Shown here: piece by piece, positions 1 through 64,000 of the stretch
Layout of the letters: each line of letters begins with the position of its first letter
Numbering within the stretch: the first letter of the stretch is position 1
Source: an uncultured Methylococcaceae bacterium
Lineage (GTDB): Bacteria; Pseudomonadota; Gammaproteobacteria; Methylococcales; Methylomonadaceae
Length of the DNA stretch: 64,000 bases
Assembly (NCBI GenBank): GCA_903859415.1
Contig: CAIOMN010000229.1
Span: 1-64,000 of the forward strand
Reading direction: 5' to 3'
Position numbers and translations under genes: made by a program
Notes under the pieces: model-generated
Database searches by the model: none
What the model was told of the DNA's origin: nothing
The model's input: only the letters and a program-made list of their open reading frames with translations

Positions 1-114
1 AAATACTTTATAATGCGTTTGCCCTAAGTTAAATAAATTTTCAGACCATTTTCAAGTTCAATTTGTGTTATCCTACCCGGCTAAATTTTATTCTATAAAT
101 TCTCATATCACTTT
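1..114. other. Left-edge intergenic leader of trpF
   Basis: AT-rich stretch with no open reading frame that I can support. It presumably carries the promoter of the trpF-trpB-trpA run, but no hexamer pair with proper spacing stands out, so none is called. No Trp-rich leader peptide or attenuator-like hairpin is visible in what is present. Confidence 0.4.
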
Positions 115-741
115 ATGCGAACACGCGTTAAAATTTGCGGATTTACTCGCGCTGAAGATGCTGTTTATGCCTCTCAATTGGGTGTAGATGCCATTGGTCT
201 GGTGTTTTATCCACCCAGCCCAAGACATGTTGACATTGACCAAGCGATTAGTATTGTTAACGCACTACCCGCGTTTACATCGGTGATTGCCTTATTTGTC
301 GATGAGCAGGAAGCACGTATACGTGAGGTTTTGGCACGAGTGCCGATTGACTGTATTCAGTTTCATGGTGATGAACCCGCTGAAGCTTGCAGAATTTACG
401 GCAAACGTTACATTAAGGCCATTCAAGTAAAAGACAGTATTGATTTGGCTACGCTAACCCGTCAGTATCACGATGCTAATGGCCTATTGCTGGATGCTTA
501 TCATCCAGATGTAAAAGGAGGAACGGGTAGCCGTTTTAATTGGGATTTAATTCCCAAACACTGTGCTCTGCCAGTCATTTTGGCAGGTGGCTTGGATGAT
601 ACCAACGCCAAACACGCAGTGCAAACAATTAGACCTTACGCGCTTGACGTCAGTAGTGGTGTCGAAGCAAAAAAAGGCATTAAAGACGCGCTGAAAATGG
701 CGGCATTTATAAAACAAGTTTATGAGGGTGACCAGGAATAA
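115..741 (+). CDS. trpF: Phosphoribosylanthranilate isomerase
   Basis: Catalyses the third step of tryptophan synthesis, the Amadori rearrangement of phosphoribosylanthranilate to CdRP, in the cytoplasm. The 208-aa length is normal for a stand-alone TrpF TIM barrel. The N-terminal strand carries the catalytic Cys in VKICGFT (about residue 8). The loop near residue 126 ([20 protein letters not shown]) supplies the catalytic Asp and the GGTG phosphate contact, and a second phosphate loop is at ILAGGLD. The ATG at 115 has only a weak ribosome site but matches the family start. It heads a trpF-trpB-trpA-accD-folC run typical of gammaproteobacteria. Confidence 0.97.
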
Positions 742-742
742 C

Positions 743-1945
743 ATGACCGAAAAATATAATATGCCGGATGAACGGGGCCACTTTGGCCCTTACGGTGGCA
801 TTTTTGTTGCTGAAACACTAATGCCGCCTATTCAAGAACTCAATGAAGCCTATCAACGTTATTTAGCAGATCCAGTGTTTATTGCTGAACTGGATGCAGA
901 CTTAAAATATTATGTCGGTCGACCTTCACCCTTATATCATGCTGAACGCTGGAGTCGTGAACTGGGCGGCGCGCAAATCTATTTAAAGCGTGAAGACCTG
1001 AATCATACCGGCTCGCATAAAATCAACAATACGGTCGGTCAAGCCCTGTTAGCCAAACGGATGGGTAAGACGCGAATTATCGCCGAAACAGGTGCAGGAC
1101 AACACGGCGTTGCTACGGCCACGATTGCCGCAAGACTTGGACTGGAATGCGTAGTTTATATGGGCGCTGTGGATGTTGCCAGACAGTCTTTAAACGTCTA
1201 TCGGATGAAATTACTGGGCGCAACCGTGGTTGCTGTTGAATCAGGCTCAAAAACTTTAAAAGATGCCTTAAACGAAGCACTCAGAGACTGGGTCACCAAC
1301 GTTGACAATACCTTTTATATTATTGGTACTGTGGCCGGCCCCCACCCCTATCCAGCGATGGTGAGAGATTTTCAATCGATTATTGGTCGCGAAGCTAAAG
1401 AACAATGCTTAGAGGCAACAGGACGTTTACCCGATGCGCTAGTCGCTTGTGTTGGCGGTGGCTCTAATGCGATTGGACTGTTTTATCCCTTTATCGAAGA
1501 CAAGTCTGTAAAAATGTACGGGGTTGAAGCCGCAGGTGATGGCGTATCAACTGGCCGTCATTCAGCCCCCTTATGTGCGGGCCGTCCGGGCGTCTTACAT
1601 GGTAATCGAACCTACCTGATGTGTGATGATGACGGTGAAATTATCGAAACCCACTCTATTTCAGCAGGTCTGGATTACCCCGGTGTTGGCCCAGAGCACG
1701 CCTGGTTAAAAGATACTGGTCGCGCCAACTACGTTAACATCACTGATACTGAAGCGTTGGAAGGTTTTTATGCCTTAACCCGCATGGAAGGCATTATTCC
1801 AGCCTTAGAATCAAGTCATGCAATGGCTTACACAATGAAACTTGCCCCTACGATGCGTAAAGATGAAACGATAATCATCAATCTATCGGGTCGTGGCGAT
1901 AAAGATATGCAAACAATGGCTAAACGTGAGGGGATAGAACTGTGA
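743..1945 (+). CDS. trpB: Tryptophan synthase beta chain
   Basis: Condenses indole and L-serine to L-tryptophan using PLP and works as an alpha2-beta2 complex with TrpA. The PLP lysine is in the [10 protein letters not shown] motif (Lys93 from the chosen start), and the PLP-phosphate loop is [10 protein letters not shown]. An in-frame ATG at 722 overlaps trpF. I chose the ATG at 743 because AGGA lies 6 bases upstream and the protein (400 aa) then begins at the usual point. It overlaps trpA by 4 bases (GTGA), so the two chains are probably translationally coupled. Confidence 0.97.
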
Positions 1946-2745
1946 GTCGATTAGCTGCTAGATTTGAAGCACTTGCAAAAGCAGGCCGCAAAGCATTAAT
2001 TCCTTTTGTTACCGCCGGCGATCCTAGACCTGACTTTACAGTGCCTTTAATGCATGAAATGGTTAAAGCCGGTGTTGACGTTATTGAGTTAGGCGTCCCC
2101 TTCTCTGACCCAATGGCCGATGGCCCGGTTATTCAACGCGCAAGTGAACGGGCTTTAGCTCATAAAATGAGCCTGAGACGGACACTTGAAACGGCTATAG
2201 AGTTTAGAAAAACAGATCAGGATACGCCGATTGTTTTAATGGGCTATCTCAATCCTATTGAAGCAATGGGTTACGAAGCCTTTGCTAATGCCGCACAACG
2301 AGCTGATATTGACGGGGTTTTAACCGTAGACTTACCGCCTGAAGAGGGCCTGGAATGCAGTGCCTTACTAAAGGCACGTGGTATTGACCCCATTTTTCTG
2401 TTAGCACCGAATAGTACGGATGAACGTGTTAAAAAAATGGATGCGGCAGGCAGTGGTTATATATATTATGTTTCCCTTAAAGGCGTCACTGGCGCAGGTC
2501 ATTTAAATACGGCTGATGTTGAACATAAGTTACAACAAATAAGAGCGAACACAAACTTACCCATTGCTATTGGTTTTGGTGTAAAAGATGCAGTAACGGC
2601 AAAAACGATTGCTAACATTGGCGATGGCGTTGTGATTGGTAGCGCCCTCATTAATAAGATTGAAGATAACTTAGACGATCTTGATCTAGCTAAACAAGAA
2701 ATTATTACGCTATTAGCCTCTATACGCCAAGCGCTGGATAGTTAA
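1942..2745 (+). CDS. trpA: Tryptophan synthase alpha chain
   Basis: Cleaves indole-3-glycerol phosphate to indole and glyceraldehyde 3-phosphate; indole is tunnelled to TrpB. The 267-aa TIM barrel carries the catalytic Glu in [11 protein letters not shown] (about residue 50), the catalytic Asp in TVDLPPEE, and C-terminal phosphate loops (GFGVKD, VVIGSAL). It starts at GTG 1942, which shares bases with the trpB stop codon (GTGA overlap). This keeps the 1:1 stoichiometry expected for the complex. Confidence 0.97.
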
Positions 2746-2777
2746 AGAGTCTACTAATAGTTCTAAGGAGCATACCC

Positions 2778-3734
2778 ATGAGTTGGTTTGAAATACTACT
2801 ACCCAAAACCATTAGAACAGAAGGATCTAATAAAAAAGTAACAGTCCCGGAAGGATTATGGACTAAATGCCCTAGCTGCAATGCGATTCTTTACAATACA
2901 GAACTGGAAAGAAATCTCAGTGTTTGCCCAAAATGCGAACATCATATGCGCATTTCAGCAAGAGCACGTATTGATATGTTTCTTGATGAAGAAGGTCGCG
3001 AAGAAATTGGCAAAAACATTAAGCCTGTTGACCCTCTAAAATTCAAAGACACCAAGAAATATAAAGAACGCATTACCATCGCTCAAAAGCAAACCAAAGA
3101 AAGTGATGCCTTAGTGGTCATGAAGGGCAAACTTAATGGCATTGATCTGGTTGTTGCAGCTTTCGAGTTCAAATTCATGGGTGGTTCTATGGGCTCAGTC
3201 GTTGGAGAGCGATTTGTCCGTGGTGTCAATAAATGTGTTGAATTAGGCATACCTTTTATCGTATTCACTTCAAGTGGTGGTGCAAGAATGCAGGAATCAC
3301 TATTCTCTTTGTTTCAAATGGCGAAGACCAGTGCTGCGTTAACCCGGTTATCCGATGCAGGCATTCCTTTTATCTCTTTTATGACTGACCCTACCATGGG
3401 AGGCGTTTCCGCAAGCTTAGCGATGTTAGGTGACATTAATATTGCTGAACCCAATGCGTTAATTGGTTTTGCAGGCCCGAGAGTAATAGAACAAACTGTA
3501 CGTGAAAAACTGCCTGATGGCTTTCAGCGAAGTGAATTTCTTCAAGAGCATGGCGCCATAGACATGATTATTGATAGACGCGATATCCGCTGTAAAGTAG
3601 CCAGCATTTTAGCGCTATTAACCGAAGCTAGAAATAAGCCATCATTCACTTTTCCACCCGCACCAATAACTATTGAAGCTGAAGAAACTGCTGAAAGCGA
3701 AGAAAATGCAGAAACAACTTCAGAGTTAGACTAA
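2778..3734 (+). CDS. accD: Acetyl-CoA carboxylase carboxyltransferase subunit beta
   Basis: Beta subunit of the carboxyltransferase that moves CO2 from biotin to acetyl-CoA, the first committed step of fatty-acid synthesis; it pairs with AccA, which is not in this window. The N-terminal four-cysteine zinc ribbon is visible (Cys31, Cys34, Cys50, Cys53), followed by the crotonase-like fold with the glycine-rich SSGGARMQE and [12 protein letters not shown] segments. A strong AAGGAG site precedes the ATG. The last 25 or so residues form an acidic tail rich in Glu, Ala and Thr. The trpFBA-accD-folC order is a known gammaproteobacterial arrangement. Confidence 0.97.
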
Positions 3735-3756
3735 CTGACTCTGAAAATTAGCAATA

Positions 3757-5040
3757 ATGATGCGTTTTGACTCGTTAAAGGGTTGGCTGGCATGGCAGGA
3801 AAGCCTACATCCCTTAGCGATAGACCTTGGACTGGAAAGAGCCGCGAGAGTTTATCGTGCGCTTAATCCAGAGGGTATCAAACCCATAACCATTACCGTT
3901 GCTGGCACCAACGGCAAAGGCTCCTGCATAGCCTATCTTGAAGCTATTTATAAAGCCCAAGGGTATCGGGTTGGCTCTTATTCTTCGCCGCACATACTCA
4001 AATATAATGAAAGAATTAAAATAAATGGGCAACCCGTTTCAGATGAACTTATTTGCGATGCCTTTGCTAGAATAGAGTCCATTAGAGGGGACACTTCGTT
4101 AAGTTATTTCGAATTTGGCACGTTGGCCGCTCTTGACATATTCTGGCGATCTGATCTGGATATTCAATTACTTGAAGTCGGTTTAGGTGGGCGACTTGAT
4201 GCCGTCAATATTGTGGACCCTAACATTGCCTTTATTTCAAGTATTGGTATTGACCATGTTGACTGGCTGGGGGCTACCCGAGAAGCCATCGGTGGTGAAA
4301 AAGCAGGTATCTTTAGAATTGACACACCGGCTATTGTTGGAGACCCGGCGCCACCCGATTCACTGATCAACTACGCCCTTAAAAAGGGAGCTCAGCTCTA
4401 TTGTATTAATAAAGATTTCACTTATAGCAAACAAGCTTCGACGTGGAACTGGACTTTTGAAAATCAAATTATTGATCAAATACCTGAACCCGGGTTAAAA
4501 GGCGAACATCAGTACCGTAACGCTTCAGCGGTAATCTTAGCCGTGCATTTATTGAGAGATATGCTACCTGTCAGTGATAACTCAATTAGAACAGGTATAA
4601 AAAATAACCATTTACTCGGTCGCTTTCAATTAATTAATGATAAAATTCCAATTCTATTAGATGTTGGGCATAATCCAGAAGCCGTCAGAACCCTGGCCGA
4701 CTATCTTAAAGCAACTTTTCCTAACAAAAGAATACACGCTATTTTTTCAATGATGAAAGACAAAGACATAGCAAGTGTACTGGAAATTATGAATCCAGTG
4801 GTATACGATTGGTTTTTTTCACCGTTAGCCAACCCAAGAACAGCATCAGAAGCCATCATGCGAAGATTTTTCTCAGAAAGCCCAGTAGAGCGTGTCTATT
4901 TTGGCTTTAACGGTTTTAAGGATGCCTTCAACGCAGCAAAAAATCAATCGCGAGAAAATGATTTGCTACTGGTTTTTGGATCTTTCTTTTTAGTATCTGA
5001 TTGTTTGAATGAATTTGAAAAATGTGAGTCGATAAAATGA
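3757..5040 (+). CDS. folC: Folylpolyglutamate synthase / dihydrofolate synthase
   Basis: ATP-dependent ligase of the Mur ligase superfamily. It adds glutamate to dihydropteroate to make dihydrofolate and extends folate polyglutamates. The P-loop TVAGTNGKGS is near residue 48, the central domain has EVGLGGRLDAVN and SIGIDHVDWLG, and the C-terminal Mur ligase domain contains the DVGHNPEA motif. Length (427 aa) is typical. Two adjacent ATGs (3757 and 3760) are equivalent candidates. The stop codon overlaps the dedD start (ATGA at 5037), indicating translational coupling. Confidence 0.95.
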   Translation: MMRFDSLKGWLAWQESLHPLAIDLGLERAARVYRALNPEGIKPITITVAGTNGKGSCIAYLEAIYKAQGYRVGSYSSPHILKYNERIKINGQPVSDELICDAFARIESIRGDTSLSYFEFGTLAALDIFWRSDLDIQLLEVGLGGRLDAVNIVDPNIAFISSIGIDHVDWLGATREAIGGEKAGIFRIDTPAIVGDPAPPDSLINYALKKGAQLYCINKDFTYSKQASTWNWTFENQIIDQIPEPGLKGEHQYRNASAVILAVHLLRDMLPVSDNSIRTGIKNNHLLGRFQLINDKIPILLDVGHNPEAVRTLADYLKATFPNKRIHAIFSMMKDKDIASVLEIMNPVVYDWFFSPLANPRTASEAIMRRFFSESPVERVYFGFNGFKDAFNAAKNQSRENDLLLVFGSFFLVSDCLNEFEKCESIK

Positions 5041-5903
5041 ATCCAGAATTAAAGCAACGATTAATTGGGGCCATAGTTGTTACAGCGCTTGCCGCTATTT
5101 TTATACCTATGCTGTTTGATGACCCTATTGATAACAGTGGTCAATCAGTTACTGCACTCAATATTCCCGCAACCCCTGATGTAACCGGTGAAGTATCAGC
5201 GAACAAATTACCTACCAGTGCTGATCAGGTTTTAAATGCACCGACTACCAAGCCTGAAAAAATCGTTGAGACCAATGAAGAAGCCGAACTTTCAGCAAGC
5301 CGCTCATCCTCCCCTACCGAGTCAATGGGTGATGAATCTGGGTCGGGTAATACAGATGAAAATGGACGTGGGCAATTTGATGAACCCATAGACCATAATT
5401 CAACTAACTCTTTAGATACAGGCGTTGTTGGTGAAAAGAATAAGCCACCTAAGCCCAAGAAACCGAAGACCAAATCTGAACCTACTCAAATAATCGCACC
5501 TTTTGAACAACCTGTAGAAAAGAATACAGTCATTGAACCAACTGCAAAACCGTTAAAGAGATCTCAATTAAGTGCAATTAAACCGATACAAAAAGAGACC
5601 CAACCTTTCTCAGCGGATGTAATTAATACTGAAAAACCGGTTAATAATTCGACAAAACCAAAGCCTGAATTTAACCGCTGGATTATTCAAGCGGGTACTT
5701 TTAGTAAAAAGGAAAATGCAATTGCACTTATGGAAACTATCCATAAACAAGGGCTACCCGCAACAATAAGTACCACTAATGGACCGAACAACACTATTTT
5801 ATATAGACTTAAAGTGGGACCAACGCTAGATAAAAAACACGCTATTGAAATGAAAGAAAAATTAGATAGCCAAAAAATCCAATCTATTATCGTTGGGGAA
5901 TAA
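5037..5903 (+). CDS. dedD: SPOR-domain cell division protein, DedD-like
   Basis: Bitopic inner-membrane protein with one N-terminal transmembrane helix (residues about 9-27, LIGAIVVTALAAIFIPMLF). A long low-complexity Pro/Lys/Thr-rich periplasmic linker follows. A C-terminal SPOR domain (about 213-288) is of the kind that binds denuded glycan strands at the septum. Location between folC and cvpA-purF is the classic dedD position. The linker has several PKPKKPK-type stretches, probably extended. Sequence conservation outside the ends is expected to be low, so the name rests on architecture plus synteny. Confidence 0.88.
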   Translation: MNPELKQRLIGAIVVTALAAIFIPMLFDDPIDNSGQSVTALNIPATPDVTGEVSANKLPTSADQVLNAPTTKPEKIVETNEEAELSASRSSSPTESMGDESGSGNTDENGRGQFDEPIDHNSTNSLDTGVVGEKNKPPKPKKPKTKSEPTQIIAPFEQPVEKNTVIEPTAKPLKRSQLSAIKPIQKETQPFSADVINTEKPVNNSTKPKPEFNRWIIQAGTFSKKENAIALMETIHKQGLPATISTTNGPNNTILYRLKVGPTLDKKHAIEMKEKLDSQKIQSIIVGE

Positions 5904-5938
5904 AATCTTTCCGAAATTGAATCAATAGGTTAAAAACA

Positions 5939-6430
5939 ATGAACTGGATAGATATTGTCATCATTGGGATAGTTTTTATCGAATTAATTAAGGGTGTCCT
6001 ATCTGGCTTCAGCTTTGAACTTTTTAACCTGGTTCGCTGGGTAATAGCGGCGGTGATTGGATTAACTTTTAATAGTGAATTTTCTATATTTCTAGAACCC
6101 TATTTTTCCGATCATTCGACCAAGATAATGGGTTCTTTTGCAATATTATTTTTATTAACCTTATTAGTAGCAAATTCAATCAGGATGCTACTGGGTGGAT
6201 TATTAAAAAAGCCTAAGCTATCAATTCTTAACCGGTTTGGAGGTATGATTTGTCGGAGCATTCATTGCCTGCTAGTTATTTTGACCTTGGTCATGTTAGC
6301 GGGCTTAACCCACCTACCTGAGAATGCTTTGTGGAATAAATCAAAGTTACTCCCCCCATTCCAACTAGTTGCAATTTGGTTAAAAGACCATATCTCTTCA
6401 GACCTGACTGAACATATTCATTTCCGATAA
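5939..6430 (+). CDS. cvpA: CvpA family membrane protein
   Basis: Small integral membrane protein (163 aa) with about four hydrophobic segments (residues roughly 5-22, 30-48, 65-85 and 100-122). The start MNWIDIVIIGIVFIELIKGVL resembles CvpA/colicin V production proteins. It sits directly before purF, as in many gammaproteobacteria. Its biochemical role is not settled in general; an envelope function is usually inferred. It is the third gene of the probable folC-dedD-cvpA-purF transcription unit. Confidence 0.9.
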   Translation: MNWIDIVIIGIVFIELIKGVLSGFSFELFNLVRWVIAAVIGLTFNSEFSIFLEPYFSDHSTKIMGSFAILFLLTLLVANSIRMLLGGLLKKPKLSILNRFGGMICRSIHCLLVILTLVMLAGLTHLPENALWNKSKLLPPFQLVAIWLKDHISSDLTEHIHFR

Positions 6431-6455
6431 TAACCCTTAAACTCTACTAAAAATT

Positions 6456-7955
6456 ATGTGTGGTATTACTGCGATCGTTTCACATCAAGCCGTAAATCAA
6501 GAACTCTATGACGCACTAACCGTGTTACAACACCGAGGACAAGATGCGGCAGGTATTGTTACTTGTGAGCGCGGACGTTTACATTTACGTAAAGATAATG
6601 GTTTAACACGAGATGTTTTTAACAATGCCCAGATGCTAAAGTTAAAAGGCAATATGGGTATTGCTCACGTCCGTTACCCCACTGCTGGCTGTACAAGCTC
6701 AGCTGAGGCTCAGCCTTTCTATGTTAACTCACCCTTTGGCCTAACGCTCGCGCATAACGGTAACTTAACCAATACAGAAGAGTTAAAAAAAGCCTTATTC
6801 GTAGAAGATCAACGCCACATTAATACGGACTCTGACTCTGAAGTATTGTTAAATGTTTTTGCACACGAACTCCAAACCTTAGGGAAATTAGCATTAAGTG
6901 TCGATGATATTTTTCAAGCAGTTGCAGGTGTACATCGTCGCTGTCGAGGTGCTTATGCGGTTGTTATTATGATTGCTGGTGTTGGAATTTTAGGCTTTAG
7001 AGATCCTCACGGTATCAGACCCGTCGTATTTGGAGAACGAAAGACAGAAGAAGGTTCTGATTTTATGATCGCCTCTGAAAGTGTTGCTCTCAATGTTTTA
7101 GGCTTTGATCTTATTAGGGACATAGAACCCGGTGAAGCCATTTTCATTGAGGAATCAGGTATTTTACACACTAAACAATGTGCAGAAGAAACAGACCATT
7201 GCCCTTGCATATTTGAATATGTTTATTTTGCTAGACCGGACTCAATTATTGACGACATTTCGGTTTATAAAGCACGTTTACGCATGGGTGATAAACTAGC
7301 CGCGAAAGTGATAAGAGAATGGCCTGACTATGACATTGATGTTGTCATTCCTATTCCTGATACTAGCAGAACGTCAGCATTGCAAATGGCAAACAAACTA
7401 GGCGTTAAATTCAGTGAAGGGTTTATGAAAAACCGTTATATCGGCAGAACCTTCATTATGCCGGGTCAGAAAATGCGGGAAAAGTCGGTTAGACAAAAAC
7501 TCAATGCTATCGATCTTGAGTTTAACGGCAAAAATGTTCTGTTAGTCGATGACTCTGTCGTCAGAGGTACAACGTCTGCGCAAATTATTCAAATGGCACG
7601 CGATGCTGGCGCTAAGAAAGTATATTTTGCCTCCGCAGCGCCACCTGTTCGCTATCCCAATGTTTATGGCATCGACATGCCCGCTGCCAATGAATTAATA
7701 GCCCATGACCGAACTGAAGAAGAGGTTTGTGAGGCCATAGGTGCTGATCGATTAATCTATCAGGATCTAGAGGACTTAATTGAAGCAGTACGTAAAGGTA
7801 ATCCTAGCATCCAGCATTTTGATACCTCTTGCTTCAGTAAAGAATATATAACAGGTGATATTGATGATGCTTATCTGGACAGAACTGAAGCTTTGCGCAA
7901 TGACAATGCTCAAGCGGAACGCAATTCAGAGAAGTCTATAATAGAAATGTTATAA
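6456..7955 (+). CDS. purF: Amidophosphoribosyltransferase
   Basis: First committed enzyme of purine synthesis: glutamine plus PRPP gives 5-phosphoribosylamine. Residue 2 is the N-terminal nucleophile Cys (MCGITAIV), exposed after Met removal. The class II glutamine amidotransferase half has AHVRYPTAG and LAHNGNLTN. The phosphoribosyltransferase half carries the PRPP loop [16 protein letters not shown] (about residues 363-378). The 499-aa length fits the E. coli-type enzyme. The CGNC-type long propeptide of the Bacillus enzyme is absent. Confidence 0.97.
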
Positions 7956-7984
7956 ATAACTCACTTTACCAACTCTTTGATTAT

Positions 7985-8006
7985 GGGCAAGCAGATCCGT
8001 TTGCCC
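7985..8006 (+). terminator. Hairpin between purF and metZ
   Basis: GGGCAA and TTGCCC form a 6-bp stem around a 10-base loop, 29 bases after the purF stop. There is no U tract after the stem, so it may be a weak terminator or only an incidental hairpin. Confidence 0.3.
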
Positions 8007-8035
8007 TTACCCATTACTCAAAATCAAGCTAGCCT

Positions 8036-9220
8036 ATGAAAGACATTAACTGGAACGACTATTCTTTGGAAACTCAGGCAATTAGAGCTGGAGTAAACCG
8101 CACGCATGAAGATGAGCATAGCATTCCAATATTCACAACCTCCAGTTATGTCTTTAAAAGCGCAGAAGATGCAGCATTGCGTTTTACTGGACAGATACCC
8201 GGCAATATTTATTCCCGTTTTACTAACCCAACGGTTTCTGCATTTCAAGAAAGATTAGCTTATATGGAAAAGGGCGAACGCTGCTTGGCTTTCTCATCCG
8301 GCATGGCGGCTATTATGGCCGTTGGCATGGGTTTACTAAAAACGGGTGACCATGTGGTTTGTTCACGTGGGGTTTTTGGTAACACCGTATTGGTTTTCCA
8401 AAACTACTTTGCAAAATTTGGTGTTGAAACTGATTTTGTCGACCTGATTGACTCTGCTGCATGGGAAGCGGCCATCAAACCAAATACCCGATTCTTATTT
8501 TTGGAGACACCATCAAATCCTTTAACTGAAATTGCTGATATTTCTGTACTGGCGGACATAGCTCACGCTCATAATTGCTTATTGATTGTCGACAATTGCT
8601 TTTGTACACCTATTTTACAAAAACCATTCGAGTTTGGTGCTGATATAGTTATCCATTCAGCAACTAAATACATCGATGGACAAGGTCGCTGTGTCGGTGG
8701 TGCTGTGATAGCGAGTGACGAAATCATTGAAAAATTCATTTACCCTTATCTAAGAACAGGTGGCGCAACCATGAGTCCGTTCAATGCCTGGGTGTTTTTA
8801 TCTGGCTTAGAAACCTTGGCTATCCGAATGAAGGCTCACTGTGATAATGCTTTCGAACTGGCTAAATGGCTGGAGCAGCAACCCGACATTGCCAAAGTTC
8901 ATTATCCAGGCTTAACATCCCACGCTCAACACGACCTGGCAAAACGTCAACAAAGTCATTTCGGTGGCATCGTTAGCTTTGAATTAGCCGGAGGCAAAGA
9001 ACAGGCCTGGAAATTAATTGACGCAACGGAAATGATCTCAATTACCGCAAATCTAGGTGATGTTAAAACCACTATAACGCACCCGGCAACCACCACTCAT
9101 GGTCGGTTAACACCTGAGGCAAGAGCTATCGCCGGCATTAAAGATGGTTTAGTAAGGGTTTCAGTAGGGCTTGAGGCTATTGCCGATATTAAAAATGACC
9201 TATCGAAAGGCTTGGCCTAA
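8036..9220 (+). CDS. metZ: O-succinylhomoserine sulfhydrylase
   Basis: PLP enzyme of the Cys/Met metabolism family that makes homocysteine directly from O-succinylhomoserine and sulfide. The Schiff-base lysine is in HSATKYIDGQGR and the aspartate that contacts the PLP nitrogen is in LLIVDNCFCTP. Length 394 aa matches MetZ, and the purF-metZ adjacency is the usual context in pseudomonads and relatives. Cystathionine gamma-synthase (MetB) is the main alternative, but the gene order favours MetZ. Confidence 0.92.
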   Translation: MKDINWNDYSLETQAIRAGVNRTHEDEHSIPIFTTSSYVFKSAEDAALRFTGQIPGNIYSRFTNPTVSAFQERLAYMEKGERCLAFSSGMAAIMAVGMGLLKTGDHVVCSRGVFGNTVLVFQNYFAKFGVETDFVDLIDSAAWEAAIKPNTRFLFLETPSNPLTEIADISVLADIAHAHNCLLIVDNCFCTPILQKPFEFGADIVIHSATKYIDGQGRCVGGAVIASDEIIEKFIYPYLRTGGATMSPFNAWVFLSGLETLAIRMKAHCDNAFELAKWLEQQPDIAKVHYPGLTSHAQHDLAKRQQSHFGGIVSFELAGGKEQAWKLIDATEMISITANLGDVKTTITHPATTTHGRLTPEARAIAGIKDGLVRVSVGLEAIADIKNDLSKGLA

Positions 9221-9237
9221 AAACTTATGGCTTCGGA

Positions 9238-10113
9238 ATGAACATTGATGTACTTTGTGTGGGCCATGCCTCTTACGATTTAGTCTTTTCTGTTAATCAT
9301 CACCCTCTGGATGATGAAAAGATTGTCGCTGAAAACTTTCTCGGATGTGGTGGAGGTCCTGCGGCTAATGCAGCGGTCACAGTTGCGAAGTTGGGTTTCA
9401 CAGCTGCCTTTGCCGGTTATCTAGGCAACGATATTTATGGGGAAAAACATTACGAGGAATTGCTTGATTGGGGTGTTAATACAGACCTTATCATTCGAGG
9501 CACATCTCCCACTCCGCTTTCTACGATTTTAGTCAAACCCAATGGTCATCGTGCGTTGGTTAATTACAAAGGGGACACCCAGGCACTGTGTGCAAATGCT
9601 ATCGATTTTTCTTCTGTTACAGCAAAAATTGTATTATTTGACGGTCACGAACCTCACGTATCCTTAGAACTCATTCACCATCTAAAACAATCAGGATCAC
9701 TGACAGTACTGGATGCCGGCTCTGTACATGAAGGTACCTTAGGCTTAATGACTGAAGTTGATTACCTGGTCTGTTCTGAAAAATTTGCCGCACAGTTTGC
9801 GGGGGATGAAATAACTGCCTTGGCACGCTTAGGACAACTTTCACCGAATGTTGTTATTACTTTGGGTGAAAGAGGACTTGTTTGGCAAAAAGGACTAGAA
9901 CAAGGCAGTTTACCCGCTTTTCCAGTCACCGCTATCGATACAACAGGAGCGGGTGATGCCTTTCATGGCGCTTTTGCTGCAGCCGTTGCGTCTGGAATGG
10001 ATTGGGACACTATATTACGTTATGCTAGTGCCGCCGGCGCGATCTGTTGCACAAAAATGGGCGCTCGCTCAGGACTACCGTCACTAGAAGAACATAAAAC
10101 ACTATTCAAATAG
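9238..10113 (+). CDS. PfkB-family carbohydrate kinase
   Basis: Sugar kinase of the ribokinase/PfkB family (291 aa), cytoplasmic. The N-terminal di-glycine region is GCGGGPAANAAVTVAKLG (PfkB signature 1), and the C-terminal signature DTTGAGDAFHGAF (about residues 239-251) holds the catalytic Asp and anion hole. Substrate cannot be read from sequence; ribokinase-, fructokinase- or adenosine-kinase-like specificities are all possible. It starts 17 bases after metZ with no obvious ribosome site and could be co-transcribed with it. The following TPR gene is 41 bases downstream. Confidence 0.88.
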   Translation: MNIDVLCVGHASYDLVFSVNHHPLDDEKIVAENFLGCGGGPAANAAVTVAKLGFTAAFAGYLGNDIYGEKHYEELLDWGVNTDLIIRGTSPTPLSTILVKPNGHRALVNYKGDTQALCANAIDFSSVTAKIVLFDGHEPHVSLELIHHLKQSGSLTVLDAGSVHEGTLGLMTEVDYLVCSEKFAAQFAGDEITALARLGQLSPNVVITLGERGLVWQKGLEQGSLPAFPVTAIDTTGAGDAFHGAFAAAVASGMDWDTILRYASAAGAICCTKMGARSGLPSLEEHKTLFK

Positions 10114-10154
10114 GTAAATTTACAACACACGTCGTTTCACATTAGGATCTATGT

Positions 10155-11189
10155 ATGAACTTTTTAACCAACCAATGGAATTACATAAAAAAACTAGCTT
10201 CTGTGATGGCGTTAATATTCATCATAACAACGGGTGGTTGGATCGTTTATCTTTATGATATATCTAAAGAACCTCAACCCATTGACAAAGAGCTCATCGT
10301 TGAGGGTGAAAATGCCTTAAATATAGGTCATTATAACGAGGCGCAGAGGATCTTTGAAGACGAACTCAAAGCCAACCCAAAGAATCAACCGGCTGAGTGG
10401 GGGTTGAAGATTGCACTGCTTCGACAATCTATTTCCAAACCAGAATTTAAAGAAACCATTGATGAACTCTATCAACAAGACCCCAATGATGCACATCTTA
10501 ACTTATTCCTGGGTGAATATTTTGCAGCCCATGAACAACCCGATAAAGCATTGTCCTATTATGAACAAGCCATCACCCAAAACCCAAAACTAGCCGAAGC
10601 TCATAATGCCTTAGCCCTGTTTTATGCAAAACTAGGTGACTATGAAACTGCGAAAGTTGAATCATTAGAAGCCATCGATACCTCACCTTCGGCTGTTCCC
10701 AGATATCGCAACAATCTGGGCAATATATACTTCAAGCAATATCATTTCGAAGAAGCCATTAAAGAATATGGCAAAAATAAAGAATACCCACTGTCTATGC
10801 TTGAAAGCTCAAGAGTCTACTGGCATCTCGAATATTTAAGCCAGGCCACCACTAATCAGAATCAAGCTATAGAATGGTTAAACAATCAGGCAATTATGGC
10901 TAAGCCTGAAAACCAGGAAGCTTGGTATTTTGAAGTCTCACCAAGAAAAAGCGTTCAGCTTGTTACTTCAGAAGAGAAAAAAATCTATGCTTACTACTGT
11001 TTGTCTATCAGCTTATTTTTACAGGGCGATAAACTAGCCGCAGAAAATGAGCTAAAAAAACTTAGTGATTTAAATCAAGCAAGACCGACCAATATAGCGG
11101 CTCTGCTAGCTTTAACACTCGATACTTTAGCTCAATCAAACAGTCACTTTGCAGATCAGGTCATAGCTTATAAACAATTGTATCTATAA
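10155..11189 (+). CDS. Membrane-anchored TPR-repeat protein
   Basis: 344-aa protein of unknown specific function. One N-terminal transmembrane segment (about residues 16-33, VMALIFIITTGGWIVYLY) is followed by tetratricopeptide repeats. The clearest are at about 46-75 (ENALNIGHYNEAQRIFEDEL), 113-145 (LNLFLGEYFAAHEQPDKALS) and 147-179 (AEAHNALALFYAKLGDYETA). With only a signal-anchor, the repeats probably face the periplasm. The gene lies 18 bases before a sensor kinase and its sigma-54 activator. A role as an input or scaffold for that pathway is an inference from position only. Confidence 0.75.
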   Translation: MNFLTNQWNYIKKLASVMALIFIITTGGWIVYLYDISKEPQPIDKELIVEGENALNIGHYNEAQRIFEDELKANPKNQPAEWGLKIALLRQSISKPEFKETIDELYQQDPNDAHLNLFLGEYFAAHEQPDKALSYYEQAITQNPKLAEAHNALALFYAKLGDYETAKVESLEAIDTSPSAVPRYRNNLGNIYFKQYHFEEAIKEYGKNKEYPLSMLESSRVYWHLEYLSQATTNQNQAIEWLNNQAIMAKPENQEAWYFEVSPRKSVQLVTSEEKKIYAYYCLSISLFLQGDKLAAENELKKLSDLNQARPTNIAALLALTLDTLAQSNSHFADQVIAYKQLYL

Positions 11190-11207
11190 CTTGCATAACT
11201 ATCTGCA

Positions 11208-12659
11208 ATGACCACTATTTTCTATCGCCCAGCCAAGATTCGTGCTCTAGCTTTCTTAGGATTATTACTGTTAGCACTTGCTATTTTAGGTGGGATGATC
11301 TGGCGGAATCTTCATCATTTTGAAACAGTATTATCTTATGTCAATTATTCTCATCGAGTTCAAAATGTTTCGGTTGGTTTACAGCAGTCACTCATAGGTT
11401 TCGTTACTGAAACAACGCCTAACTCTCAGCCGGCTCTATTAACTAAAACATTAAGTGAAATGCAAGCGCTAATAGATGATAGCCAGTATTTGTCACCTTC
11501 TACAAAAAATAGTTTAGAAGCTGTTGGCAACCTGTTGGCCAATATCACTCAACTTGATAAAGATCAAAAAAACGCTCGTTTAACCCAAGCGCTGACTCTC
11601 ATGAGCCAAATTCTGGATGAAGAAGGTTTAAGACGAGAAAAGTTATTGGAAGACATCAATTTTGATACTCAAACCGAATTATATATAGCACTGATTACCT
11701 TTACCCTCATCTTGTTGGGAGCCATGCTATTTTTGCATTATCGAATACTGCACCCTCTGAATGACCTAAGACACCTATTAGAGCGACTGACTGAAGAAAA
11801 CTATACGCCAATTACCACAGATCATTTAGACCCATTACTGTTTCCCGTTTTTAATAGCTACAATGAAATGGTCATTCATCTTGCAGAACTGGAAGAGGCC
11901 AAACATTTGTATGCTCAGTCATTACAACGAGAAGTACGTTTAGCCACTCAAGCCTTATTAGAACAACAATACAGTCTGGCAAGAGCTGAGCGTTTAGCGG
12001 CCATTGGTGAAGTAGCTGCTGAGTTAGCGCATGAGATTCGCAACCCGTTGGCGGGCATTCAAATGGCTTTTAATAATCTTCGCAGAGAGATTGATGACCA
12101 AAACCAGTGCGAACGGATGGATTTAATCAGTAGTGAACTTAAACGCTTAGGCAGATTACTTAATGACATGCTGGATCAAAGTCGACATGCGCCAGAAATA
12201 GCGACTGATTTTAATCTGACAATACTAATCCGGGACTTAATCACTTTAACACGCTATCAAATTTCTGAGTCAATAGAGTTAATGAGCGACACACCCAATA
12301 CGCTACCTGTGCATTTACCAGAAAGCGGAATTCGGCAAGCGTTATTGAACTTAATTTTAAATGCCGCTGTTGCTCTAAACGGCCAAACAGGACTCATCCG
12401 TATCAAAGCCCGTAACGAGGCACACCACTTGCGCATTGATGTCTATGATAATGGCCCTGGATTTTCTCAAGATATGCTGAATTATGGTATTCGTCCGTTC
12501 CGCACCAGTCGCCAGGATGGAACTGGATTAGGATTGGCCATGGTACAGCGCTTTGTAAAAGATGTCGGTGGTAAACTTAAACTCAGTAACCTGCACCCTC
12601 ATGGCGCATGTGTTACAGTCTTATTACCTAAAGAATGTATCTCTGGAAAAAAATCATGA
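11208..12659 (+). CDS. Membrane sensor histidine kinase (NtrB/AtoS-like)
   Basis: 483 aa. Transmembrane helices lie at about residues 13-31 and 158-176, bracketing a roughly 125-residue periplasmic sensor region that I cannot assign to a known domain. A HAMP-like linker and coiled coil follow (about 177-260). The HisKA H-box is AELAHEIRNPLAG (His275), then the N box NLILNAAVALNG and G boxes DNGPGF and GTGLGLAMV. It should phosphorylate the response regulator encoded next, with which it shares a 4-base ATGA overlap. The ligand is unknown. Confidence 0.92.
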   Translation: MTTIFYRPAKIRALAFLGLLLLALAILGGMIWRNLHHFETVLSYVNYSHRVQNVSVGLQQSLIGFVTETTPNSQPALLTKTLSEMQALIDDSQYLSPSTKNSLEAVGNLLANITQLDKDQKNARLTQALTLMSQILDEEGLRREKLLEDINFDTQTELYIALITFTLILLGAMLFLHYRILHPLNDLRHLLERLTEENYTPITTDHLDPLLFPVFNSYNEMVIHLAELEEAKHLYAQSLQREVRLATQALLEQQYSLARAERLAAIGEVAAELAHEIRNPLAGIQMAFNNLRREIDDQNQCERMDLISSELKRLGRLLNDMLDQSRHAPEIATDFNLTILIRDLITLTRYQISESIELMSDTPNTLPVHLPESGIRQALLNLILNAAVALNGQTGLIRIKARNEAHHLRIDVYDNGPGFSQDMLNYGIRPFRTSRQDGTGLGLAMVQRFVKDVGGKLKLSNLHPHGACVTVLLPKECISGKKS

Positions 12660-14059
12660 TAGAAACCCTACTTATTATCGAAGACGAAAAATTACTCGGC
12701 TCTGAACTCTCGCGTCACTATCGTCAATTGGGTTGGGAAGTTGTTTTAGCTAAATCATTAGCTGAAGCAAAAACATTACTGCTTAAGAATGGTATAGAAC
12801 CCTTAGTCATATTATCCGATATGAACTTACCGGATGGAAATGCCCTAGACTTTATGGAAACGACCAAAGAGCATGTGAGTTATGCAGAATGGTTATTTTT
12901 AACGGGTTACGGCAGCGTACCCGATTCAGTAAGAGCACTGCGACTGGGTGCTTACGATTTTTTAGAAAAGCCCTGCGATCTGGAACGACTTGATTTGGTC
13001 GTGACCAGTGCCACACGTAGTGCCTCTATGCAGCGTCGAGTCATTGATCAAACCAAACAAGGTTATCGGCGCTATTCACCCGACGCCTACCTGGGTCACA
13101 GCCAACAGGCAAAAGGCATTCGGGAATTATTAGCCAAACTGACCCAAGTCCCCTTCAGTGCCTTGATCATAGGCGGTGAAAGTGGGACAGGTAAAGGCTT
13201 AACAGCACGTATCCTGCATTATGGTGGGCCTCGTGCGCAACAACCCATGATCGAAGTGAATTGTGCGGCTTTACCCCGTGAATTACTGGAGTCAGAATTA
13301 TTTGGGCATGAACCCGGCGCCTTTACAGGTGCCTCAGGACGTCATAGAGGTTTGTTGGAACAAGCCGATGGTGGCACCTTATTTATGGACGAAATCGGTG
13401 AAATGCCGTTAGATTTACAGGCAAAACTGCTTAAAGCCATTGAAGATCATAAAGTACGTCGTCTGGGTGGCGAAAAAGAAATTAGCGTGGATGTACAAAT
13501 AGTCGCCGCCAGTAATCGTGATTTAGAACAAATGGCCCAGGCAGGTAGCTTTAGAACCGACCTATACCATCGTTTAAGTGTCTTTAAAGTCATATTACCA
13601 CCACTTCGTGAAGCGATTGAAGATCTGGACGAACTGGTGCCACTGTTTGTGGCTGAGTACAATGCTAAAGCGGGTCGACACGTAAAAAACATCCCTGATG
13701 AAGTCTGGCACAAACTAAAAGCGCATTACTGGCCTGGGAATGTCAGAGAACTAAGAAATGTGATTGAACGTTGCGTATTATTTTCTGATGGGGTTACCTT
13801 TCCTGGCCAGTGGCTACAATTACCCGGACAAACGATTAACACCAGCACCCTTGAGCGCGATCAAAATATAACTAATCGGCCTGGTATTTATCTACCTTTA
13901 GATGGCAGTATGGCCTTGGATGATATGGATAGAATTATCATAAAAACAGCCCTTGAACTTGCTGACAATAATCTGACTGGTGCGGCCAGAGCACTAGGTG
14001 CAACCCGTGAGACACTGCGTTACCGGGTACGTAAGTACAATTTAAAAATAGTTGATTAA
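12656..14059 (+). CDS. Sigma-54-dependent response regulator, Fis-type HTH
   Basis: 467 aa from the ATG that overlaps the kinase stop codon (ATGA). A longer frame opens at 12635, but coupling favours 12656. The receiver domain has phospho-acceptor Asp55 ([11 protein letters not shown]). The AAA+ domain has Walker [10 protein letters not shown], the sigma-54 contact loop GAFTGA and Walker [15 protein letters not shown]-terminal Fis-type helix-turn-helix ([22 protein letters not shown]) follows. It should activate promoters of the -24/-12 class. No such promoter is evident in its own neighbourhood, so its targets are probably elsewhere. Confidence 0.94.
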
Positions 14060-14167
14060 TAATACTCGATGGGGGATTATGGGAATCTTCACGCCAGAAC
14101 CCTCCCCTCTCGATTCTGCGCTGGTTAACTCGAATGTTATGGTACCTCATGCTCAAGTATTCTCAAA

Positions 14168-14761
14168 ATGACCCAAGTAATTGAGTTTGAGACCCAACGC
14201 CTCCGTTTACGTCAGTGGTTACCCAAAGACCGTGAGCTGTTTGCTGCCCTTAACGCAGACCCAAGGGTCATGGCGTTTTTTCCTACTGCACTTGATCGAG
14301 CAGCAAGCGATGCAATGGCTGACCGTTTGCAAGCTCTAATTACCGAGCGAGGCTGGGGATTTTGGGCTGCTGAAATAAAGGAAACAGGTCAATTTATTGG
14401 CTTTGTTGGATTACATATACCGATGGCTGAATTGCCCTTTTCTCCGTGCGTCGAAATTGGCTGGCGACTCGCCTTCCAATACTGGGGTATGGGCTTAGCG
14501 ACTGAAGCAGCAATGGCTACTCTTAGCGTTGGCTTCGAGAAGCTTGATTTGCCTGAGATCATATCTTTTACCTCAGTACGGAATCTCAGGTCGCGTGCGG
14601 TTATGCAAAGACTTGGCATGTTCGAAACGCCTGAAACATTTGAACATCCTCTTGTCCCAGTGGGTAATCCACTGCGCCCACACTACTTGTATCGATTGTC
14701 GCGTGAACAATGGGCGGCACGAAGAGTGCAGTTGAATCACAACATAAACAAAACTTTCTAA
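14168..14761 (+). CDS. GNAT-family N-acetyltransferase, RimJ/RimL-like
   Basis: 197-aa acetyltransferase (Acetyltransf_3 type). The N-terminal strand is IEFETQRLRLRQWLPKD, and the acetyl-CoA site lies in EIGWRLAFQYWGMGLATEA (variant of the Q/RxxGxG/A loop). The end, SFTSVRNLRSRAVMQRLGM, matches the NxxSxxvmeklGF pattern. The acceptor could be a ribosomal protein N terminus, a small metabolite or a drug. Codon use looks slightly more GC-rich than the neighbours, and it stands alone between a two-component pair and lptM, so it may be a later arrival. Function is assigned at family level only. Confidence 0.85.
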   Translation: MTQVIEFETQRLRLRQWLPKDRELFAALNADPRVMAFFPTALDRAASDAMADRLQALITERGWGFWAAEIKETGQFIGFVGLHIPMAELPFSPCVEIGWRLAFQYWGMGLATEAAMATLSVGFEKLDLPEIISFTSVRNLRSRAVMQRLGMFETPETFEHPLVPVGNPLRPHYLYRLSREQWAARRVQLNHNINKTF

Positions 14762-14831
14762 AGTAGGCCCTTTAGGATTATTATGGCATTCTTTTAACAC
14801 TGGCTTACCCCACAAAACTTCACGACGGCTT

Positions 14832-14984
14832 ATGAAATTCAGTCAATTATTATTGCTTTTAATTGTCTATTCCGCTTTAGCGGGCTGTGGTCAACCTGGA
14901 CCACTCTATCTGCCAAGCAAAGCTCCACCTGTTAATGTAGAGCCTGGCCCTAAATCTGATCAAAAAACCAATAACAATAAATAA
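14832..14984 (+). CDS. lptM: Small LPS-assembly lipoprotein LptM (YifL family)
   Basis: A 50-aa lipoprotein that is easily missed by gene callers. The signal peptide MKFSQLLLLLIVYSALAGC ends in a lipobox LAGC with the lipidated Cys19. The mature start CGQPGPLYLP is the conserved YifL/LptM motif (CGxKGPLYxP). A short Pro/Asn/Lys-rich tail ends at TAA 14982-14984. In E. coli LptM assists maturation of the LptDE translocon by mimicking lipopolysaccharide contacts. The position directly before lysA and dapF is conserved in gammaproteobacteria and supports the call. Confidence 0.9.
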   Translation: MKFSQLLLLLIVYSALAGCGQPGPLYLPSKAPPVNVEPGPKSDQKTNNNK

Positions 14985-14996
14985 TAAATAATAAAC

Positions 14997-16244
14997 ATGG
15001 ATTATTTTAATTATCGAGATACTGACCTCTTTGCTGAAGATATTGCGGTCAAGGACATCATTCAACAATACGGCAGCCCTTGTTACATTTATTCAAGAGC
15101 CACGTTAGAAAGGCACTGGAAGGCTTTTGATCAAGCATTTGGCGATCATTCTCATTTAATTTGCTATGCGGTAAAAGCAAACTCAAATATTGCGTTACTT
15201 AATTTACTGGCGCGATTAGGCTCTGGATTTGATATTGTTTCTCTAGGGGAAATGGAGCGTGTGCTTACTGCTGGGGGTGATGCAAAAAAGATTGTATTCT
15301 CTGGCATCGGTAAACGGGAAGATGAAATCCTAGCCGCTTTAAAGATGGGTATTCGCTGTTTCAATATTGAAGTCAGCAGTGAGCTGGATCGAATTAATCA
15401 ACTGGCAGGACAATTAGGCGTTATTGCTCCCGTTTCGTTTCGAGTCAACCCTGATGTGGATGCAAAAACACATCCCTATATTTCTACAGGCTTAAAAGAA
15501 AATAAATTCGGCATCGATATTAATCAGGCATTAACCGAATATCTCCGTGCAGCCAAGATGCCACATATCAAGGTGATAGGGATTGACTGTCATATTGGCT
15601 CACAACTGACAGAAACAAGGCCTTTTCTGGATGCGCTTGATAAAATTCTTAATCTTGTCTCGGTATTAAAAGCCAATGGTATTACTTTACATCACCTGGA
15701 TTTAGGTGGTGGACTAGGCATTCGCTATAAAGATGAGCAACCACCCGAACCATCTGACTATATCAAGGCTGTTTTGGAGCGCTTGGGTGATACTGATTTT
15801 GAGGTTTTATTAGAACCCGGTCGTGCAATCGTAGGCAATGCAGGTCTATTAGTCACGCGAGTTGAATATCTTAAGCCAACGGATCATAAAAACTTCGCAA
15901 TCGTCGATGCCGCTATGAATGACTTGGTACGACCTTCCCTCTACAGTGCCTGGCAGGAAATTATACCGGTTAAGCTTCAAAGCACTGCTGAAGAACACAA
16001 GTGGGATATCGTTGGCCCTGTTTGTGAAACGGGTGATTTCCTGGGTAAAGATCGTCAACTTAAATTAACCCAAGGGGATTATTTAGCCATTCGTTCATCA
16101 GGTGCTTATGGCTTTTCGATGAGTTCAAATTATAACTCCAGACCCCGGGTTGCCGAATTGATGGTTGATGGTGATCAGGTGCATTTAATTAGAGAAAGAG
16201 AAAGTATCCGGCAACTCTGGGAAAATGAACATTTGCTACCTTAA
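14997..16244 (+). CDS. lysA: Diaminopimelate decarboxylase
   Basis: Last step of lysine synthesis: PLP-dependent decarboxylation of meso-diaminopimelate. This is a fold type III (alanine racemase-like) enzyme of 415 aa. The PLP lysine is in ICYAVKANSN, the phosphate-binding glycine loop is HLDLGGGLGI, and the active-site Cys from the partner subunit is in GPVCETGDFLG. The start MDYFNYRDTDLFAED is the family's usual N terminus. It sits 12 bases after lptM and upstream of dapF, so substrate-forming and substrate-consuming enzymes are side by side. Confidence 0.97.
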   Translation: MDYFNYRDTDLFAEDIAVKDIIQQYGSPCYIYSRATLERHWKAFDQAFGDHSHLICYAVKANSNIALLNLLARLGSGFDIVSLGEMERVLTAGGDAKKIVFSGIGKREDEILAALKMGIRCFNIEVSSELDRINQLAGQLGVIAPVSFRVNPDVDAKTHPYISTGLKENKFGIDINQALTEYLRAAKMPHIKVIGIDCHIGSQLTETRPFLDALDKILNLVSVLKANGITLHHLDLGGGLGIRYKDEQPPEPSDYIKAVLERLGDTDFEVLLEPGRAIVGNAGLLVTRVEYLKPTDHKNFAIVDAAMNDLVRPSLYSAWQEIIPVKLQSTAEEHKWDIVGPVCETGDFLGKDRQLKLTQGDYLAIRSSGAYGFSMSSNYNSRPRVAELMVDGDQVHLIRERESIRQLWENEHLLP

Positions 16245-16303
16245 GCCCAATCAATTTGTTTATACTTAATGGATTAAAAGAAAGCGCAAATAATAATGAC
16301 ATC

Positions 16304-17131
16304 ATGATCAATTTCACTAAAATGCATGGCTTGGGCAATGATTTTGTCGTCATTGACGCTATTAATCAGCCGATAGCATTAACGCATGAACAAATTCAAT
16401 TGTTATCTGATCGAAACTTCGGCATTGGTTTTGACCAATTATTGCTGGTTGAAAATCCGACCAGTGGTAACGCCGATTTTAAATATCGTATCTTTAATGC
16501 AGACGGCAGCGAAGTGGGACAATGTGGCAATGGCGCGCGTTGTTTTGCCCGATTTGTCAGGGACAAAAAGCTATCGAATAAAGATGAAATATGCGTTGAC
16601 ACCAATTCTGGACAATTAATATTACGTTTTGATGCGGAAGGCTTGATAACGGTTAACATGGGTATTCCTAAACACTTACCCACTGAAATCCCACTGTTGG
16701 CAAAACGAGAACAGCTTAACTATAACGTCACTTTTGACAGCACGAGCACTGCGTTTGGTGCTGTTTCCATGGGTAATCCCCATGCCGTTATTCATGTTGA
16801 AGACATTAAAACAGCGCCTGTGGCTGACTGGGGTAAACATTTGGAATCCCATGCCATTTTTCCTGAACGCGCCAATATAGGCTTTATGCAAGTTATTAAT
16901 AGATCAGCGATTAAACTCCGCGTTTATGAGCGTGGAGCCGCTGAAACATTAGCTTGTGGTAGCGGAGCTTGTGCAGCGGTTGTGATTGGTATAGAGCAAA
17001 ACCTACTTGATCACGAAGTCGATGTTCAATTACCGGGCGGACATCTAAAAATTCAATGGTCAGGTCGTGGGTATCCCGTCTTAATGACGGGGCCTGCAAC
17101 ATCGGTTTTTGAGGGAAGTATTAATTTATGA
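16304..17131 (+). CDS. dapF: Diaminopimelate epimerase
   Basis: Converts LL- to meso-diaminopimelate for lysine and peptidoglycan, without cofactor, using two cysteines. Both are present: QCGNGARCF and ACGSGACAA. The open frame begins at 16256, but family members begin MxFTKMHGLGNDF, which puts the start at ATG 16304 (275 aa, the normal size). The stop overlaps the next start (ATGA at 17128), so dapF and the DUF484 gene are coupled. Confidence 0.96.
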   Translation: MINFTKMHGLGNDFVVIDAINQPIALTHEQIQLLSDRNFGIGFDQLLLVENPTSGNADFKYRIFNADGSEVGQCGNGARCFARFVRDKKLSNKDEICVDTNSGQLILRFDAEGLITVNMGIPKHLPTEIPLLAKREQLNYNVTFDSTSTAFGAVSMGNPHAVIHVEDIKTAPVADWGKHLESHAIFPERANIGFMQVINRSAIKLRVYERGAAETLACGSGACAAVVIGIEQNLLDHEVDVQLPGGHLKIQWSGRGYPVLMTGPATSVFEGSINL

Positions 17132-17823
17132 GTGAAAGAAAAACCGCTCTAAGCGCAGCCCAAATTGAAGAGTATTTAGAACACCATCCAGATTTTTTTA
17201 ATGAACACTTAAATCTACTGGAACAATTGAGCATTCCTCACCCCAGTGGAACAGCCGTATCACTGATCTCAAAACAGCTAGAAATATTTAGAATAAAGTA
17301 TCAGGAATTGGAGAATCAACTTAATACATTAATTGAGATAGCACGCAGTAACGATGCATCCTTTATACGGATGCACAAATTAACCTTAGCGTTACTGGAA
17401 GCCTCTACACTTGACCAGGCCATCGCTAATATTGATACCGTGCTTGCAGAATACTTCTTTACGGATTTCGTTGCGTTACGCATTATTCAAGAGCACCATG
17501 AACCTTCTCAACACAGCTTATTTCTTAAACCCAATAGTGCTGAACTGCAGCCGTTTTTAAAAGAGCTGACCAGTAACCAGCCAAAATGTGGCCGCCCCAC
17601 CTTAGCGCAGGCAAAAATTCTCTTCGGCAAAGATGCAACTGAAGTAAAGTCTTGCGCTATTATCCCAATGAACTTCACTGAGCTTGAAGGCATTTTAGCC
17701 ATAGGTAGCCGCGAAGAAGATCGCTTTCACTACAGCATGGGCAACTTATTTTTAACTCAAATGAGCGAAGTCATTGGCACCCGGCTCATATCCATATTAA
17801 GGACACCCTGTAATGCACGTTGA
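17128..17823 (+). CDS. DUF484 family protein (GAF-like)
   Basis: 231-aa protein of the DUF484 family, found between dapF and xerC in many gammaproteobacteria. The N-terminal segment IEEYLEHHPDFFNEHLNLLEQLSIPHP is the family signature, followed by a predicted coiled coil (about 48-75) and a GAF-like C-terminal region with IPMNFTELEGILAIGSREEDRFH. No molecular function is established that I know of. It overlaps both neighbours (4 bases with dapF, 11 with xerC), implying tight co-expression. Confidence 0.92.
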   Translation: MSERKTALSAAQIEEYLEHHPDFFNEHLNLLEQLSIPHPSGTAVSLISKQLEIFRIKYQELENQLNTLIEIARSNDASFIRMHKLTLALLEASTLDQAIANIDTVLAEYFFTDFVALRIIQEHHEPSQHSLFLKPNSAELQPFLKELTSNQPKCGRPTLAQAKILFGKDATEVKSCAIIPMNFTELEGILAIGSREEDRFHYSMGNLFLTQMSEVIGTRLISILRTPCNAR

Positions 17824-18721
17824 TGCAATACAAGCTCTTAGTGATTTTTTTACTCAACTGACTGTAGAAAAAAGGGCCTCTGAACATACTATCAAAAGTT
17901 ATAAACGCGACCTTAATCAATTAAATAACTACTGCATCACAAACAACATATCCTACTGGACTGATTTAACACAAATCGATATCCGCTCACACATTGGACT
18001 TCGCCATCGCCAGGGCCTCGGTAGCGCCAGCTTACAAAGAGAACTATCAGCCATCCGAAGTTTCTTCGATTTTCTATTAAAGAAAAATCTTGCTAGCAGT
18101 AATCCAACTCAAGCCATAAAAGCACCCAAACAAGCTAGAAAACTGCCAAAAACAATGGATGTAGATCAGATAAACGGCTTATTAGACGCTGGCTGTAATT
18201 CTCCAATAGAAATCCGTGATCTGGCCATATTTGAATTATTCTACTCATCCGGTTTACGACTGAGTGAATTAACCGCACTTAATTTCAATGATATCGATTT
18301 GATTGACAGTTCATTGATAGTTCGTTCAGGTAAGGGCGGAAAATCAAGGATATTACCCATTGGCAGTAAAGCCGTTATTGCTTTGAACAATTGGTTAACA
18401 CTTAGATTAAAAAATATCTTGGCATCAGAGTCGGCTTTATTTACTTCATCGCGGGGCACGCGGCTTGGACAACGTAGTATAGAATTAAGACTGTCTCAAT
18501 GGTGCAAAAAGAAAGGTATTAATACACATATCCACCCCCACATGCTAAGGCATTCATTTGCCAGTCATTTATTGGAATCCAGCCAGGACTTAAGGGCGAT
18601 ACAAGAATTGCTGGGGCATAGCAATATTAGCACGACACAAATATATACCCATTTAGACTTTCAACACTTGGCTGATATTTATGATAAATCGCATCCAAGA
18701 GCTAAAAAAAAACCTGAATAG
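17813..18721 (+). CDS. xerC: Tyrosine recombinase XerC
   Basis: Site-specific recombinase that acts with XerD at dif to resolve chromosome dimers. The N-terminal SAM-like core-binding domain covers about 1-90. The catalytic domain shows the full set: Arg in SSGLRLSELTAL, Lys in RSGKGGKSR, HxxR in HPHMLRHSFA, His in LLGHSNIS and nucleophile Tyr in TQIYTH. Length 302 aa is normal. The dapF-DUF484-xerC order rules out an integrase of a mobile element; no att-like duplications are seen nearby. Confidence 0.95.
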   Translation: MHVDAIQALSDFFTQLTVEKRASEHTIKSYKRDLNQLNNYCITNNISYWTDLTQIDIRSHIGLRHRQGLGSASLQRELSAIRSFFDFLLKKNLASSNPTQAIKAPKQARKLPKTMDVDQINGLLDAGCNSPIEIRDLAIFELFYSSGLRLSELTALNFNDIDLIDSSLIVRSGKGGKSRILPIGSKAVIALNNWLTLRLKNILASESALFTSSRGTRLGQRSIELRLSQWCKKKGINTHIHPHMLRHSFASHLLESSQDLRAIQELLGHSNISTTQIYTHLDFQHLADIYDKSHPRAKKKPE

Positions 18722-18832
18722 CAAGCTGCTACATAAGCAATAAATCGAAAAACCTGCTACTATTATAGATATTTTCAATACTAAAATAATTTGTTTTATC
18801 AGAAAACACACCCTCCTAACAGGATATCGGAA

Positions 18833-19927
18833 ATGGCAGCAAACGACACACTAGATGACATAAAATCTAAAGGAATACTCTGGGGCTTTGGTGTTCTTAG
18901 CCTAGTCATTGCAGTCATACTCCTTATATTAGGTGCTTGGTGGGGAAGTGAACCTGGTCAATTCAATATACAAGATGAGGCTAGGAAAAGAGTTGAGGAA
19001 TCAAAACTAGAGACGGGGCATCATGGGCAAGAGGCCACACATGAACCTGTAGCCAATACACCAGAAGAAGAAATAGAAGTATCAGAAATGCCTATTGGTT
19101 ATACCTACACTAATACATTAGCGCATATAGCAGAAGTTCTATTACATAAAAGCGGTGGCTATATCACTAATGATGTCGCACCACCCGGTGTATTCCTCGA
19201 CAACATTTCAAACTGGGAATATGGAGCCCTAGTGATGTTACGTGATGCGACAACCGCATTAAGAAATCATTTTGCAAGAGATCAGTCACAATCAGCTGAA
19301 GATCCTGACTTAGCGATAGCAGAACCCTACTTCTATTACGAGCACAATTCGTGGGCCTTGCCTTCAACAGAAGCAGAGTATCAAAAGGGTATTGATGCGC
19401 TACATAAATATATGTCACGCTTACAAAAATATGGTGGCCCTATAAAAAAGGCCCAATTTTATTCTAGAGCCGATAATCTTTGGCAATACACCGAGGTTGT
19501 TATCAAGCGCTTAGGTGGATTATCTACCCGATTAACAGCAAATAGTGCAGGTGGTAACTATGGCCCTGGCTTAACTGTCATTGAAAAACAAGCTGCTGAT
19601 GAAAAAGGTACACCCGTCACAAAAGTATCATGGCTAGAGATTGACGATATTTTCTATGAAGCGCGTGGCGCAAGTTGGGCTTTGTTACATATTTTACGCG
19701 CCATAAAACATGACTTTGCTGACATTTTGTTAGACAAAAGAGCGATGCGTACTGTAGACATTATGATCAAGGCGATGGAAAACGCCTTAACACCTATATT
19801 AAGCCCAATGATATTAGACGGCAGCGGCTACGGCTTGTTTGCAAACTATTCATTAACCATGGCTAATTACATATCAAGAGCTAATGCAGCAGCCCTTGAT
19901 TTACGCGACATTATGAACAGAGGTTAA
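18833..19927 (+). CDS. DUF2333 family membrane protein
   Basis: 364 aa from ATG 18833, which has AGGATAT upstream (a longer in-frame start at 18791 lacks a site). The N terminus is cytoplasmic, with a transmembrane helix at about residues 17-37 (WGFGVLSLVIAVILLILGAW) and a large periplasmic domain after a charged linker. Recognisable stretches are DVAPPGVFLDNISNWEYGALVMLRD and VSWLEIDDIFYEARGASWALLHIL. This matches the DUF2333 family of proteobacteria, function unknown. It is followed after 8 bases by a DUF4389 gene, suggesting a two-gene operon. Confidence 0.85.
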   Translation: MAANDTLDDIKSKGILWGFGVLSLVIAVILLILGAWWGSEPGQFNIQDEARKRVEESKLETGHHGQEATHEPVANTPEEEIEVSEMPIGYTYTNTLAHIAEVLLHKSGGYITNDVAPPGVFLDNISNWEYGALVMLRDATTALRNHFARDQSQSAEDPDLAIAEPYFYYEHNSWALPSTEAEYQKGIDALHKYMSRLQKYGGPIKKAQFYSRADNLWQYTEVVIKRLGGLSTRLTANSAGGNYGPGLTVIEKQAADEKGTPVTKVSWLEIDDIFYEARGASWALLHILRAIKHDFADILLDKRAMRTVDIMIKAMENALTPILSPMILDGSGYGLFANYSLTMANYISRANAAALDLRDIMNRG

Positions 19928-19935
19928 TCGAGTCA

Positions 19936-20235
19936 ATGGATGAACAAATAAACTACAATTTAACCCAGCTAAGTACCTGGAAACGTATTTTCTTTATGCT
20001 GGTTTTTGCTGCAATTGGTTCTTTGGTAAGAATGATGATTTGGGCGGTCATTTTATTGCAAGTAGGCTCAACATTACTAACGGGAAAGACTAATCCAAAT
20101 ATTCTAAATTTTGGTCGGAGCCTGTCTACTTATACCTACCATATATTGCTATTCTTAACTTTTAATACTGAAACTCTGCCATTCCCTTTTTCTGACTGGA
20201 ATCTAACCGCAGAGCTTCAACTTCCAAAAGATTAG
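19936..20235 (+). CDS. DUF4389 family membrane protein
   Basis: 99-aa protein with one long hydrophobic stretch or hairpin (about 18-46) and a second weaker one near 63-75. The motif TGKTNPNILNFGRSLSTYTYHILLFLTF followed by PFPFSDW is the DUF4389 signature. In other genomes this domain is often coupled to envelope or lipid genes, but no activity is known to me. It lies in the same direction just after the DUF2333 gene and before a bidirectional terminator. Confidence 0.85.
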   Translation: MDEQINYNLTQLSTWKRIFFMLVFAAIGSLVRMMIWAVILLQVGSTLLTGKTNPNILNFGRSLSTYTYHILLFLTFNTETLPFPFSDWNLTAELQLPKD

Positions 20236-20242
20236 GTTTATT

Positions 20243-20274
20243 TGACCAAGGCAATAAACGTATTACCTTGGTCA
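20243..20274. terminator. Bidirectional terminator between DUF4389 and darP
   Basis: TGACCAAGG and CCTTGGTCA pair (9 bp), extended by AATA/TATT across one C-A mismatch, around an AACG loop. It lies between two converging genes. There is no strong U tract on either side. Confidence 0.6.
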
Positions 20275-20281
20275 GCCATTA

Positions 20282-20944
20282 CTAATCTTCATCCTCGTCA
20301 TACTCGCTTTCATCTTCTTCGTCATAATCAACATCGTCCTCAAGATATTCCGCTTCATTTTCATTTTGCTCCATCATTTCGTCATAATCGACATCCACGT
20401 CAAAATTGAACACGCCTTTTAAATAACGATACAGCAATCTAAAGGACTTGGGCGGCTTAGATACCTCTGCCTCTTTTTGAATATTGCGTAATAACTGCCT
20501 TAATTGCTGTCTATCAGCATCAGGCTGCTCGTTTAGAAATTCCGTTAAAACCTCATTTCCACCCTTAATAAGCCTATCGCGCCAACGTTCGACAATATGA
20601 TGCTCCCTTACCGAGTGCACGCTTTTATTCTTCATTCGGGCTAGATTTTCTAGAATAGGCTCAATATCGATTTTATTAAGCTGACCCGTAATGTATTTTA
20701 AAAGTCTTTTTCTTGCCCCTTTATGCGGCATTCCAGAGACATCCATCACCGCTTTATGAATATTTTCAGGCAAATCAAGGTTCTTAACTTGAGGTGCGGA
20801 TAAATTAGACATTTCTTCACTTAACGCGAACAAAACAGCCAAATCTTTTTTAAGTTGTGTCTTATTAGGCCGTACAGCGTAATAAACTATTTCACCCTTA
20901 TCATTATATTCATATTCATAATCGAACTCTTGTTCTTCGCTCAT
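20282..20944 (-). CDS. darP: Ribosome-associated DarP/YjgA family with acidic extensions
   Basis: 220 aa. The core (about 28-180) matches YjgA/DarP (DUF615), a factor for late 50S subunit maturation: KTQLKKDLAVLFALSEEM, the KGARKRLLKYITGQL segment, then ADRQQLRQLLRNIQKEA and KPPKSFRLLYRYLKG. Unusual features flank the core. The N terminus is a Glu/Tyr-rich segment (EEQEFDYEYEYNDKGE). The C terminus is a tail of about 40 residues, mostly Asp and Glu, with two DVDYDE repeats. The usual family member is around 170-185 aa. A tail of this kind could mimic nucleic acid or bind basic ribosomal proteins; that is inference. Confidence 0.85.
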   Translation of the reverse strand: MSEEQEFDYEYEYNDKGEIVYYAVRPNKTQLKKDLAVLFALSEEMSNLSAPQVKNLDLPENIHKAVMDVSGMPHKGARKRLLKYITGQLNKIDIEPILENLARMKNKSVHSVREHHIVERWRDRLIKGGNEVLTEFLNEQPDADRQQLRQLLRNIQKEAEVSKPPKSFRLLYRYLKGVFNFDVDVDYDEMMEQNENEAEYLEDDVDYDEEDESEYDEDED

Positions 20945-21052
20945 CTTATATCAAACCATCACACAAAAAATCATATCGAAACTATCCTTATCACCCCTTA
21001 AAGAAGCTCTAAACTAAAACAGCTCACCTGAAACACTTAATAATATTTAATA

Positions 21053-21580
21053 TCATTTTACCACAGACTGCTTAATCGCCTTCCAAGCTTCTAACTTTTG
21101 GTTAAAACTTAATGCTGCATAAGCAGGACTTGTAGAGGGCAAACAATAATATTCAAGATAAGAAAAATGGGGTGATAAATACGGCAAAACTCTTTTCTGA
21201 TAGACCTTCTCTGCAAGCTTACCATTGAAAAAAACCTGCTTGATTTTTTTATATACAGTAAAAAAATCAATAAAATTATTTACGATGATTGACTCAGGAT
21301 TTATCTTTGAATCTAAACTACCCAATCGACTACAACTTTGTAAAACATCCCAAACAGCAATATTATTCTTTATTAGCAACTCTACACGTTGATTATAACT
21401 GGCTGGATGCACGCCAAACAAAGTACACATAATTGGCCAAAAAGCATTTCTTGAGTGCCCATAATACTGATTGGCGATTAATGAGGCATCACTCGGCATG
21501 GAACCTAATATCAAAACCTGCACATGAGTCGAAACAATTGGAGAAAACCCATTAATATGACTCACACCCACTTCTATCAT
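21053..21580 (-). CDS. DNA-deoxyinosine glycosylase
   Basis: Base-excision repair enzyme of the uracil-DNA glycosylase superfamily, hypoxanthine-DNA glycosylase branch, which removes deaminated adenine. Key segments are VLILGSMPSDASLIANQYYG followed by HSRNAFW near the N terminus, and LPSTSPAYA near residue 155, which are diagnostic. About 175 aa from the ATG at 21580. Longer starts at ATG 21604 and GTG 21619 exist, but the protein family begins close to the SHINGFSPI segment. It stands alone, minus strand, divergent from rdgC. Confidence 0.88.
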   Translation of the reverse strand: MIEVGVSHINGFSPIVSTHVQVLILGSMPSDASLIANQYYGHSRNAFWPIMCTLFGVHPASYNQRVELLIKNNIAVWDVLQSCSRLGSLDSKINPESIIVNNFIDFFTVYKKIKQVFFNGKLAEKVYQKRVLPYLSPHFSYLEYYCLPSTSPAYAALSFNQKLEAWKAIKQSVVK

Positions 21581-21727
21581 AAAATCTCTAATCAATCTGA
21601 GCATAATTAAGGTAAACACCCTTCCATTCTAAGCTAGCATACCGATGAATTTAGTATTTATTACTGAGCTGTTATCTGAAATTTGCGATAATGCCCCACC
21701 ATTATTTATATAGGATATCAGTAACTC

Positions 21728-22636
21728 ATGTGGTTTAAAAATCTCAGTATTTTTCGCCTTACCGAAGCTTTCACCTTATCCCTAGGGGAACTGGAACAAA
21801 AACTTGAAGCCCTGGCTTTTCATCCTTGCGGCCCTCATCAGGAATTTACCTTTGGCTGGACGTCACCTTTAGGCAAATCAAACCAGCAGCTTGTGCACTC
21901 CACTAATGGTTTTATGATGCTATGCCTAAAAAAAGAGGAACGCCTATTACCCGCCTCCGTTGTTAATGAAATATCCCAAGAAAAAATCCTTGAAAAAGAA
22001 CAACAACAAGCCCGTAAGTTATCAAAAAAAGAACGCACTGAAATAAAAGATGAAATACTTTTCGATTTACTACCCAAAGCCTTCACCTTTTCGCGCAAAA
22101 TATACGCCTATATAGACCCTAAAGGTGGCTGGCTAATAGTCGATGCCGCATCAGCAAAAAACGCTGAAGACTTACTCAGCATGCTACGTAAATCACTTAC
22201 ATCATTGCCGGCTGTACCGCTTAATACAATCGATAATCCCGCCACTATCATGACCGAATGGCTACTCAACAGCAAAGCACCGGATGACATCCTGATCGAA
22301 GACGAATGCGAATTACGTTCGCCTGAAGAACAAGGTGGCATTGTTCGCTGTAAACGTCATGATTTAGCATTACCTGAAATCAAAAATCACTTAGATACAG
22401 GAAAGGAAGTTATTAAATTAGCTGTTAGCTGGGCAGACAGAATTTCATTCATTGTTGATGAAAATCTTTCTATAAAACGTTTACGCTTTCTTGATTTAAT
22501 TCAAGATCAGGTAACGGATATTGAAGTAAACGATGAGGCTGCTCAATTTGACGTAGACTTCTCTATTATGTCAGCTGAACTGGCCAATTTTATACCCCGC
22601 TTATTAGAACTCTTTGGCGGAGAAAATAAGGCATAA
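21728..22636 (+). CDS. rdgC: Recombination-associated protein RdgC
   Basis: Ring-forming double-stranded DNA-binding protein that modulates RecA activity. The N terminus MWFKNLSIFRLTEAF is characteristic, as is EFTFGWTSPLGK near residue 38. The 302-aa length matches E. coli RdgC. An AGGA site lies 11 bases before the ATG. A strong terminator follows directly. Confidence 0.95.
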   Translation: MWFKNLSIFRLTEAFTLSLGELEQKLEALAFHPCGPHQEFTFGWTSPLGKSNQQLVHSTNGFMMLCLKKEERLLPASVVNEISQEKILEKEQQQARKLSKKERTEIKDEILFDLLPKAFTFSRKIYAYIDPKGGWLIVDAASAKNAEDLLSMLRKSLTSLPAVPLNTIDNPATIMTEWLLNSKAPDDILIEDECELRSPEEQGGIVRCKRHDLALPEIKNHLDTGKEVIKLAVSWADRISFIVDENLSIKRLRFLDLIQDQVTDIEVNDEAAQFDVDFSIMSAELANFIPRLLELFGGENKA

Positions 22637-22639
22637 AAA

Positions 22640-22668
22640 AAGCCCGGCGGTAAAACCGCCGGGCTTTT
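22640..22668 (+). terminator. Rho-independent terminator of rdgC
   Basis: AAGCCCGGCGGT pairs with ACCGCCGGGCTT around a short A-rich loop, followed by TTTT on the plus strand and preceded by a run of A. It starts 4 bases after the rdgC stop and may also end the convergent lipoprotein transcript. Confidence 0.9.
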
Positions 22669-22690
22669 CCAGCTAAAAAGCGATGTTGAT

Positions 22691-22969
22691 TTATTTCAAC
22701 ATTGATTTTTTGAACAAGTTGTCCAATTTGCTGTTAGTGTCTTGTGCGTATTGAGCAGCACGGTTAGCAGCAGACTCAGCAGCAGCAGCTTTAGCGGCAG
22801 CGTCAGCAGCAGCACTTTGTGCGCTTGCAGCGTCAGAAGAAGCTTGTGCTACTGAAGTTTTCAAACCGTCAATTTGTGATTGAAGACCTTCAATATCAGC
22901 GTTAGTTGCACAACCAACTACTAAACTAGCAACCATAGCGATCATTGATAATTTTATTACTTTTTTCAT
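22691..22969 (-). CDS. OprI/Lpp-like alanine-zipper outer-membrane lipoprotein
   Basis: 92 aa from ATG 22969 (AAGGA 7 bases upstream). The signal peptide ends in lipobox VVGC (Cys20). The mature part is a long alanine-rich heptad helix (about 25-85, repeats such as ASSDAASAQSAAADAAAKAA) ending in LFKKSMLK with a C-terminal Lys. This is the plan of Braun lipoprotein Lpp and Pseudomonas OprI, whose C-terminal Lys can be linked to peptidoglycan. A strong promoter precedes it, and an L,D-transpeptidase is encoded immediately upstream on the same strand. Covalent linkage is inferred. Confidence 0.85.
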   Translation of the reverse strand: MKKVIKLSMIAMVASLVVGCATNADIEGLQSQIDGLKTSVAQASSDAASAQSAAADAAAKAAAAESAANRAAQYAQDTNSKLDNLFKKSMLK

Positions 22970-23006
22970 ATTATTTTCCTTAGTCAGAGTTATTACTACA
23001 AAAAAC

Positions 23007-23036
23007 ATTATAGCTGTAATGATTATATCATTTCAA
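23007..23036 (-). promoter_or_regulatory. Sigma-70 promoter of the OprI-like lipoprotein
   Basis: On the minus strand TTGAAA (23036-23031) and TATAAT (23012-23007) are separated by 18 bases, leaving a leader of about 30 bases to the ATG at 22969. The good -10 and the clean ribosome site fit a highly expressed lipoprotein. Confidence 0.7.
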
Positions 23037-23053
23037 AAGCTTTTTTACCAGCT

Positions 23054-25304
<2,251 letters not shown>

Positions 25305-25585
25305 ACTAAAAGCTCTCTTGTAGACCAACACACCCGTAGTGACGCAATTTATCTGCGTCACTACTGATCACGACTAGAAATATCTCGATAACTCCAAAAT
25401 CGTTACCAGTCCACTTAAATTGAGCCGGTTTAAAGTCAAGCTGCTCGTGGCGAACAATCAAATCATGAACGACTTTAACCGAACCGAACACCGATCGTCC
25501 GAATCGGTATACGAGCAAATAAAAACACCCTTGAGATGTTTAAAAACAATGCCCTCCCAGGAAATACAATAGGCGTTCCCAAAAT
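25305..25585. other. Intergenic region next to the restriction-modification gene
   Basis: 281 bases with no gene that I can support. It holds a perfect 11-bp inverted repeat (listed separately) and a 70-codon minus-strand open frame (25518-25306) with no recognisable domain or ribosome site. The latter could be a decayed remnant. Together with the neighbouring enzyme this marks a likely insertion between pgm and the ZIP transporter. Confidence 0.4.
25336..25364. repeat. Perfect 11-bp palindromic hairpin with GTAG ends
   Basis: GTAGTGACGCA, a 7-base loop, then TGCGTCACTAC. No U tract follows on either strand, so a classical terminator is unlikely. It lies 32 bases after the pgm stop, between converging genes, and could be a mobile palindromic unit or a factor-independent transcription barrier. 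Confidence 0.7.
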
Positions 25586-28500
25586 TTATGACTGGTTTTT
25601 TTCGATTAGACTTATTTCTTCGGGGGTCAATTTAAATAACGCATAGACGGCGGTATTAATTTGTTGTTCCAAGCCATTGATCGTTTGGGTGTAGTCTTGC
25701 CACACTTTAGCATTATCCTTGAGATAACTTTCCCATATATCTTGTTGGGTTGGATTGGTTAAATCTACTTTTAATGTTTCGGACTTTTTTAGCTTAAAGG
25801 CTTTACAGGCTTCTCTGGCCAATTCGGTGACGGTTGCCAGCTTCCACCATTGATTTAGCTTGTTGTTGAGTGACTCAATATTATTGGTAGGACGCAGGTT
25901 TTCTGTTAAACGGCGTTGCACTTTTTGCTCCAATTCGTAGCGGTCTTCGGCATTGGCTTGGCATTGCTCGGCTAAATCAGCGATGAGTTGCTTTTGTTCA
26001 GATGATGCATTTGGAATAGGTAATGTCTCAATATATTGTGATCTAAGTTCATAAAATCCACCTCTTACCGAAGGACAAATAGCTTGAATTAAAAACCAAA
26101 ATAGGCGGCTATTCAATAAACCATAAAGACCTAAATCATTTGTTGGAATAATATAACTTTTATCATTTGATATGTGTCCATTCTGATTAAAATGAAAGAG
26201 CGATTGAGGGCTAAAGTGAGCATATTGAATCTTCGGCTTTGCAAATTTCTCATAATAAGCACAAGCCCGCAGTTCCCACCAAAAATCACCTTTATCGCCC
26301 CGTTTGCGGCCTTGTAAACTATAGGTGCTTAAATACTCAGCTATCTTAGGATAATTTTTCTGCACATAAGCCCATGCCTTAACTTCTTCTAATGCAATTA
26401 CTTCTGGTGATGGATTTTCACCATCAGTCTTTGGTCGTAATTGCGCGTGCGTCCAACCTTTGGGGAACAAAATTAAATACAACCCACGGCTTTCTGCCCG
26501 CCAGCGCTTTAAATCCTTGCCTTCCAAAAACGGCTTTAAAATCTTACCATCCGGATCATCCTGTTTTAATGCTTGGTATTGCTGTTCAGTAATAACAAAA
26601 GCTTCGTTCAACCCCGTCTTTATCCCGTATAAAGGCGAGCCATAAACCTCTTTCAGGGTTTTATAACCCTGAGTGATTTTTTGCCGTAGCTTAGTAAGAT
26701 GCTCATCTTCCAACTGCCAAGCATCGGCTTTAAGCGAGCCCTGTTTCATCACTCCGAAATCCGTTTGTAATTGCAGTTTTAACGCACTGTGCAGAGGGTC
26801 TTTTATTGCGGTGATATTTAAAAAACCAAACTCTGATTTTGGAGCTTGTTTACGCAACCGTTCCGGCTTTTCCATAATCAGAATAGCCGGATAAGTGGTG
26901 ACGCCTTCAAAAACTGGGTAGTCGTTAAAGTCAATAACACGCAATAAATTGCTCTGCACTTTTAAAAACTCGCGGAGCGGCGTGCCGCTGTTGGTTCTAA
27001 AAAAAGTGGACGATGAAATATAGCCCAAGCGACCGCCCTTTTTGAGCAAATTAAGTCCCAACTCAAAAAAGTAAGTATAGAGATCGGCTACACCGTGATA
27101 GGTTTTATAGTGTTCTTGCAAATACGGTTTTATTGCGCTTAACCGCTCTTGACGCACATACGGCGGATTACCTAAGATGACATCAAAGCCACCGGATTGC
27201 ATGATTCTATTAAATTGCACATTCCACAAAAACGCGCCTTTGTCCGTGTGTTTGTGATGAATAATACTATTACCTTGCTGAATGTTTTTATCCAGTGGCT
27301 TAAGTTTTTTACCTTTTTCAGCGGTTTCCAGCCACAATGCTAATTGGGTAATTTCAATCGATTCCGGATTGAGGTCAACACCAAACAGATTGTTATTTAA
27401 TATGTCTGCGTCTAAATCCAGTCCAAATAAATCAGTATGTTGGGGTTCTAACTCTTTGATACGGCGATTAACAAAATCATACTCAGTCTTTAAATACTTA
27501 AACGCACCAATTAAAAAAGCGCCGCTGCCACAAGCTGGGTCAAGTACCCGAGTACCTGCTAAAATGGCTCGATAAGCCATCCAGTAAGCCGCACTATCAG
27601 GCTCATGAGCAATACCAGCTCGTTGTTGTTTTAAATAACCGCCCAGGGTATGCTCAATAATATAATCCGTGATAAATTCAGGGGTGTAAACAATGCCATC
27701 TTGCTTGCGTTTGCCAGAAGTACTGGTGCTGGCCTTAGTGTTGCCTTGCAATTCCTGTTCGTCATCAACGGTTGCGTAAATCTCATCTAAATCCGAGATG
27801 GATTGTTCAAAAATATGCCCCAAAACCGGCGTACCAATATCATTATCAAAATCATAGTCGTATAAAGTCTTAAACTTTTTTAACAGATCATCGCTAACGG
27901 TCAGGCTTTCCAGTTCTTGATCTCCCGCAAACAGGCCACCGTTGTAAGCAGGTATTGCATTAGCCGCATTGCCCTTATCTATGTCGGTGAAGAGCTTTTT
28001 TAGCACATCCCAAACGGTAAAGCCTTCGCTGGGTTCTTTAAAAATACGGTTGTGCAAGGTGCTTCTAGGCAACAAGCCCCGGTCTTCGGCAAAGGCGATA
28101 AACAACAGACGATCCAGCAGTTTTTGGCTAAGCCGAACCATTGCTTTCCGGCGTATGCTGTTGTTGTCTTTTTTTAAGCCGTTAATCAGGTCAATGCGCA
28201 ATTGACGGTAATCAAAATAGAGTTGGTCAGAGATATCTTTTTCTGTTCGCAGAGAATCGTTAAACAGTCTTTCGGTCTCGCCGCTCAACAGATTATTCTT
28301 ACTGAGCAGTAAAATAAAACGCGCATATTCTTCCGGTTTTATTAGATCTTCAATAAACCACTGTTCATATTTTATGTTGGAATCCGGGAATTTATAAAGG
28401 CGAAACTCCAGACAGTTAGAGACTAAAAACCATTTTGCAGTTCCTTGACTATTAATTGCATAACGGATTGCCTGTGCAACCGTAGACTCTACCCTGCCTT

Positions 28501-28888
28501 TCATGGGGCGTGTTAAATCCCATGTGTCAGGACCTTTAAATTCAAAGGGAACCAATACGGTTTTTTGTGCTTTAGAAAATTCACCTAAAGCATAATCAAT
28601 CCCCTTTAACTCATTCTCTACATCCCATTTTTTTGCATTAACCTGATCATTGACTGATTGGTAGCCTAATAACTCTTTAAAGAAATTTAGAAAGTCATGG
28701 CTTTGTGCGCTTTCTTTGGCTTTTTTATTGTGAGCATGGTTACTTAAGCGTTTTTCAATAATCTTCTTAGGCTTATCGGGAATTTCACCCTTTTTAAGAA
28801 TACCCAGACCGATAATAGTTTTCTGGATAAATTTTGGATTAAACAGCGGGTTGTCATTTTTTGTAACGGGTAATGGGGTATCAGTCAT
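25586..28888 (-). CDS. Type IIG-like restriction-modification enzyme (Eco57I family)
   Basis: 1100-aa fusion that should both methylate and cut DNA. The N-terminal region has a PD-(D/E)xK-type nuclease pattern: GIDYA (Asp98) then PFEFKG (Glu116, Lys118), followed by a QAIRYA helix. A helical linker leads to an N6-adenine methyltransferase with motif I LDPACGSGAF (about 449-458) and motif IV GNPPYVRQE (NPPY 574-577). A TaqI-like target-recognition region (about 750-960) comes next, and a C-terminal helical part ends the protein. No separate R, S or M gene and no BREX or DISARM partner is adjacent, so it appears self-contained. Target sequence unknown. Confidence 0.88.
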   Translation of the reverse strand: MTDTPLPVTKNDNPLFNPKFIQKTIIGLGILKKGEIPDKPKKIIEKRLSNHAHNKKAKESAQSHDFLNFFKELLGYQSVNDQVNAKKWDVENELKGIDYALGEFSKAQKTVLVPFEFKGPDTWDLTRPMKGRVESTVAQAIRYAINSQGTAKWFLVSNCLEFRLYKFPDSNIKYEQWFIEDLIKPEEYARFILLLSKNNLLSGETERLFNDSLRTEKDISDQLYFDYRQLRIDLINGLKKDNNSIRRKAMVRLSQKLLDRLLFIAFAEDRGLLPRSTLHNRIFKEPSEGFTVWDVLKKLFTDIDKGNAANAIPAYNGGLFAGDQELESLTVSDDLLKKFKTLYDYDFDNDIGTPVLGHIFEQSISDLDEIYATVDDEQELQGNTKASTSTSGKRKQDGIVYTPEFITDYIIEHTLGGYLKQQRAGIAHEPDSAAYWMAYRAILAGTRVLDPACGSGAFLIGAFKYLKTEYDFVNRRIKELEPQHTDLFGLDLDADILNNNLFGVDLNPESIEITQLALWLETAEKGKKLKPLDKNIQQGNSIIHHKHTDKGAFLWNVQFNRIMQSGGFDVILGNPPYVRQERLSAIKPYLQEHYKTYHGVADLYTYFFELGLNLLKKGGRLGYISSSTFFRTNSGTPLREFLKVQSNLLRVIDFNDYPVFEGVTTYPAILIMEKPERLRKQAPKSEFGFLNITAIKDPLHSALKLQLQTDFGVMKQGSLKADAWQLEDEHLTKLRQKITQGYKTLKEVYGSPLYGIKTGLNEAFVITEQQYQALKQDDPDGKILKPFLEGKDLKRWRAESRGLYLILFPKGWTHAQLRPKTDGENPSPEVIALEEVKAWAYVQKNYPKIAEYLSTYSLQGRKRGDKGDFWWELRACAYYEKFAKPKIQYAHFSPQSLFHFNQNGHISNDKSYIIPTNDLGLYGLLNSRLFWFLIQAICPSVRGGFYELRSQYIETLPIPNASSEQKQLIADLAEQCQANAEDRYELEQKVQRRLTENLRPTNNIESLNNKLNQWWKLATVTELAREACKAFKLKKSETLKVDLTNPTQQDIWESYLKDNAKVWQDYTQTINGLEQQINTAVYALFKLTPEEISLIEKNQS

Positions 28889-28914
28889 GTGATAGATCGA
28901 TCAATAGATACTTT

Positions 28915-29754
28915 TCAGCTTAACTTCACACTATGCGCAACATCATGTAAAAAACAGATCAATAACACGCCAGCAGCAATCAGAACAATTTGCTGTAAAG
29001 ACGTCTTCATATCTGTTTTCGTATGCAACGAAGGAATCAAATCAGCAACTGCAATATAAATAAAGCTTGAGGCTGCCAATGCTAAAAAGTACGGCAAGGT
29101 ATTATGCAAATCTTCCAGACTAAAATAAGCTAAAACTCCGCCCAACACCGTCGTCAAACTAGCCAATACATTATAAAAAAGGGCTTTACTGCGGGAATAA
29201 CCACTGTCTAATAAAATGGCAAAATCACCCACCTCTTGCGGAATTTCATGAGCAGCAACGGCCAAGCTAGTGACTATCCCTAACTGTACATCCGTTAAGA
29301 ATGCAGCAGCGATCAAGACACCATCCACAAAATTATGAATACTATCGCCTAAAATAATCAAAGCACCCGCAGACTTTGCGCTCCCGTGAGCATGACTATG
29401 TCCATGTGAATGACTTGATCCATGTTCATGTTGTCCTTCATCACCATGTGCCTCACAATGCCCGAAATGGCAATGCCGCCATATCAGTAACTTTTCCAAA
29501 ACAAAGAAACCCAGTATTCCCGCCAATATCGTGCCTGATAACGTCTGAAACTGTTCCGGCTTGACTTGTTCAAATGCTTCAGGTATCAACCCCCAAAAAG
29601 CCACCGCCAATAAGGCACCTATTGCAAAACTGATACCATGCGGTAGCACTGCTTTTCTAAGATCTTCTCGCAGCAATAAAAAAATAGCCGCAGCCATTAC
29701 ACTTAAAACACCGCCAACAGCTGTAAAAATAATAATTAACGCCAATAAATTCAC
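28915..29754 (-). CDS. ZIP-family metal transporter
   Basis: Inner-membrane divalent-metal permease (279 aa, about eight helices). The variable loop (about residues 93-130) is packed with His (HEHGSSHSHGHSHAHG), typical of zinc sensing or binding loops. Helix IV has HNFVDGVLIAAAF and helix V AAHEIPQEVGDFAIL, the conserved HN...(D)G and HEIPxE metal sites. Zinc uptake is likely, but ZIP proteins can carry iron or manganese. It ends 4 bases from the pgeF stop side and reads in the same direction as pgeF and rluD. Confidence 0.92.
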   Translation of the reverse strand: MNLLALIIIFTAVGGVLSVMAAAIFLLLREDLRKAVLPHGISFAIGALLAVAFWGLIPEAFEQVKPEQFQTLSGTILAGILGFFVLEKLLIWRHCHFGHCEAHGDEGQHEHGSSHSHGHSHAHGSAKSAGALIILGDSIHNFVDGVLIAAAFLTDVQLGIVTSLAVAAHEIPQEVGDFAILLDSGYSRSKALFYNVLASLTTVLGGVLAYFSLEDLHNTLPYFLALAASSFIYIAVADLIPSLHTKTDMKTSLQQIVLIAAGVLLICFLHDVAHSVKLS

Positions 29755-29758
29755 TTAG

Positions 29759-30523
29759 TTATTCCATCCAAATTAACGTGGCCATCCGCCCAGTCTGACT
29801 ATCCCTGCGATAAGAATAAAAACGGTCAGATTCGGTAAAAGTACACAATGCTCCACCGTAAACATCATCAACTCCTAATGCAAATAATTCAATCCGTGCC
29901 AACTGATAAATATCGGCCAGCCATTTATCATTACCCAACTCTTTAAATGCACTGGCATAGTCAATCGACTTCTTCAAAAAAGCATCCCGAACTTCACTTC
30001 CAATCTCAAAACAACTGGGCCCAATAGCAGGGCCTAACCAAACTAAAAAATCTTTATTATTAACGCATGATGTCACTACAGTATTTTTCAAAGCAAGTAC
30101 TGTATTGCTAATAACACCCGCCAATAATCCTCTCCAGCCAGCGTGAATCGCCGCCACGCTTAATCCATCTTTAGAACAAACCAGTAAAGGCAAACAATCA
30201 GCAGTCATAACAGCACAGACAACACCAGCAACACTTGTAAAACTCGCATCCGCCTGTTGTAGCTGGCCAGGTAAATTTGTTGCCTCAACAACCCTTGAGC
30301 TGTGTAATTGATCCAACCAAACCGGTTCAGAGGGTAGTTTTAAAACCTCGCTAATAATTTGCCTATTTTGCTTAACTAGCTCACGGTCATCTCCGACATG
30401 TTGGGCAGGATTAAAACTAAAATACTGACCCTCACTAACACCGCCTGTACGCAACGTGGTTGCAGCATGAATGTTAGCGGGTGCCGGCCAGTCTGGCACT
30501 ATATAATGTTCAATCCTGCTCAT
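29759..30523 (-). CDS. pgeF: Peptidoglycan editing factor PgeF (YfiH, laccase-domain)
   Basis: 254-aa YfiH/multi-copper polyphenol oxidoreductase-fold protein. Metal and substrate ligands typical of the family are visible: LDQLHSS, VMTADCLPLLV, AAIHAGWRGLLAG and GPAIGPSCFEIG. In E. coli it removes misincorporated L-serine from muropeptides in the cytoplasm. It overlaps rluD by 14 bases, and the bamD / rluD-pgeF arrangement is the normal one. Confidence 0.93.
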   Translation of the reverse strand: MSRIEHYIVPDWPAPANIHAATTLRTGGVSEGQYFSFNPAQHVGDDRELVKQNRQIISEVLKLPSEPVWLDQLHSSRVVEATNLPGQLQQADASFTSVAGVVCAVMTADCLPLLVCSKDGLSVAAIHAGWRGLLAGVISNTVLALKNTVVTSCVNNKDFLVWLGPAIGPSCFEIGSEVRDAFLKKSIDYASAFKELGNDKWLADIYQLARIELFALGVDDVYGGALCTFTESDRFYSYRRDSQTGRMATLIWME

Positions 30524-31454
30524 TATCTGCTAGTGCGGCTAATAAGCGGGTCATATCGTCGGGTAAGGGTTGAACCCATTCACAATACTCATGAGTCAGA
30601 GGATGCTTCAAACCCAGCTTTGCCGCATGTAACGCTTGTCTTTTAAAGCTGCGTAATTCTTTCTCCAGCCATTCGCTACATCCTGCTGGCATCTGAAAAC
30701 GCCCACCGTACACTTGATCACCCACCAGTGGATAACGAATATGAGACATATGGACACGAATTTGATGAGTACGTCCAGTTTCTAGCTTTACTTGTATAAA
30801 CGTATGTCGAGTAAAACGCCGCTCAACACGATAATGGGTCACCGAATCTTTACCCGACTCTCTCACTGCATACCTTTTACGATCGGTAGGGTGTCTGGCA
30901 ATCGGCTCGTCTACCGTACCGCCAGCCGTCATCCGTCCCCGCGTGATTGCCAAATATTCCCTATTAATCTCTCTGTCCTGCAATTGCTGGGTTAGGCTAT
31001 TATGCGCCTGTAACGTTTTTGCAATCATTAACAAGCCGCTGGTCTCTTTATCAATTCGATGAACAATTCCTGCACGAGGTAATGTGTCCAAACTTGAATC
31101 GTGGTTCAACAACGCATTCAGCAAAGTGCCACTCCAGTTTCCAACCGCTGGATGCACAACCAAGCCTGCTGGCTTATTTACAATGAGCAGACTTTCATCT
31201 TCAAAAATAATATCTAAGGGAATAGGTTCGGCTTCGGATAAAATAACGACTTCGGCTTCAGCATCCAACGCTATCTCTTCCCCCCCTTCCAATTTGTCTT
31301 TTGGCTTTAATATTAAACCATTGACCTGCACTCTCCCGGATTTAACCCAGGATTGCAGTTTACTGCGCGAATAATCGGCAAATAATTCGGCAAGCACTTG
31401 GTCCAAACGCATACCCGCCATCTCATAAGGTACTTCTGCTGTTAATCTTGTCAT
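30510..31454 (-). CDS. rluD: 23S rRNA pseudouridine synthase RluD
   Basis: Modifies helix 69 of 23S rRNA (positions 1911, 1915 and 1917 in E. coli). An N-terminal S4 RNA-binding domain (MRLDQVLAELFADYSRSKL) is followed by the RluA-type catalytic core with catalytic Asp in GIVHRIDKETSGL. The frame is open from 31511, but the ATG at 31454 (MTRLTAEVPYEMAG) best matches the family and has an AGAAGAA site. It is divergent from bamD across about 120 bases. Confidence 0.94.
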   Translation of the reverse strand: MTRLTAEVPYEMAGMRLDQVLAELFADYSRSKLQSWVKSGRVQVNGLILKPKDKLEGGEEIALDAEAEVVILSEAEPIPLDIIFEDESLLIVNKPAGLVVHPAVGNWSGTLLNALLNHDSSLDTLPRAGIVHRIDKETSGLLMIAKTLQAHNSLTQQLQDREINREYLAITRGRMTAGGTVDEPIARHPTDRKRYAVRESGKDSVTHYRVERRFTRHTFIQVKLETGRTHQIRVHMSHIRYPLVGDQVYGGRFQMPAGCSEWLEKELRSFKRQALHAAKLGLKHPLTHEYCEWVQPLPDDMTRLLAALADNEQD

Positions 31455-31574
31455 AACAAGTTCTTCTGAATAACCCATAGTTAAGTTATACTCACATAAA
31501 TAAACAACCACTTTTTAAGTATCGCCGTTTATCTTGCGAGAAAACCTCTAATATTACAACGTGTCGTTAGTACT

Positions 31575-32420
31575 ATGCGATTAATTTTAATAAAATTTTT
31601 ATTTATTTGCTTTTTAAGCATGTCCCTTGAAGGCTGCTCATCATTCAAAGACCTTTTTTCCGGTGACTCAAAAGCATCTGATGAAAATGAATATGCCGAC
31701 TGGAATGCCGAGAAATTTCGAACTGAGGCTAAAAAGAATGTGGATACAGGCAGTTATGAAAAAGCAATCAAACTCTACCAGGCATTAGAATCTAGATATC
31801 CTTTTGGTGAAGACTCTGCCCAAACAGAACTAGATATTGCTTACGCTTATTTCAAAAACAATGATCCAGACTCGGCAATCGCTGCTGCTGACCGCTTCAT
31901 AAAAACTAACCCTCGTAGTCCCGCCATTGACTATGCGTATTATTTAAAGGGCCTGGTTAATTACAATCGGGGAATAAGCTTTGTTGATCGTTTTTTACCT
32001 ACAGACACATCCCAACGTGATACCGCTACTTCAAAAGATGCGTTAAAGAACTTCGAAGAACTTGTTCATCGTTTTCCAGAAAGTAAATATGTACCAGACT
32101 CAAGATTACGCATGATCGCTTTAACCAATAACATAGCCATGCACGAAGTACATGTGGCTCGTTATTATTTAAAACGCAGAGCTTATGTCGCTGCTGTAGA
32201 TAGAGCTTCAACAGTCATTGATAAATATCAACGCGCCCCAGCGGTTCCTTATGCCTTGCTTGTATTAAACGAGGCATATACCAAATTAAACCAACTAGAT
32301 CTTGCCAGCGATATTAAGCGTATTTACGACCTTAACTATCCCAATGGTCCAATAGTCCTTGATCAGGCAACCTCAACTACCTCTCATAAGATTTGGGATT
32401 TTATTGGCCTGGACAAATAA
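31575..32420 (+). CDS. bamD: Outer-membrane assembly lipoprotein BamD
   Basis: Essential lipoprotein of the BAM complex that inserts beta-barrel proteins. The signal peptide ends in lipobox SLEGC (Cys21), followed by a polar linker and TPR-like repeats (about 57-90, 92-125, 150-190, 205-250). A typical segment is KAIKLYQALESRYPFGEDS. Length 281 aa is slightly above E. coli BamD. Genomic context (divergent rluD-pgeF) is the same as in E. coli. Confidence 0.95.
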   Translation: MRLILIKFLFICFLSMSLEGCSSFKDLFSGDSKASDENEYADWNAEKFRTEAKKNVDTGSYEKAIKLYQALESRYPFGEDSAQTELDIAYAYFKNNDPDSAIAAADRFIKTNPRSPAIDYAYYLKGLVNYNRGISFVDRFLPTDTSQRDTATSKDALKNFEELVHRFPESKYVPDSRLRMIALTNNIAMHEVHVARYYLKRRAYVAAVDRASTVIDKYQRAPAVPYALLVLNEAYTKLNQLDLASDIKRIYDLNYPNGPIVLDQATSTTSHKIWDFIGLDK

Positions 32421-32439
32421 ACAGGATCTATCACCCTAC

Positions 32440-32462
32440 CGCACTCGCTATAATTGAGTGCG
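32440..32462. terminator. Hairpin between converging bamD and SCO genes
   Basis: CGCACTC and GAGTGCG form a 7-bp stem around a 9-base loop, 19 bases after the bamD stop and 28 before the end of the converging gene. No U tract is present, so the terminator role is tentative. Confidence 0.45.
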
Positions 32463-32490
32463 ATGGAAAACAACATTTCAAAAACACTCC

Positions 32491-33129
32491 CTATTGTGGA
32501 TGCTGCATTTTATAGTATTCACTAACCACCGTATCAGGACTTGCAAAACCTTCGAGTCTAAGCCAAGACTTATTCGGTGCTGAACGCATCAAAATAAGGG
32601 AAGCATGTTTCATCTTGTCGCCCTTATAAGCATTAAATGCTTTTTGCAGAACAAGGCTAGCTTCACGAGTTCCCGTGTAAAAATCCCAGCTTTCGCCTGC
32701 TGAAAATTTCTTTCCATATTCAATAAGTGATGCAGGCGTATCATTTTCTGGATCAATAGAAATACTGATCAAATGAAACTTCTGACCGTCCTTAGTTAAC
32801 TTTTCTTGTACCTTTGAAAACACATGACTCAACATAGGACAAATTGCAGAACAGGAAACAAAAACAAAATCTAAAATAACTGTACGACCATCATCAATCT
32901 CTTTAACAAAATCTAGTTTTTGAGCATCCTGACGAATCACTTTGACATTAGGAATTGTATAATCTGCGGTATAACTCTGAAATTGCGATGCTTCATCTTT
33001 CTGAACAGCAAGCTTAGATGTCGAATCTGCAATCGATAAATCTGACACAAAGAAAACTATAAAAAAAGCTAATACACCCAGCATTTGCCGTCGCAATGCT
33101 AAGCTTTTTGTTGGAAAACTGTTATACAT
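32491..33129 (-). CDS. SCO1/SenC-family copper chaperone / thioredoxin-like protein
   Basis: 212 aa from ATG 33129 (AAGGAT upstream); a longer frame opens at 33210. One N-terminal membrane anchor (LGVLAFFIVFFVSDLSIA) precedes a periplasmic thioredoxin fold. The copper-binding CxxxC is in FVSCSAICPM, and the distal His ligand is in KMKHASLILM. SCO proteins deliver copper to the CuA site of cytochrome oxidase or act as thiol reductases. No oxidase gene is nearby, so the client is unknown. Confidence 0.88.
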   Translation of the reverse strand: MYNSFPTKSLALRRQMLGVLAFFIVFFVSDLSIADSTSKLAVQKDEASQFQSYTADYTIPNVKVIRQDAQKLDFVKEIDDGRTVILDFVFVSCSAICPMLSHVFSKVQEKLTKDGQKFHLISISIDPENDTPASLIEYGKKFSAGESWDFYTGTREASLVLQKAFNAYKGDKMKHASLILMRSAPNKSWLRLEGFASPDTVVSEYYKMQHPQ

Positions 33130-33231
33130 CGTTATGAATCCTTTATTTAATTGAAGCAAACTACTTTCTAAAATACACCAGCAATACAAATATAATTGCC
33201 GATTTTTCAATGGAAAGCGGAATAAATAATT

Positions 33232-34182
33232 CTAAAGCAAAACTTCTGCAAATTTGTCCGTAGCGACAACCAAAGCGTCAATCATTTCTGCACCCTGAGC
33301 AATATGTCCGGCATTGGGCAAAACAACATACTCCGCATGAGGCATTACCTGATGCAAACTCATGCCCGCCTCTATTGGGCACACCAAGTCCTGTCGCCCA
33401 TGAATAATAATAGTTGGAATATGTGACAATGTTGAACAGCCATCCAAAACCTGACCTTCTTTTATAAAATAGTTATTTTTAGCATAATGCAACTCCATAC
33501 GCACTTGCTTAACCATTTTCTCAGTTACATGATCATTTTGACTGGCTGGATTATAATCATTACCTAAAGCTACCTGACCACCCCAAGCCATCCATTCTTT
33601 AGTCACTCGTCGTTGAGCCACTTCATCTGCACCCCATAACGCTGCACATAATCCTACCACCAGACTATCTGGCTCCACTGCTTCTAAGCTTTCAAGCAAC
33701 CGCTGCCATTGTTCTGGGTAAATCCGGTTAACACCGTCTTTTGCGAACCAATCCAAGTCTTGTCTTCGGACTAAAAATACACCTCGGAGTATCATTCCTG
33801 TAACAAAATGACAGTATTGTTGAGCATATAATAAGGCCAAAGCGCCTCCCCAAGACCCTCCAAACAGCAACCATTTGTCTATTTTTAGATTTTTTCTAAT
33901 GCGGTCCATATCATCAATCAAATCCTGTGTTGTATTATTTTCCAAAGCCCCAAAAGGCAATGACAATCCACAACCCCGTTGATCAAAAAGAATAATACGA
34001 TAACATTCTGGATTAAAAAATCTCCGATGATCTGGCTTAGTCCCTGAGCAGGGCCCTCCATGCAAGAAAATGACTGGGATTCCATCTGGATTGCCACTTT
34101 GTTCAACATAAACAGAATGCTGGCAACCTGTTTCGAGAAAAAATTGATTATATGGAGAGATTTCAGGGTATAAAGTTTTCAT
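33232..34182 (-). CDS. pip: Proline iminopeptidase (alpha/beta hydrolase)
   Basis: Releases N-terminal proline from peptides (peptidase family S33, 316 aa). The nucleophile elbow is FGGSWGGALAL, the catalytic His lies near the C terminus in NAGHIAQG, and the Asp in HGRQDLVCP. The oxyanion-hole motif reads HGGPCSG (residues 41-47), with Cys45 where the family normally has Gly. The DQRGCG segment is intact. It is probably cytoplasmic, since no signal peptide is present. Confidence 0.9.
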   Translation of the reverse strand: MKTLYPEISPYNQFFLETGCQHSVYVEQSGNPDGIPVIFLHGGPCSGTKPDHRRFFNPECYRIILFDQRGCGLSLPFGALENNTTQDLIDDMDRIRKNLKIDKWLLFGGSWGGALALLYAQQYCHFVTGMILRGVFLVRRQDLDWFAKDGVNRIYPEQWQRLLESLEAVEPDSLVVGLCAALWGADEVAQRRVTKEWMAWGGQVALGNDYNPASQNDHVTEKMVKQVRMELHYAKNNYFIKEGQVLDGCSTLSHIPTIIIHGRQDLVCPIEAGMSLHQVMPHAEYVVLPNAGHIAQGAEMIDALVVATDKFAEVLL

Positions 34183-34310
34183 GACTTAATCGACAGGGAC
34201 GGAATCAACTCATAAAAATACAAAAAATCCAATTTGAAGATTGTATTGAACATTGAGTTTTCAGCCACTAAAAAAATATTACAGAATATAAGCAACTAAT
34301 ATTTACTGAC

Positions 34311-34631
34311 TTACTCTTGCTTATTCAAAATTTCCAACACCTTCTCAGTTGCTTTTTGTTTAGCCTGATTCTTAACTGCACTGGGCGTATTTGCAATAGT
34401 ACTCTTTAAATTATTAAGAACATCCTTCCCTGCAGCTACTGCGTCAGGATGCTTTTTGATAGTATTAACCAAAGATTTTACTGACTCAGCGTTTTTTGAA
34501 GCATTGGGTACTACCGCTGTGACCGACTCTTTACTGGACTGCTCTGCTATGCTACCGACAAGATTTTGCTCTGCCAAGACTGAGCAGGAAAAAAACAATA
34601 GTGTATTTATGAAAACTAATCTATTACGCAT
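34311..34631 (-). CDS. Small secreted protein of unknown function
   Basis: 106 aa, not recognised. It has an N-terminal signal peptide (about 1-20, VFINTLLFFSCSVLA) and then a polar, Lys/Asn/Ala-rich mature part without cysteines, predicted largely helical (SVKSLVNTIKKHPDAVAAGK, then NLKSTIANTPSAVKNQAKQK). It is isolated between proline iminopeptidase and lipA, with about 100 bases of AT-rich sequence on each side. A periplasmic location is inferred from the signal peptide. Confidence 0.6.
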   Translation of the reverse strand: MRNRLVFINTLLFFSCSVLAEQNLVGSIAEQSSKESVTAVVPNASKNAESVKSLVNTIKKHPDAVAAGKDVLNNLKSTIANTPSAVKNQAKQKATEKVLEILNKQE

Positions 34632-34733
34632 ATTCTCATCATTGGTTAGTGTGACTCAAGAGATTAGTATACAGCAAGGAGCCTTAAATACACATTAACC
34701 AGTGATCCCAAAATATGAATAATCACCTTTACA

Positions 34734-35690
34734 TCAAATTATAGACTTTGCTTGTAAATCAGCATGATATGAGGATCTAACCATAGGTGCGCTTGCAACT
34801 TGCTTAAAGCCCAATTGTAAAGCGAATGCGCCATAGTCATTAAATTGTTCAGGGGTGATATAACTTTTAACCGGCAAATGTGACTTAGTAGGCTGAAGAT
34901 ATTGGCCCAACGTTAACATTGAGCATCCATGAGCAACCAAATCTCTCATCACTTGATGCACCTCTTCCTTTTCTTCACCTACGCCCAACATTAAACCCGA
35001 CTTAGTCGGTGTTTGCGGCTGCGCTTTAGCATACTTGGCCAGTAATTCCAGCGAACCCAAATAATCAGCACCTGGGCGAACTTGTTTATATAACCTGGGA
35101 ACCGTTTCTAAATTATGATTAAACACATCACAAGGCTCTTCTGCCAAGATGCCTATGGCTTTATCAATTCGACCACGAAAATCGGGCACTAAAATCTCAA
35201 TCTTTGTACGGGGGGTTTGCTGGCGTATCTTATTAATACATTGGGCAAAATGTCCGGCACCGCCATCTCTTAAATCATCCCGATCGACTGAGGTAATAAC
35301 AACATATTTTAATGCCATCGCCTGAATAGCATCCGCCAAACTCTTTGGCTCATTTGGGTCCAATGGCAAAGGCTTACCATGAGCCACATCACAAAAAGGA
35401 CAACGGCGAGTACATAGATCTCCCATTATCATAAAGGTAGCTGTGCCATGCTGGAAACATTCAGACAAATTCGGGCAAGCCGCTTCTTCACAGACCGTAT
35501 GCAATTTATGCTTACGCAATAAACTCTTTATCTGGGTAATCTCATCACTGGCGGACAACTTTACTCGTATCCACTCTGGCTTGCGCAGAACTGTTTCAGA
35601 ATGCTCAACCTTAATGGGAATTCGTGCTAATTTTTTAGCGCTACGCTCATGTGATTCTGGAGTAGATCTTGAAGGTGCTTGATTAGTCAT
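34734..35690 (-). CDS. lipA: Lipoyl synthase
   Basis: Radical SAM enzyme that inserts two sulfurs into octanoyl groups on the E2 and GcvH proteins. It has the auxiliary cluster cysteines [12 protein letters not shown] and the radical SAM motif CTRRCPFC, with the typical [17 protein letters not shown] context. 318 aa. The start codon overlaps the lipB stop (ATGA), so octanoyl transfer and sulfur insertion enzymes are coupled. This is the last gene of the long minus-strand block. Confidence 0.97.
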
Positions 35691-36310
35691 GACAATAGCG
35701 TTGAAGTGAGTGCCTGAATTACAGAATCAGCAAGTTGCTTTGAACTTACCCTGACACCCAAATCAGACAGTTGAGTGACTTTGAGGCCGGAATAGCCGCA
35801 GGTATTAATATAATCGAAAGGTTTTAAATCCATATCATTATTTATACTAAGCCCATGGTAACTACAATTCTTTTTTATTCTTAATCCGATAGACGCAATT
35901 TTAGCATCATTTACATAAACGCCAGGCGCTTCAGCTTTAGACATTGAAAAAACCCCATAAGCCATTAATGCACTAACAACCGATTGCTCCAACGCAGTTA
36001 CCAACTGGCGAACAGTTAAATTTAATCGTTTAATATCTAATAACGTATAAATAATTAATTGACCTGGACCATGATAAGTCACTTGACCACCCCGATCAGA
36101 ATTAATTACTGGGATACTACCCGTATTTAGTAAATGCTCGCGTTTACCATTTAATCCAAGGGTATAAACAGGGGTATGCTCTACTATCCATAACTCATCG
36201 GGCGTTTCTGCATTGCGTTGCAAATTAAAAAGCTGCATCGCTTGCCAGGTAACTTCATAATCTTGCAATCCTAAGTGACGAGCGATCAAGATTAAACGGC
36301 TGTTAGCCAA
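35687..36310 (-). CDS. lipB: Octanoyl-[acyl carrier protein]-protein octanoyltransferase
   Basis: Transfers octanoyl from ACP to lipoyl domains. The catalytic Cys is in [13 protein letters not shown], the catalytic Lys in [11 protein letters not shown], and the substrate pocket includes [12 protein letters not shown]. 207 aa, normal length. It lies between ybeD and lipA as in E. coli. Confidence 0.96.
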
Positions 36311-36345
36311 TCATAGGATATTATAAATAACAAAACCGAGGCTAA

Positions 36346-36609
36346 TTACAGCGCCATTAAAACATGGGGGTGATCGGTTAAATCCTGATAAATAGCGTCC
36401 AACTGTTGCTTACTAGAAGCCTCTATAATGATTGTTATCGCCATAAAATTACCGTCTTTACTCGGCCTTGCACTGACTGCCCCCTCAGTAATAACAGGAA
36501 CGTGTCGGCGAACAATTTCTACTACTAATAAATCTAGCTCAACATCCGCCTTACCCATCGCTTTTATAGGAAATTGACACGGAAATTCAAAGAGTGTTTC
36601 TTCTGTCAT
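36346..36609 (-). CDS. ybeD: YbeD family protein (DUF493)
   Basis: 87-aa ACT-like single-domain protein, DUF493. The start EETLFEFPCQFPIKAMGKA and the end LDAIYQDLTDHPHVLMAL match YbeD, whose role is uncertain. It overlaps the aminotransferase gene by 4 bases and keeps the E. coli dacA-ybeD-lipB order, apart from the extra aminotransferase gene. Confidence 0.93.
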   Translation of the reverse strand: MTEETLFEFPCQFPIKAMGKADVELDLLVVEIVRRHVPVITEGAVSARPSKDGNFMAITIIIEASSKQQLDAIYQDLTDHPHVLMAL

Positions 36610-37448
36610 GATAACGATTTTTTATAAGATTGAAAAATATCGTTCATAGCATACCATACTGGCCCCGGCTTACCATCGGATACTGGATTAGAATCTAACT
36701 CAACTACAGGCACAATTTCACGCATTGAACTAGCAACCCAAATTTCACTCGCATATTGAAGCTCGTTAAAAGAAATATTACCTTCAGAATAAGGAATATT
36801 ATTTTTCTTTGCCAACGCTAAAATAACGTCACGGGTTATTCCAGGCAATATCTGATGATCTTTAGGCGGTGTTTGCAGAATACCATCGATAACAGCAAAA
36901 ACATTACTAGCAGCCCCTTCTATAAGGTAACCGTCTTTTACTAATAATGCCTCAGCACAGCCTTGATCAATAGCCGCTTGTCGATGCAGGATATTAGCCA
37001 ATAACGTGATTGCTTTAATATTACAAAACTTCCAGCGCGTATCATCCATGCTTATCGCTTTAATGCCCTGATTTAATCCTGCAAAAGGCTCCAGATTCGA
37101 AGACATAGCAAAAACAGTCGCTGGCACATTCTCTGGAAATGCATGATCTCTTTTAAGACCAACACCTCTCGTGATTTGTAAATAAACAGACTGATCAATA
37201 CTTGCATCTAACAATGGTTCTAAAATAGCCGCCCATTGCTCACGATTATAGGGATTAGCCAAACGAATCCCAGCCAAACTATTTTCCAAGCGCTGCAAAT
37301 GATCCTGAAAATGAAACAAATGCCCCGAATAAGAAGGGATTACCTCATAAATACCATCACCGAATAAAAACCCACGATCTAATACAGACACTTTCGCCTC
37401 ATCAAGAGGCAAATATTGTCCATTCAAATAGACAGTTTTATTTTCCAT
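36606..37448 (-). CDS. dat: D-amino acid aminotransferase (class IV)
   Basis: Fold type IV PLP aminotransferase, 280 aa. The N terminus VYLNGQYLPLDEAKVSVLDRGFLFGDGIYEV is typical, with the PLP Lys in NIKAITLLANIL and the phosphate contact in IEGAASNVFAV and LPGITRDVIL. It probably interconverts D-alanine and D-glutamate. It sits between dacA and ybeD in a peptidoglycan block, which supports a D-amino-acid rather than branched-chain role. Branched-chain aminotransferase or 4-amino-4-deoxychorismate lyase are weaker alternatives. Confidence 0.87.
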   Translation of the reverse strand: MENKTVYLNGQYLPLDEAKVSVLDRGFLFGDGIYEVIPSYSGHLFHFQDHLQRLENSLAGIRLANPYNREQWAAILEPLLDASIDQSVYLQITRGVGLKRDHAFPENVPATVFAMSSNLEPFAGLNQGIKAISMDDTRWKFCNIKAITLLANILHRQAAIDQGCAEALLVKDGYLIEGAASNVFAVIDGILQTPPKDHQILPGITRDVILALAKKNNIPYSEGNISFNELQYASEIWVASSMREIVPVVELDSNPVSDGKPGPVWYAMNDIFQSYKKSLS

Positions 37449-38610
37449 CTTCCGATTTTTCCAGCATCATCAAGACACTTTCAGAAAGTCTCTGAAAAAT
37501 ATTACCTTGTTCCACCGATTTTAAAGCCACTAAATCTTTATCTGCAACAACAGTATCGTTTAGAGTCACTTTAACAGAGCCTAACTTAGCACCTTCTTCC
37601 ACAGGAGCAGTGATCTTCTTGTCGACAGTAACTACAGCCTTTAGATCTTTATATTGGCGACGCGGAATAGTAACATAAATATCCTCGGCTAATCCTAAGG
37701 GTACAATTTTACTTTCTCCTTTCCAAATTCTAGCTTCATTTAAACTTGTTTTACCTTGATATAGACGATGAGATTCAAAAAACCGAAAACCATAATTTAT
37801 CAAAGTTTGGTTCTCGTTAGCACGTGCATTAGCATTTTTCGCCCCCATGACCACAGATATCAGACGCATCTCTTCTCTCAAGGCAGAAGCAACTAAGCAA
37901 TAACCAGCATCATCAGTAAACCCCGTCTTAACGCCATCGACTGACTCATCACGTGACAATAATTTATTACGGTTCTGCTGAGTAATATTATTAAAAGTGA
38001 ATTCCTTCTGAGAAAACCAGCGATAGTTTTCAGGAAATTCTTTAATCAAAGCAGTCGTCAATGTGGCTAAATCACGTGCTGTTGTGTAGTGATCATCAAT
38101 AGGCAATCCATCGCTGTTTTTAAAGTGACTATTGGTCATACCTAATCGCTTTGCATGCTGATTCATCATATCAGCAAAGGTATCCTCATTACCCCCAACA
38201 TGTTCAGCTAACGCAACGCTAGCATCATTTCCAGATTGTATGATGACGCCTTTTAATAAATCTTCTATTTTAACCTGATTGCCCAACTCCACGAACATAC
38301 GTGAACCTGAAGTCTTCCAAGCCTTTTCACTAATGGTAACTAAATCATCCAGATGTAAATGACCACTACTAAGTTCTTTAAAAACAACATAAACTGTCAT
38401 AATTTTAGTCAAACTAGCAGGAGCAAGCCTAACATCCGCATTATTTTCCGCTAAAACCTTACCCGTATGAAAATCTTGTAAGATATAAGCTGATGCTGCT
38501 ATGGTAGGAGCGGGGGGGGTTGATATTTCAGTGTTTTCTGCAAAGGCATTAGACAAAAAAACTAATAGGCCAAAAAATAAAAATAGTGTGGATTTTTTAA
38601 ACGGGGTCAT
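37438..38610 (-). CDS. dacA: D-alanyl-D-alanine carboxypeptidase (PBP5/6-type)
   Basis: Periplasmic low-molecular-weight PBP that trims terminal D-Ala from pentapeptides. It has a signal peptide (about 1-24, cleavage after AFA), an SxxK motif in APASLTKIMTVY, SxN in QSGNDASVALAE and KTG in VDGVKTGFTDDAG. The C-terminal PBP5 beta domain ends in an amphipathic helix (NIFQRLSESVLMMLEKSEDGK) that should anchor it to the membrane face. It overlaps dat by 11 bases. Confidence 0.95.
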   Translation of the reverse strand: MTPFKKSTLFLFFGLLVFLSNAFAENTEISTPPAPTIAASAYILQDFHTGKVLAENNADVRLAPASLTKIMTVYVVFKELSSGHLHLDDLVTISEKAWKTSGSRMFVELGNQVKIEDLLKGVIIQSGNDASVALAEHVGGNEDTFADMMNQHAKRLGMTNSHFKNSDGLPIDDHYTTARDLATLTTALIKEFPENYRWFSQKEFTFNNITQQNRNKLLSRDESVDGVKTGFTDDAGYCLVASALREEMRLISVVMGAKNANARANENQTLINYGFRFFESHRLYQGKTSLNEARIWKGESKIVPLGLAEDIYVTIPRRQYKDLKAVVTVDKKITAPVEEGAKLGSVKVTLNDTVVADKDLVALKSVEQGNIFQRLSESVLMMLEKSEDGK

Positions 38611-38643
38611 GGCTCTTTGATGTCTACAAGTAAAAATATTTTA

Positions 38644-39474
38644 TTACATTGTAGCATGTGAACGCTGAGATTGTTTGGATTCAGTAACAAATTGTGTATC
38701 CGTAATTCCAATTTCTGTTAATTGTTGATTTAGCTGATTGGCTGTTTCTGTTGAACTTATTGGTCCTATTTGTACCTTGTAAAGCGTTGACCTTTTGTAA
38801 GTAGACGATCGAATGTCTGGCTCAGGCAAATTTGAGGCAGCTATTTTATTCCTTAAGCTCATTGCTTTTTCAACACTACCAAAACTACCAATCTGCAAGT
38901 AAACATGTTGCTCCAAAGCAGCGGCAATCTGCTGTATCTCAGGTAAAGCCTGACTGGGTGAAATAGACTTGATTTCTATTGAACCAATACCATCTTGAGC
39001 CATATCCAGGTTTTTTGCTGCCGCATATGACAGATCCATCTCTCTATTACCAGTAAACGGTCCTCTATCATTAATTCTGACGATAATACTGCGATGATTC
39101 TCAAGATTAGTTACTTGAGCATAAGAGGGTATCGGTAAAGTTTTATGTGCGGCCGTCATAGCGTTCATATCAAAGATTTCGCCAGTCGCTGTTTTTTTAC
39201 CATGAAAGCCAGGACCATACCATGAAGCAACGCCCTGTTTTATATAACGAGCAATTCGAGGTAAAAGACTTTCTTGTTGAACATTAATAGCCTGCTGATC
39301 ACTTACGATCTTTTTTGACGATGCTGAATCTTGGCTTGTTTGATAAAAAGTTGAGGCTTGGATAGTTTCGATATTTTCGGCTTGTTGCTGAAAATCAACA
39401 CCCGTTGTTTTCAATTGTTCTGTCGAGCACCCAGCTAGGGTAGTTAGTACAATTGCTATTAAAAGTCTTTTCAT
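38644..39474 (-). CDS. rlpA: Septal lytic transglycosylase RlpA
   Basis: Lipoprotein (lipobox LAGC, Cys15) with a double-psi beta-barrel RlpA domain (GVASWYGPGFHGKKTATGE, then ARINDRGPF-like VRINDRGPFTGNREMDLS) and a C-terminal SPOR domain (about 190-266). Cleaves denuded glycan strands at the septum in Pseudomonas. 276 aa. Overlaps mltB by 4 bases. Confidence 0.94.
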   Translation of the reverse strand: MKRLLIAIVLTTLAGCSTEQLKTTGVDFQQQAENIETIQASTFYQTSQDSASSKKIVSDQQAINVQQESLLPRIARYIKQGVASWYGPGFHGKKTATGEIFDMNAMTAAHKTLPIPSYAQVTNLENHRSIIVRINDRGPFTGNREMDLSYAAAKNLDMAQDGIGSIEIKSISPSQALPEIQQIAAALEQHVYLQIGSFGSVEKAMSLRNKIAASNLPEPDIRSSTYKRSTLYKVQIGPISSTETANQLNQQLTEIGITDTQFVTESKQSQRSHATM

Positions 39475-40487
39475 GGGAATGTGCCTTTTTCATTTAAAAT
39501 AGATTGACTTAACTGATAAACAGCCATCGCATATAAAGGACTATGATTGTAACGAGTGATGACATAAAAGTTGTCTAAACCAACCCAAAGCTCTTCACTT
39601 GCTTTTTGTCCTAATGCCTCCTGTTCATAAGCCAGTAGCTTCACTTTTGTATTTAAAGGTAAGGTCCTCTGTATTTTTAAGTTGAGTGATTCTAACTGGT
39701 CAATCCTTAAATCCGGCTTAAGGTCCTTGCTTAATACGTATTTATAGTTTTCTCCCGTTGCGCTTACTGGTGTTGCAATAGCTTGCCCAACTTGCCACTG
39801 ATGTTTAATAAAATAATTTGCGACACTAGCAATAACATCGCTGTTGTTATGCCAAATATCGCGTTTCCCATCACGATCAAAATCAACCGCATAACGCCTA
39901 AAACTACTAGGCATAAATTGTGGCGCCCCCATGGCTCCAGCATAAGAGCCAATTGGTTCTAATGGATTGAGATGCTCCTCACGGCACAACAACAAATAGT
40001 TTTCTAACTCACTAAGAAAAAATTGACTACGGGCCGGGTACGCGAATGCCAATGTAGACAATGCTTCAAGCACCTTAAAATTACCCATCTTTTGACCATA
40101 AGAGGTTTCTACCCCAATAATTGCAACGATTATCTCGGGCTGAACGCCTGTCTGCTTTTCCACAGCCGCCAATGCTGCCCCATTTTCCCGCCAAAACTTT
40201 ACCCCTCCTTTGATACGAGCATCCGTTAGGAATATCTTCCGATATTTATACCAAGGCAATCCTTCAGCTGGGGTTGAGATTTTTTTTAGAATATCCTGAT
40301 TTATTTCGACAGTCTGAAATAAAACATTAAGCTCATCTTTATCGAATTGATGCGACGTTACCATTTTATTTATAAAAGCATTGACCGGGTCTGCGTCTTT
40401 TATATTGCCTGAACAAGCCATAAGCAACAGACTTAATATCAATAATATAGGTTTTAAGCCTAACACTTTAATTAACTCTTTATTCAT
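39471..40487 (-). CDS. mltB: Membrane-bound lytic murein transglycosylase B
   Basis: SLT-fold lytic transglycosylase of family 103. Lipobox MACS (Cys25) after a hydrophobic signal; the catalytic Glu is in IIGVETSYGQKMG, and YAGAMGAPQFMPSSFRRYAVDFD is the family hallmark. 338 aa. It works on peptidoglycan near the outer membrane and is cotranscribed with rlpA and the elongation genes. Confidence 0.95.
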   Translation of the reverse strand: MNKELIKVLGLKPILLILSLLLMACSGNIKDADPVNAFINKMVTSHQFDKDELNVLFQTVEINQDILKKISTPAEGLPWYKYRKIFLTDARIKGGVKFWRENGAALAAVEKQTGVQPEIIVAIIGVETSYGQKMGNFKVLEALSTLAFAYPARSQFFLSELENYLLLCREEHLNPLEPIGSYAGAMGAPQFMPSSFRRYAVDFDRDGKRDIWHNNSDVIASVANYFIKHQWQVGQAIATPVSATGENYKYVLSKDLKPDLRIDQLESLNLKIQRTLPLNTKVKLLAYEQEALGQKASEELWVGLDNFYVITRYNHSPLYAMAVYQLSQSILNEKGTFP

Positions 40488-40494
40488 CTAACGA

Positions 40495-41619
40495 TTAGCG
40501 AAATTTTCTATGTGTATGAATTGACATTAAAATGCCAAATCCAGCCAACAATGTCACAATAGAAGTACCGCCATAACTAATTAACGGCAAGGGCACACCA
40601 ACAACAGGAAGAACGCCAATTACCATACCAATATTAACAAAAACATACACAAAGAAAGTAAATGCCAAGCTACTAGCCAATAACCTGCTGTAACTATCTT
40701 GCGCTTGAGAAGCAATATATAAACAACGCATAATGATCAATAAATATAACGCTAACAATCCTAAACAACCCACTAAACCAAACTCTTCAGCAAATACAGC
40801 GAAAATGAAATCAGTAGAACTTTCTGGTAAAAAATCCAATTCTGATTGAGTACTTCCCAACCATCCTTTACCATAAACACCACCCGAGCCTATTGCTATT
40901 TTTGATTGAATAATATGATATCCACGCCCCAGCGGATCAGCCTCAGGGTTTAGAAATGTAAGCACACGATCGCGTTGATAATCATGCATAAAATGCCAAA
41001 TAATCGGTGTCAAAGCAGCCAGAACAGTCACAATAGCCGCTATAATCCACCAGGAAAGACCCGCAAAAAAAAGCACGCCTGCACCTGAACTTGCAACCAG
41101 TAAGGCCGTGCCTAAATCAGGTTGCTTAGCAATCAGCAAGGTGGGTATAACTATAAGGATTACCGCAACTAACAACTGTTTTGCCCTAGGAGGCAAAGGA
41201 TATTCAGCCAAATACCAGGCAATCATCATAGGCGTGGTGATTTTAATCATTTCTGAAGGCTGAAAGCGAAAAAACCCTAATTCAAGCCAACGTTGTGCTC
41301 CCTTACCTATCTGTCCCATAATTAATACGGCAATCAGTAAAAAAACTCCAAGAACAAACAAAACAGCCGAATATCGCTTGAATTGATAGGGGTCAATATG
41401 GGCCAATACAATCATTAAGGCAAAAGCAAGCCCCACACGACTCAATTGGCGTATTAAAACATCCATATCTTGGCCGCCAGCGCTATAGAGAATAACAAAA
41501 CTTAATATCGATGTAAGAAGCAATACTATAAACAGAGGGATATCTATATGTAATCGCCTAAGTAAATTTCCCAACACTGAAGGAGCCTCAAAGTGCTCAT
41601 GACGCGTTTCAGTTCTCAT
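40495..41619 (-). CDS. rodA: Rod-shape glycosyltransferase RodA
   Basis: SEDS-family peptidoglycan polymerase of the elongasome, about ten transmembrane helices. Conserved segments are QPDLGTALLVASSGAGVLFF and the loop around EFGLVGCLGLLALY, with the C-terminal VGVPLPLISYGGTS. The frame is open from 41652; ATG 41619 has AGGAAAAAT just upstream and gives 374 aa, overlapping mrdA by 11 bases. RodA partners with PBP2 encoded by that gene. Confidence 0.95.
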   Translation of the reverse strand: MRTETRHEHFEAPSVLGNLLRRLHIDIPLFIVLLLTSILSFVILYSAGGQDMDVLIRQLSRVGLAFALMIVLAHIDPYQFKRYSAVLFVLGVFLLIAVLIMGQIGKGAQRWLELGFFRFQPSEMIKITTPMMIAWYLAEYPLPPRAKQLLVAVILIVIPTLLIAKQPDLGTALLVASSGAGVLFFAGLSWWIIAAIVTVLAALTPIIWHFMHDYQRDRVLTFLNPEADPLGRGYHIIQSKIAIGSGGVYGKGWLGSTQSELDFLPESSTDFIFAVFAEEFGLVGCLGLLALYLLIIMRCLYIASQAQDSYSRLLASSLAFTFFVYVFVNIGMVIGVLPVVGVPLPLISYGGTSIVTLLAGFGILMSIHTHRKFR

Positions 41620-43453
41620 ATTTTTCCTGTAAGAATTGCTTGATAACCTCACCAGCTATCGGCGCTGCAACCGATCCACCATGCCCGCCATTCTCAACAA
41701 CTACGGCTACAGCGATCTGAGGATCGTCTACCGGCGCAAATGACACAAACAAAGCATGATCCCGATACTTAAAGTCAATACTATTTTCATCATATTTTGC
41801 ATTTTGCTTAATACCTAATACCTGCGCAGTCCCTGTTTTCCCAGCAATTTGATAACTTATATTTTTATTAATGCCTTTAGCAGTGCCATGCTCGCTATGA
41901 ACAACATTAACCATTCCCTGAACGACCGAATTAACGTGCTCTTGTTTTAGGGGAATAGTGTTATCACTGTGTTCAATGCCAAGCGTAGTGCCTTGTGCAC
42001 TGACCATTTTATCAACTAAAAAGGGTGTAATGACCTTACCGTTGCTTGCTAATGTAGCGGTCGCTTTCGCAAGCTGCAAAGGAGTAACTTGTAGATAACC
42101 TTGACCTATACCCGTTATCAATGTCTCTCCGGGATACCATGCTTGATTTTTTCGTTCGCGCTTCCACTCACGCGAAGGCAATAAACCAGACTTTTCACCG
42201 ACAAGATCAATACCTGTTTTTTCGCCAAAACCAAACTTATGTAAAAAATTATACATATTATCAATACCCAGCGCAGATGCCAGACGATAAAAATAGACAT
42301 CACAAGACTCGGTAATAGCCCGCGTTAAGTTAACTGCACCATGCCCATTTTTTTTCCAGTCTCGATAACGATGAGTCACTCCCGGTAACTGATAATACCC
42401 AGGGCAAAATAGTTTTTGCTCTGCACTAATCACATCAAACTCAAGTCCGGCCAAGGCAATAAACGGTTTTATTGTAGAACCTGGGGGATATAAACCTCGC
42501 AACGCCCGATTATAAAGTGGTTGATTTTCTGAAGATTGTAATGCTTGATAAGCATCATTAGCGATACCCACTACAAATGGATTAGGGTCAAACCCAGGAC
42601 GACTGACAAAAACCAGGACCCCTCCGGTTTTAATATCAATAGCCACCACAGCACCATTAAAAGAATCTAATGCATCATAAGCTGTTCTCTGCAAATCGAT
42701 ATCCAATGTTAAATAAAGATTTACCCCGGATTCAGGATTAACTTCTTTTAATGTATTCAATAATCGAGCCTGAACATTCGTTTCTATCTCAGCATAACCC
42801 GTCTTACCGTGTAATTGACTTTCATAAGAACTTTCTATACCTAACTTACCTATATGGGTAGATCCACGATACTCAGATATCGGTAAATCTTTCATTTCGG
42901 CTTCATTAATACGCCCAACGTAACCAATAACATGGGCCGCTAAATCGCTATACGGATAATGCCGAACGAGCTGCCTATGAATATCGACACCCGGGAAATA
43001 AGGCCTGGCAACTGCAAACTTTGCCAACTGCTCTTCATCCATACTGACCAACAAAGAAGAACTGACAAACCTTTTTTGGCGTTTACGTAATTTTTGGTAC
43101 TGTTCAATGTCCTCATCGGATAGCTCAAGCAGCTTTTGCAAACGAGATAGCGTATCATCCATGTTACTCACCTGCTCCGGGATAATTTCCAGACTATAGG
43201 ACGGCATATTCTCGGCTAAGACTTTTCCTTTTCGGTCTAAAATCATGCCTCTCGTAGGTACCAAAGGAATAATCTTAATACTATTGTCTTTTGCCAATGA
43301 TGAATAATGTTCGTGCCCCGCAACTTGTAAATAAATGAGCCTGATAATTAAACCCGTAGTTAAGAGACTAACAACAATGAACGCAGCAATAATCCGATTT
43401 ATAAATAAGCGCTTTTCCGATGAAGGATCTTTAATAGCATATAAACGCGACAT
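41609..43453 (-). CDS. mrdA: Penicillin-binding protein 2
   Basis: Class B PBP that crosslinks peptidoglycan in the elongasome. One N-terminal transmembrane helix (about 18-40), the dimerisation/pedestal domain, then the transpeptidase with SxxK in YPPGSTIKPFIAL, SxN-like in TESCDVYFYRL (SCD instead of SxN, as common in PBP2) and KTG in IAGKTGTAQV. 614 aa. Confidence 0.96.
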   Translation of the reverse strand: MSRLYAIKDPSSEKRLFINRIIAAFIVVSLLTTGLIIRLIYLQVAGHEHYSSLAKDNSIKIIPLVPTRGMILDRKGKVLAENMPSYSLEIIPEQVSNMDDTLSRLQKLLELSDEDIEQYQKLRKRQKRFVSSSLLVSMDEEQLAKFAVARPYFPGVDIHRQLVRHYPYSDLAAHVIGYVGRINEAEMKDLPISEYRGSTHIGKLGIESSYESQLHGKTGYAEIETNVQARLLNTLKEVNPESGVNLYLTLDIDLQRTAYDALDSFNGAVVAIDIKTGGVLVFVSRPGFDPNPFVVGIANDAYQALQSSENQPLYNRALRGLYPPGSTIKPFIALAGLEFDVISAEQKLFCPGYYQLPGVTHRYRDWKKNGHGAVNLTRAITESCDVYFYRLASALGIDNMYNFLHKFGFGEKTGIDLVGEKSGLLPSREWKRERKNQAWYPGETLITGIGQGYLQVTPLQLAKATATLASNGKVITPFLVDKMVSAQGTTLGIEHSDNTIPLKQEHVNSVVQGMVNVVHSEHGTAKGINKNISYQIAGKTGTAQVLGIKQNAKYDENSIDFKYRDHALFVSFAPVDDPQIAVAVVVENGGHGGSVAAPIAGEVIKQFLQEKYEN

Positions 43454-43468
43454 ATGTTGCCAGGTATT

Positions 43469-43957
43469 TTATTTTATAAATCTAAACACACTGACAAAAC
43501 GCATTAATCCATAGACTAAAGGCCAGCATATCATACCGGTAAAGACTGGCAACCAGAATGAAGCATGCAACTGTGCAGGGTGTTGAAGGTTCTTTATAAA
43601 AAACAGCAATAACTGAGACAATAATAAACAGAAAAAAATGAACAAGCCTTGCTGGAAAAAAGGGAATTGACGCAAACGATTATGAAACTTAAGGCACACA
43701 TAAATTATAAGTGAATAAGCCAAAGCATATTGACCCAACAAACGACCCGTTAACACATCAGTCAATAAACCAAAAATCCATGCATGGAAAATACCTACCC
43801 GTTCAGGCGTGTTTAATGCCCAATAAACCAAAACTAAAAGCACCCAATCTGGATTCAGCAAAGCCATTTCTTCAGATAGAGGTACAACCCTTAAGCACAT
43901 TGCCAAAATAAGAGTTAGTATAATTCGAAAATAACTGACTTGATTATTTAACCTCAT
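43469..43957 (-). CDS. mreD: Rod shape-determining protein MreD
   Basis: Small polytopic inner-membrane protein of the elongasome (162 aa, about five helices). The motifs PDWVLLVLVYWALN and HAWIFGLLTDVLTGRLLGQYAL are typical. Overlaps mreC by 14 bases, so it is translated with it. Confidence 0.94.
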   Translation of the reverse strand: MRLNNQVSYFRIILTLILAMCLRVVPLSEEMALLNPDWVLLVLVYWALNTPERVGIFHAWIFGLLTDVLTGRLLGQYALAYSLIIYVCLKFHNRLRQFPFFQQGLFIFFCLLLSQLLLFFIKNLQHPAQLHASFWLPVFTGMICWPLVYGLMRFVSVFRFIK

Positions 43958-44828
43958 CAGAAGGGTCCTCTTTATTTATTATTGATTTTGTAATCAGAGG
44001 TACCGGCACTGATTTGCTCCAAACTATCATTAATTCTCTATTGCGATCTAATAAAGCCTTTGGCGTTGCCGTAATAGTAGCAAACGCTTTATTTGGTTCT
44101 GTTGTAAACTCATCGACCACCGCAACCGGATAACCCTGAGGAAAAGTCCCACCTAAACCGGATGTTATCAGTAAATCACCTGGATGAATATCAGCGTTAC
44201 TTGGCAAGAAAGGTAAGACTAATCGATTCAGTTGACCACTACCCATCGCAATAGTAAGCAGACCATTACGATTTACTTGAACAGGAATCGCATGATTTGG
44301 ATCCGTAATCAACATAATCTCAGACGTAAACGGCAATGCTCTAAAAACCTGCCCAACAACACCATTTGCATCTAGAACAGGCTGCTGCGGATGAACGCCA
44401 AAACGCGTTCCTTTGTTAACCACAACGATATGCTCATAAGGCGCCATATTAACCGATAACAATTCAGCCACCAGTACCTGCTCACCCAATTTAAAAGAGT
44501 TTTCTAATAACGCCCGTAAACGAATATTTTCTTTTTCCAAAGCCTCAAACTTAAGTAAACGTGATTGATGAATGATCTGCTCTTCACGCAACCGTTCATT
44601 TTCCAGCTTTAATGCCCTATATGAACTAACCGAATGAGCCGCATGCTCAATTAGAGCCGTCGGAAAGTCGACCAAATATTTTAATGGATCAACAACAACT
44701 GAAAGCGTACTACGAACTCCACTTATTTGAGAACTTCTATACTCAGTTACCAGTAAAATAGTCGAAGCAATAACTGCCACCAATAAGCGAGTATTAATTG
44801 ATGGACCAGTGGTAAATATAAGTTTTAT
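43944..44828 (-). CDS. mreC: Rod shape-determining protein MreC, apparent AUA start
   Basis: Bitopic scaffold of the elongasome: a transmembrane helix near residues 16-32, a coiled coil (about 60-110, LENERLREEQIIHQSRLLKFE) and the beta-rich MreC domain. Standard-codon callers would start at TTG 44783, inside the membrane helix. Upstream, the frame continues with IKLIFTTGPSINTRL, which aligns with the conserved MreC N terminus (MKPIFxxGPSxxxR). The codon at the Met position is ATA (44828-44826), 7 bases after GAGG, and the frame has a TAA six codons further up with only CTG as another near-start. The AUA start is inferred. Confidence 0.85.
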   Translation of the reverse strand: MKLIFTTGPSINTRLLVAVIASTILLVTEYRSSQISGVRSTLSVVVDPLKYLVDFPTALIEHAAHSVSSYRALKLENERLREEQIIHQSRLLKFEALEKENIRLRALLENSFKLGEQVLVAELLSVNMAPYEHIVVVNKGTRFGVHPQQPVLDANGVVGQVFRALPFTSEIMLITDPNHAIPVQVNRNGLLTIAMGSGQLNRLVLPFLPSNADIHPGDLLITSGLGGTFPQGYPVAVVDEFTTEPNKAFATITATPKALLDRNRELMIVWSKSVPVPLITKSIINKEDPSDEVK

Positions 44829-44916
44829 AGCAGCGCCTCGTACCAGTTAAAAGAGAGTGTAACTCCGATAAAATGAAATATAAGTTACAACCACAAAAAA
44901 CAACTCTAGGAAGATT

Positions 44917-45963
44917 TTACTCCAGGGAGAAAGTTGAAAGTCCCTTTCTGTCTAATAGTTCTAGCACCATGCCTCCTCCTCTCGCAACACATGTTAATGG
45001 GTCATCGGCAATGTGAACTGGCAAACCTATTTCTTCAGAAATAAGTAAATCGATATTTTTTAATAAAGCGCCTCCTCCCGTTATATAAACCCCCCGATTT
45101 GCCACATCCGCACCTAACTCTGGCGGCGTTTGCTCTAAGGCTACCTTGACTGCGCTAATAATACCAGCCAAGGGCTCTTGTAAAGCCTCCAGGATTTCAT
45201 TGCTATTTAAAGAAAAACTTCTAGGCACGCCTTCTGCTAAATTTCGGCCTTTAACTTCAACCTCTTTAACCTCCTTACCTGGATAGGCAGAACCAATAGC
45301 TATCTTTATTTTTTCAGCGGTGACTTCACCAATCAAAGTACCGTAGTTTTTCCGCACATAATTAATAATGGCCTCATCAAAACGATCACCGCCAATACGA
45401 ACAGAGCTAGAATAAACGACGCCATTCAAGGATATAACAGCCACTTCAGAAGTACCTGCACCGATATCAAGGACCATTGATCCACTTGGTTCATCGACAG
45501 GCAAACCAGCACCTATAGCAGCAGAAATAGGCTCCTCAATCAAATAGACTTCACGTGCGCCAGCCATCGAAGCAGATTCCCGTATGGCACGACGCTCAAC
45601 CTGAGTTGATCCTGAAGGCACACAAATTAAAATACGTGGACTGGGGCGCAACAAACGATTTTTTTTGTGAACCTTCTCAATAAAAAAACGTAACATACGC
45701 TCAGTAATCGCAAAATCAGCAATAACTCCATCTTTAAGTGGACGAATAGCAGTAATATTGTTCGGCGTACGCCCCAACATCAATTTTGCATCGGCACCTA
45801 CCGCTGCAATTGTCTTTGCGCCACGAACCTTGTCTTCTTTGATAGCAACAACAGAAGGTTCATTCAGTACAATTCCTTGACCAGGAATATAAATCAGTGT
45901 ATTGGCCGTTCCTAAATCAATAGAGAGATCATTAGAGAAAAGACCGCGAATTCTTTTGAACAT
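44917..45963 (-). CDS. mreB: Rod shape-determining protein MreB
   Basis: Bacterial actin homologue that guides lateral wall synthesis. The phosphate loops are [12 protein letters not shown] and [12 protein letters not shown]; the adenosine motif is [11 protein letters not shown]. An amphipathic N terminus ([11 protein letters not shown]) likely binds the membrane. 348 aa. First gene of the long minus-strand block mreBCD-mrdA-rodA-mltB-rlpA-dacA-dat-ybeD-lipBA. A ribosome site AGGAAACAGG precedes the ATG. Confidence 0.97.
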
Positions 45964-46206
45964 CGTTACCTGTTTCCTGTAGGGAATAAAAACAGTGATA
46001 CTTTATCAATCAAGCAGGTATTTGATCAAGATATAAGTATCGTATTTGTAGTAATATACTCAGCAATGGCAGAAGGTACAAGATTAAAAACTGAGACCGC
46101 CTAGCTGAAAACTTCAATTTTTAACTCCAACACATTTTCTGTCGCTTCGCCTCAACATGTTAGCAGAATAGCAATGAGTTAAACCGATTTAATAAGGGGG
46201 ACAAAC
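45964..46206. other. Divergent promoter region mreB / gatC
   Basis: 243 AT-rich bases between divergently read genes. For mreB a tentative TTGATC, 18-base spacer and TAAAGT lie at about 46024-45995 on the minus strand. For gatC I see only the strong AAGGGGGAC ribosome site at 46194-46202 and no clear promoter. No gene is supported here. Confidence 0.35.
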
Positions 46207-46494
46207 ATGTCGTTAACGGCAAATGATGTAACCCAAATTGCGCACTTGGCGCGTTTGGGAATTGATAAGCAAGATATCGACTCTTATACAAAAGATTTAT
46301 CTGGCATATTAGATTTAATGACTCAAATGAGTGAGCTAAATACTGATAATGTTGACCCGATGGCGCATCCAATGGATCAAGTGCAACGCCTAAGGGTGGA
46401 TACTATCTCAGAACAAAATAATCGCGAAAAATTTATGTCCATTGCTCCACAGGCAGAAGCAGGACTTTACCTTGTGCCAAAAGTGATTGAGTAA
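46207..46494 (+). CDS. gatC: Glutamyl-tRNA(Gln)/aspartyl-tRNA(Asn) amidotransferase subunit C
   Basis: Small subunit (95 aa) that wraps around GatA and stabilises the GatCAB complex. DVTQIAHLARLGIDKQDI at the start and VDPMAHPMDQVQRLRVD in the middle are typical. A strong ribosome site precedes it. The operon gatC-gatA-gatB is intact. Confidence 0.96.
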   Translation: MSLTANDVTQIAHLARLGIDKQDIDSYTKDLSGILDLMTQMSELNTDNVDPMAHPMDQVQRLRVDTISEQNNREKFMSIAPQAEAGLYLVPKVIE

Positions 46495-46509
46495 AGGAAA
46501 CCCATAATA

Positions 46510-47961
46510 ATGCACACTAAATCATTAACAGAATTAGCTCATGGCTTACGCTCGGGCGACTTTTCAAGTGTAGAACTCACCCAACATTTTTTAAATAGAA
46601 TTAAAAAACATCAAGACCTAAACGCCTATATTACCGTCACCGAAGAAATTGCAATACAAAATGCTATGGCTGCGGATGCGCGATTAACTAGAGGACAAGT
46701 TGAACCGCTAACTGGCATACCGATTGCTCAAAAAGACATTTTCTGCACTTTGGACATCAAAACAAGCTGTGGTTCAAAAATGCTGGACAACTTTATTGCG
46801 CCTTATAACGCAACTGTCGTTGAGAAATTTAATCAAGCCGGTGCTGTGCATCTAGGTAAACTAAACATGGATGAATTTGCCATGGGTTCATCTAACGAAA
46901 CCAGCTATTACGGCGCAGTTAAAAACCCCTGGAACATTAACACCGTGCCAGGGGGTTCATCGGGTGGTTCTGGCGCGGCAGTTTCTGCACGACTAGCCGC
47001 CTGTGCAACAGGAACAGATACGGGTGGCTCGATACGCCAACCTGCTGCACATTGTGGCATTACAGGTTTAAAGCCCACTTATGGACGAGTATCCCGTTAT
47101 GGTATGATTGCCTATGCATCAAGCTTGGATCAAGGTGGTCCAATGGCGCGTAGTGCAGAAGATGCGGCAATACTGTTACAAACAATGGCTGGATTTGACC
47201 CAAAAGACTCCACTAGTGTTGATTTAAGTGTACCTAACTATAGCGAGGGACTTAACAACTCTTTGGCTGGATTAAGAATTGGCTTACCTAAAGAATTCTT
47301 TAGCAACGATTTAAACAGTGATATGGCTGCTAAACTTGAAACCGCTATTAATGAATACCGTAAGCTAGGGGCTGAAGTCAAAGAAGTATCCATGCCCAAT
47401 CTTAGACTAGCCATTCCAGCTTACTATGTTATTGCCCCAGCCGAATGTTCAGCAAATTTATCGCGTTTTGATGGCGTTCGTTTTGGCTATCGCTGTGAAA
47501 ATCCAGTCGATTTAAGCGATCTCTATACCCGCTCTCGTGGTGAAGGTTTTGGCAAAGAGGTTAAACGACGGATTCTGATGGGTACCTATGCCTTATCAAC
47601 CGGTTATTACGACGCCTATTACGTTAAAGCACAAAAAATTAGGCGACTCATCAGTGACGACTTCAAAAATGCCTTGACCGAAGTCGATGTCATCATGGGT
47701 CCTGTGACACCGACCCCCGCTTTTGGCATTGGTGAAAAAATAGCGGACCCTATCGAAATGTACTTATCGGACATTTATACCATTGCTATCAATTTGGCTG
47801 GCTTACCCGCACTATCTATTCCAGCCGGCTTTATTAACGACCTACCGGTAGGTCTGCAAATTATTGGTAATTATTTTACCGAAGACCGCTTATTGAACAT
47901 TGCCCATCAATATCAGCAGGTCACCGATTGGCATCAACACACGCCCAAAGGCTTTGAATAA
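46510..47961 (+). CDS. gatA: Glutamyl-tRNA(Gln)/aspartyl-tRNA(Asn) amidotransferase subunit A
   Basis: Amidase that releases ammonia from glutamine for transamidation of mischarged tRNA. The Ser-cisSer-Lys triad is visible: Lys in PIAQKDIFC, and the Ser residues in [10 protein letters not shown] and [13 protein letters not shown]. 483 aa, normal length. Its stop is 11 bases before the gatB start. Confidence 0.97.
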
Positions 47962-47971
47962 GGAGATAACA

Positions 47972-49405
47972 ATGGAATGGGAAACAATAATCGGCTTGGA
48001 AATTCATACCCAACTAGCCACACAATCAAAAATATTTTCAGGTGCATCGACTGCTTACGGGGCTGAGCCCAATACCCAAGCCTGTGCCGTTGATTTAGGC
48101 TTACCCGGTGTTTTGCCTGTATTAAACGAAGAGGCCGTACGTCTGGCTGTCATCTTTGGCATGGCTATTGAAGCCAACATTGCCCCTTATTCAGTATTTG
48201 CCAGAAAAAACTACTTTTATCCTGACTTACCTAAAGGCTATCAAATTAGTCAAATGGATCATCCTATTGTGGGTGTTGGACACCTGGACATTGAAGTCGA
48301 CGGGGAGACTAAGCGGATCGGCATTACCCGTGCTCACCTCGAAGAGGATGCAGGTAAATCTTTACATGAAAGTTTTCATGGTCTAACGGGTATTGATTTA
48401 AACCGTGCTGGAACGCCTTTATTAGAAATCGTCTCAGAGCCTGACATGCGATCAGCTAAAGAAGCCGTCGCCTATATGAGAAAATTACATGAGCTCGTAC
48501 GCTATTTAGGTATCTGTGATGGAAATATGCAAGAAGGATCTTTCCGTTGCGATGCCAACGTATCAGTACGCCCCAAAGGTCAAAAAGAATTTGGCACAAG
48601 AGCGGAAATCAAAAACATTAACTCATTTAAGTTTGTTGAGAAAGCCATTAATCATGAAATTGAAAGGCAAATTGAACTCATTGAAAATGGCGGCAAAGTC
48701 GTTCAGGAAACCCGTTTATACGATTCAGTCAAAGATGAAACCCGGTCTATGCGCAGTAAAGAAGAAGCTAACGACTACCGCTACTTTCCAGACCCTGACT
48801 TATTGCCAGTCTTGATTGATGAAGCGTTTAAATCGCAAATAAAAGCTAATTTACCTGAATTACCCCAAGCTAAAAAGCTTCGCTTTAAAACTGACTACCA
48901 ATTAGATGAAGAAAGCGCCACTATTTTAACAACGTCACGCCCTTTAGCGGATTACTTTGAAGCCACGCTTAAGACAGCAACGTCTGAACCCAAATTATGC
49001 GCCAACTGGATCACTGGGGACTTATCTGCTGCGCTCAATAAAGCAGGACTAGAAATTACTGATTCCCCGATTAGCTATGAACGTTTAGCCGGTTTATTAG
49101 CGCGAATTAGCGACAATACTATTTCTGGAAAAATTGCCAAACAAGTCTTTGAAGAGCTTTGGCAATCGACAGCAACAGCCGATGAAATCATTGCAGAAAA
49201 AGGCTTGAAACAAATAACCGATACTGGAGCAATTGAATCAATCATCGACAAGATTATTGCCGATAACCAGGGGCAAGTTGAACAATACCGAAGCGGTAAA
49301 GACAAAGTATTCGCTTTCTTTGTCGGCCAGGTCATGAAAGAAATGAAAGGTAAAGCGAATCCTGCAGAAGTGAATAAGCTGTTAAAAGCGAAGCTGCAAG
49401 GTTAA
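47972..49405 (+). CDS. gatB: Glutamyl-tRNA(Gln)/aspartyl-tRNA(Asn) amidotransferase subunit B
   Basis: Kinase/transamidase subunit that activates the mischarged tRNA and receives ammonia from GatA. The start [15 protein letters not shown] at ATG 47972 (GGAG just upstream) is the family norm; the frame is open from 47900 inside gat[19 protein letters not shown] is the catalytic-core signature and the YqeY-like tail domain covers about the last 150 residues. 477 aa. GatCAB allows Gln-tRNA or Asn-tRNA to be made without the direct synthetase. Confidence 0.97.
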
Positions 49406-49427
49406 AAACAGCTTGATTGAAAGGCAA

Positions 49428-49457
49428 AAAAAACGGGAGCCTAAGCTCCCGTTTTTT
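49428..49457 (+). terminator. Rho-independent terminator of gatCAB
   Basis: A 13-bp inverted repeat, AAAAAACGGGAGC and GCTCCCGTTTTTT, around a CTAA loop with a built-in U tract. Being symmetric, it can also end the converging amtB transcript. Confidence 0.93.
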
Positions 49458-49479
49458 ATCTACCAAACCAGAATTAGAA

Positions 49480-50877
49480 CTACAAATGGTAAGCTGTTTC
49501 TCCATGCTCAGAGATATCTAAACCTTCACGTTCGGCTTCTTCGCTGACTCTTAAGCCCATTACAATATCAATTAATTTAAAAGCTATAAAAGACACTATA
49601 CCCGACCAGACAATACAGATACTTACACCCCAAAGTTGACTTATAAACTGCGTTGAAAAACTGTATTCTGCTACACCATTGGCAACATAATCCCATACAC
49701 CCGTACCGCCTAAAGCTGGATTTGCCACGACTGAAGTTCCTAAAGCACCAATAATTCCACCAATGCCGTGAACACCAAATGCGTCTAAAGAATCATCGTA
49801 ACCCATTAGACTCTTCAAACTTGTCACCGCAACAAAACAAGCGACACCCGCAACCAAACCTAATCCGATAGAACCCATCGGGCCTGCCCAACCACATGCT
49901 GGTGTAATAGCAACTAAACCAGCAATTGCACCCGATGCGCCACCTAACATACTTGGTTTACCACGAATAATCCATTCTGCACCACTCCAGGCCAATGTGG
50001 CTGCGGCACTTGCTAGTAAGGTATTAACAAAAACCAGGGCAGAAAGACCGTTCGCTTCTAAATTAGAACCTACGTTAAAACCAAACCAACCTACCCATAA
50101 TAAAGAAGCACCCACCATTGTCATCGTGACACTGTGTGGAGCAAGTGATTCTTTGTTATAACCAATACGTTTACCAACGATCAAACAGCCGACTAAGCCA
50201 GCAATACCCGCGTTAATATGAACAACCGTACCACCCGCAAAATCTAAAGCGCCTTTTTGAAATAGAAAACCTGCCGTAGCACCCGCAGTAGTACCCGATG
50301 CGGCATCAGTATAGGCATCAGGACCTGCCCAATACCAAACCATGTGAGCCATGGGTAAATAAGCGAAAGTAAACCAGATTAACATAAACACTAATATTGC
50401 TGAAAACTTAACCCGCTCAGCAAAAGCACCGATAATCAAAGCCGGAGTGATGCCCGCAAACGTTAACTGAAATGCCACATAAATATATTCAGGAATATAA
50501 ACCCCTTTAGTGAAGCTAGCCGCCATTGAGTCTGGTGTGATACCCAACAGAAACAGCTTACTAAATCCACCAATAAAAGGGCTACCTTCAGTGAAGGCAA
50601 GACTATAACCGTAAAGAGCCCATAGCACAGCCATCATAGAAAAAATAATAAATACCTGCATTAATACAGAAAGCATATTTTTTGCACGTACCATACCGCC
50701 ATAAAATAAAGCTAAGCCTGGAATAACCATCAGGATAACCAGAACGGTTGCTACAATCATCCAGGCGGTATCGCCTTTATTGATGCTAGGCGCAACTACT
50801 GCAGCAGGATCCGCCAACGCAAATCCAGCAAAACTGACCAACGCAACAAAAATAAAGCTATTTAATAACTGTTTCAT
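49480..50877 (-). CDS. amtB: Ammonium transporter AmtB
   Basis: Inner-membrane ammonium channel (465 aa): an N-terminal signal peptide (cleavage after ALA), then eleven helices. The twin-His pore residues fall in GGTVVHINAGIAGLVG and DAFGVHGIGGIIGALG. The cytoplasmic C-terminal tail (GLRVSEEAEREGLDISEHGETAYHL) is the GlnK-binding signature. It follows glnK by 18 bases in an operon under a sigma-54 promoter. Confidence 0.97.
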   Translation of the reverse strand: MKQLLNSFIFVALVSFAGFALADPAAVVAPSINKGDTAWMIVATVLVILMVIPGLALFYGGMVRAKNMLSVLMQVFIIFSMMAVLWALYGYSLAFTEGSPFIGGFSKLFLLGITPDSMAASFTKGVYIPEYIYVAFQLTFAGITPALIIGAFAERVKFSAILVFMLIWFTFAYLPMAHMVWYWAGPDAYTDAASGTTAGATAGFLFQKGALDFAGGTVVHINAGIAGLVGCLIVGKRIGYNKESLAPHSVTMTMVGASLLWVGWFGFNVGSNLEANGLSALVFVNTLLASAAATLAWSGAEWIIRGKPSMLGGASGAIAGLVAITPACGWAGPMGSIGLGLVAGVACFVAVTSLKSLMGYDDSLDAFGVHGIGGIIGALGTSVVANPALGGTGVWDYVANGVAEYSFSTQFISQLWGVSICIVWSGIVSFIAFKLIDIVMGLRVSEEAEREGLDISEHGETAYHL

Positions 50878-50895
50878 AACTCCCCCGTACCAAGA

Positions 50896-51273
<378 letters not shown>

Positions 51274-51282
51274 TTAAGGAAA

Positions 51283-51298
51283 GCAGAGACTGTGCCAA
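51283..51298 (-). promoter_or_regulatory. Sigma-54 promoter of glnK-amtB
   Basis: On the minus strand TTGGCAC, five bases, then CTGCT gives the -24 GG and -12 GC elements 12 bases apart. Only one base (C for T) departs from TGGCAC-N5-TTGC. Transcription should begin near 51271, about 37 bases before the glnK ATG. Confidence 0.85.
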
Positions 51299-51438
51299 GT
51301 ATAATCTCATACTTATATTATTATCTAAGCACCCTCAAAAATGCACTATCGGTAAGGGAATAAAAGAATAGTTAAGACTATAAAACGCGAATAATCCAGA
51401 GAATATCTTAATCCTCCTCAACACATTAATAATTATGC

Positions 51439-51482
51439 GCACCGGATCAGAGCAATCGAATCTTTGCGCTCCACATTGGTGC
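51439..51482. promoter_or_regulatory. Pair of NtrC-type enhancer boxes for glnK-amtB
   Basis: Two sites fit GCAC-N7-GTGC with one mismatch each: GCACCGGATCAGAGC (51439-51453) and GCTCCACATTGGTGC (51468-51482). Their starts are 29 bases apart, close to three helical turns, and they lie about 170-210 bases upstream of the predicted start site. NtrC binding is inferred. Confidence 0.6.
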
Positions 51483-51651
51483 AATTACATACCATCAAAC
51501 AAAGTGGAAAGCACAAAACCCAAACAATGAGCACTAAAACGCTATAAAAAGTACAAAACATACAAGTAAATAATTCCTCACTATAACTCATGAGTCATTA
51601 AAACTATCAGGTGGGATTTGGCTTAGAAAATGAATTGAAAAGAATAAAGAA

Positions 51652-51676
51652 ATGCCCTAGATAAATTCAAGGGCAT
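51652..51676 (-). terminator. Terminator after ntrB-ntrC
   Basis: On the minus strand ATGCCCT and AGGGCAT form a 7-bp stem with an 11-base loop followed by TTCTTT. It begins about 39 bases after the ntrC stop. Confidence 0.65.
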
Positions 51677-51714
51677 AGCTAAAATAAAGAATTAGTTGAG
51701 ACAAAAGCTAGGGG

Positions 51715-53136
51715 TTACTCATCAGCCTCGATTCCCAACTCCTTTATCTTACGCGTCAAAGTATTTCGACCGTAACCCAATAAAACTGAAGCCTCATGAC
51801 GCCTGCCATGAGTAAAATCAAGAGCCGCTTTAATTAAAATCGCTTCAACGGTTGGAATCGTATGCTTCGCAACTTCGGGTTCTTTTGAAAGAAGCTGCAG
51901 ATCAATCCAATTTCTAAGTAGCGTCTCCCAATCGGCTCCAGCATTATCTTTTTCGATAGGAGCAGTCAATAACTCAGGTGGTAAATCATGTAAATGAATT
52001 TCTCTGCTGGATGCCATTACCGTTAACCAACGGCAACTATTTTCTAATTGCCTGACATTTCCTGGCCATTCTAAAGTACTTAAATAAGCCTCTGCATCAG
52101 ACTTCAAAACCTTATTTTCAACACCTAACTCCGAAGCTGCCTGCTGCAAAAAATGCCGCAACAACAAAGGTATATCCTGCTTTCTCTCACGTAAAGCCGG
52201 AATATGAATACGAATGACATTTAAACGATGAAATAGATCTTCTCGAAAACGTCCTTGTTCAACTAATACCTCAAGATTTTGGTGCGTAGCAGCAATAATA
52301 CGCACATCAACCTTAATGGCCAAATGCGCACCGACTGGATAAAACTCACCATCAGCCAGCACCCTTAATAATCGGGTTTGTAATTCTGCAGGCATATCAC
52401 CTATCTCATCCAGAAATAGAGTTCCCCCATTAGCTTGCTCAAAGCGCCCCGCTCGTCGTGCTTGAGCCCCTGTAAATGCCCCTTTCTCATGTCCAAAGAG
52501 CTCAGATTCCATCAAATCTTTTGGAATCGCCGCCATATTCAAGGCAATAAAGGGACTTTTAGATCGAGGGCTATGTCGATGTAATGCCTTAGCAACTAAC
52601 TCCTTACCTGTACCCGATTCACCATTAATAAGCACAGTAATATGTGATCTAGCCAAACGACCAATCGCCCTAAAAACTTCTTGCATCGCAGGTGCTTCAC
52701 CAATAATTTCTGGTGTTGGCTCACTACTAGCGGTCGCAGTACGCGACGCATCACTTTGCTGCTGACGACCGTGTAAACATGCTCGCTGCGCCAGACTAAC
52801 AACCTCCTTAATATCAAAAGGTTTAGGCAAATACTCAAAAGCCCCTCCATGAAAAGCAGACACTGCACTCTCCAAATCCGAATGCGCTGTCATTACAATC
52901 ACAGGCAAATTAGGATGACTCAACTGAACCTTATCCAAAAGCTCAAGACCATCCATACCAGGCATACGAATATCAGTTATCAATGCATCTGGCAAATCAC
53001 CTTCTAATGCGTTTAGAAAATCCTGCCCAGCAGAGAATGTGCGAGTGACAATATCTGCTTTTTGTAACGCTTTCTCAACAACCCAACGTATCGATTTATC
53101 ATCATCAACAATCCAGACAGTATCAGGTTTAGCCAT
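51715..53136 (-). CDS. ntrC: Nitrogen regulation response regulator NtrC
   Basis: 473-aa enhancer-binding activator for nitrogen-limitation genes. The receiver domain has Asp55 (LITDIRMPG), the AAA+ domain has [11 protein letters not shown], the sigma-54 loop GAFTGA and [13 protein letters not shown], and the Fis-type HTH is [21 protein letters not shown]. It overlaps ntrB by 8 bases. Its likely targets in this window are the glnK-amtB, porin and type III glutamine synthetase promoters. Confidence 0.97.
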
Positions 53137-54217
53137 GACCTATCTCCATAGGCAAAAATATTGAAAATATTGTATTTCCTGGCTGACTATTGCACTCTAT
53201 CAAACCATTATGCTGAGTAATTAAAGCTTGCGCAATTGACAACCCCAAACCAGTCCCTTCTGCTCGACCAGTAATCATGGGGTAAAATATTTGATTCATC
53301 ATATTGGCATCTATACCAGGCCCGCTATCGATAATGTCACACTTAACCGCTAATTTATATCGTTTACGGCCTATATTCATATGCCGATATATTCGAGTTT
53401 TAAAAATAATGCGCCCCTTTCCTTCCATTGCCTGAACCGCATTTTTAGCAATATTTAAGATTGCTTGAATGAGTTGGTCCTTATCAGCAAAAATATCAGG
53501 AATACTGGGATCATAATCACTTTGAATAATCAAACTCCCACTAGATTCTGCTTGAACCAATTGCCTGACTCGCTCTAATACTTCATGAATATTAATCGCT
53601 TTTTTATTCGGCAACTTATTCGGTCCTAACATTTTATCTAATAATCCCTGTAGACGATCTGACTCGGCAATAATAATTTGAGTGTATTCTTTCAGTTCTG
53701 GGTCGTCTAACTCTAAATCCAGCAACTGCGCTGCACCCCGCAAGCCACCCAAAGGATTTTTTATTTCATGAGCCAATCCCCTAACCAGCAATCTAGCCGT
53801 ATTCTGTTGCGATAATAATTGCTCTTCCTTTGAGATACGCAAATGGTTATCGACTTGTTGGAATTCAACCAATATTTCATTCACTTCCTCATCCACTAAT
53901 AACGGTGTAGCGCTAAAATTGGTCGTCACATTCTGTGGCGTTCGACCTAAGGTCAATGCCCGATCAACCAATGGCTCAGACATAGCCAATGACTGTTTCA
54001 GATTTATTAGTAATGCTGGATCAGATGCCTTAAACAACTCCTCAGCACTTTGCCCTACTAAATGATGAGCACTATCAGCAAACAGAATTTCTCCTGTTGT
54101 ATTAATAAAAGTAAGTATTAATTCACGATCAAACAATAAAATTGCAGTATTAAGATGATCCAGCATTCGTTTATACATTGTCTTTTTAATCAGTCCTTTT
54201 TTGATATAAAGATTCAT
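53129..54217 (-). CDS. ntrB: Nitrogen regulation sensor kinase NtrB
   Basis: Soluble kinase/phosphatase that phosphorylates NtrC and is switched by P-II. It has an N-terminal PAS domain (LNTAILLFDRELILTFINTTG), the H-box RGLAHEIKNPLGGLRGAAQL, then DSGPGID and GTGLGLSIAQ. The frame is open from 54271; I chose ATG 54217, with ATG 54178 nearly as good and neither having a clear ribosome site. No transmembrane segments, as expected. Confidence 0.94.
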   Translation of the reverse strand: MNLYIKKGLIKKTMYKRMLDHLNTAILLFDRELILTFINTTGEILFADSAHHLVGQSAEELFKASDPALLINLKQSLAMSEPLVDRALTLGRTPQNVTTNFSATPLLVDEEVNEILVEFQQVDNHLRISKEEQLLSQQNTARLLVRGLAHEIKNPLGGLRGAAQLLDLELDDPELKEYTQIIIAESDRLQGLLDKMLGPNKLPNKKAINIHEVLERVRQLVQAESSGSLIIQSDYDPSIPDIFADKDQLIQAILNIAKNAVQAMEGKGRIIFKTRIYRHMNIGRKRYKLAVKCDIIDSGPGIDANMMNQIFYPMITGRAEGTGLGLSIAQALITQHNGLIECNSQPGNTIFSIFLPMEIGHG

Positions 54218-54306
54218 TTTATTACCAATGCAATTTATATACCAAGCCACACAGGAATGAGGAATGTACAAATCTTATCTCATTATAGTCACAATAAATG
54301 CAAAAA

Positions 54307-54323
54307 CGCACCATAATAGATCA
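54307..54323. promoter_or_regulatory. NtrC-like box, repeat copy 1, upstream of ntrB
   Basis: CGCACCATAATAGATCA; with the following AAAA it matches copy 2 (56068-56084) at all but two positions. The left half equals the NtrC half-site GCACCA, while the right half TAGATCA departs from TGGTGCA in the same way in both copies. It may autoregulate ntrBC. Confidence 0.5.
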
Positions 54324-54391
54324 AAAGCTTGACCGCCAATAACATTTATTTATATCAAGATAAAAGTCGAAAATGGGAATGTTTAGAGCAT

Positions 54392-54426
54392 AAAAAACCC
54401 CGCTAAGCCTTGAAGCTTGCGGGGTC
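54392..54426 (-). terminator. Rho-independent terminator of glnA
   Basis: On the minus strand ACCCCGC and GCGGGGT pair, with inner AAGC/GCTT pairing, followed by TTTTTT. It ends 19 bases after the glnA stop, separating glnA from ntrBC, although read-through is possible. Confidence 0.9.
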
Positions 54427-54444
54427 TTGGGTAAACAGCCTTAA

Positions 54445-55854
54445 TTACAGACTGTAGTACATATCGTATTCAGCTGGGTGAGTACTCATGCGTAAACGAG
54501 TGACTTCTTCCATTTTCAACGCTATGTAACCATCAATTACGTCATCAGTGAAAACGCCACCTTTTTTCAGGAAGTCACGATCTGCATCTAACGCTTCTAA
54601 AGCTTGATCAAATGAATGGCACACTTGTGGGATAAGCTTTGCTTCTTCAGCGGGTAAATCATACAAATCTTTATCCATCGGATCGCCAGGATGAATTTTG
54701 TTTTGAATACCGTCTAAACCTGCCATTAACATTGCAGCGAAGGCTAAATAAGGGTTAGCGGTTGAATCAGGGAAGCGCACTTCAATGCGACGACCTTTTG
54801 GATTGTTTACAAAAGGAATACGGATAGAAGCAGAGCGGTTACGTGCTGAGTAAGCCAACATAACAGGCGCTTCAAAACCAGGCACTAAGCGTTTATAACT
54901 GTTAGTTGAGGCATTGGTAAACGCATTTAAAGCTCTAGCGTGCTTAATGATACCGCCAATGTAATACAATGCAGTTTCAGATAAGCCACCGTATAAATCA
55001 CCTGTAAACAAGTTAACACCGTCTTTAGCCAACGATTGGTGTACGTGCATACCGCTACCGTTATCACCGACTAAGGGTTTAGGCATAAAAGTCGCTGTTT
55101 TGCCATAAGCATGAGCAATATTAGCAACAACATATTTTAATTCTAAAACTTCATCCGCCTTTTTAACTAGCGTATTAAATTTAACGCCGATTTCACATTG
55201 ACCTGCTGTCGCTACTTCATGGTGATGTACTTCCGTTACCATGCCCATTTCTTCTAAAGTCAAGCACATTGCAGAACGCATGTCTTGGAGAGAATCGACT
55301 GGAGGCACCGGGAAGTAACCGCCTTTAACACCAGGACGGTGACCCGTATTACCATCAGGGTACACTTTTTCTGAGTTCCAACCCGCTTCTTCAGAATCAA
55401 TTTTATAAAATGAACCACTTATATCAGTGCCCCAACGGACATCATCAAAGATAAAGAATTCATTTTCTGGGCCGAAAAACGCCGTATCTGCAATACCGGT
55501 TGATTTTAAATATTGCTCTGCACGTTTAGCTAAAGAACGAGGATCACGCTCATAACCTTGCATGTTTTTTGGCTCAATAATGTCACAACGCAAAATTAAA
55601 GTGTTGTCATCAAAGAACGGATCAATAACCGCTGTTGAGGGATCAGGCAATAAAATCATGTCTGATTCGTTGATGTGCTTCCAGCCAGCGACTGATGATC
55701 CATCAAACATATTACCTTCTTCAAAGGTATCTTCATCTATTGAATGCGCTGGAAATGTTACATGCTGCTCTTTACCACGTGTATCAACGAAACGAAAATC
55801 AACAAATTTGATATCGTTTTCTTCAATCAATTTTAATACTTTTTTTACAGACAT
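54445..55854 (-). CDS. glnA: Glutamine synthetase type I
   Basis: ATP-dependent ligation of ammonia to glutamate; 469-aa dodecameric GSI-beta enzyme. The catalytic loop is [11 protein letters not shown], the ATP-binding part is [17 protein letters not shown], the glutamate loop is [10 protein letters not shown], and the adenylylation Tyr is in [11 protein letters not shown] near the C terminus. Regulation by GlnE adenylylation is therefore likely. It lies upstream of ntrBC as in enterobacteria, but with a terminator between them. Confidence 0.97.
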
Positions 55855-55914
55855 TGAAAAAGTCCCCTTAGTTAATTGTTATTTATTATTATGTGTATTC
55901 TGTGTTTTCCAAAC

Positions 55915-55942
55915 ATTATAAAGATACCATTTTTCTTGTCGA
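55915..55942 (-). promoter_or_regulatory. Sigma-70-type promoter of glnA
   Basis: On the minus strand TCGACA (55942-55937), a 16-base spacer and a perfect TATAAT (55920-55915) lie about 60 bases before the glnA ATG. It would give basal expression of glnA. Confidence 0.6.
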
Positions 55943-56035
55943 ATTAGCCACTAAAAAGTAACAAGCTTGATTGAAAGAGAAATATACCAACAACATCCAC
56001 AATTATTTGCTAACACACAACAAATCATAGCTTTT

Positions 56036-56084
56036 TGCACACTTTTAAAACAAAGCATCATTAAAAATGCACCATTATAGATCA
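56036..56084. promoter_or_regulatory. NtrC-like boxes upstream of the porin (repeat copy 2)
   Basis: TGCACCATTATAGATCA (56068-56084) has a perfect left half-site and the same right half as the ntrB-upstream copy. A second half-site TGCAC starts at 56036, 32 bases earlier, the spacing of enhancer pairs in E. coli glnA. The main box is centred about 96 bases upstream of the predicted porin start site and could also influence glnA. Confidence 0.55.
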
Positions 56085-56144
56085 AAAATAAGCAATGCCT
56101 TTTTTTAAATCAACTAATACATTGTATTATAAAGACATACACTA

Positions 56145-56161
56145 TTGGCACAACTTTTGCT
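56145..56161 (+). promoter_or_regulatory. Consensus sigma-54 promoter of the porin gene
   Basis: TTGGCACAACTTTTGCT is a perfect TGGCAC-N5-TTGC match with the expected flanking bases. Transcription should begin near 56172, leaving a leader of about 80 bases before the ATG at 56252. Confidence 0.92.
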
Positions 56162-56251
56162 ATAATTATTCCAGTGTTCTTTGTCTAGTTACCAAAGGAG
56201 TTGTTATTTAACAACAGAGCACCATTTTTTAAGTCATTAAGAGGAATTAAA

Positions 56252-57595
56252 ATGAAACAACTACCTATAAGCAAAAGCCAGGCAATTATCGCTGCTGCGA
56301 GTGGACTTTTGTCACTTACACTTAGCGCAACTCAAGCCCACGCTGCAGGTGCAATACCATCTCTGACGGGTTACGACATTAATGAATCCAGCTTTTTGAA
56401 AGATAACGGAATAACAGTCAATGGCAACGCTAATGCTGGCATTACCTACAATGGCAACAACCCAACCAATGGCTTTAACGGCCCAGTTACTTTCGGCGAT
56501 CGCTCAAGCGAATTCCAGTTAAACCAATTAAACTTATCCATCCAAAAAGCGGTCGCTACTGAAGGCGACAAATGGAGCTTCGGCGGTCGCTTTGATGCTA
56601 TGTTTGGTACCGATTCCATCTTCACCCAAGCTTACGGCGTTCCCGCTTATAACGTCAATTCGCCTGGACAGGCACTTAGCAGAAACAACTGGGATTTAAA
56701 CATTTTAGGTACTGCGGGTAATCGCTTTTACGGTATTGCATTACCTCAAGCTTACCTTGAAACCTATGTACCTGTCGGCAATGGCTTAGATGTTAAATTG
56801 GGTCACTTTTATACACCAATCGGTTATGAAACTGTACCGGCCAATGAAAACTTCTTCTACACCCATGCTTACACCATGCAATATGGCGAACCATTCACGC
56901 ACACTGGCGCATTGGGTAACTATGCGTTCAGCTCAAACTGGTCAGCCATGGGCGGCGTAACCACTGGCAGCTCAACGGGCGGCTGGGACGGTGGTTTTAA
57001 CCAACAACTAAGCAATTGGAGTGGCATCGGCGGTGTAACCTGGACTAGCAACGACAAAGGCTCATCTGCCAATGTTAGCGGTACTTACGGCGCAGCATCA
57101 TCATTAAGCAGCCATGCATGGGCAATGTACAGTATCGTGTTAAAACACAACTTTACTGACAAAACCCATTTTGTATTACAACACGACCATGGTTTTGCTA
57201 ATGCTGTCTATGGAGCCGACGGCACCATTCAAGACGCACAATGGTATGGCGTCAACTCTCACCTGTACTACGACATTAAAGACAACCTATCAATCGGCAT
57301 GCGTGCTGAATGGTTCCGCGATCAAAATGGTTTTCGAGTGGCTCAAGCTGGTCGTATAGCTGGCGCCCTTAATGGAAGCGGTTATAGTTACGCCGGCCAA
57401 TATTATGGTGGAGCAGCAGCCAGTTATTACGAACTTACCTGGGGCGTAAACTGGAAACCGGTGTCATGGCTAAACTTACGTCCAAACGTTCGCTATGATC
57501 GTGTCGATGGAACTCAAGCGGGTACCGCTTACACTCCATTTGGAGGACAAACTGATCAAGTCTTATTCTCTAATGACTTTATCGTTACTTTCTAA
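56252..57595 (+). CDS. Outer-membrane porin, BBP2/OmpL-like
   Basis: 447 aa from ATG 56252, which follows AGAGGAATTAAA; a 17-codon upstream extension is not needed. A signal peptide ends at AHA (about residue 32). The mature protein is rich in alternating beta strands with aromatic girdles (DVKLGHFYTPIGYETVPANE) and ends in a terminal Phe (FIVTF), the beta-barrel assembly signal recognised by BAM. The HFYTPIGYE and YGEPFTHTG segments point to the beta-barrel porin-2 family. A consensus sigma-54 promoter and position between two glutamine synthetases suggest uptake of a nitrogen compound. Confidence 0.88.
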   Translation: MKQLPISKSQAIIAAASGLLSLTLSATQAHAAGAIPSLTGYDINESSFLKDNGITVNGNANAGITYNGNNPTNGFNGPVTFGDRSSEFQLNQLNLSIQKAVATEGDKWSFGGRFDAMFGTDSIFTQAYGVPAYNVNSPGQALSRNNWDLNILGTAGNRFYGIALPQAYLETYVPVGNGLDVKLGHFYTPIGYETVPANENFFYTHAYTMQYGEPFTHTGALGNYAFSSNWSAMGGVTTGSSTGGWDGGFNQQLSNWSGIGGVTWTSNDKGSSANVSGTYGAASSLSSHAWAMYSIVLKHNFTDKTHFVLQHDHGFANAVYGADGTIQDAQWYGVNSHLYYDIKDNLSIGMRAEWFRDQNGFRVAQAGRIAGALNGSGYSYAGQYYGGAAASYYELTWGVNWKPVSWLNLRPNVRYDRVDGTQAGTAYTPFGGQTDQVLFSNDFIVTF

Positions 57596-57622
57596 AGAAA
57601 GTCTCCGCTATATTCTTGCTTT

Positions 57623-57650
57623 AAAAATGCGCCTGACGGCGCATTTTTTT
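57623..57650 (+). terminator. Rho-independent terminator of the porin gene
   Basis: AAAAATGCGCC and GGCGCATTTTT pair around TGAC, continuing into a run of eight T. It begins 28 bases after the stop codon, so the downstream glutamine synthetase has its own promoter. Confidence 0.93.
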
Positions 57651-57688
57651 TGCTCAAATATTAACCATTACTGTGAACGCATTAGCAA

Positions 57689-57734
57689 TGCATCATTATG
57701 GTGCACAATCAAATCAATGCACCAGAACAACTCG
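57689..57734 (+). promoter_or_regulatory. NtrC-type enhancer pair of the type III glutamine synthetase
   Basis: TGCATCATTATGGTGCA (57689-57705) differs from the TGCACCA-N3-TGGTGCA consensus at one base. A second site, with perfect left half TGCACCA, starts at 57718, 29 bases later. They lie about 130-160 bases upstream of the predicted start site. Confidence 0.75.
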
Positions 57735-57828
57735 CCTTTCAGACTTGTGCTTACTAATATTACTAATGACTGACATCAAAAGTTGGCTATTTCTAGACCT
57801 CAGCACCTCACTCGGACTATTTTAATAA

Positions 57829-57845
57829 CTGGTTCAATTATTGCT
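57829..57845 (+). promoter_or_regulatory. Sigma-54 promoter of the type III glutamine synthetase
   Basis: CTGGTTCAATTATTGCT has the -24 GG and -12 TTGC 12 bases apart, with TTC in place of CAC. Transcription should begin near 57856, about 39 bases before the ATG at 57895. Confidence 0.7.
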
Positions 57846-57894
57846 ATCCCTTTAAAACAACCAAACTAAATTCACTATGATACAGGGGAAAAAT

Positions 57895-60069
57895 ATGACT
57901 GGAAATGCTGCCCGCATTCAAGCTGTTCAAAACATCACTAACCGTCAACCTATGCCCGTTTCAATGCCGGACTCGTTGGCTAATCTTTGGGCAAGTGATG
58001 TCTTTACGCTCAGTAAAATGAAAGAAAGCCTGCCTAAAGACGTTTTTAAGTCAGTCAAGAAAACAATTGAAACAGGAGAAGCACTGGATGTTTCAATTGC
58101 AGATATAGTCGCCTTAGCCATGAAAGATTGGGCCTTATCAAAAGGTGCATTATATTATGCCCACGTCTTTTATCCGTTAACCAATGCTACCGCAGAAAAA
58201 CACGATGGATTTATTTCTGTCCAGAGCGATGGCTCTGTTATCTCTGAATTTGGTGGTAAAGTATTAGTACAAGGCGAACCTGACGGCTCATCATTCCCTA
58301 ATGGTGGCATCCGCTCTACGTTTGAAGCACGTGGCTATACTGCATGGGACGTAACCAGCCCAGCTTACATCATGACCACCGATAACGGCGCAACTCTATG
58401 CATCCCAACTGTTTTCGTATCCTGGACTGGAGAAGCACTGGATAAAAAAACACCGCTACTCCGCTCTAATGCTGCCATGAACAAAGCAGCAAAAAGAGTA
58501 CTTTCCTTATTGGGCAATACTGAAATTGCTCCGGTTAACTCAAGCTGTGGAGCAGAACAAGAATACTTTCTAGTCGATGCAAATTTCGTCAACACCCGTC
58601 CTGACTTGCTGTTATCGGGCCGTACCTTATTAGGCGCTTCTCCTGCAAAGGGCCAACAATTTGACGACCATTACTTTGGCGCCATTCCAGAACGCATCCA
58701 GGTTTATATGCAGGATGTAGAAGAACAGTTGTATCGCTTAGGCATTCCAGCAAAAACGCGCCATAATGAAGTAGCTCCAGGTCAGTTTGAAATCGCTCCT
58801 TTCCATGAAGCCGCGAATGTCGCTACTGATCATCAACAACTCATCATGACCGTGTTAAAAAACACCGCCAAAAAACACGGCCTTGTCTGTTTGCTGCATG
58901 AAAAACCATTTAAGGGCATCAATGGCTCAGGTAAACATGTTAACTGGTCAGTGGGTAACGCTACGCAAGGCAACCTACTAGACCCAGGTCACACCCCTCA
59001 CTCAAATACTCAATTTCTATTATTCTGTGGCGCAGTCATCCGTGGCGTACATAAATACGGCCCGCTGTTACGTGCCGCTATCGCTTCAGCCAGTAACGAT
59101 CACAGACTAGGTGCCAATGAAGCTCCTCCAGCTATCATGTCAGTTTACTTAGGCTCACAACTTGATAACGTTTTTGAGCAAATTAGCCAAGGTAAAATCA
59201 CTGGCTCTTTAAATGCTGGCATAATGGACTTAGGCATCTCTACACTCCCCACCTTTAACAAAGACGCGGGTGACAGAAACCGTACGTCTCCTTTTGCCTT
59301 TACTGGAAACCGTTTTGAATTCCGCGCCGTTGGCTCAGGCCAATCGGTTGCAGGCCCATTAGTTTCAATGAACACAATGTTAGCTGATTCACTTAACTGG
59401 GTTGCTGATAGCCTAGAAGATCAGTTATCAAAAGGAAAGGATCTTGACTCAGCCATACTGTCTACACTCAAAGAAATCATCGATACCCACGGCGCAGTTG
59501 TCTTTGGTGGCAATGGTTATTCATCTGAATGGCATAAAATGGCAGTTGAAGAGCGCGGACTGGCCAACCTTAAAACAGCGGCTGATGCGCTACCTGTTTT
59601 AAAAGAAAAGTATATTGAAGACTTATTCGACAAGCTCGGTGTTTTATCACCTGTTGAATTAGCGAGTCGCTTTGAGATTTACGCCGAGCAATACATTCTT
59701 GCAATTGAAGTTGAAGCAAAATTAGTCGTCAGTATGATTAAAACCGGGATTTACCCAGCCGTAGTCAAATACTTATCTGATTTGTCTTCTACTTTTAGCA
59801 GCTTGAAAAGCAATGGCATTGAACTGGATAATAGCCGTTTAACGTTTATTAGTGAGCAACTCAATTCATTGACTGCCACTGTAGATACCTTAAAGTCTGC
59901 TATTGCTCAACATGATTTCGATAGCATCGAAGAACACATGCAATTCTGTGCCAAAACTATTCGTCCCTTAATGGATGAAGCACGTGGCTTTGCTGATGCC
60001 CTTGAAAATGAAGTGTCAGATGAATTATGGCCATTCCCGACTTACCAAGAAATGCTGTTTATTAAATAA
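57895..60069 (+). CDS. glnN: Glutamine synthetase type III
   Basis: 724-aa GSIII, much longer than GlnA and of a different class. ATG 57895 follows AGGGGAAAAAT; an ATG at 57877 has no site. The N-terminal part has [18 protein letters not shown], the catalytic region [11 protein letters not shown], then [20 protein letters not shown] and [16 protein letters not shown] (the ATP/substrate signature), and [26 protein letters not shown]-specific helical C terminus covers roughly the last 170 residues. Hexamer stacks and lack of adenylylation are expected. A sigma-54 promoter with paired NtrC boxes suggests induction under nitrogen starvation. Confidence 0.95.
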
Positions 60070-60088
60070 CAAACCTCATCGTTAGCAA

Positions 60089-60126
60089 AGAAACACGGTA
60101 GCGGATTAATAGACTACCGTGTTTCT
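60089..60126. terminator. Bidirectional hairpin between glnN and truD
   Basis: AGAAACACGGTAG and CTACCGTGTTTCT form a perfect 13-bp stem around a 12-base loop between converging genes. The U tract is poor, but symmetry and place support a terminator role. Confidence 0.7.
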
Positions 60127-60183
60127 ACAATTAGATTAAACGCCTACCTGTCAAGAATAGAAAGCTCTTATCCTAAACTCAGG

Positions 60184-61209
60184 TTATTCTTTAACAATTT
60201 CACGCAATACCGATGTCGCATAGCTGCCTGCTGGAAGAGTAAAGGCTAACTCTAATACATCATCCTGAATCCATTGCCACTGTAAATCAGTGACATTAAC
60301 ACGCAATGCCCGTCTATCACTTTCAACGCCGAAAGCAACTAAACCTTTAACTAATTGAGGATAAGCATCAGCAACACCCGTCTCAAGAACCAACACATCA
60401 TCAGAAACCCCAACCTCTCCTTTGCCGAATAAAGCACCCGTAGGATGGATTTCTCTTGCAGCTAGACGTCGAATGATTTCATCGTCCGGCTCAGTTGACT
60501 TAAAACTGCTATTCGACAAATCAAAAACGTAAGTATCACCTTTGAGTGGTTGATTCCAATTTTCATTGACAATCCGATAAGCCAGTATTTGATTAAACAG
60601 ATAAGATCGCACAGCCGATAAATACAGACTGCGTTGCTCACGTCCAACCTTGGCACCCAGAAACATTGCAAGTGCTTTATTGACGTTTTGCCCTTCGTTA
60701 CCAAACCGTTGAGAGCCATAATAATTAGCAATGCCATTGACCTTAATGGCCTCCAGCTGGGCTATTACATACGCCTTGTCGCCCTGCCACTCCCGAACCC
60801 TAAGCTTAAAACTATTGCCCGATAAGACACCCCGCTTTAACTTCCGGGCATGACGCACACTTTGCAGCACTTTCATGCTGTCTGTTTCAAACGCTGCCCA
60901 ATCGGGATCGGCTTTACCCGGCAACCAAACACTAAACCATTGTGTAGTGATTGCATGACGATCTTTTAAACCAGCATAACTTACATCACGCTGCCGAACA
61001 TTAGCAAACCGCGCTAACTGTCTTGCCACATAATCTGTATTTTCGCCTTTCTTTTCTATTTGCAAAAAGGCATGTTCACCACTTCCTGACGGCTCAAACG
61101 ATAAGTTTTCTTTAACTATAAAGTCCTCAGGTAAGGTACGTATCTTACCAATACCTGCGGGTTGACCATAGACATAAGGCCAAATGGGGAGTTGAATAGT
61201 TTGCATCAT
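60184..61209 (-). CDS. truD: tRNA pseudouridine(13) synthase TruD
   Basis: Modifies U13 of tRNA-Glu. The 341-aa protein has the catalytic Asp in SYAGLKDRHAITTQWFSV, the NYYGSQRFG motif near the middle and the insertion domain typical of TruD. Two adjacent ATGs (61209 and 61206) are equivalent. It is the third gene of ispD-ispF-truD, which is the E. coli order, separated from ispF by a REP-like palindrome. Confidence 0.96.
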   Translation of the reverse strand: MMQTIQLPIWPYVYGQPAGIGKIRTLPEDFIVKENLSFEPSGSGEHAFLQIEKKGENTDYVARQLARFANVRQRDVSYAGLKDRHAITTQWFSVWLPGKADPDWAAFETDSMKVLQSVRHARKLKRGVLSGNSFKLRVREWQGDKAYVIAQLEAIKVNGIANYYGSQRFGNEGQNVNKALAMFLGAKVGREQRSLYLSAVRSYLFNQILAYRIVNENWNQPLKGDTYVFDLSNSSFKSTEPDDEIIRRLAAREIHPTGALFGKGEVGVSDDVLVLETGVADAYPQLVKGLVAFGVESDRRALRVNVTDLQWQWIQDDVLELAFTLPAGSYATSVLREIVKE

Positions 61210-61274
61210 TTGATTTAGCTAATGCTTGTGGGCAACAGACACTGCCATTAAGTTAGAGGAATTCAGTATACACG

Positions 61275-61315
61275 GGGAGTGGCTGCCACGCACTCGTGGC
61301 TAAAGCCACTCCTAC
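61275..61315 (-). repeat. REP-like palindromic unit with GTAG head
   Basis: On the minus strand GTAGGAGTGGCTTTAGCCAC begins with GTAG followed by a GTGGC/GCCAC hairpin; a second, inverted GTGGC-T-GCCAC hairpin follows. GGAGTGGCT and AGCCACTCC bound the whole. This resembles the GTAGGAGCGGCTTTAGCCGC elements of pseudomonads that RAYT transposases mobilise. Confidence 0.75.
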
Positions 61316-61317
61316 AG

Positions 61318-61791
61318 TTATTTTTCAATGAGTACCACGGCTTGTACAGCAATACCTTCTTTACGACCTTCAAAGCCCAGCTTTTCTGTCGTGGTTGCTT
61401 TAACATTAATACAATCCACATCAACGAGTAAATCCTCCGCGATGTTACGACACATTGCCACGATATACGGTGCCATTTTAGGAGCCTGAGCGATAATGGT
61501 AATATCGGCATTCACTAATAAGTAACCTTTCTCTTGCACAATCTGATACACATAGCGTAATAGCACCCGACTATCTGCACCTTTAAATTCTGGGTCCGTA
61601 TCAGGAAAGTGCTTGCCGATATCACCTAATGCCGCCGCACCTAATAATGCATCACATAAGGCATGTAAAACCACATCACCATCAGAATGCGCTTCCAGAC
61701 CTTGTTCATAGGGAATCTTAACCCCCCCTAGAATAACATCACCCCCGTCTTTAAAACGGTGTACATCATAGCCCATACCCACTCTAATCAT
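61318..61791 (-). CDS. ispF: 2-C-methyl-D-erythritol 2,4-cyclodiphosphate synthase
   Basis: Fifth step of the MEP isoprenoid pathway. 157 aa trimeric enzyme; zinc ligands are in GYDVHRF (Asp, His) and the His of the [17 protein letters not shown] loop. [19 protein letters not shown] at the end is typical. It overlaps ispD by 8 bases. Confidence 0.97.
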
Positions 61792-62482
61792 TTTGATGCT
61801 CCATATAAAATTGCGCTAATGCCAAATCTTCGGGCCGAGTAATCTTGATATTATCTGGGCGTCCTTCAACAATCTTGGGTTGTAAACCTTGCAATTCCAA
61901 AGCACTGGCTTCATCGGTTATGGCCGGATTACCTTCCGCCATTTCCAGCGCCTGCTTTAAACTGCCATAGCGAAACATCTGCGGCGTCAAAGCTCGCCAA
62001 ATATGGCTTCTGTCCAAAGTTCCGAGAATACTACCGCTCTGTACATTTTTTAAGGTGTCATGTGACGATAAAGCCAGAATCCCCCCTACCGGATCATCCA
62101 TTAATGAATCAATAAGAAAGTGGATATCGGTTGCAGTGATACAAGGTCTGGCTGCATCATGAACCAAGACCCAGTCATTATCTGAGGCTAAATCCCGTAT
62201 TGATTTTAAAGCAGACAGGACGGAATCAGCCCGCTCTTTTCCACCCGCAGCCGTAATAACCTTTTCATGCATTGATACATCGAGTTCAGGCCAATAAGGA
62301 TCTTCTGCAGATATTGCAACTGCAACAGCCGCAAAAACATTGGCACTTAATAACCGGTATAAGGTATGTTCAATTACGGTCTTCCCCGCTAATTCTAAAT
62401 ATTGCTTAGGTCGATCAGCATTCATCCGCTTACCAACACCCGCCGCAGGCACAACAGCCCAATATCTTACTGAATCCATCAT
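61784..62482 (-). CDS. ispD: 2-C-methyl-D-erythritol 4-phosphate cytidylyltransferase
   Basis: Third step of the MEP pathway: couples MEP with CTP. The nucleotide-binding loop [22 protein letters not shown] and the [11 protein letters not shown] segment are diagnostic. 232 aa; two adjacent ATGs (62482, 62479). It leads the ispD-ispF-truD unit. Confidence 0.97.
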
Positions 62483-62594
62483 TTATTCTGTTTCTAAGTT
62501 ATCCAATTAAATGGCGTGACTACACAAACGCCAATCACTCCAAGTAAACCGCATCATACCAAAATAATTCTCCGCAAGCATAATTCTCAATCTC

Positions 62595-64000
62595 TCAGCC
62601 ACCCAAAACGTTCCTCAGCACATCCTGCAACTGATAAAAGTCGTAAGGTTTACTAATAAACGCCGCAATTGCATCCGGATCTATTTTGGTGATAATCTTA
62701 TCCTTGCAAAAACCACTGGATAAGATGATGGGAAGCCTTGGACAGCGTTTTTTCAGTTCAGAGACCAACTCATAACCGTCCATCACCGGCATAGCCATAT
62801 CCGTCAAAACCAGTGTGATGTCTGTAGCATTCTTCCGGTACAATGCCAATGCTTCCTTGCCGTTTGATGCCACTATAACCGTTAATCCGAGATTTTTCAG
62901 CATGACTTTCGTAACCTCTCTAATCTCAAACTCATCCTCTACCAGTAGTACCGTGCCCGCTCCTTTCCAAGAGGATTTTGACTCTGGTTTCAGTGAGTCC
63001 TTTGCGGCAGTCTCTATCAGAATCGGCAGATATATCTTAAAAGTTGTACCCTTCCCCTGCTGACTGGTTAGCTGCAACATTGCACTATGCGCTGAGATGA
63101 TGCCGAGTACTGCCGACATCCCCAGTCCTCGTCCGGTGAATTTGGTACTATAGAACGGTTCAAAGAGCCTGCGCTGGGTCTCATCACTCATGCCGCAGCC
63201 ATTATCAGTTACTTCCAGGCAAAGATATCGGACCGCCGGAATGATCTTGCCGCGGTAATCTTTGAATGACTCTCCCTCTTTGATATCGGTGCCTGACAGT
63301 GAAACCATTATCTCGCCCTGAGCATCGCCAATAGCCTCGGATGCGTTGATAATCAGATTCATTAAAACCTGGCTGAGCTGGCTGGCATCACCATTGATGG
63401 AAGAAATATCAGGTGTTAAACTTGTTTTGATCACTACATTCTTACAGGTGGTTGCTTTAAGCATTTTTACCACATCATCCACCAATATCGACATAATGAT
63501 CTCAGACTGAATGATAGAAACCTCCCCAGCGTAGATCTGCATCTGACGGCACAACCCGGCGCCACGATCTACCGCTTTTTCAATATACGGTAAGAACTTA
63601 TCTGCATTTTCATAATTCAGCTTGATCATACCGCAACACGATAGGATGATCGCCAGAACATTATTGAAGTCATGAGCGATACCACCGGACAATATTCCCA
63701 GGCTTTCCAATTTCTGAGCCTGCTGGAACTGTTGTTCGAGCACTTTCTTTTCTTCCTCAAGTCTGATGCGCTCGCTGATGTCAATAATGAACCACTCAAA
63801 TCCGATAACACCACCATAATGCATAATCGGATGAGCTGAGAATACATGATGACCAACCATACCATTCTTTTTGCGACTGGAGAACTCGCCGTACGGAATA
63901 GCCTTGCCTTTCTTAAGCTCAGAGATATGAGTAATAGCAGAATCTAAAGTACTGTCTACCTGCATCACACTGAAGTGTTTGCCAACGACCTCATCAGAGG
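62595..64000 (-). CDS. Hybrid histidine kinase with PAS and receiver domain (partial)
   Basis: The C-terminal 468 or so codons are present; the reading frame runs off the right edge, so the N terminus and start are missing. It has a PAS/PAC end (YGGVIGFEWFIIDISERI), a HisKA of the HDFNN type (GGIAHDFNNVLAIIL), a HATPase with DNGCGMS and GRGLGMSAVLGI, then a receiver domain (VLLVEDEFEIREVT, phospho-Asp in LVLTDMAMPVMDG). Codon use is richer in CTG, ATC and GCC than the rest of the window. This suggests a foreign origin, perhaps deltaproteobacterial. Input and partner unknown. Confidence 0.88.
   Translation of the reverse strand, partial: SDEVVGKHFSVMQVDSTLDSAITHISELKKGKAIPYGEFSSRKKNGMVGHHVFSAHPIMHYGGVIGFEWFIIDISERIRLEEEKKVLEQQFQQAQKLESLGILSGGIAHDFNNVLAIILSCCGMIKLNYENADKFLPYIEKAVDRGAGLCRQMQIYAGEVSIIQSEIIMSILVDDVVKMLKATTCKNVVIKTSLTPDISSINGDASQLSQVLMNLIINASEAIGDAQGEIMVSLSGTDIKEGESFKDYRGKIIPAVRYLCLEVTDNGCGMSDETQRRLFEPFYSTKFTGRGLGMSAVLGIISAHSAMLQLTSQQGKGTTFKIYLPILIETAAKDSLKPESKSSWKGAGTVLLVEDEFEIREVTKVMLKNLGLTVIVASNGKEALALYRKNATDITLVLTDMAMPVMDGYELVSELKKRCPRLPIILSSGFCKDKIITKIDPDAIAAFISKPYDFYQLQDVLRNVLGG

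Follow-up and report, generated by a model that had tools for sequence, protein, structure and literature searches.

A BBP2-family outer-membrane porin of Methylococcales with a sigma-54 promoter and ammonium-gene neighbours, a candidate nitrogen-starvation porin

PhoE and OprP/OprO are barrels induced by phosphate starvation under Pho control, and each serves an inner-membrane uptake system. The porin described here would play a similar role with nitrogen instead of phosphate and sigma-54 instead of Pho control. It belongs to the BBP2 family (PF07642), both by sequence membership and by its modelled 16-strand barrel. The family is listed as TC 1.B.66 with the substrate given as '?', and neither the nitrogen promoter nor the linkage to glnA and Amt found here is described in the portions available of that source (PMC4827864). 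In the anammox bacterium Kuenenia stuttgartiensis, the BBP2 gene KSMBR1_3177 is strongly upregulated under ammonium limitation and the authors suggest that ammonium enters through it (PMC7438415). That gene shares with our porin the family and the link to ammonium limitation, whereas it belongs to another phylum and neither an Amt linkage nor a promoter is reported for it in the accessible parts of that paper. In Leptospirillum a BBP2 porin lies downstream of kdpABC and is discussed for acid resistance (PMC7231039); this arrangement is like that of the second copy of Methylobacter tundripaludum SV96 treated below, and the available text describes no nitrogen link. Nothing on a link between porins and kdp was found in the parts consulted of PMC9062700 and PMC2700814. 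Starvation-induced porins are therefore already known, as is, from the accessible text of PMC7438415, a proposal of ammonium influx for one anammox BBP2 gene. A search mostly of titles and abstracts, with few subscription papers, found no report of a BBP2-Amt-GlnK linkage, of a sigma-54 promoter or of a joint NH4+/K+ pattern. Our main reading, to which we give a probability of roughly 60%, is that the protein is a nitrogen-starvation porin, induced by NtrC and sigma-54, that raises the permeability of the outer membrane to NH4+.

The window, that is, the whole stretch of 64,000 nucleotides analysed, comes from an uncultured Methylococcaceae bacterium, a methanotroph of the order Methylococcales. 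Open reading frames and profile searches gave the order amtB, glnK, ntrC, ntrB and glnA leftward, followed by the porin and a type III glutamine synthetase (GSIII) rightward, with the following features:

49480..50877, minus strand: amtB, ammonium transporter (TIGR00836 over cut-off, PF00909)
50896..51234, minus strand: glnK, P-II protein (NF007946 over cut-off)
51297-51282, minus strand: sigma-54-like site TGGCACAGTCTCTGCT of glnK (motif scan)
51715..53136, minus strand: ntrC (TIGR01818 over cut-off)
53129..54190, minus strand: ntrB (NF008293 over cut-off)
54445..55854, minus strand: glnA, type I glutamine synthetase, divergent from the porin (NF007006 over cut-off)
56068..56084, plus strand: NtrC-like half site TGCACCATTATAGATCA, at the place of the full palindrome in other species
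56145..56161, plus strand: sigma-54 (-24/-12) promoter TTGGCACAACTTTTGCT (motif scan, conservation)
56252..57595, plus strand: BBP2 outer-membrane porin, 447 aa (PF07642, E 2.4e-94)
57627..57652, plus strand: intrinsic terminator ATGCGCC-TGAC-GGCGCAT followed by Ts (-18.2 kcal/mol, z -5.0)
57689..57705, plus strand: NtrC-like palindrome TGCATCATTATGGTGCA upstream of GSIII (palindrome search)
57877..60069, plus strand: GSIII (PF12437, E 5e-73)

The porin is probably monocistronic because the intrinsic terminator lies directly 3' of the gene, although this hairpin is absent from the list of a separate terminator scan. As the hairpin and its T run follow the porin and an NtrC-like palindrome precedes GSIII, the two genes are probably separate nitrogen-controlled units. 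GSIII apparently has, in addition to its own palindrome, a sigma-54-like site with two mismatches, TGGTTCAATTATTGCT, within 57689-57845. For glnA a strong sigma-70-like promoter, TCGACA-16-TATAAT (11/12), was seen at 55915-55942 on the minus strand in a stretch conserved across species, and no sigma-54 site for this gene was seen by eye in the window. Rfam matched nothing between 55000 and 60500. Two facts of the gene arrangement count against our main reading: the amtB of the window is 5.4 kb away from the porin in a different transcription unit, and a further Amt is encoded in the same genome, at C236.

Regarding the promoter, TGGCACAACTTTTGCT at 56146-56161 is an exact sigma-54 core placed 90 bp upstream of the porin ATG, which stands at 56252 after AGAGGAA. 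It is the only zero-mismatch match to TGGCAC-N5-TTGCW across the 64 kb. The organism's own genome (3.72 Mb) has 7 exact sites vs 2 for the pattern read backwards, and encodes RpoN (PF04552, E 1.2e-65). One further exact site precedes nifH, evidence that the pattern marks genuine sigma-54 sites here. A scan of the window allowing two mismatches showed no enrichment (45 found vs 37 expected), therefore the support comes from exactness, position and conservation. The GG and GC of the motif, ten bases apart, are conserved among the orthologues; TGGCAY-N5-nTGCW is kept in 26 of the 27 related Methylococcales loci with at least 120 bp of upstream sequence, the sole exception being a copy within a kdp operon (L026), and the motif forms an island of identity in the alignment of the glnA-porin intergenic region of 22 loci and the window. 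A longer sigma-54 consensus has CACG after the -24 element. The original prediction had called this promoter a perfect, full consensus; the site before the porin is confirmed, and the description holds for all 11 core positions, whereas the longer consensus is not matched.

NtrC-like palindromes (GCAC-N7-GTGC with at most one mismatch) were found in 18 of 23 glnA-porin intergenic regions, compared with a rate of 2.8% in shuffled sequences. They are missing before the porin in the window and in L008, L012, L031 and L032. The window holds only the half site, which fails the one-mismatch test, and this counts against the main reading. Taken from the sequence, nitrogen control of the porin is well supported.

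The close relatives of the porin were collected with conserved peptides, so that the 29 related loci comprise close relatives only; their records are named Methylococcales, Methylococcaceae, Methylobacter, Crenothrix or uncultured proteobacterium. A divergent glnA is the neighbour in 23 of these 29 loci, and in 23 of the 25 where the upstream sequence suffices: four of the six loci without it end too near the porin, and L020 and L026 remain. Downstream of the porin we found glnK/amtB in 10 of the 29 and GSIII in 6 (16/29 together). In the L009 locus a second, divergent BBP2 porin (L009:13946-16502, minus strand), 42% identical to that of the window, is the immediate neighbour of a second Amt; the glnA-linked porin of this locus is about 2.6 kb away. 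A small exported protein of 111 aa is encoded 3' of the porin in L011, L017 and L021.

A wider, family-based sample of Methylococcales gave BBP2 matches over the cut-off in 47 of 61 genomes and no match at all in 13. From it 60 loci were fetched, which partially overlap with the 29-locus set (L202 and L025 are apparently the same place). GlnA, GSIII, GlnK or AmtB lies within 2.5 kb in 27 of the 60, true kdp genes are beside the porin in 4 (L245, labelled through a 38% KdpE-like regulator alone, is excluded from this count), and 28 have no nitrogen or Kdp neighbour. The sigma-54 motif is present upstream of 18 of the 60, namely 8 nitrogen-linked, 10 orphan and 0 kdp loci, compared with 2.6% of random windows. 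Ten of the 41 genomes sampled for this order have neither motif nor linkage, which, like the 13 genomes lacking any BBP2 match, also counts against the main reading. In L188, L189, L190 and L191 an orphan BBP2 gene with the sigma-54 motif is followed by one for a conserved exported protein of 107-129 aa, rich in Lys, Ala and Glu.

Outside these sets, 17 of 143 genomes of the class had a PF07642 match (12 over cut-off), as had 63 of 398 of the phylum Pseudomonadota (38 over cut-off). We analysed 49 loci, all over cut-off and outside the organism's own genome, two of them from the same order as the window; L071-L073, under the Pfam cut-off, and the over-cut-off matches G033:C18 and G177:C35 were left out. 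An Amt gene lies within 1.2 kb in 21 of the 49, mostly as porin-glnK-amtB on one strand, and the other 28 include one locus in a kdp operon (L063). As a control, none of 40 OprB loci had AmtB or GlnK within 4 kb (Fisher p 3.5e-7 vs BBP2); these were the best 20 and 20 lower-ranked matches with 4 kb flanks, 15 of them from family f174. Among the Amt-linked porins 15 of 21 have the sigma-54 motif upstream, vs 4 of the 28 unlinked ones (p 8e-5; 0.6% of random windows). The 21 linked loci come from seven families, yet 13 are from f174. In a rapidly built tree of 71 proteins, with long branches, rows below 45 bits omitted and no bootstrap, the Amt-linked porins do not form one clade and at least six changes are needed; on this tree, therefore, the linkage arose or was kept repeatedly.

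The original prediction of a nitrogen-controlled porin had proposed to compare the neighbours of homologues across genomes, where the absence of any link with nitrogen genes would speak against it. That comparison did find the link, and the prediction holds in this part: 26/27 loci keep the motif, 23/25 have glnA and 21/49 have Amt, vs 0/40 for OprB. Nevertheless, the BBP2 family in its entirety is not specific to ammonium, because 28/49 and 28/60 loci have no such neighbours and some lie, by eye, beside anion-type transporters. The wider family extends beyond cations, as downstream of the distant copies L246 and L247 there is, by eye, a DASS-like transporter of the anion/dicarboxylate type. 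A zinc-uptake porin is suggested by L070:6709-9734 (minus strand), where a weak relative of BBP2 precedes ZnuA and an ABC-3 permease. We considered a general metal-cation theme from this case and from L062, beside an RND efflux system by eye, and dropped it because the L070 score is weak and these are single cases.

Ammonium and potassium are similar in ionic size, and the second theme among the neighbours is potassium. M. tundripaludum SV96 has two BBP2 copies, mutually 84.5% identical. The nitrogen copy has glnA on one side and glnK-amtB-glnK2-amtB2 on the other, and TGGCATTTTATTTGCT stands 75 bp upstream of its start; the other copy lies between kdpC and kdpD of kdpABC-kdpDE. This kdp copy shares 91.7% identity with the porin of Ca. 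Methylobacter oryzae that is linked to glnA and glnK-amtB, and it retains at about the same distance (75 bp) the sequence CGGAATCTTATTTGCT, two mismatches from the sigma-54 motif and possibly a decayed relic of such a site. To judge from these identities and contexts, one recently shared channel would be the partner of both an NH4+ and a K+ system in SV96. In another locus, L236, one of the 28 loci of the order without a nitrogen or Kdp neighbour, the potassium genes Kup and TrkA follow the porin. These contexts would fit a BBP2 subfamily whose barrels are outer-membrane channels dedicated to small monovalent cations and have been recruited either to Amt/GlnK (NH4+, under sigma-54/NtrC) or to Kdp or Kup/Trk (K+), as the outer-membrane counterparts of these uptake systems. 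We put this forward tentatively, short of even odds; an exchange between NH4+ and K+ partners is indicated by the kdp copy of SV96, which resembles the nitrogen porin of M. oryzae and keeps the decayed site.

The protein itself matches BBP2 with 316.8 bits (cut-off 26.2), covering positions 2-339 of the 339 of the profile; in an hmmscan at E 1e-3 this was the only match, with Porin_4 and OprB unmatched, and NCBIfam gives it no name. A signal peptide is recognisable by eye and the C-terminal residue is Phe. Searching the sequences of solved structures returned nothing useful, only mL49 with E 0.43. An AlphaFold2 model from 25 aligned sequences predicts, with moderate confidence (pLDDT 67, pTM 0.71), a 16-strand beta barrel of the outer membrane. 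The nearest solved folds are OprO (Z 25.0), OprP (24.8) and OprB (23.7), with DcaP, PorB, OmpF and OmpC also among the matches, which overall have Z 22-25 and 8-13% identity. The phosphate porins OprO and OprP are the best matches in overall fold, with 10-12% identity in the fold alignment. The modelled fold thus sets the protein among the classical porins and names no substrate, and the constriction residues are unreadable from it because the loops are too uncertain (residues 190-199 and 203-214, for example, are below pLDDT 50). Net charge was tried as a proxy for cation selectivity and decides nothing, as the medians of acid minus base residues in Amt-linked, Methylococcales and other BBP2 proteins (15, 11 and 9) belong to overlapping groups.

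In the proposed mechanism, NtrB would phosphorylate NtrC when fixed nitrogen is scarce and glutamine is low. NtrC, presumably bound in the glnA-porin intergenic region, would then act at 56146-56161 on the sigma-54 polymerase, and synthesis of the porin would accompany that of GlnA, GSIII and GlnK-AmtB. If active as a channel for NH4+, the 16-strand barrel would raise the permeability of the outer membrane to this ion, and periplasmic ammonium would thereby stay at a level sufficient for AmtB and glutamine synthetase. The gene contexts suggest NH4+, a cation of about the size of K+, as the substrate, because the linked genes are amtB, glnK, glnA, GSIII and, as a second theme, kdp. Other recognised porins are scarce in the genome: there are one Porin_4 below the threshold, two OprB, and one intact and one split BBP2. 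Consequently, such a methanotroph could feel an outer-membrane limit more than E. coli does. The split copy (L040, G000 contig 39:12669-13564) lies in two frames at a contig end, beside a hemerythrin-like ORF recognised by eye, and is either a broken gene or an assembly error.

The same scarcity of porins would also suit a general porin of weak selectivity, upregulated under nitrogen limitation, for which ammonium is one solute among many and the linkage reflects regulation only. The ordinary 16-strand fold, with OmpF, OmpC and PorB as well as OprP and OprB all near Z 22-25, agrees with this, and so do the many BBP2 loci without an informative neighbour. However, porins of the OprB type show no Amt linkage in 40 loci, and nitrogen regulation leaves unexplained why the second recurrent context is Kdp or Kup/Trk, again that of a small monovalent cation. 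We therefore regard a general porin as rather doubtful, and prefer a channel that raises ammonium permeability.

Control of the sigma-54/Ntr type would fit any nitrogen source, and the original prediction favoured another nitrogen compound, such as urea, nitrate, amino acids, amides or peptides, on the argument that ammonia crosses general porins freely. Ammonium at neutral pH is a charged ion. The argument is not supported: general porins cannot simply be presumed in this genome, which has no Porin_4 over the cut-off and only two OprB besides BBP2. In an inspection by eye, a NitT/TauT-like ABC system (nitrate/taurine-type) was noticed beside BBP2 only at the orphan copies L231 and L235, but the neighbours in both the Methylococcales and the phylum sets are ammonium genes and the kdp contexts do not fit, so we consider a substrate of this kind very improbable. 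Those kdp contexts would be expected of a channel mainly for K+ or for ion balance, co-opted into nitrogen operons through the interplay of NH4+ and K+ homeostasis: BBP2 is inside kdp in SV96 and G040 and beside kdp in 4/60 loci of the order, kup/trkA adjoin L236, and the available text on Leptospirillum describes a kdp cluster (PMC7231039). Nevertheless, Amt is far commoner than Kdp (21 vs 1 of 49 loci; 27 nitrogen-linked vs 4 Kdp of 60), and sigma-54 sites precede many nitrogen copies and none of the Kdp copies, which makes a primary role in potassium uptake very improbable.

The passage of ammonium and potassium through the outer membrane is usually ignored when their uptake is considered. 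If the porin is dedicated to ammonium, the affinity for ammonium that methanotrophs and other Gram-negative bacteria have in nutrient-poor water would be set partly at the outer membrane, and TC 1.B.66 would gain a substrate that can be tested. SV96 offers for this a natural pair of near-identical channels that would serve two ions.
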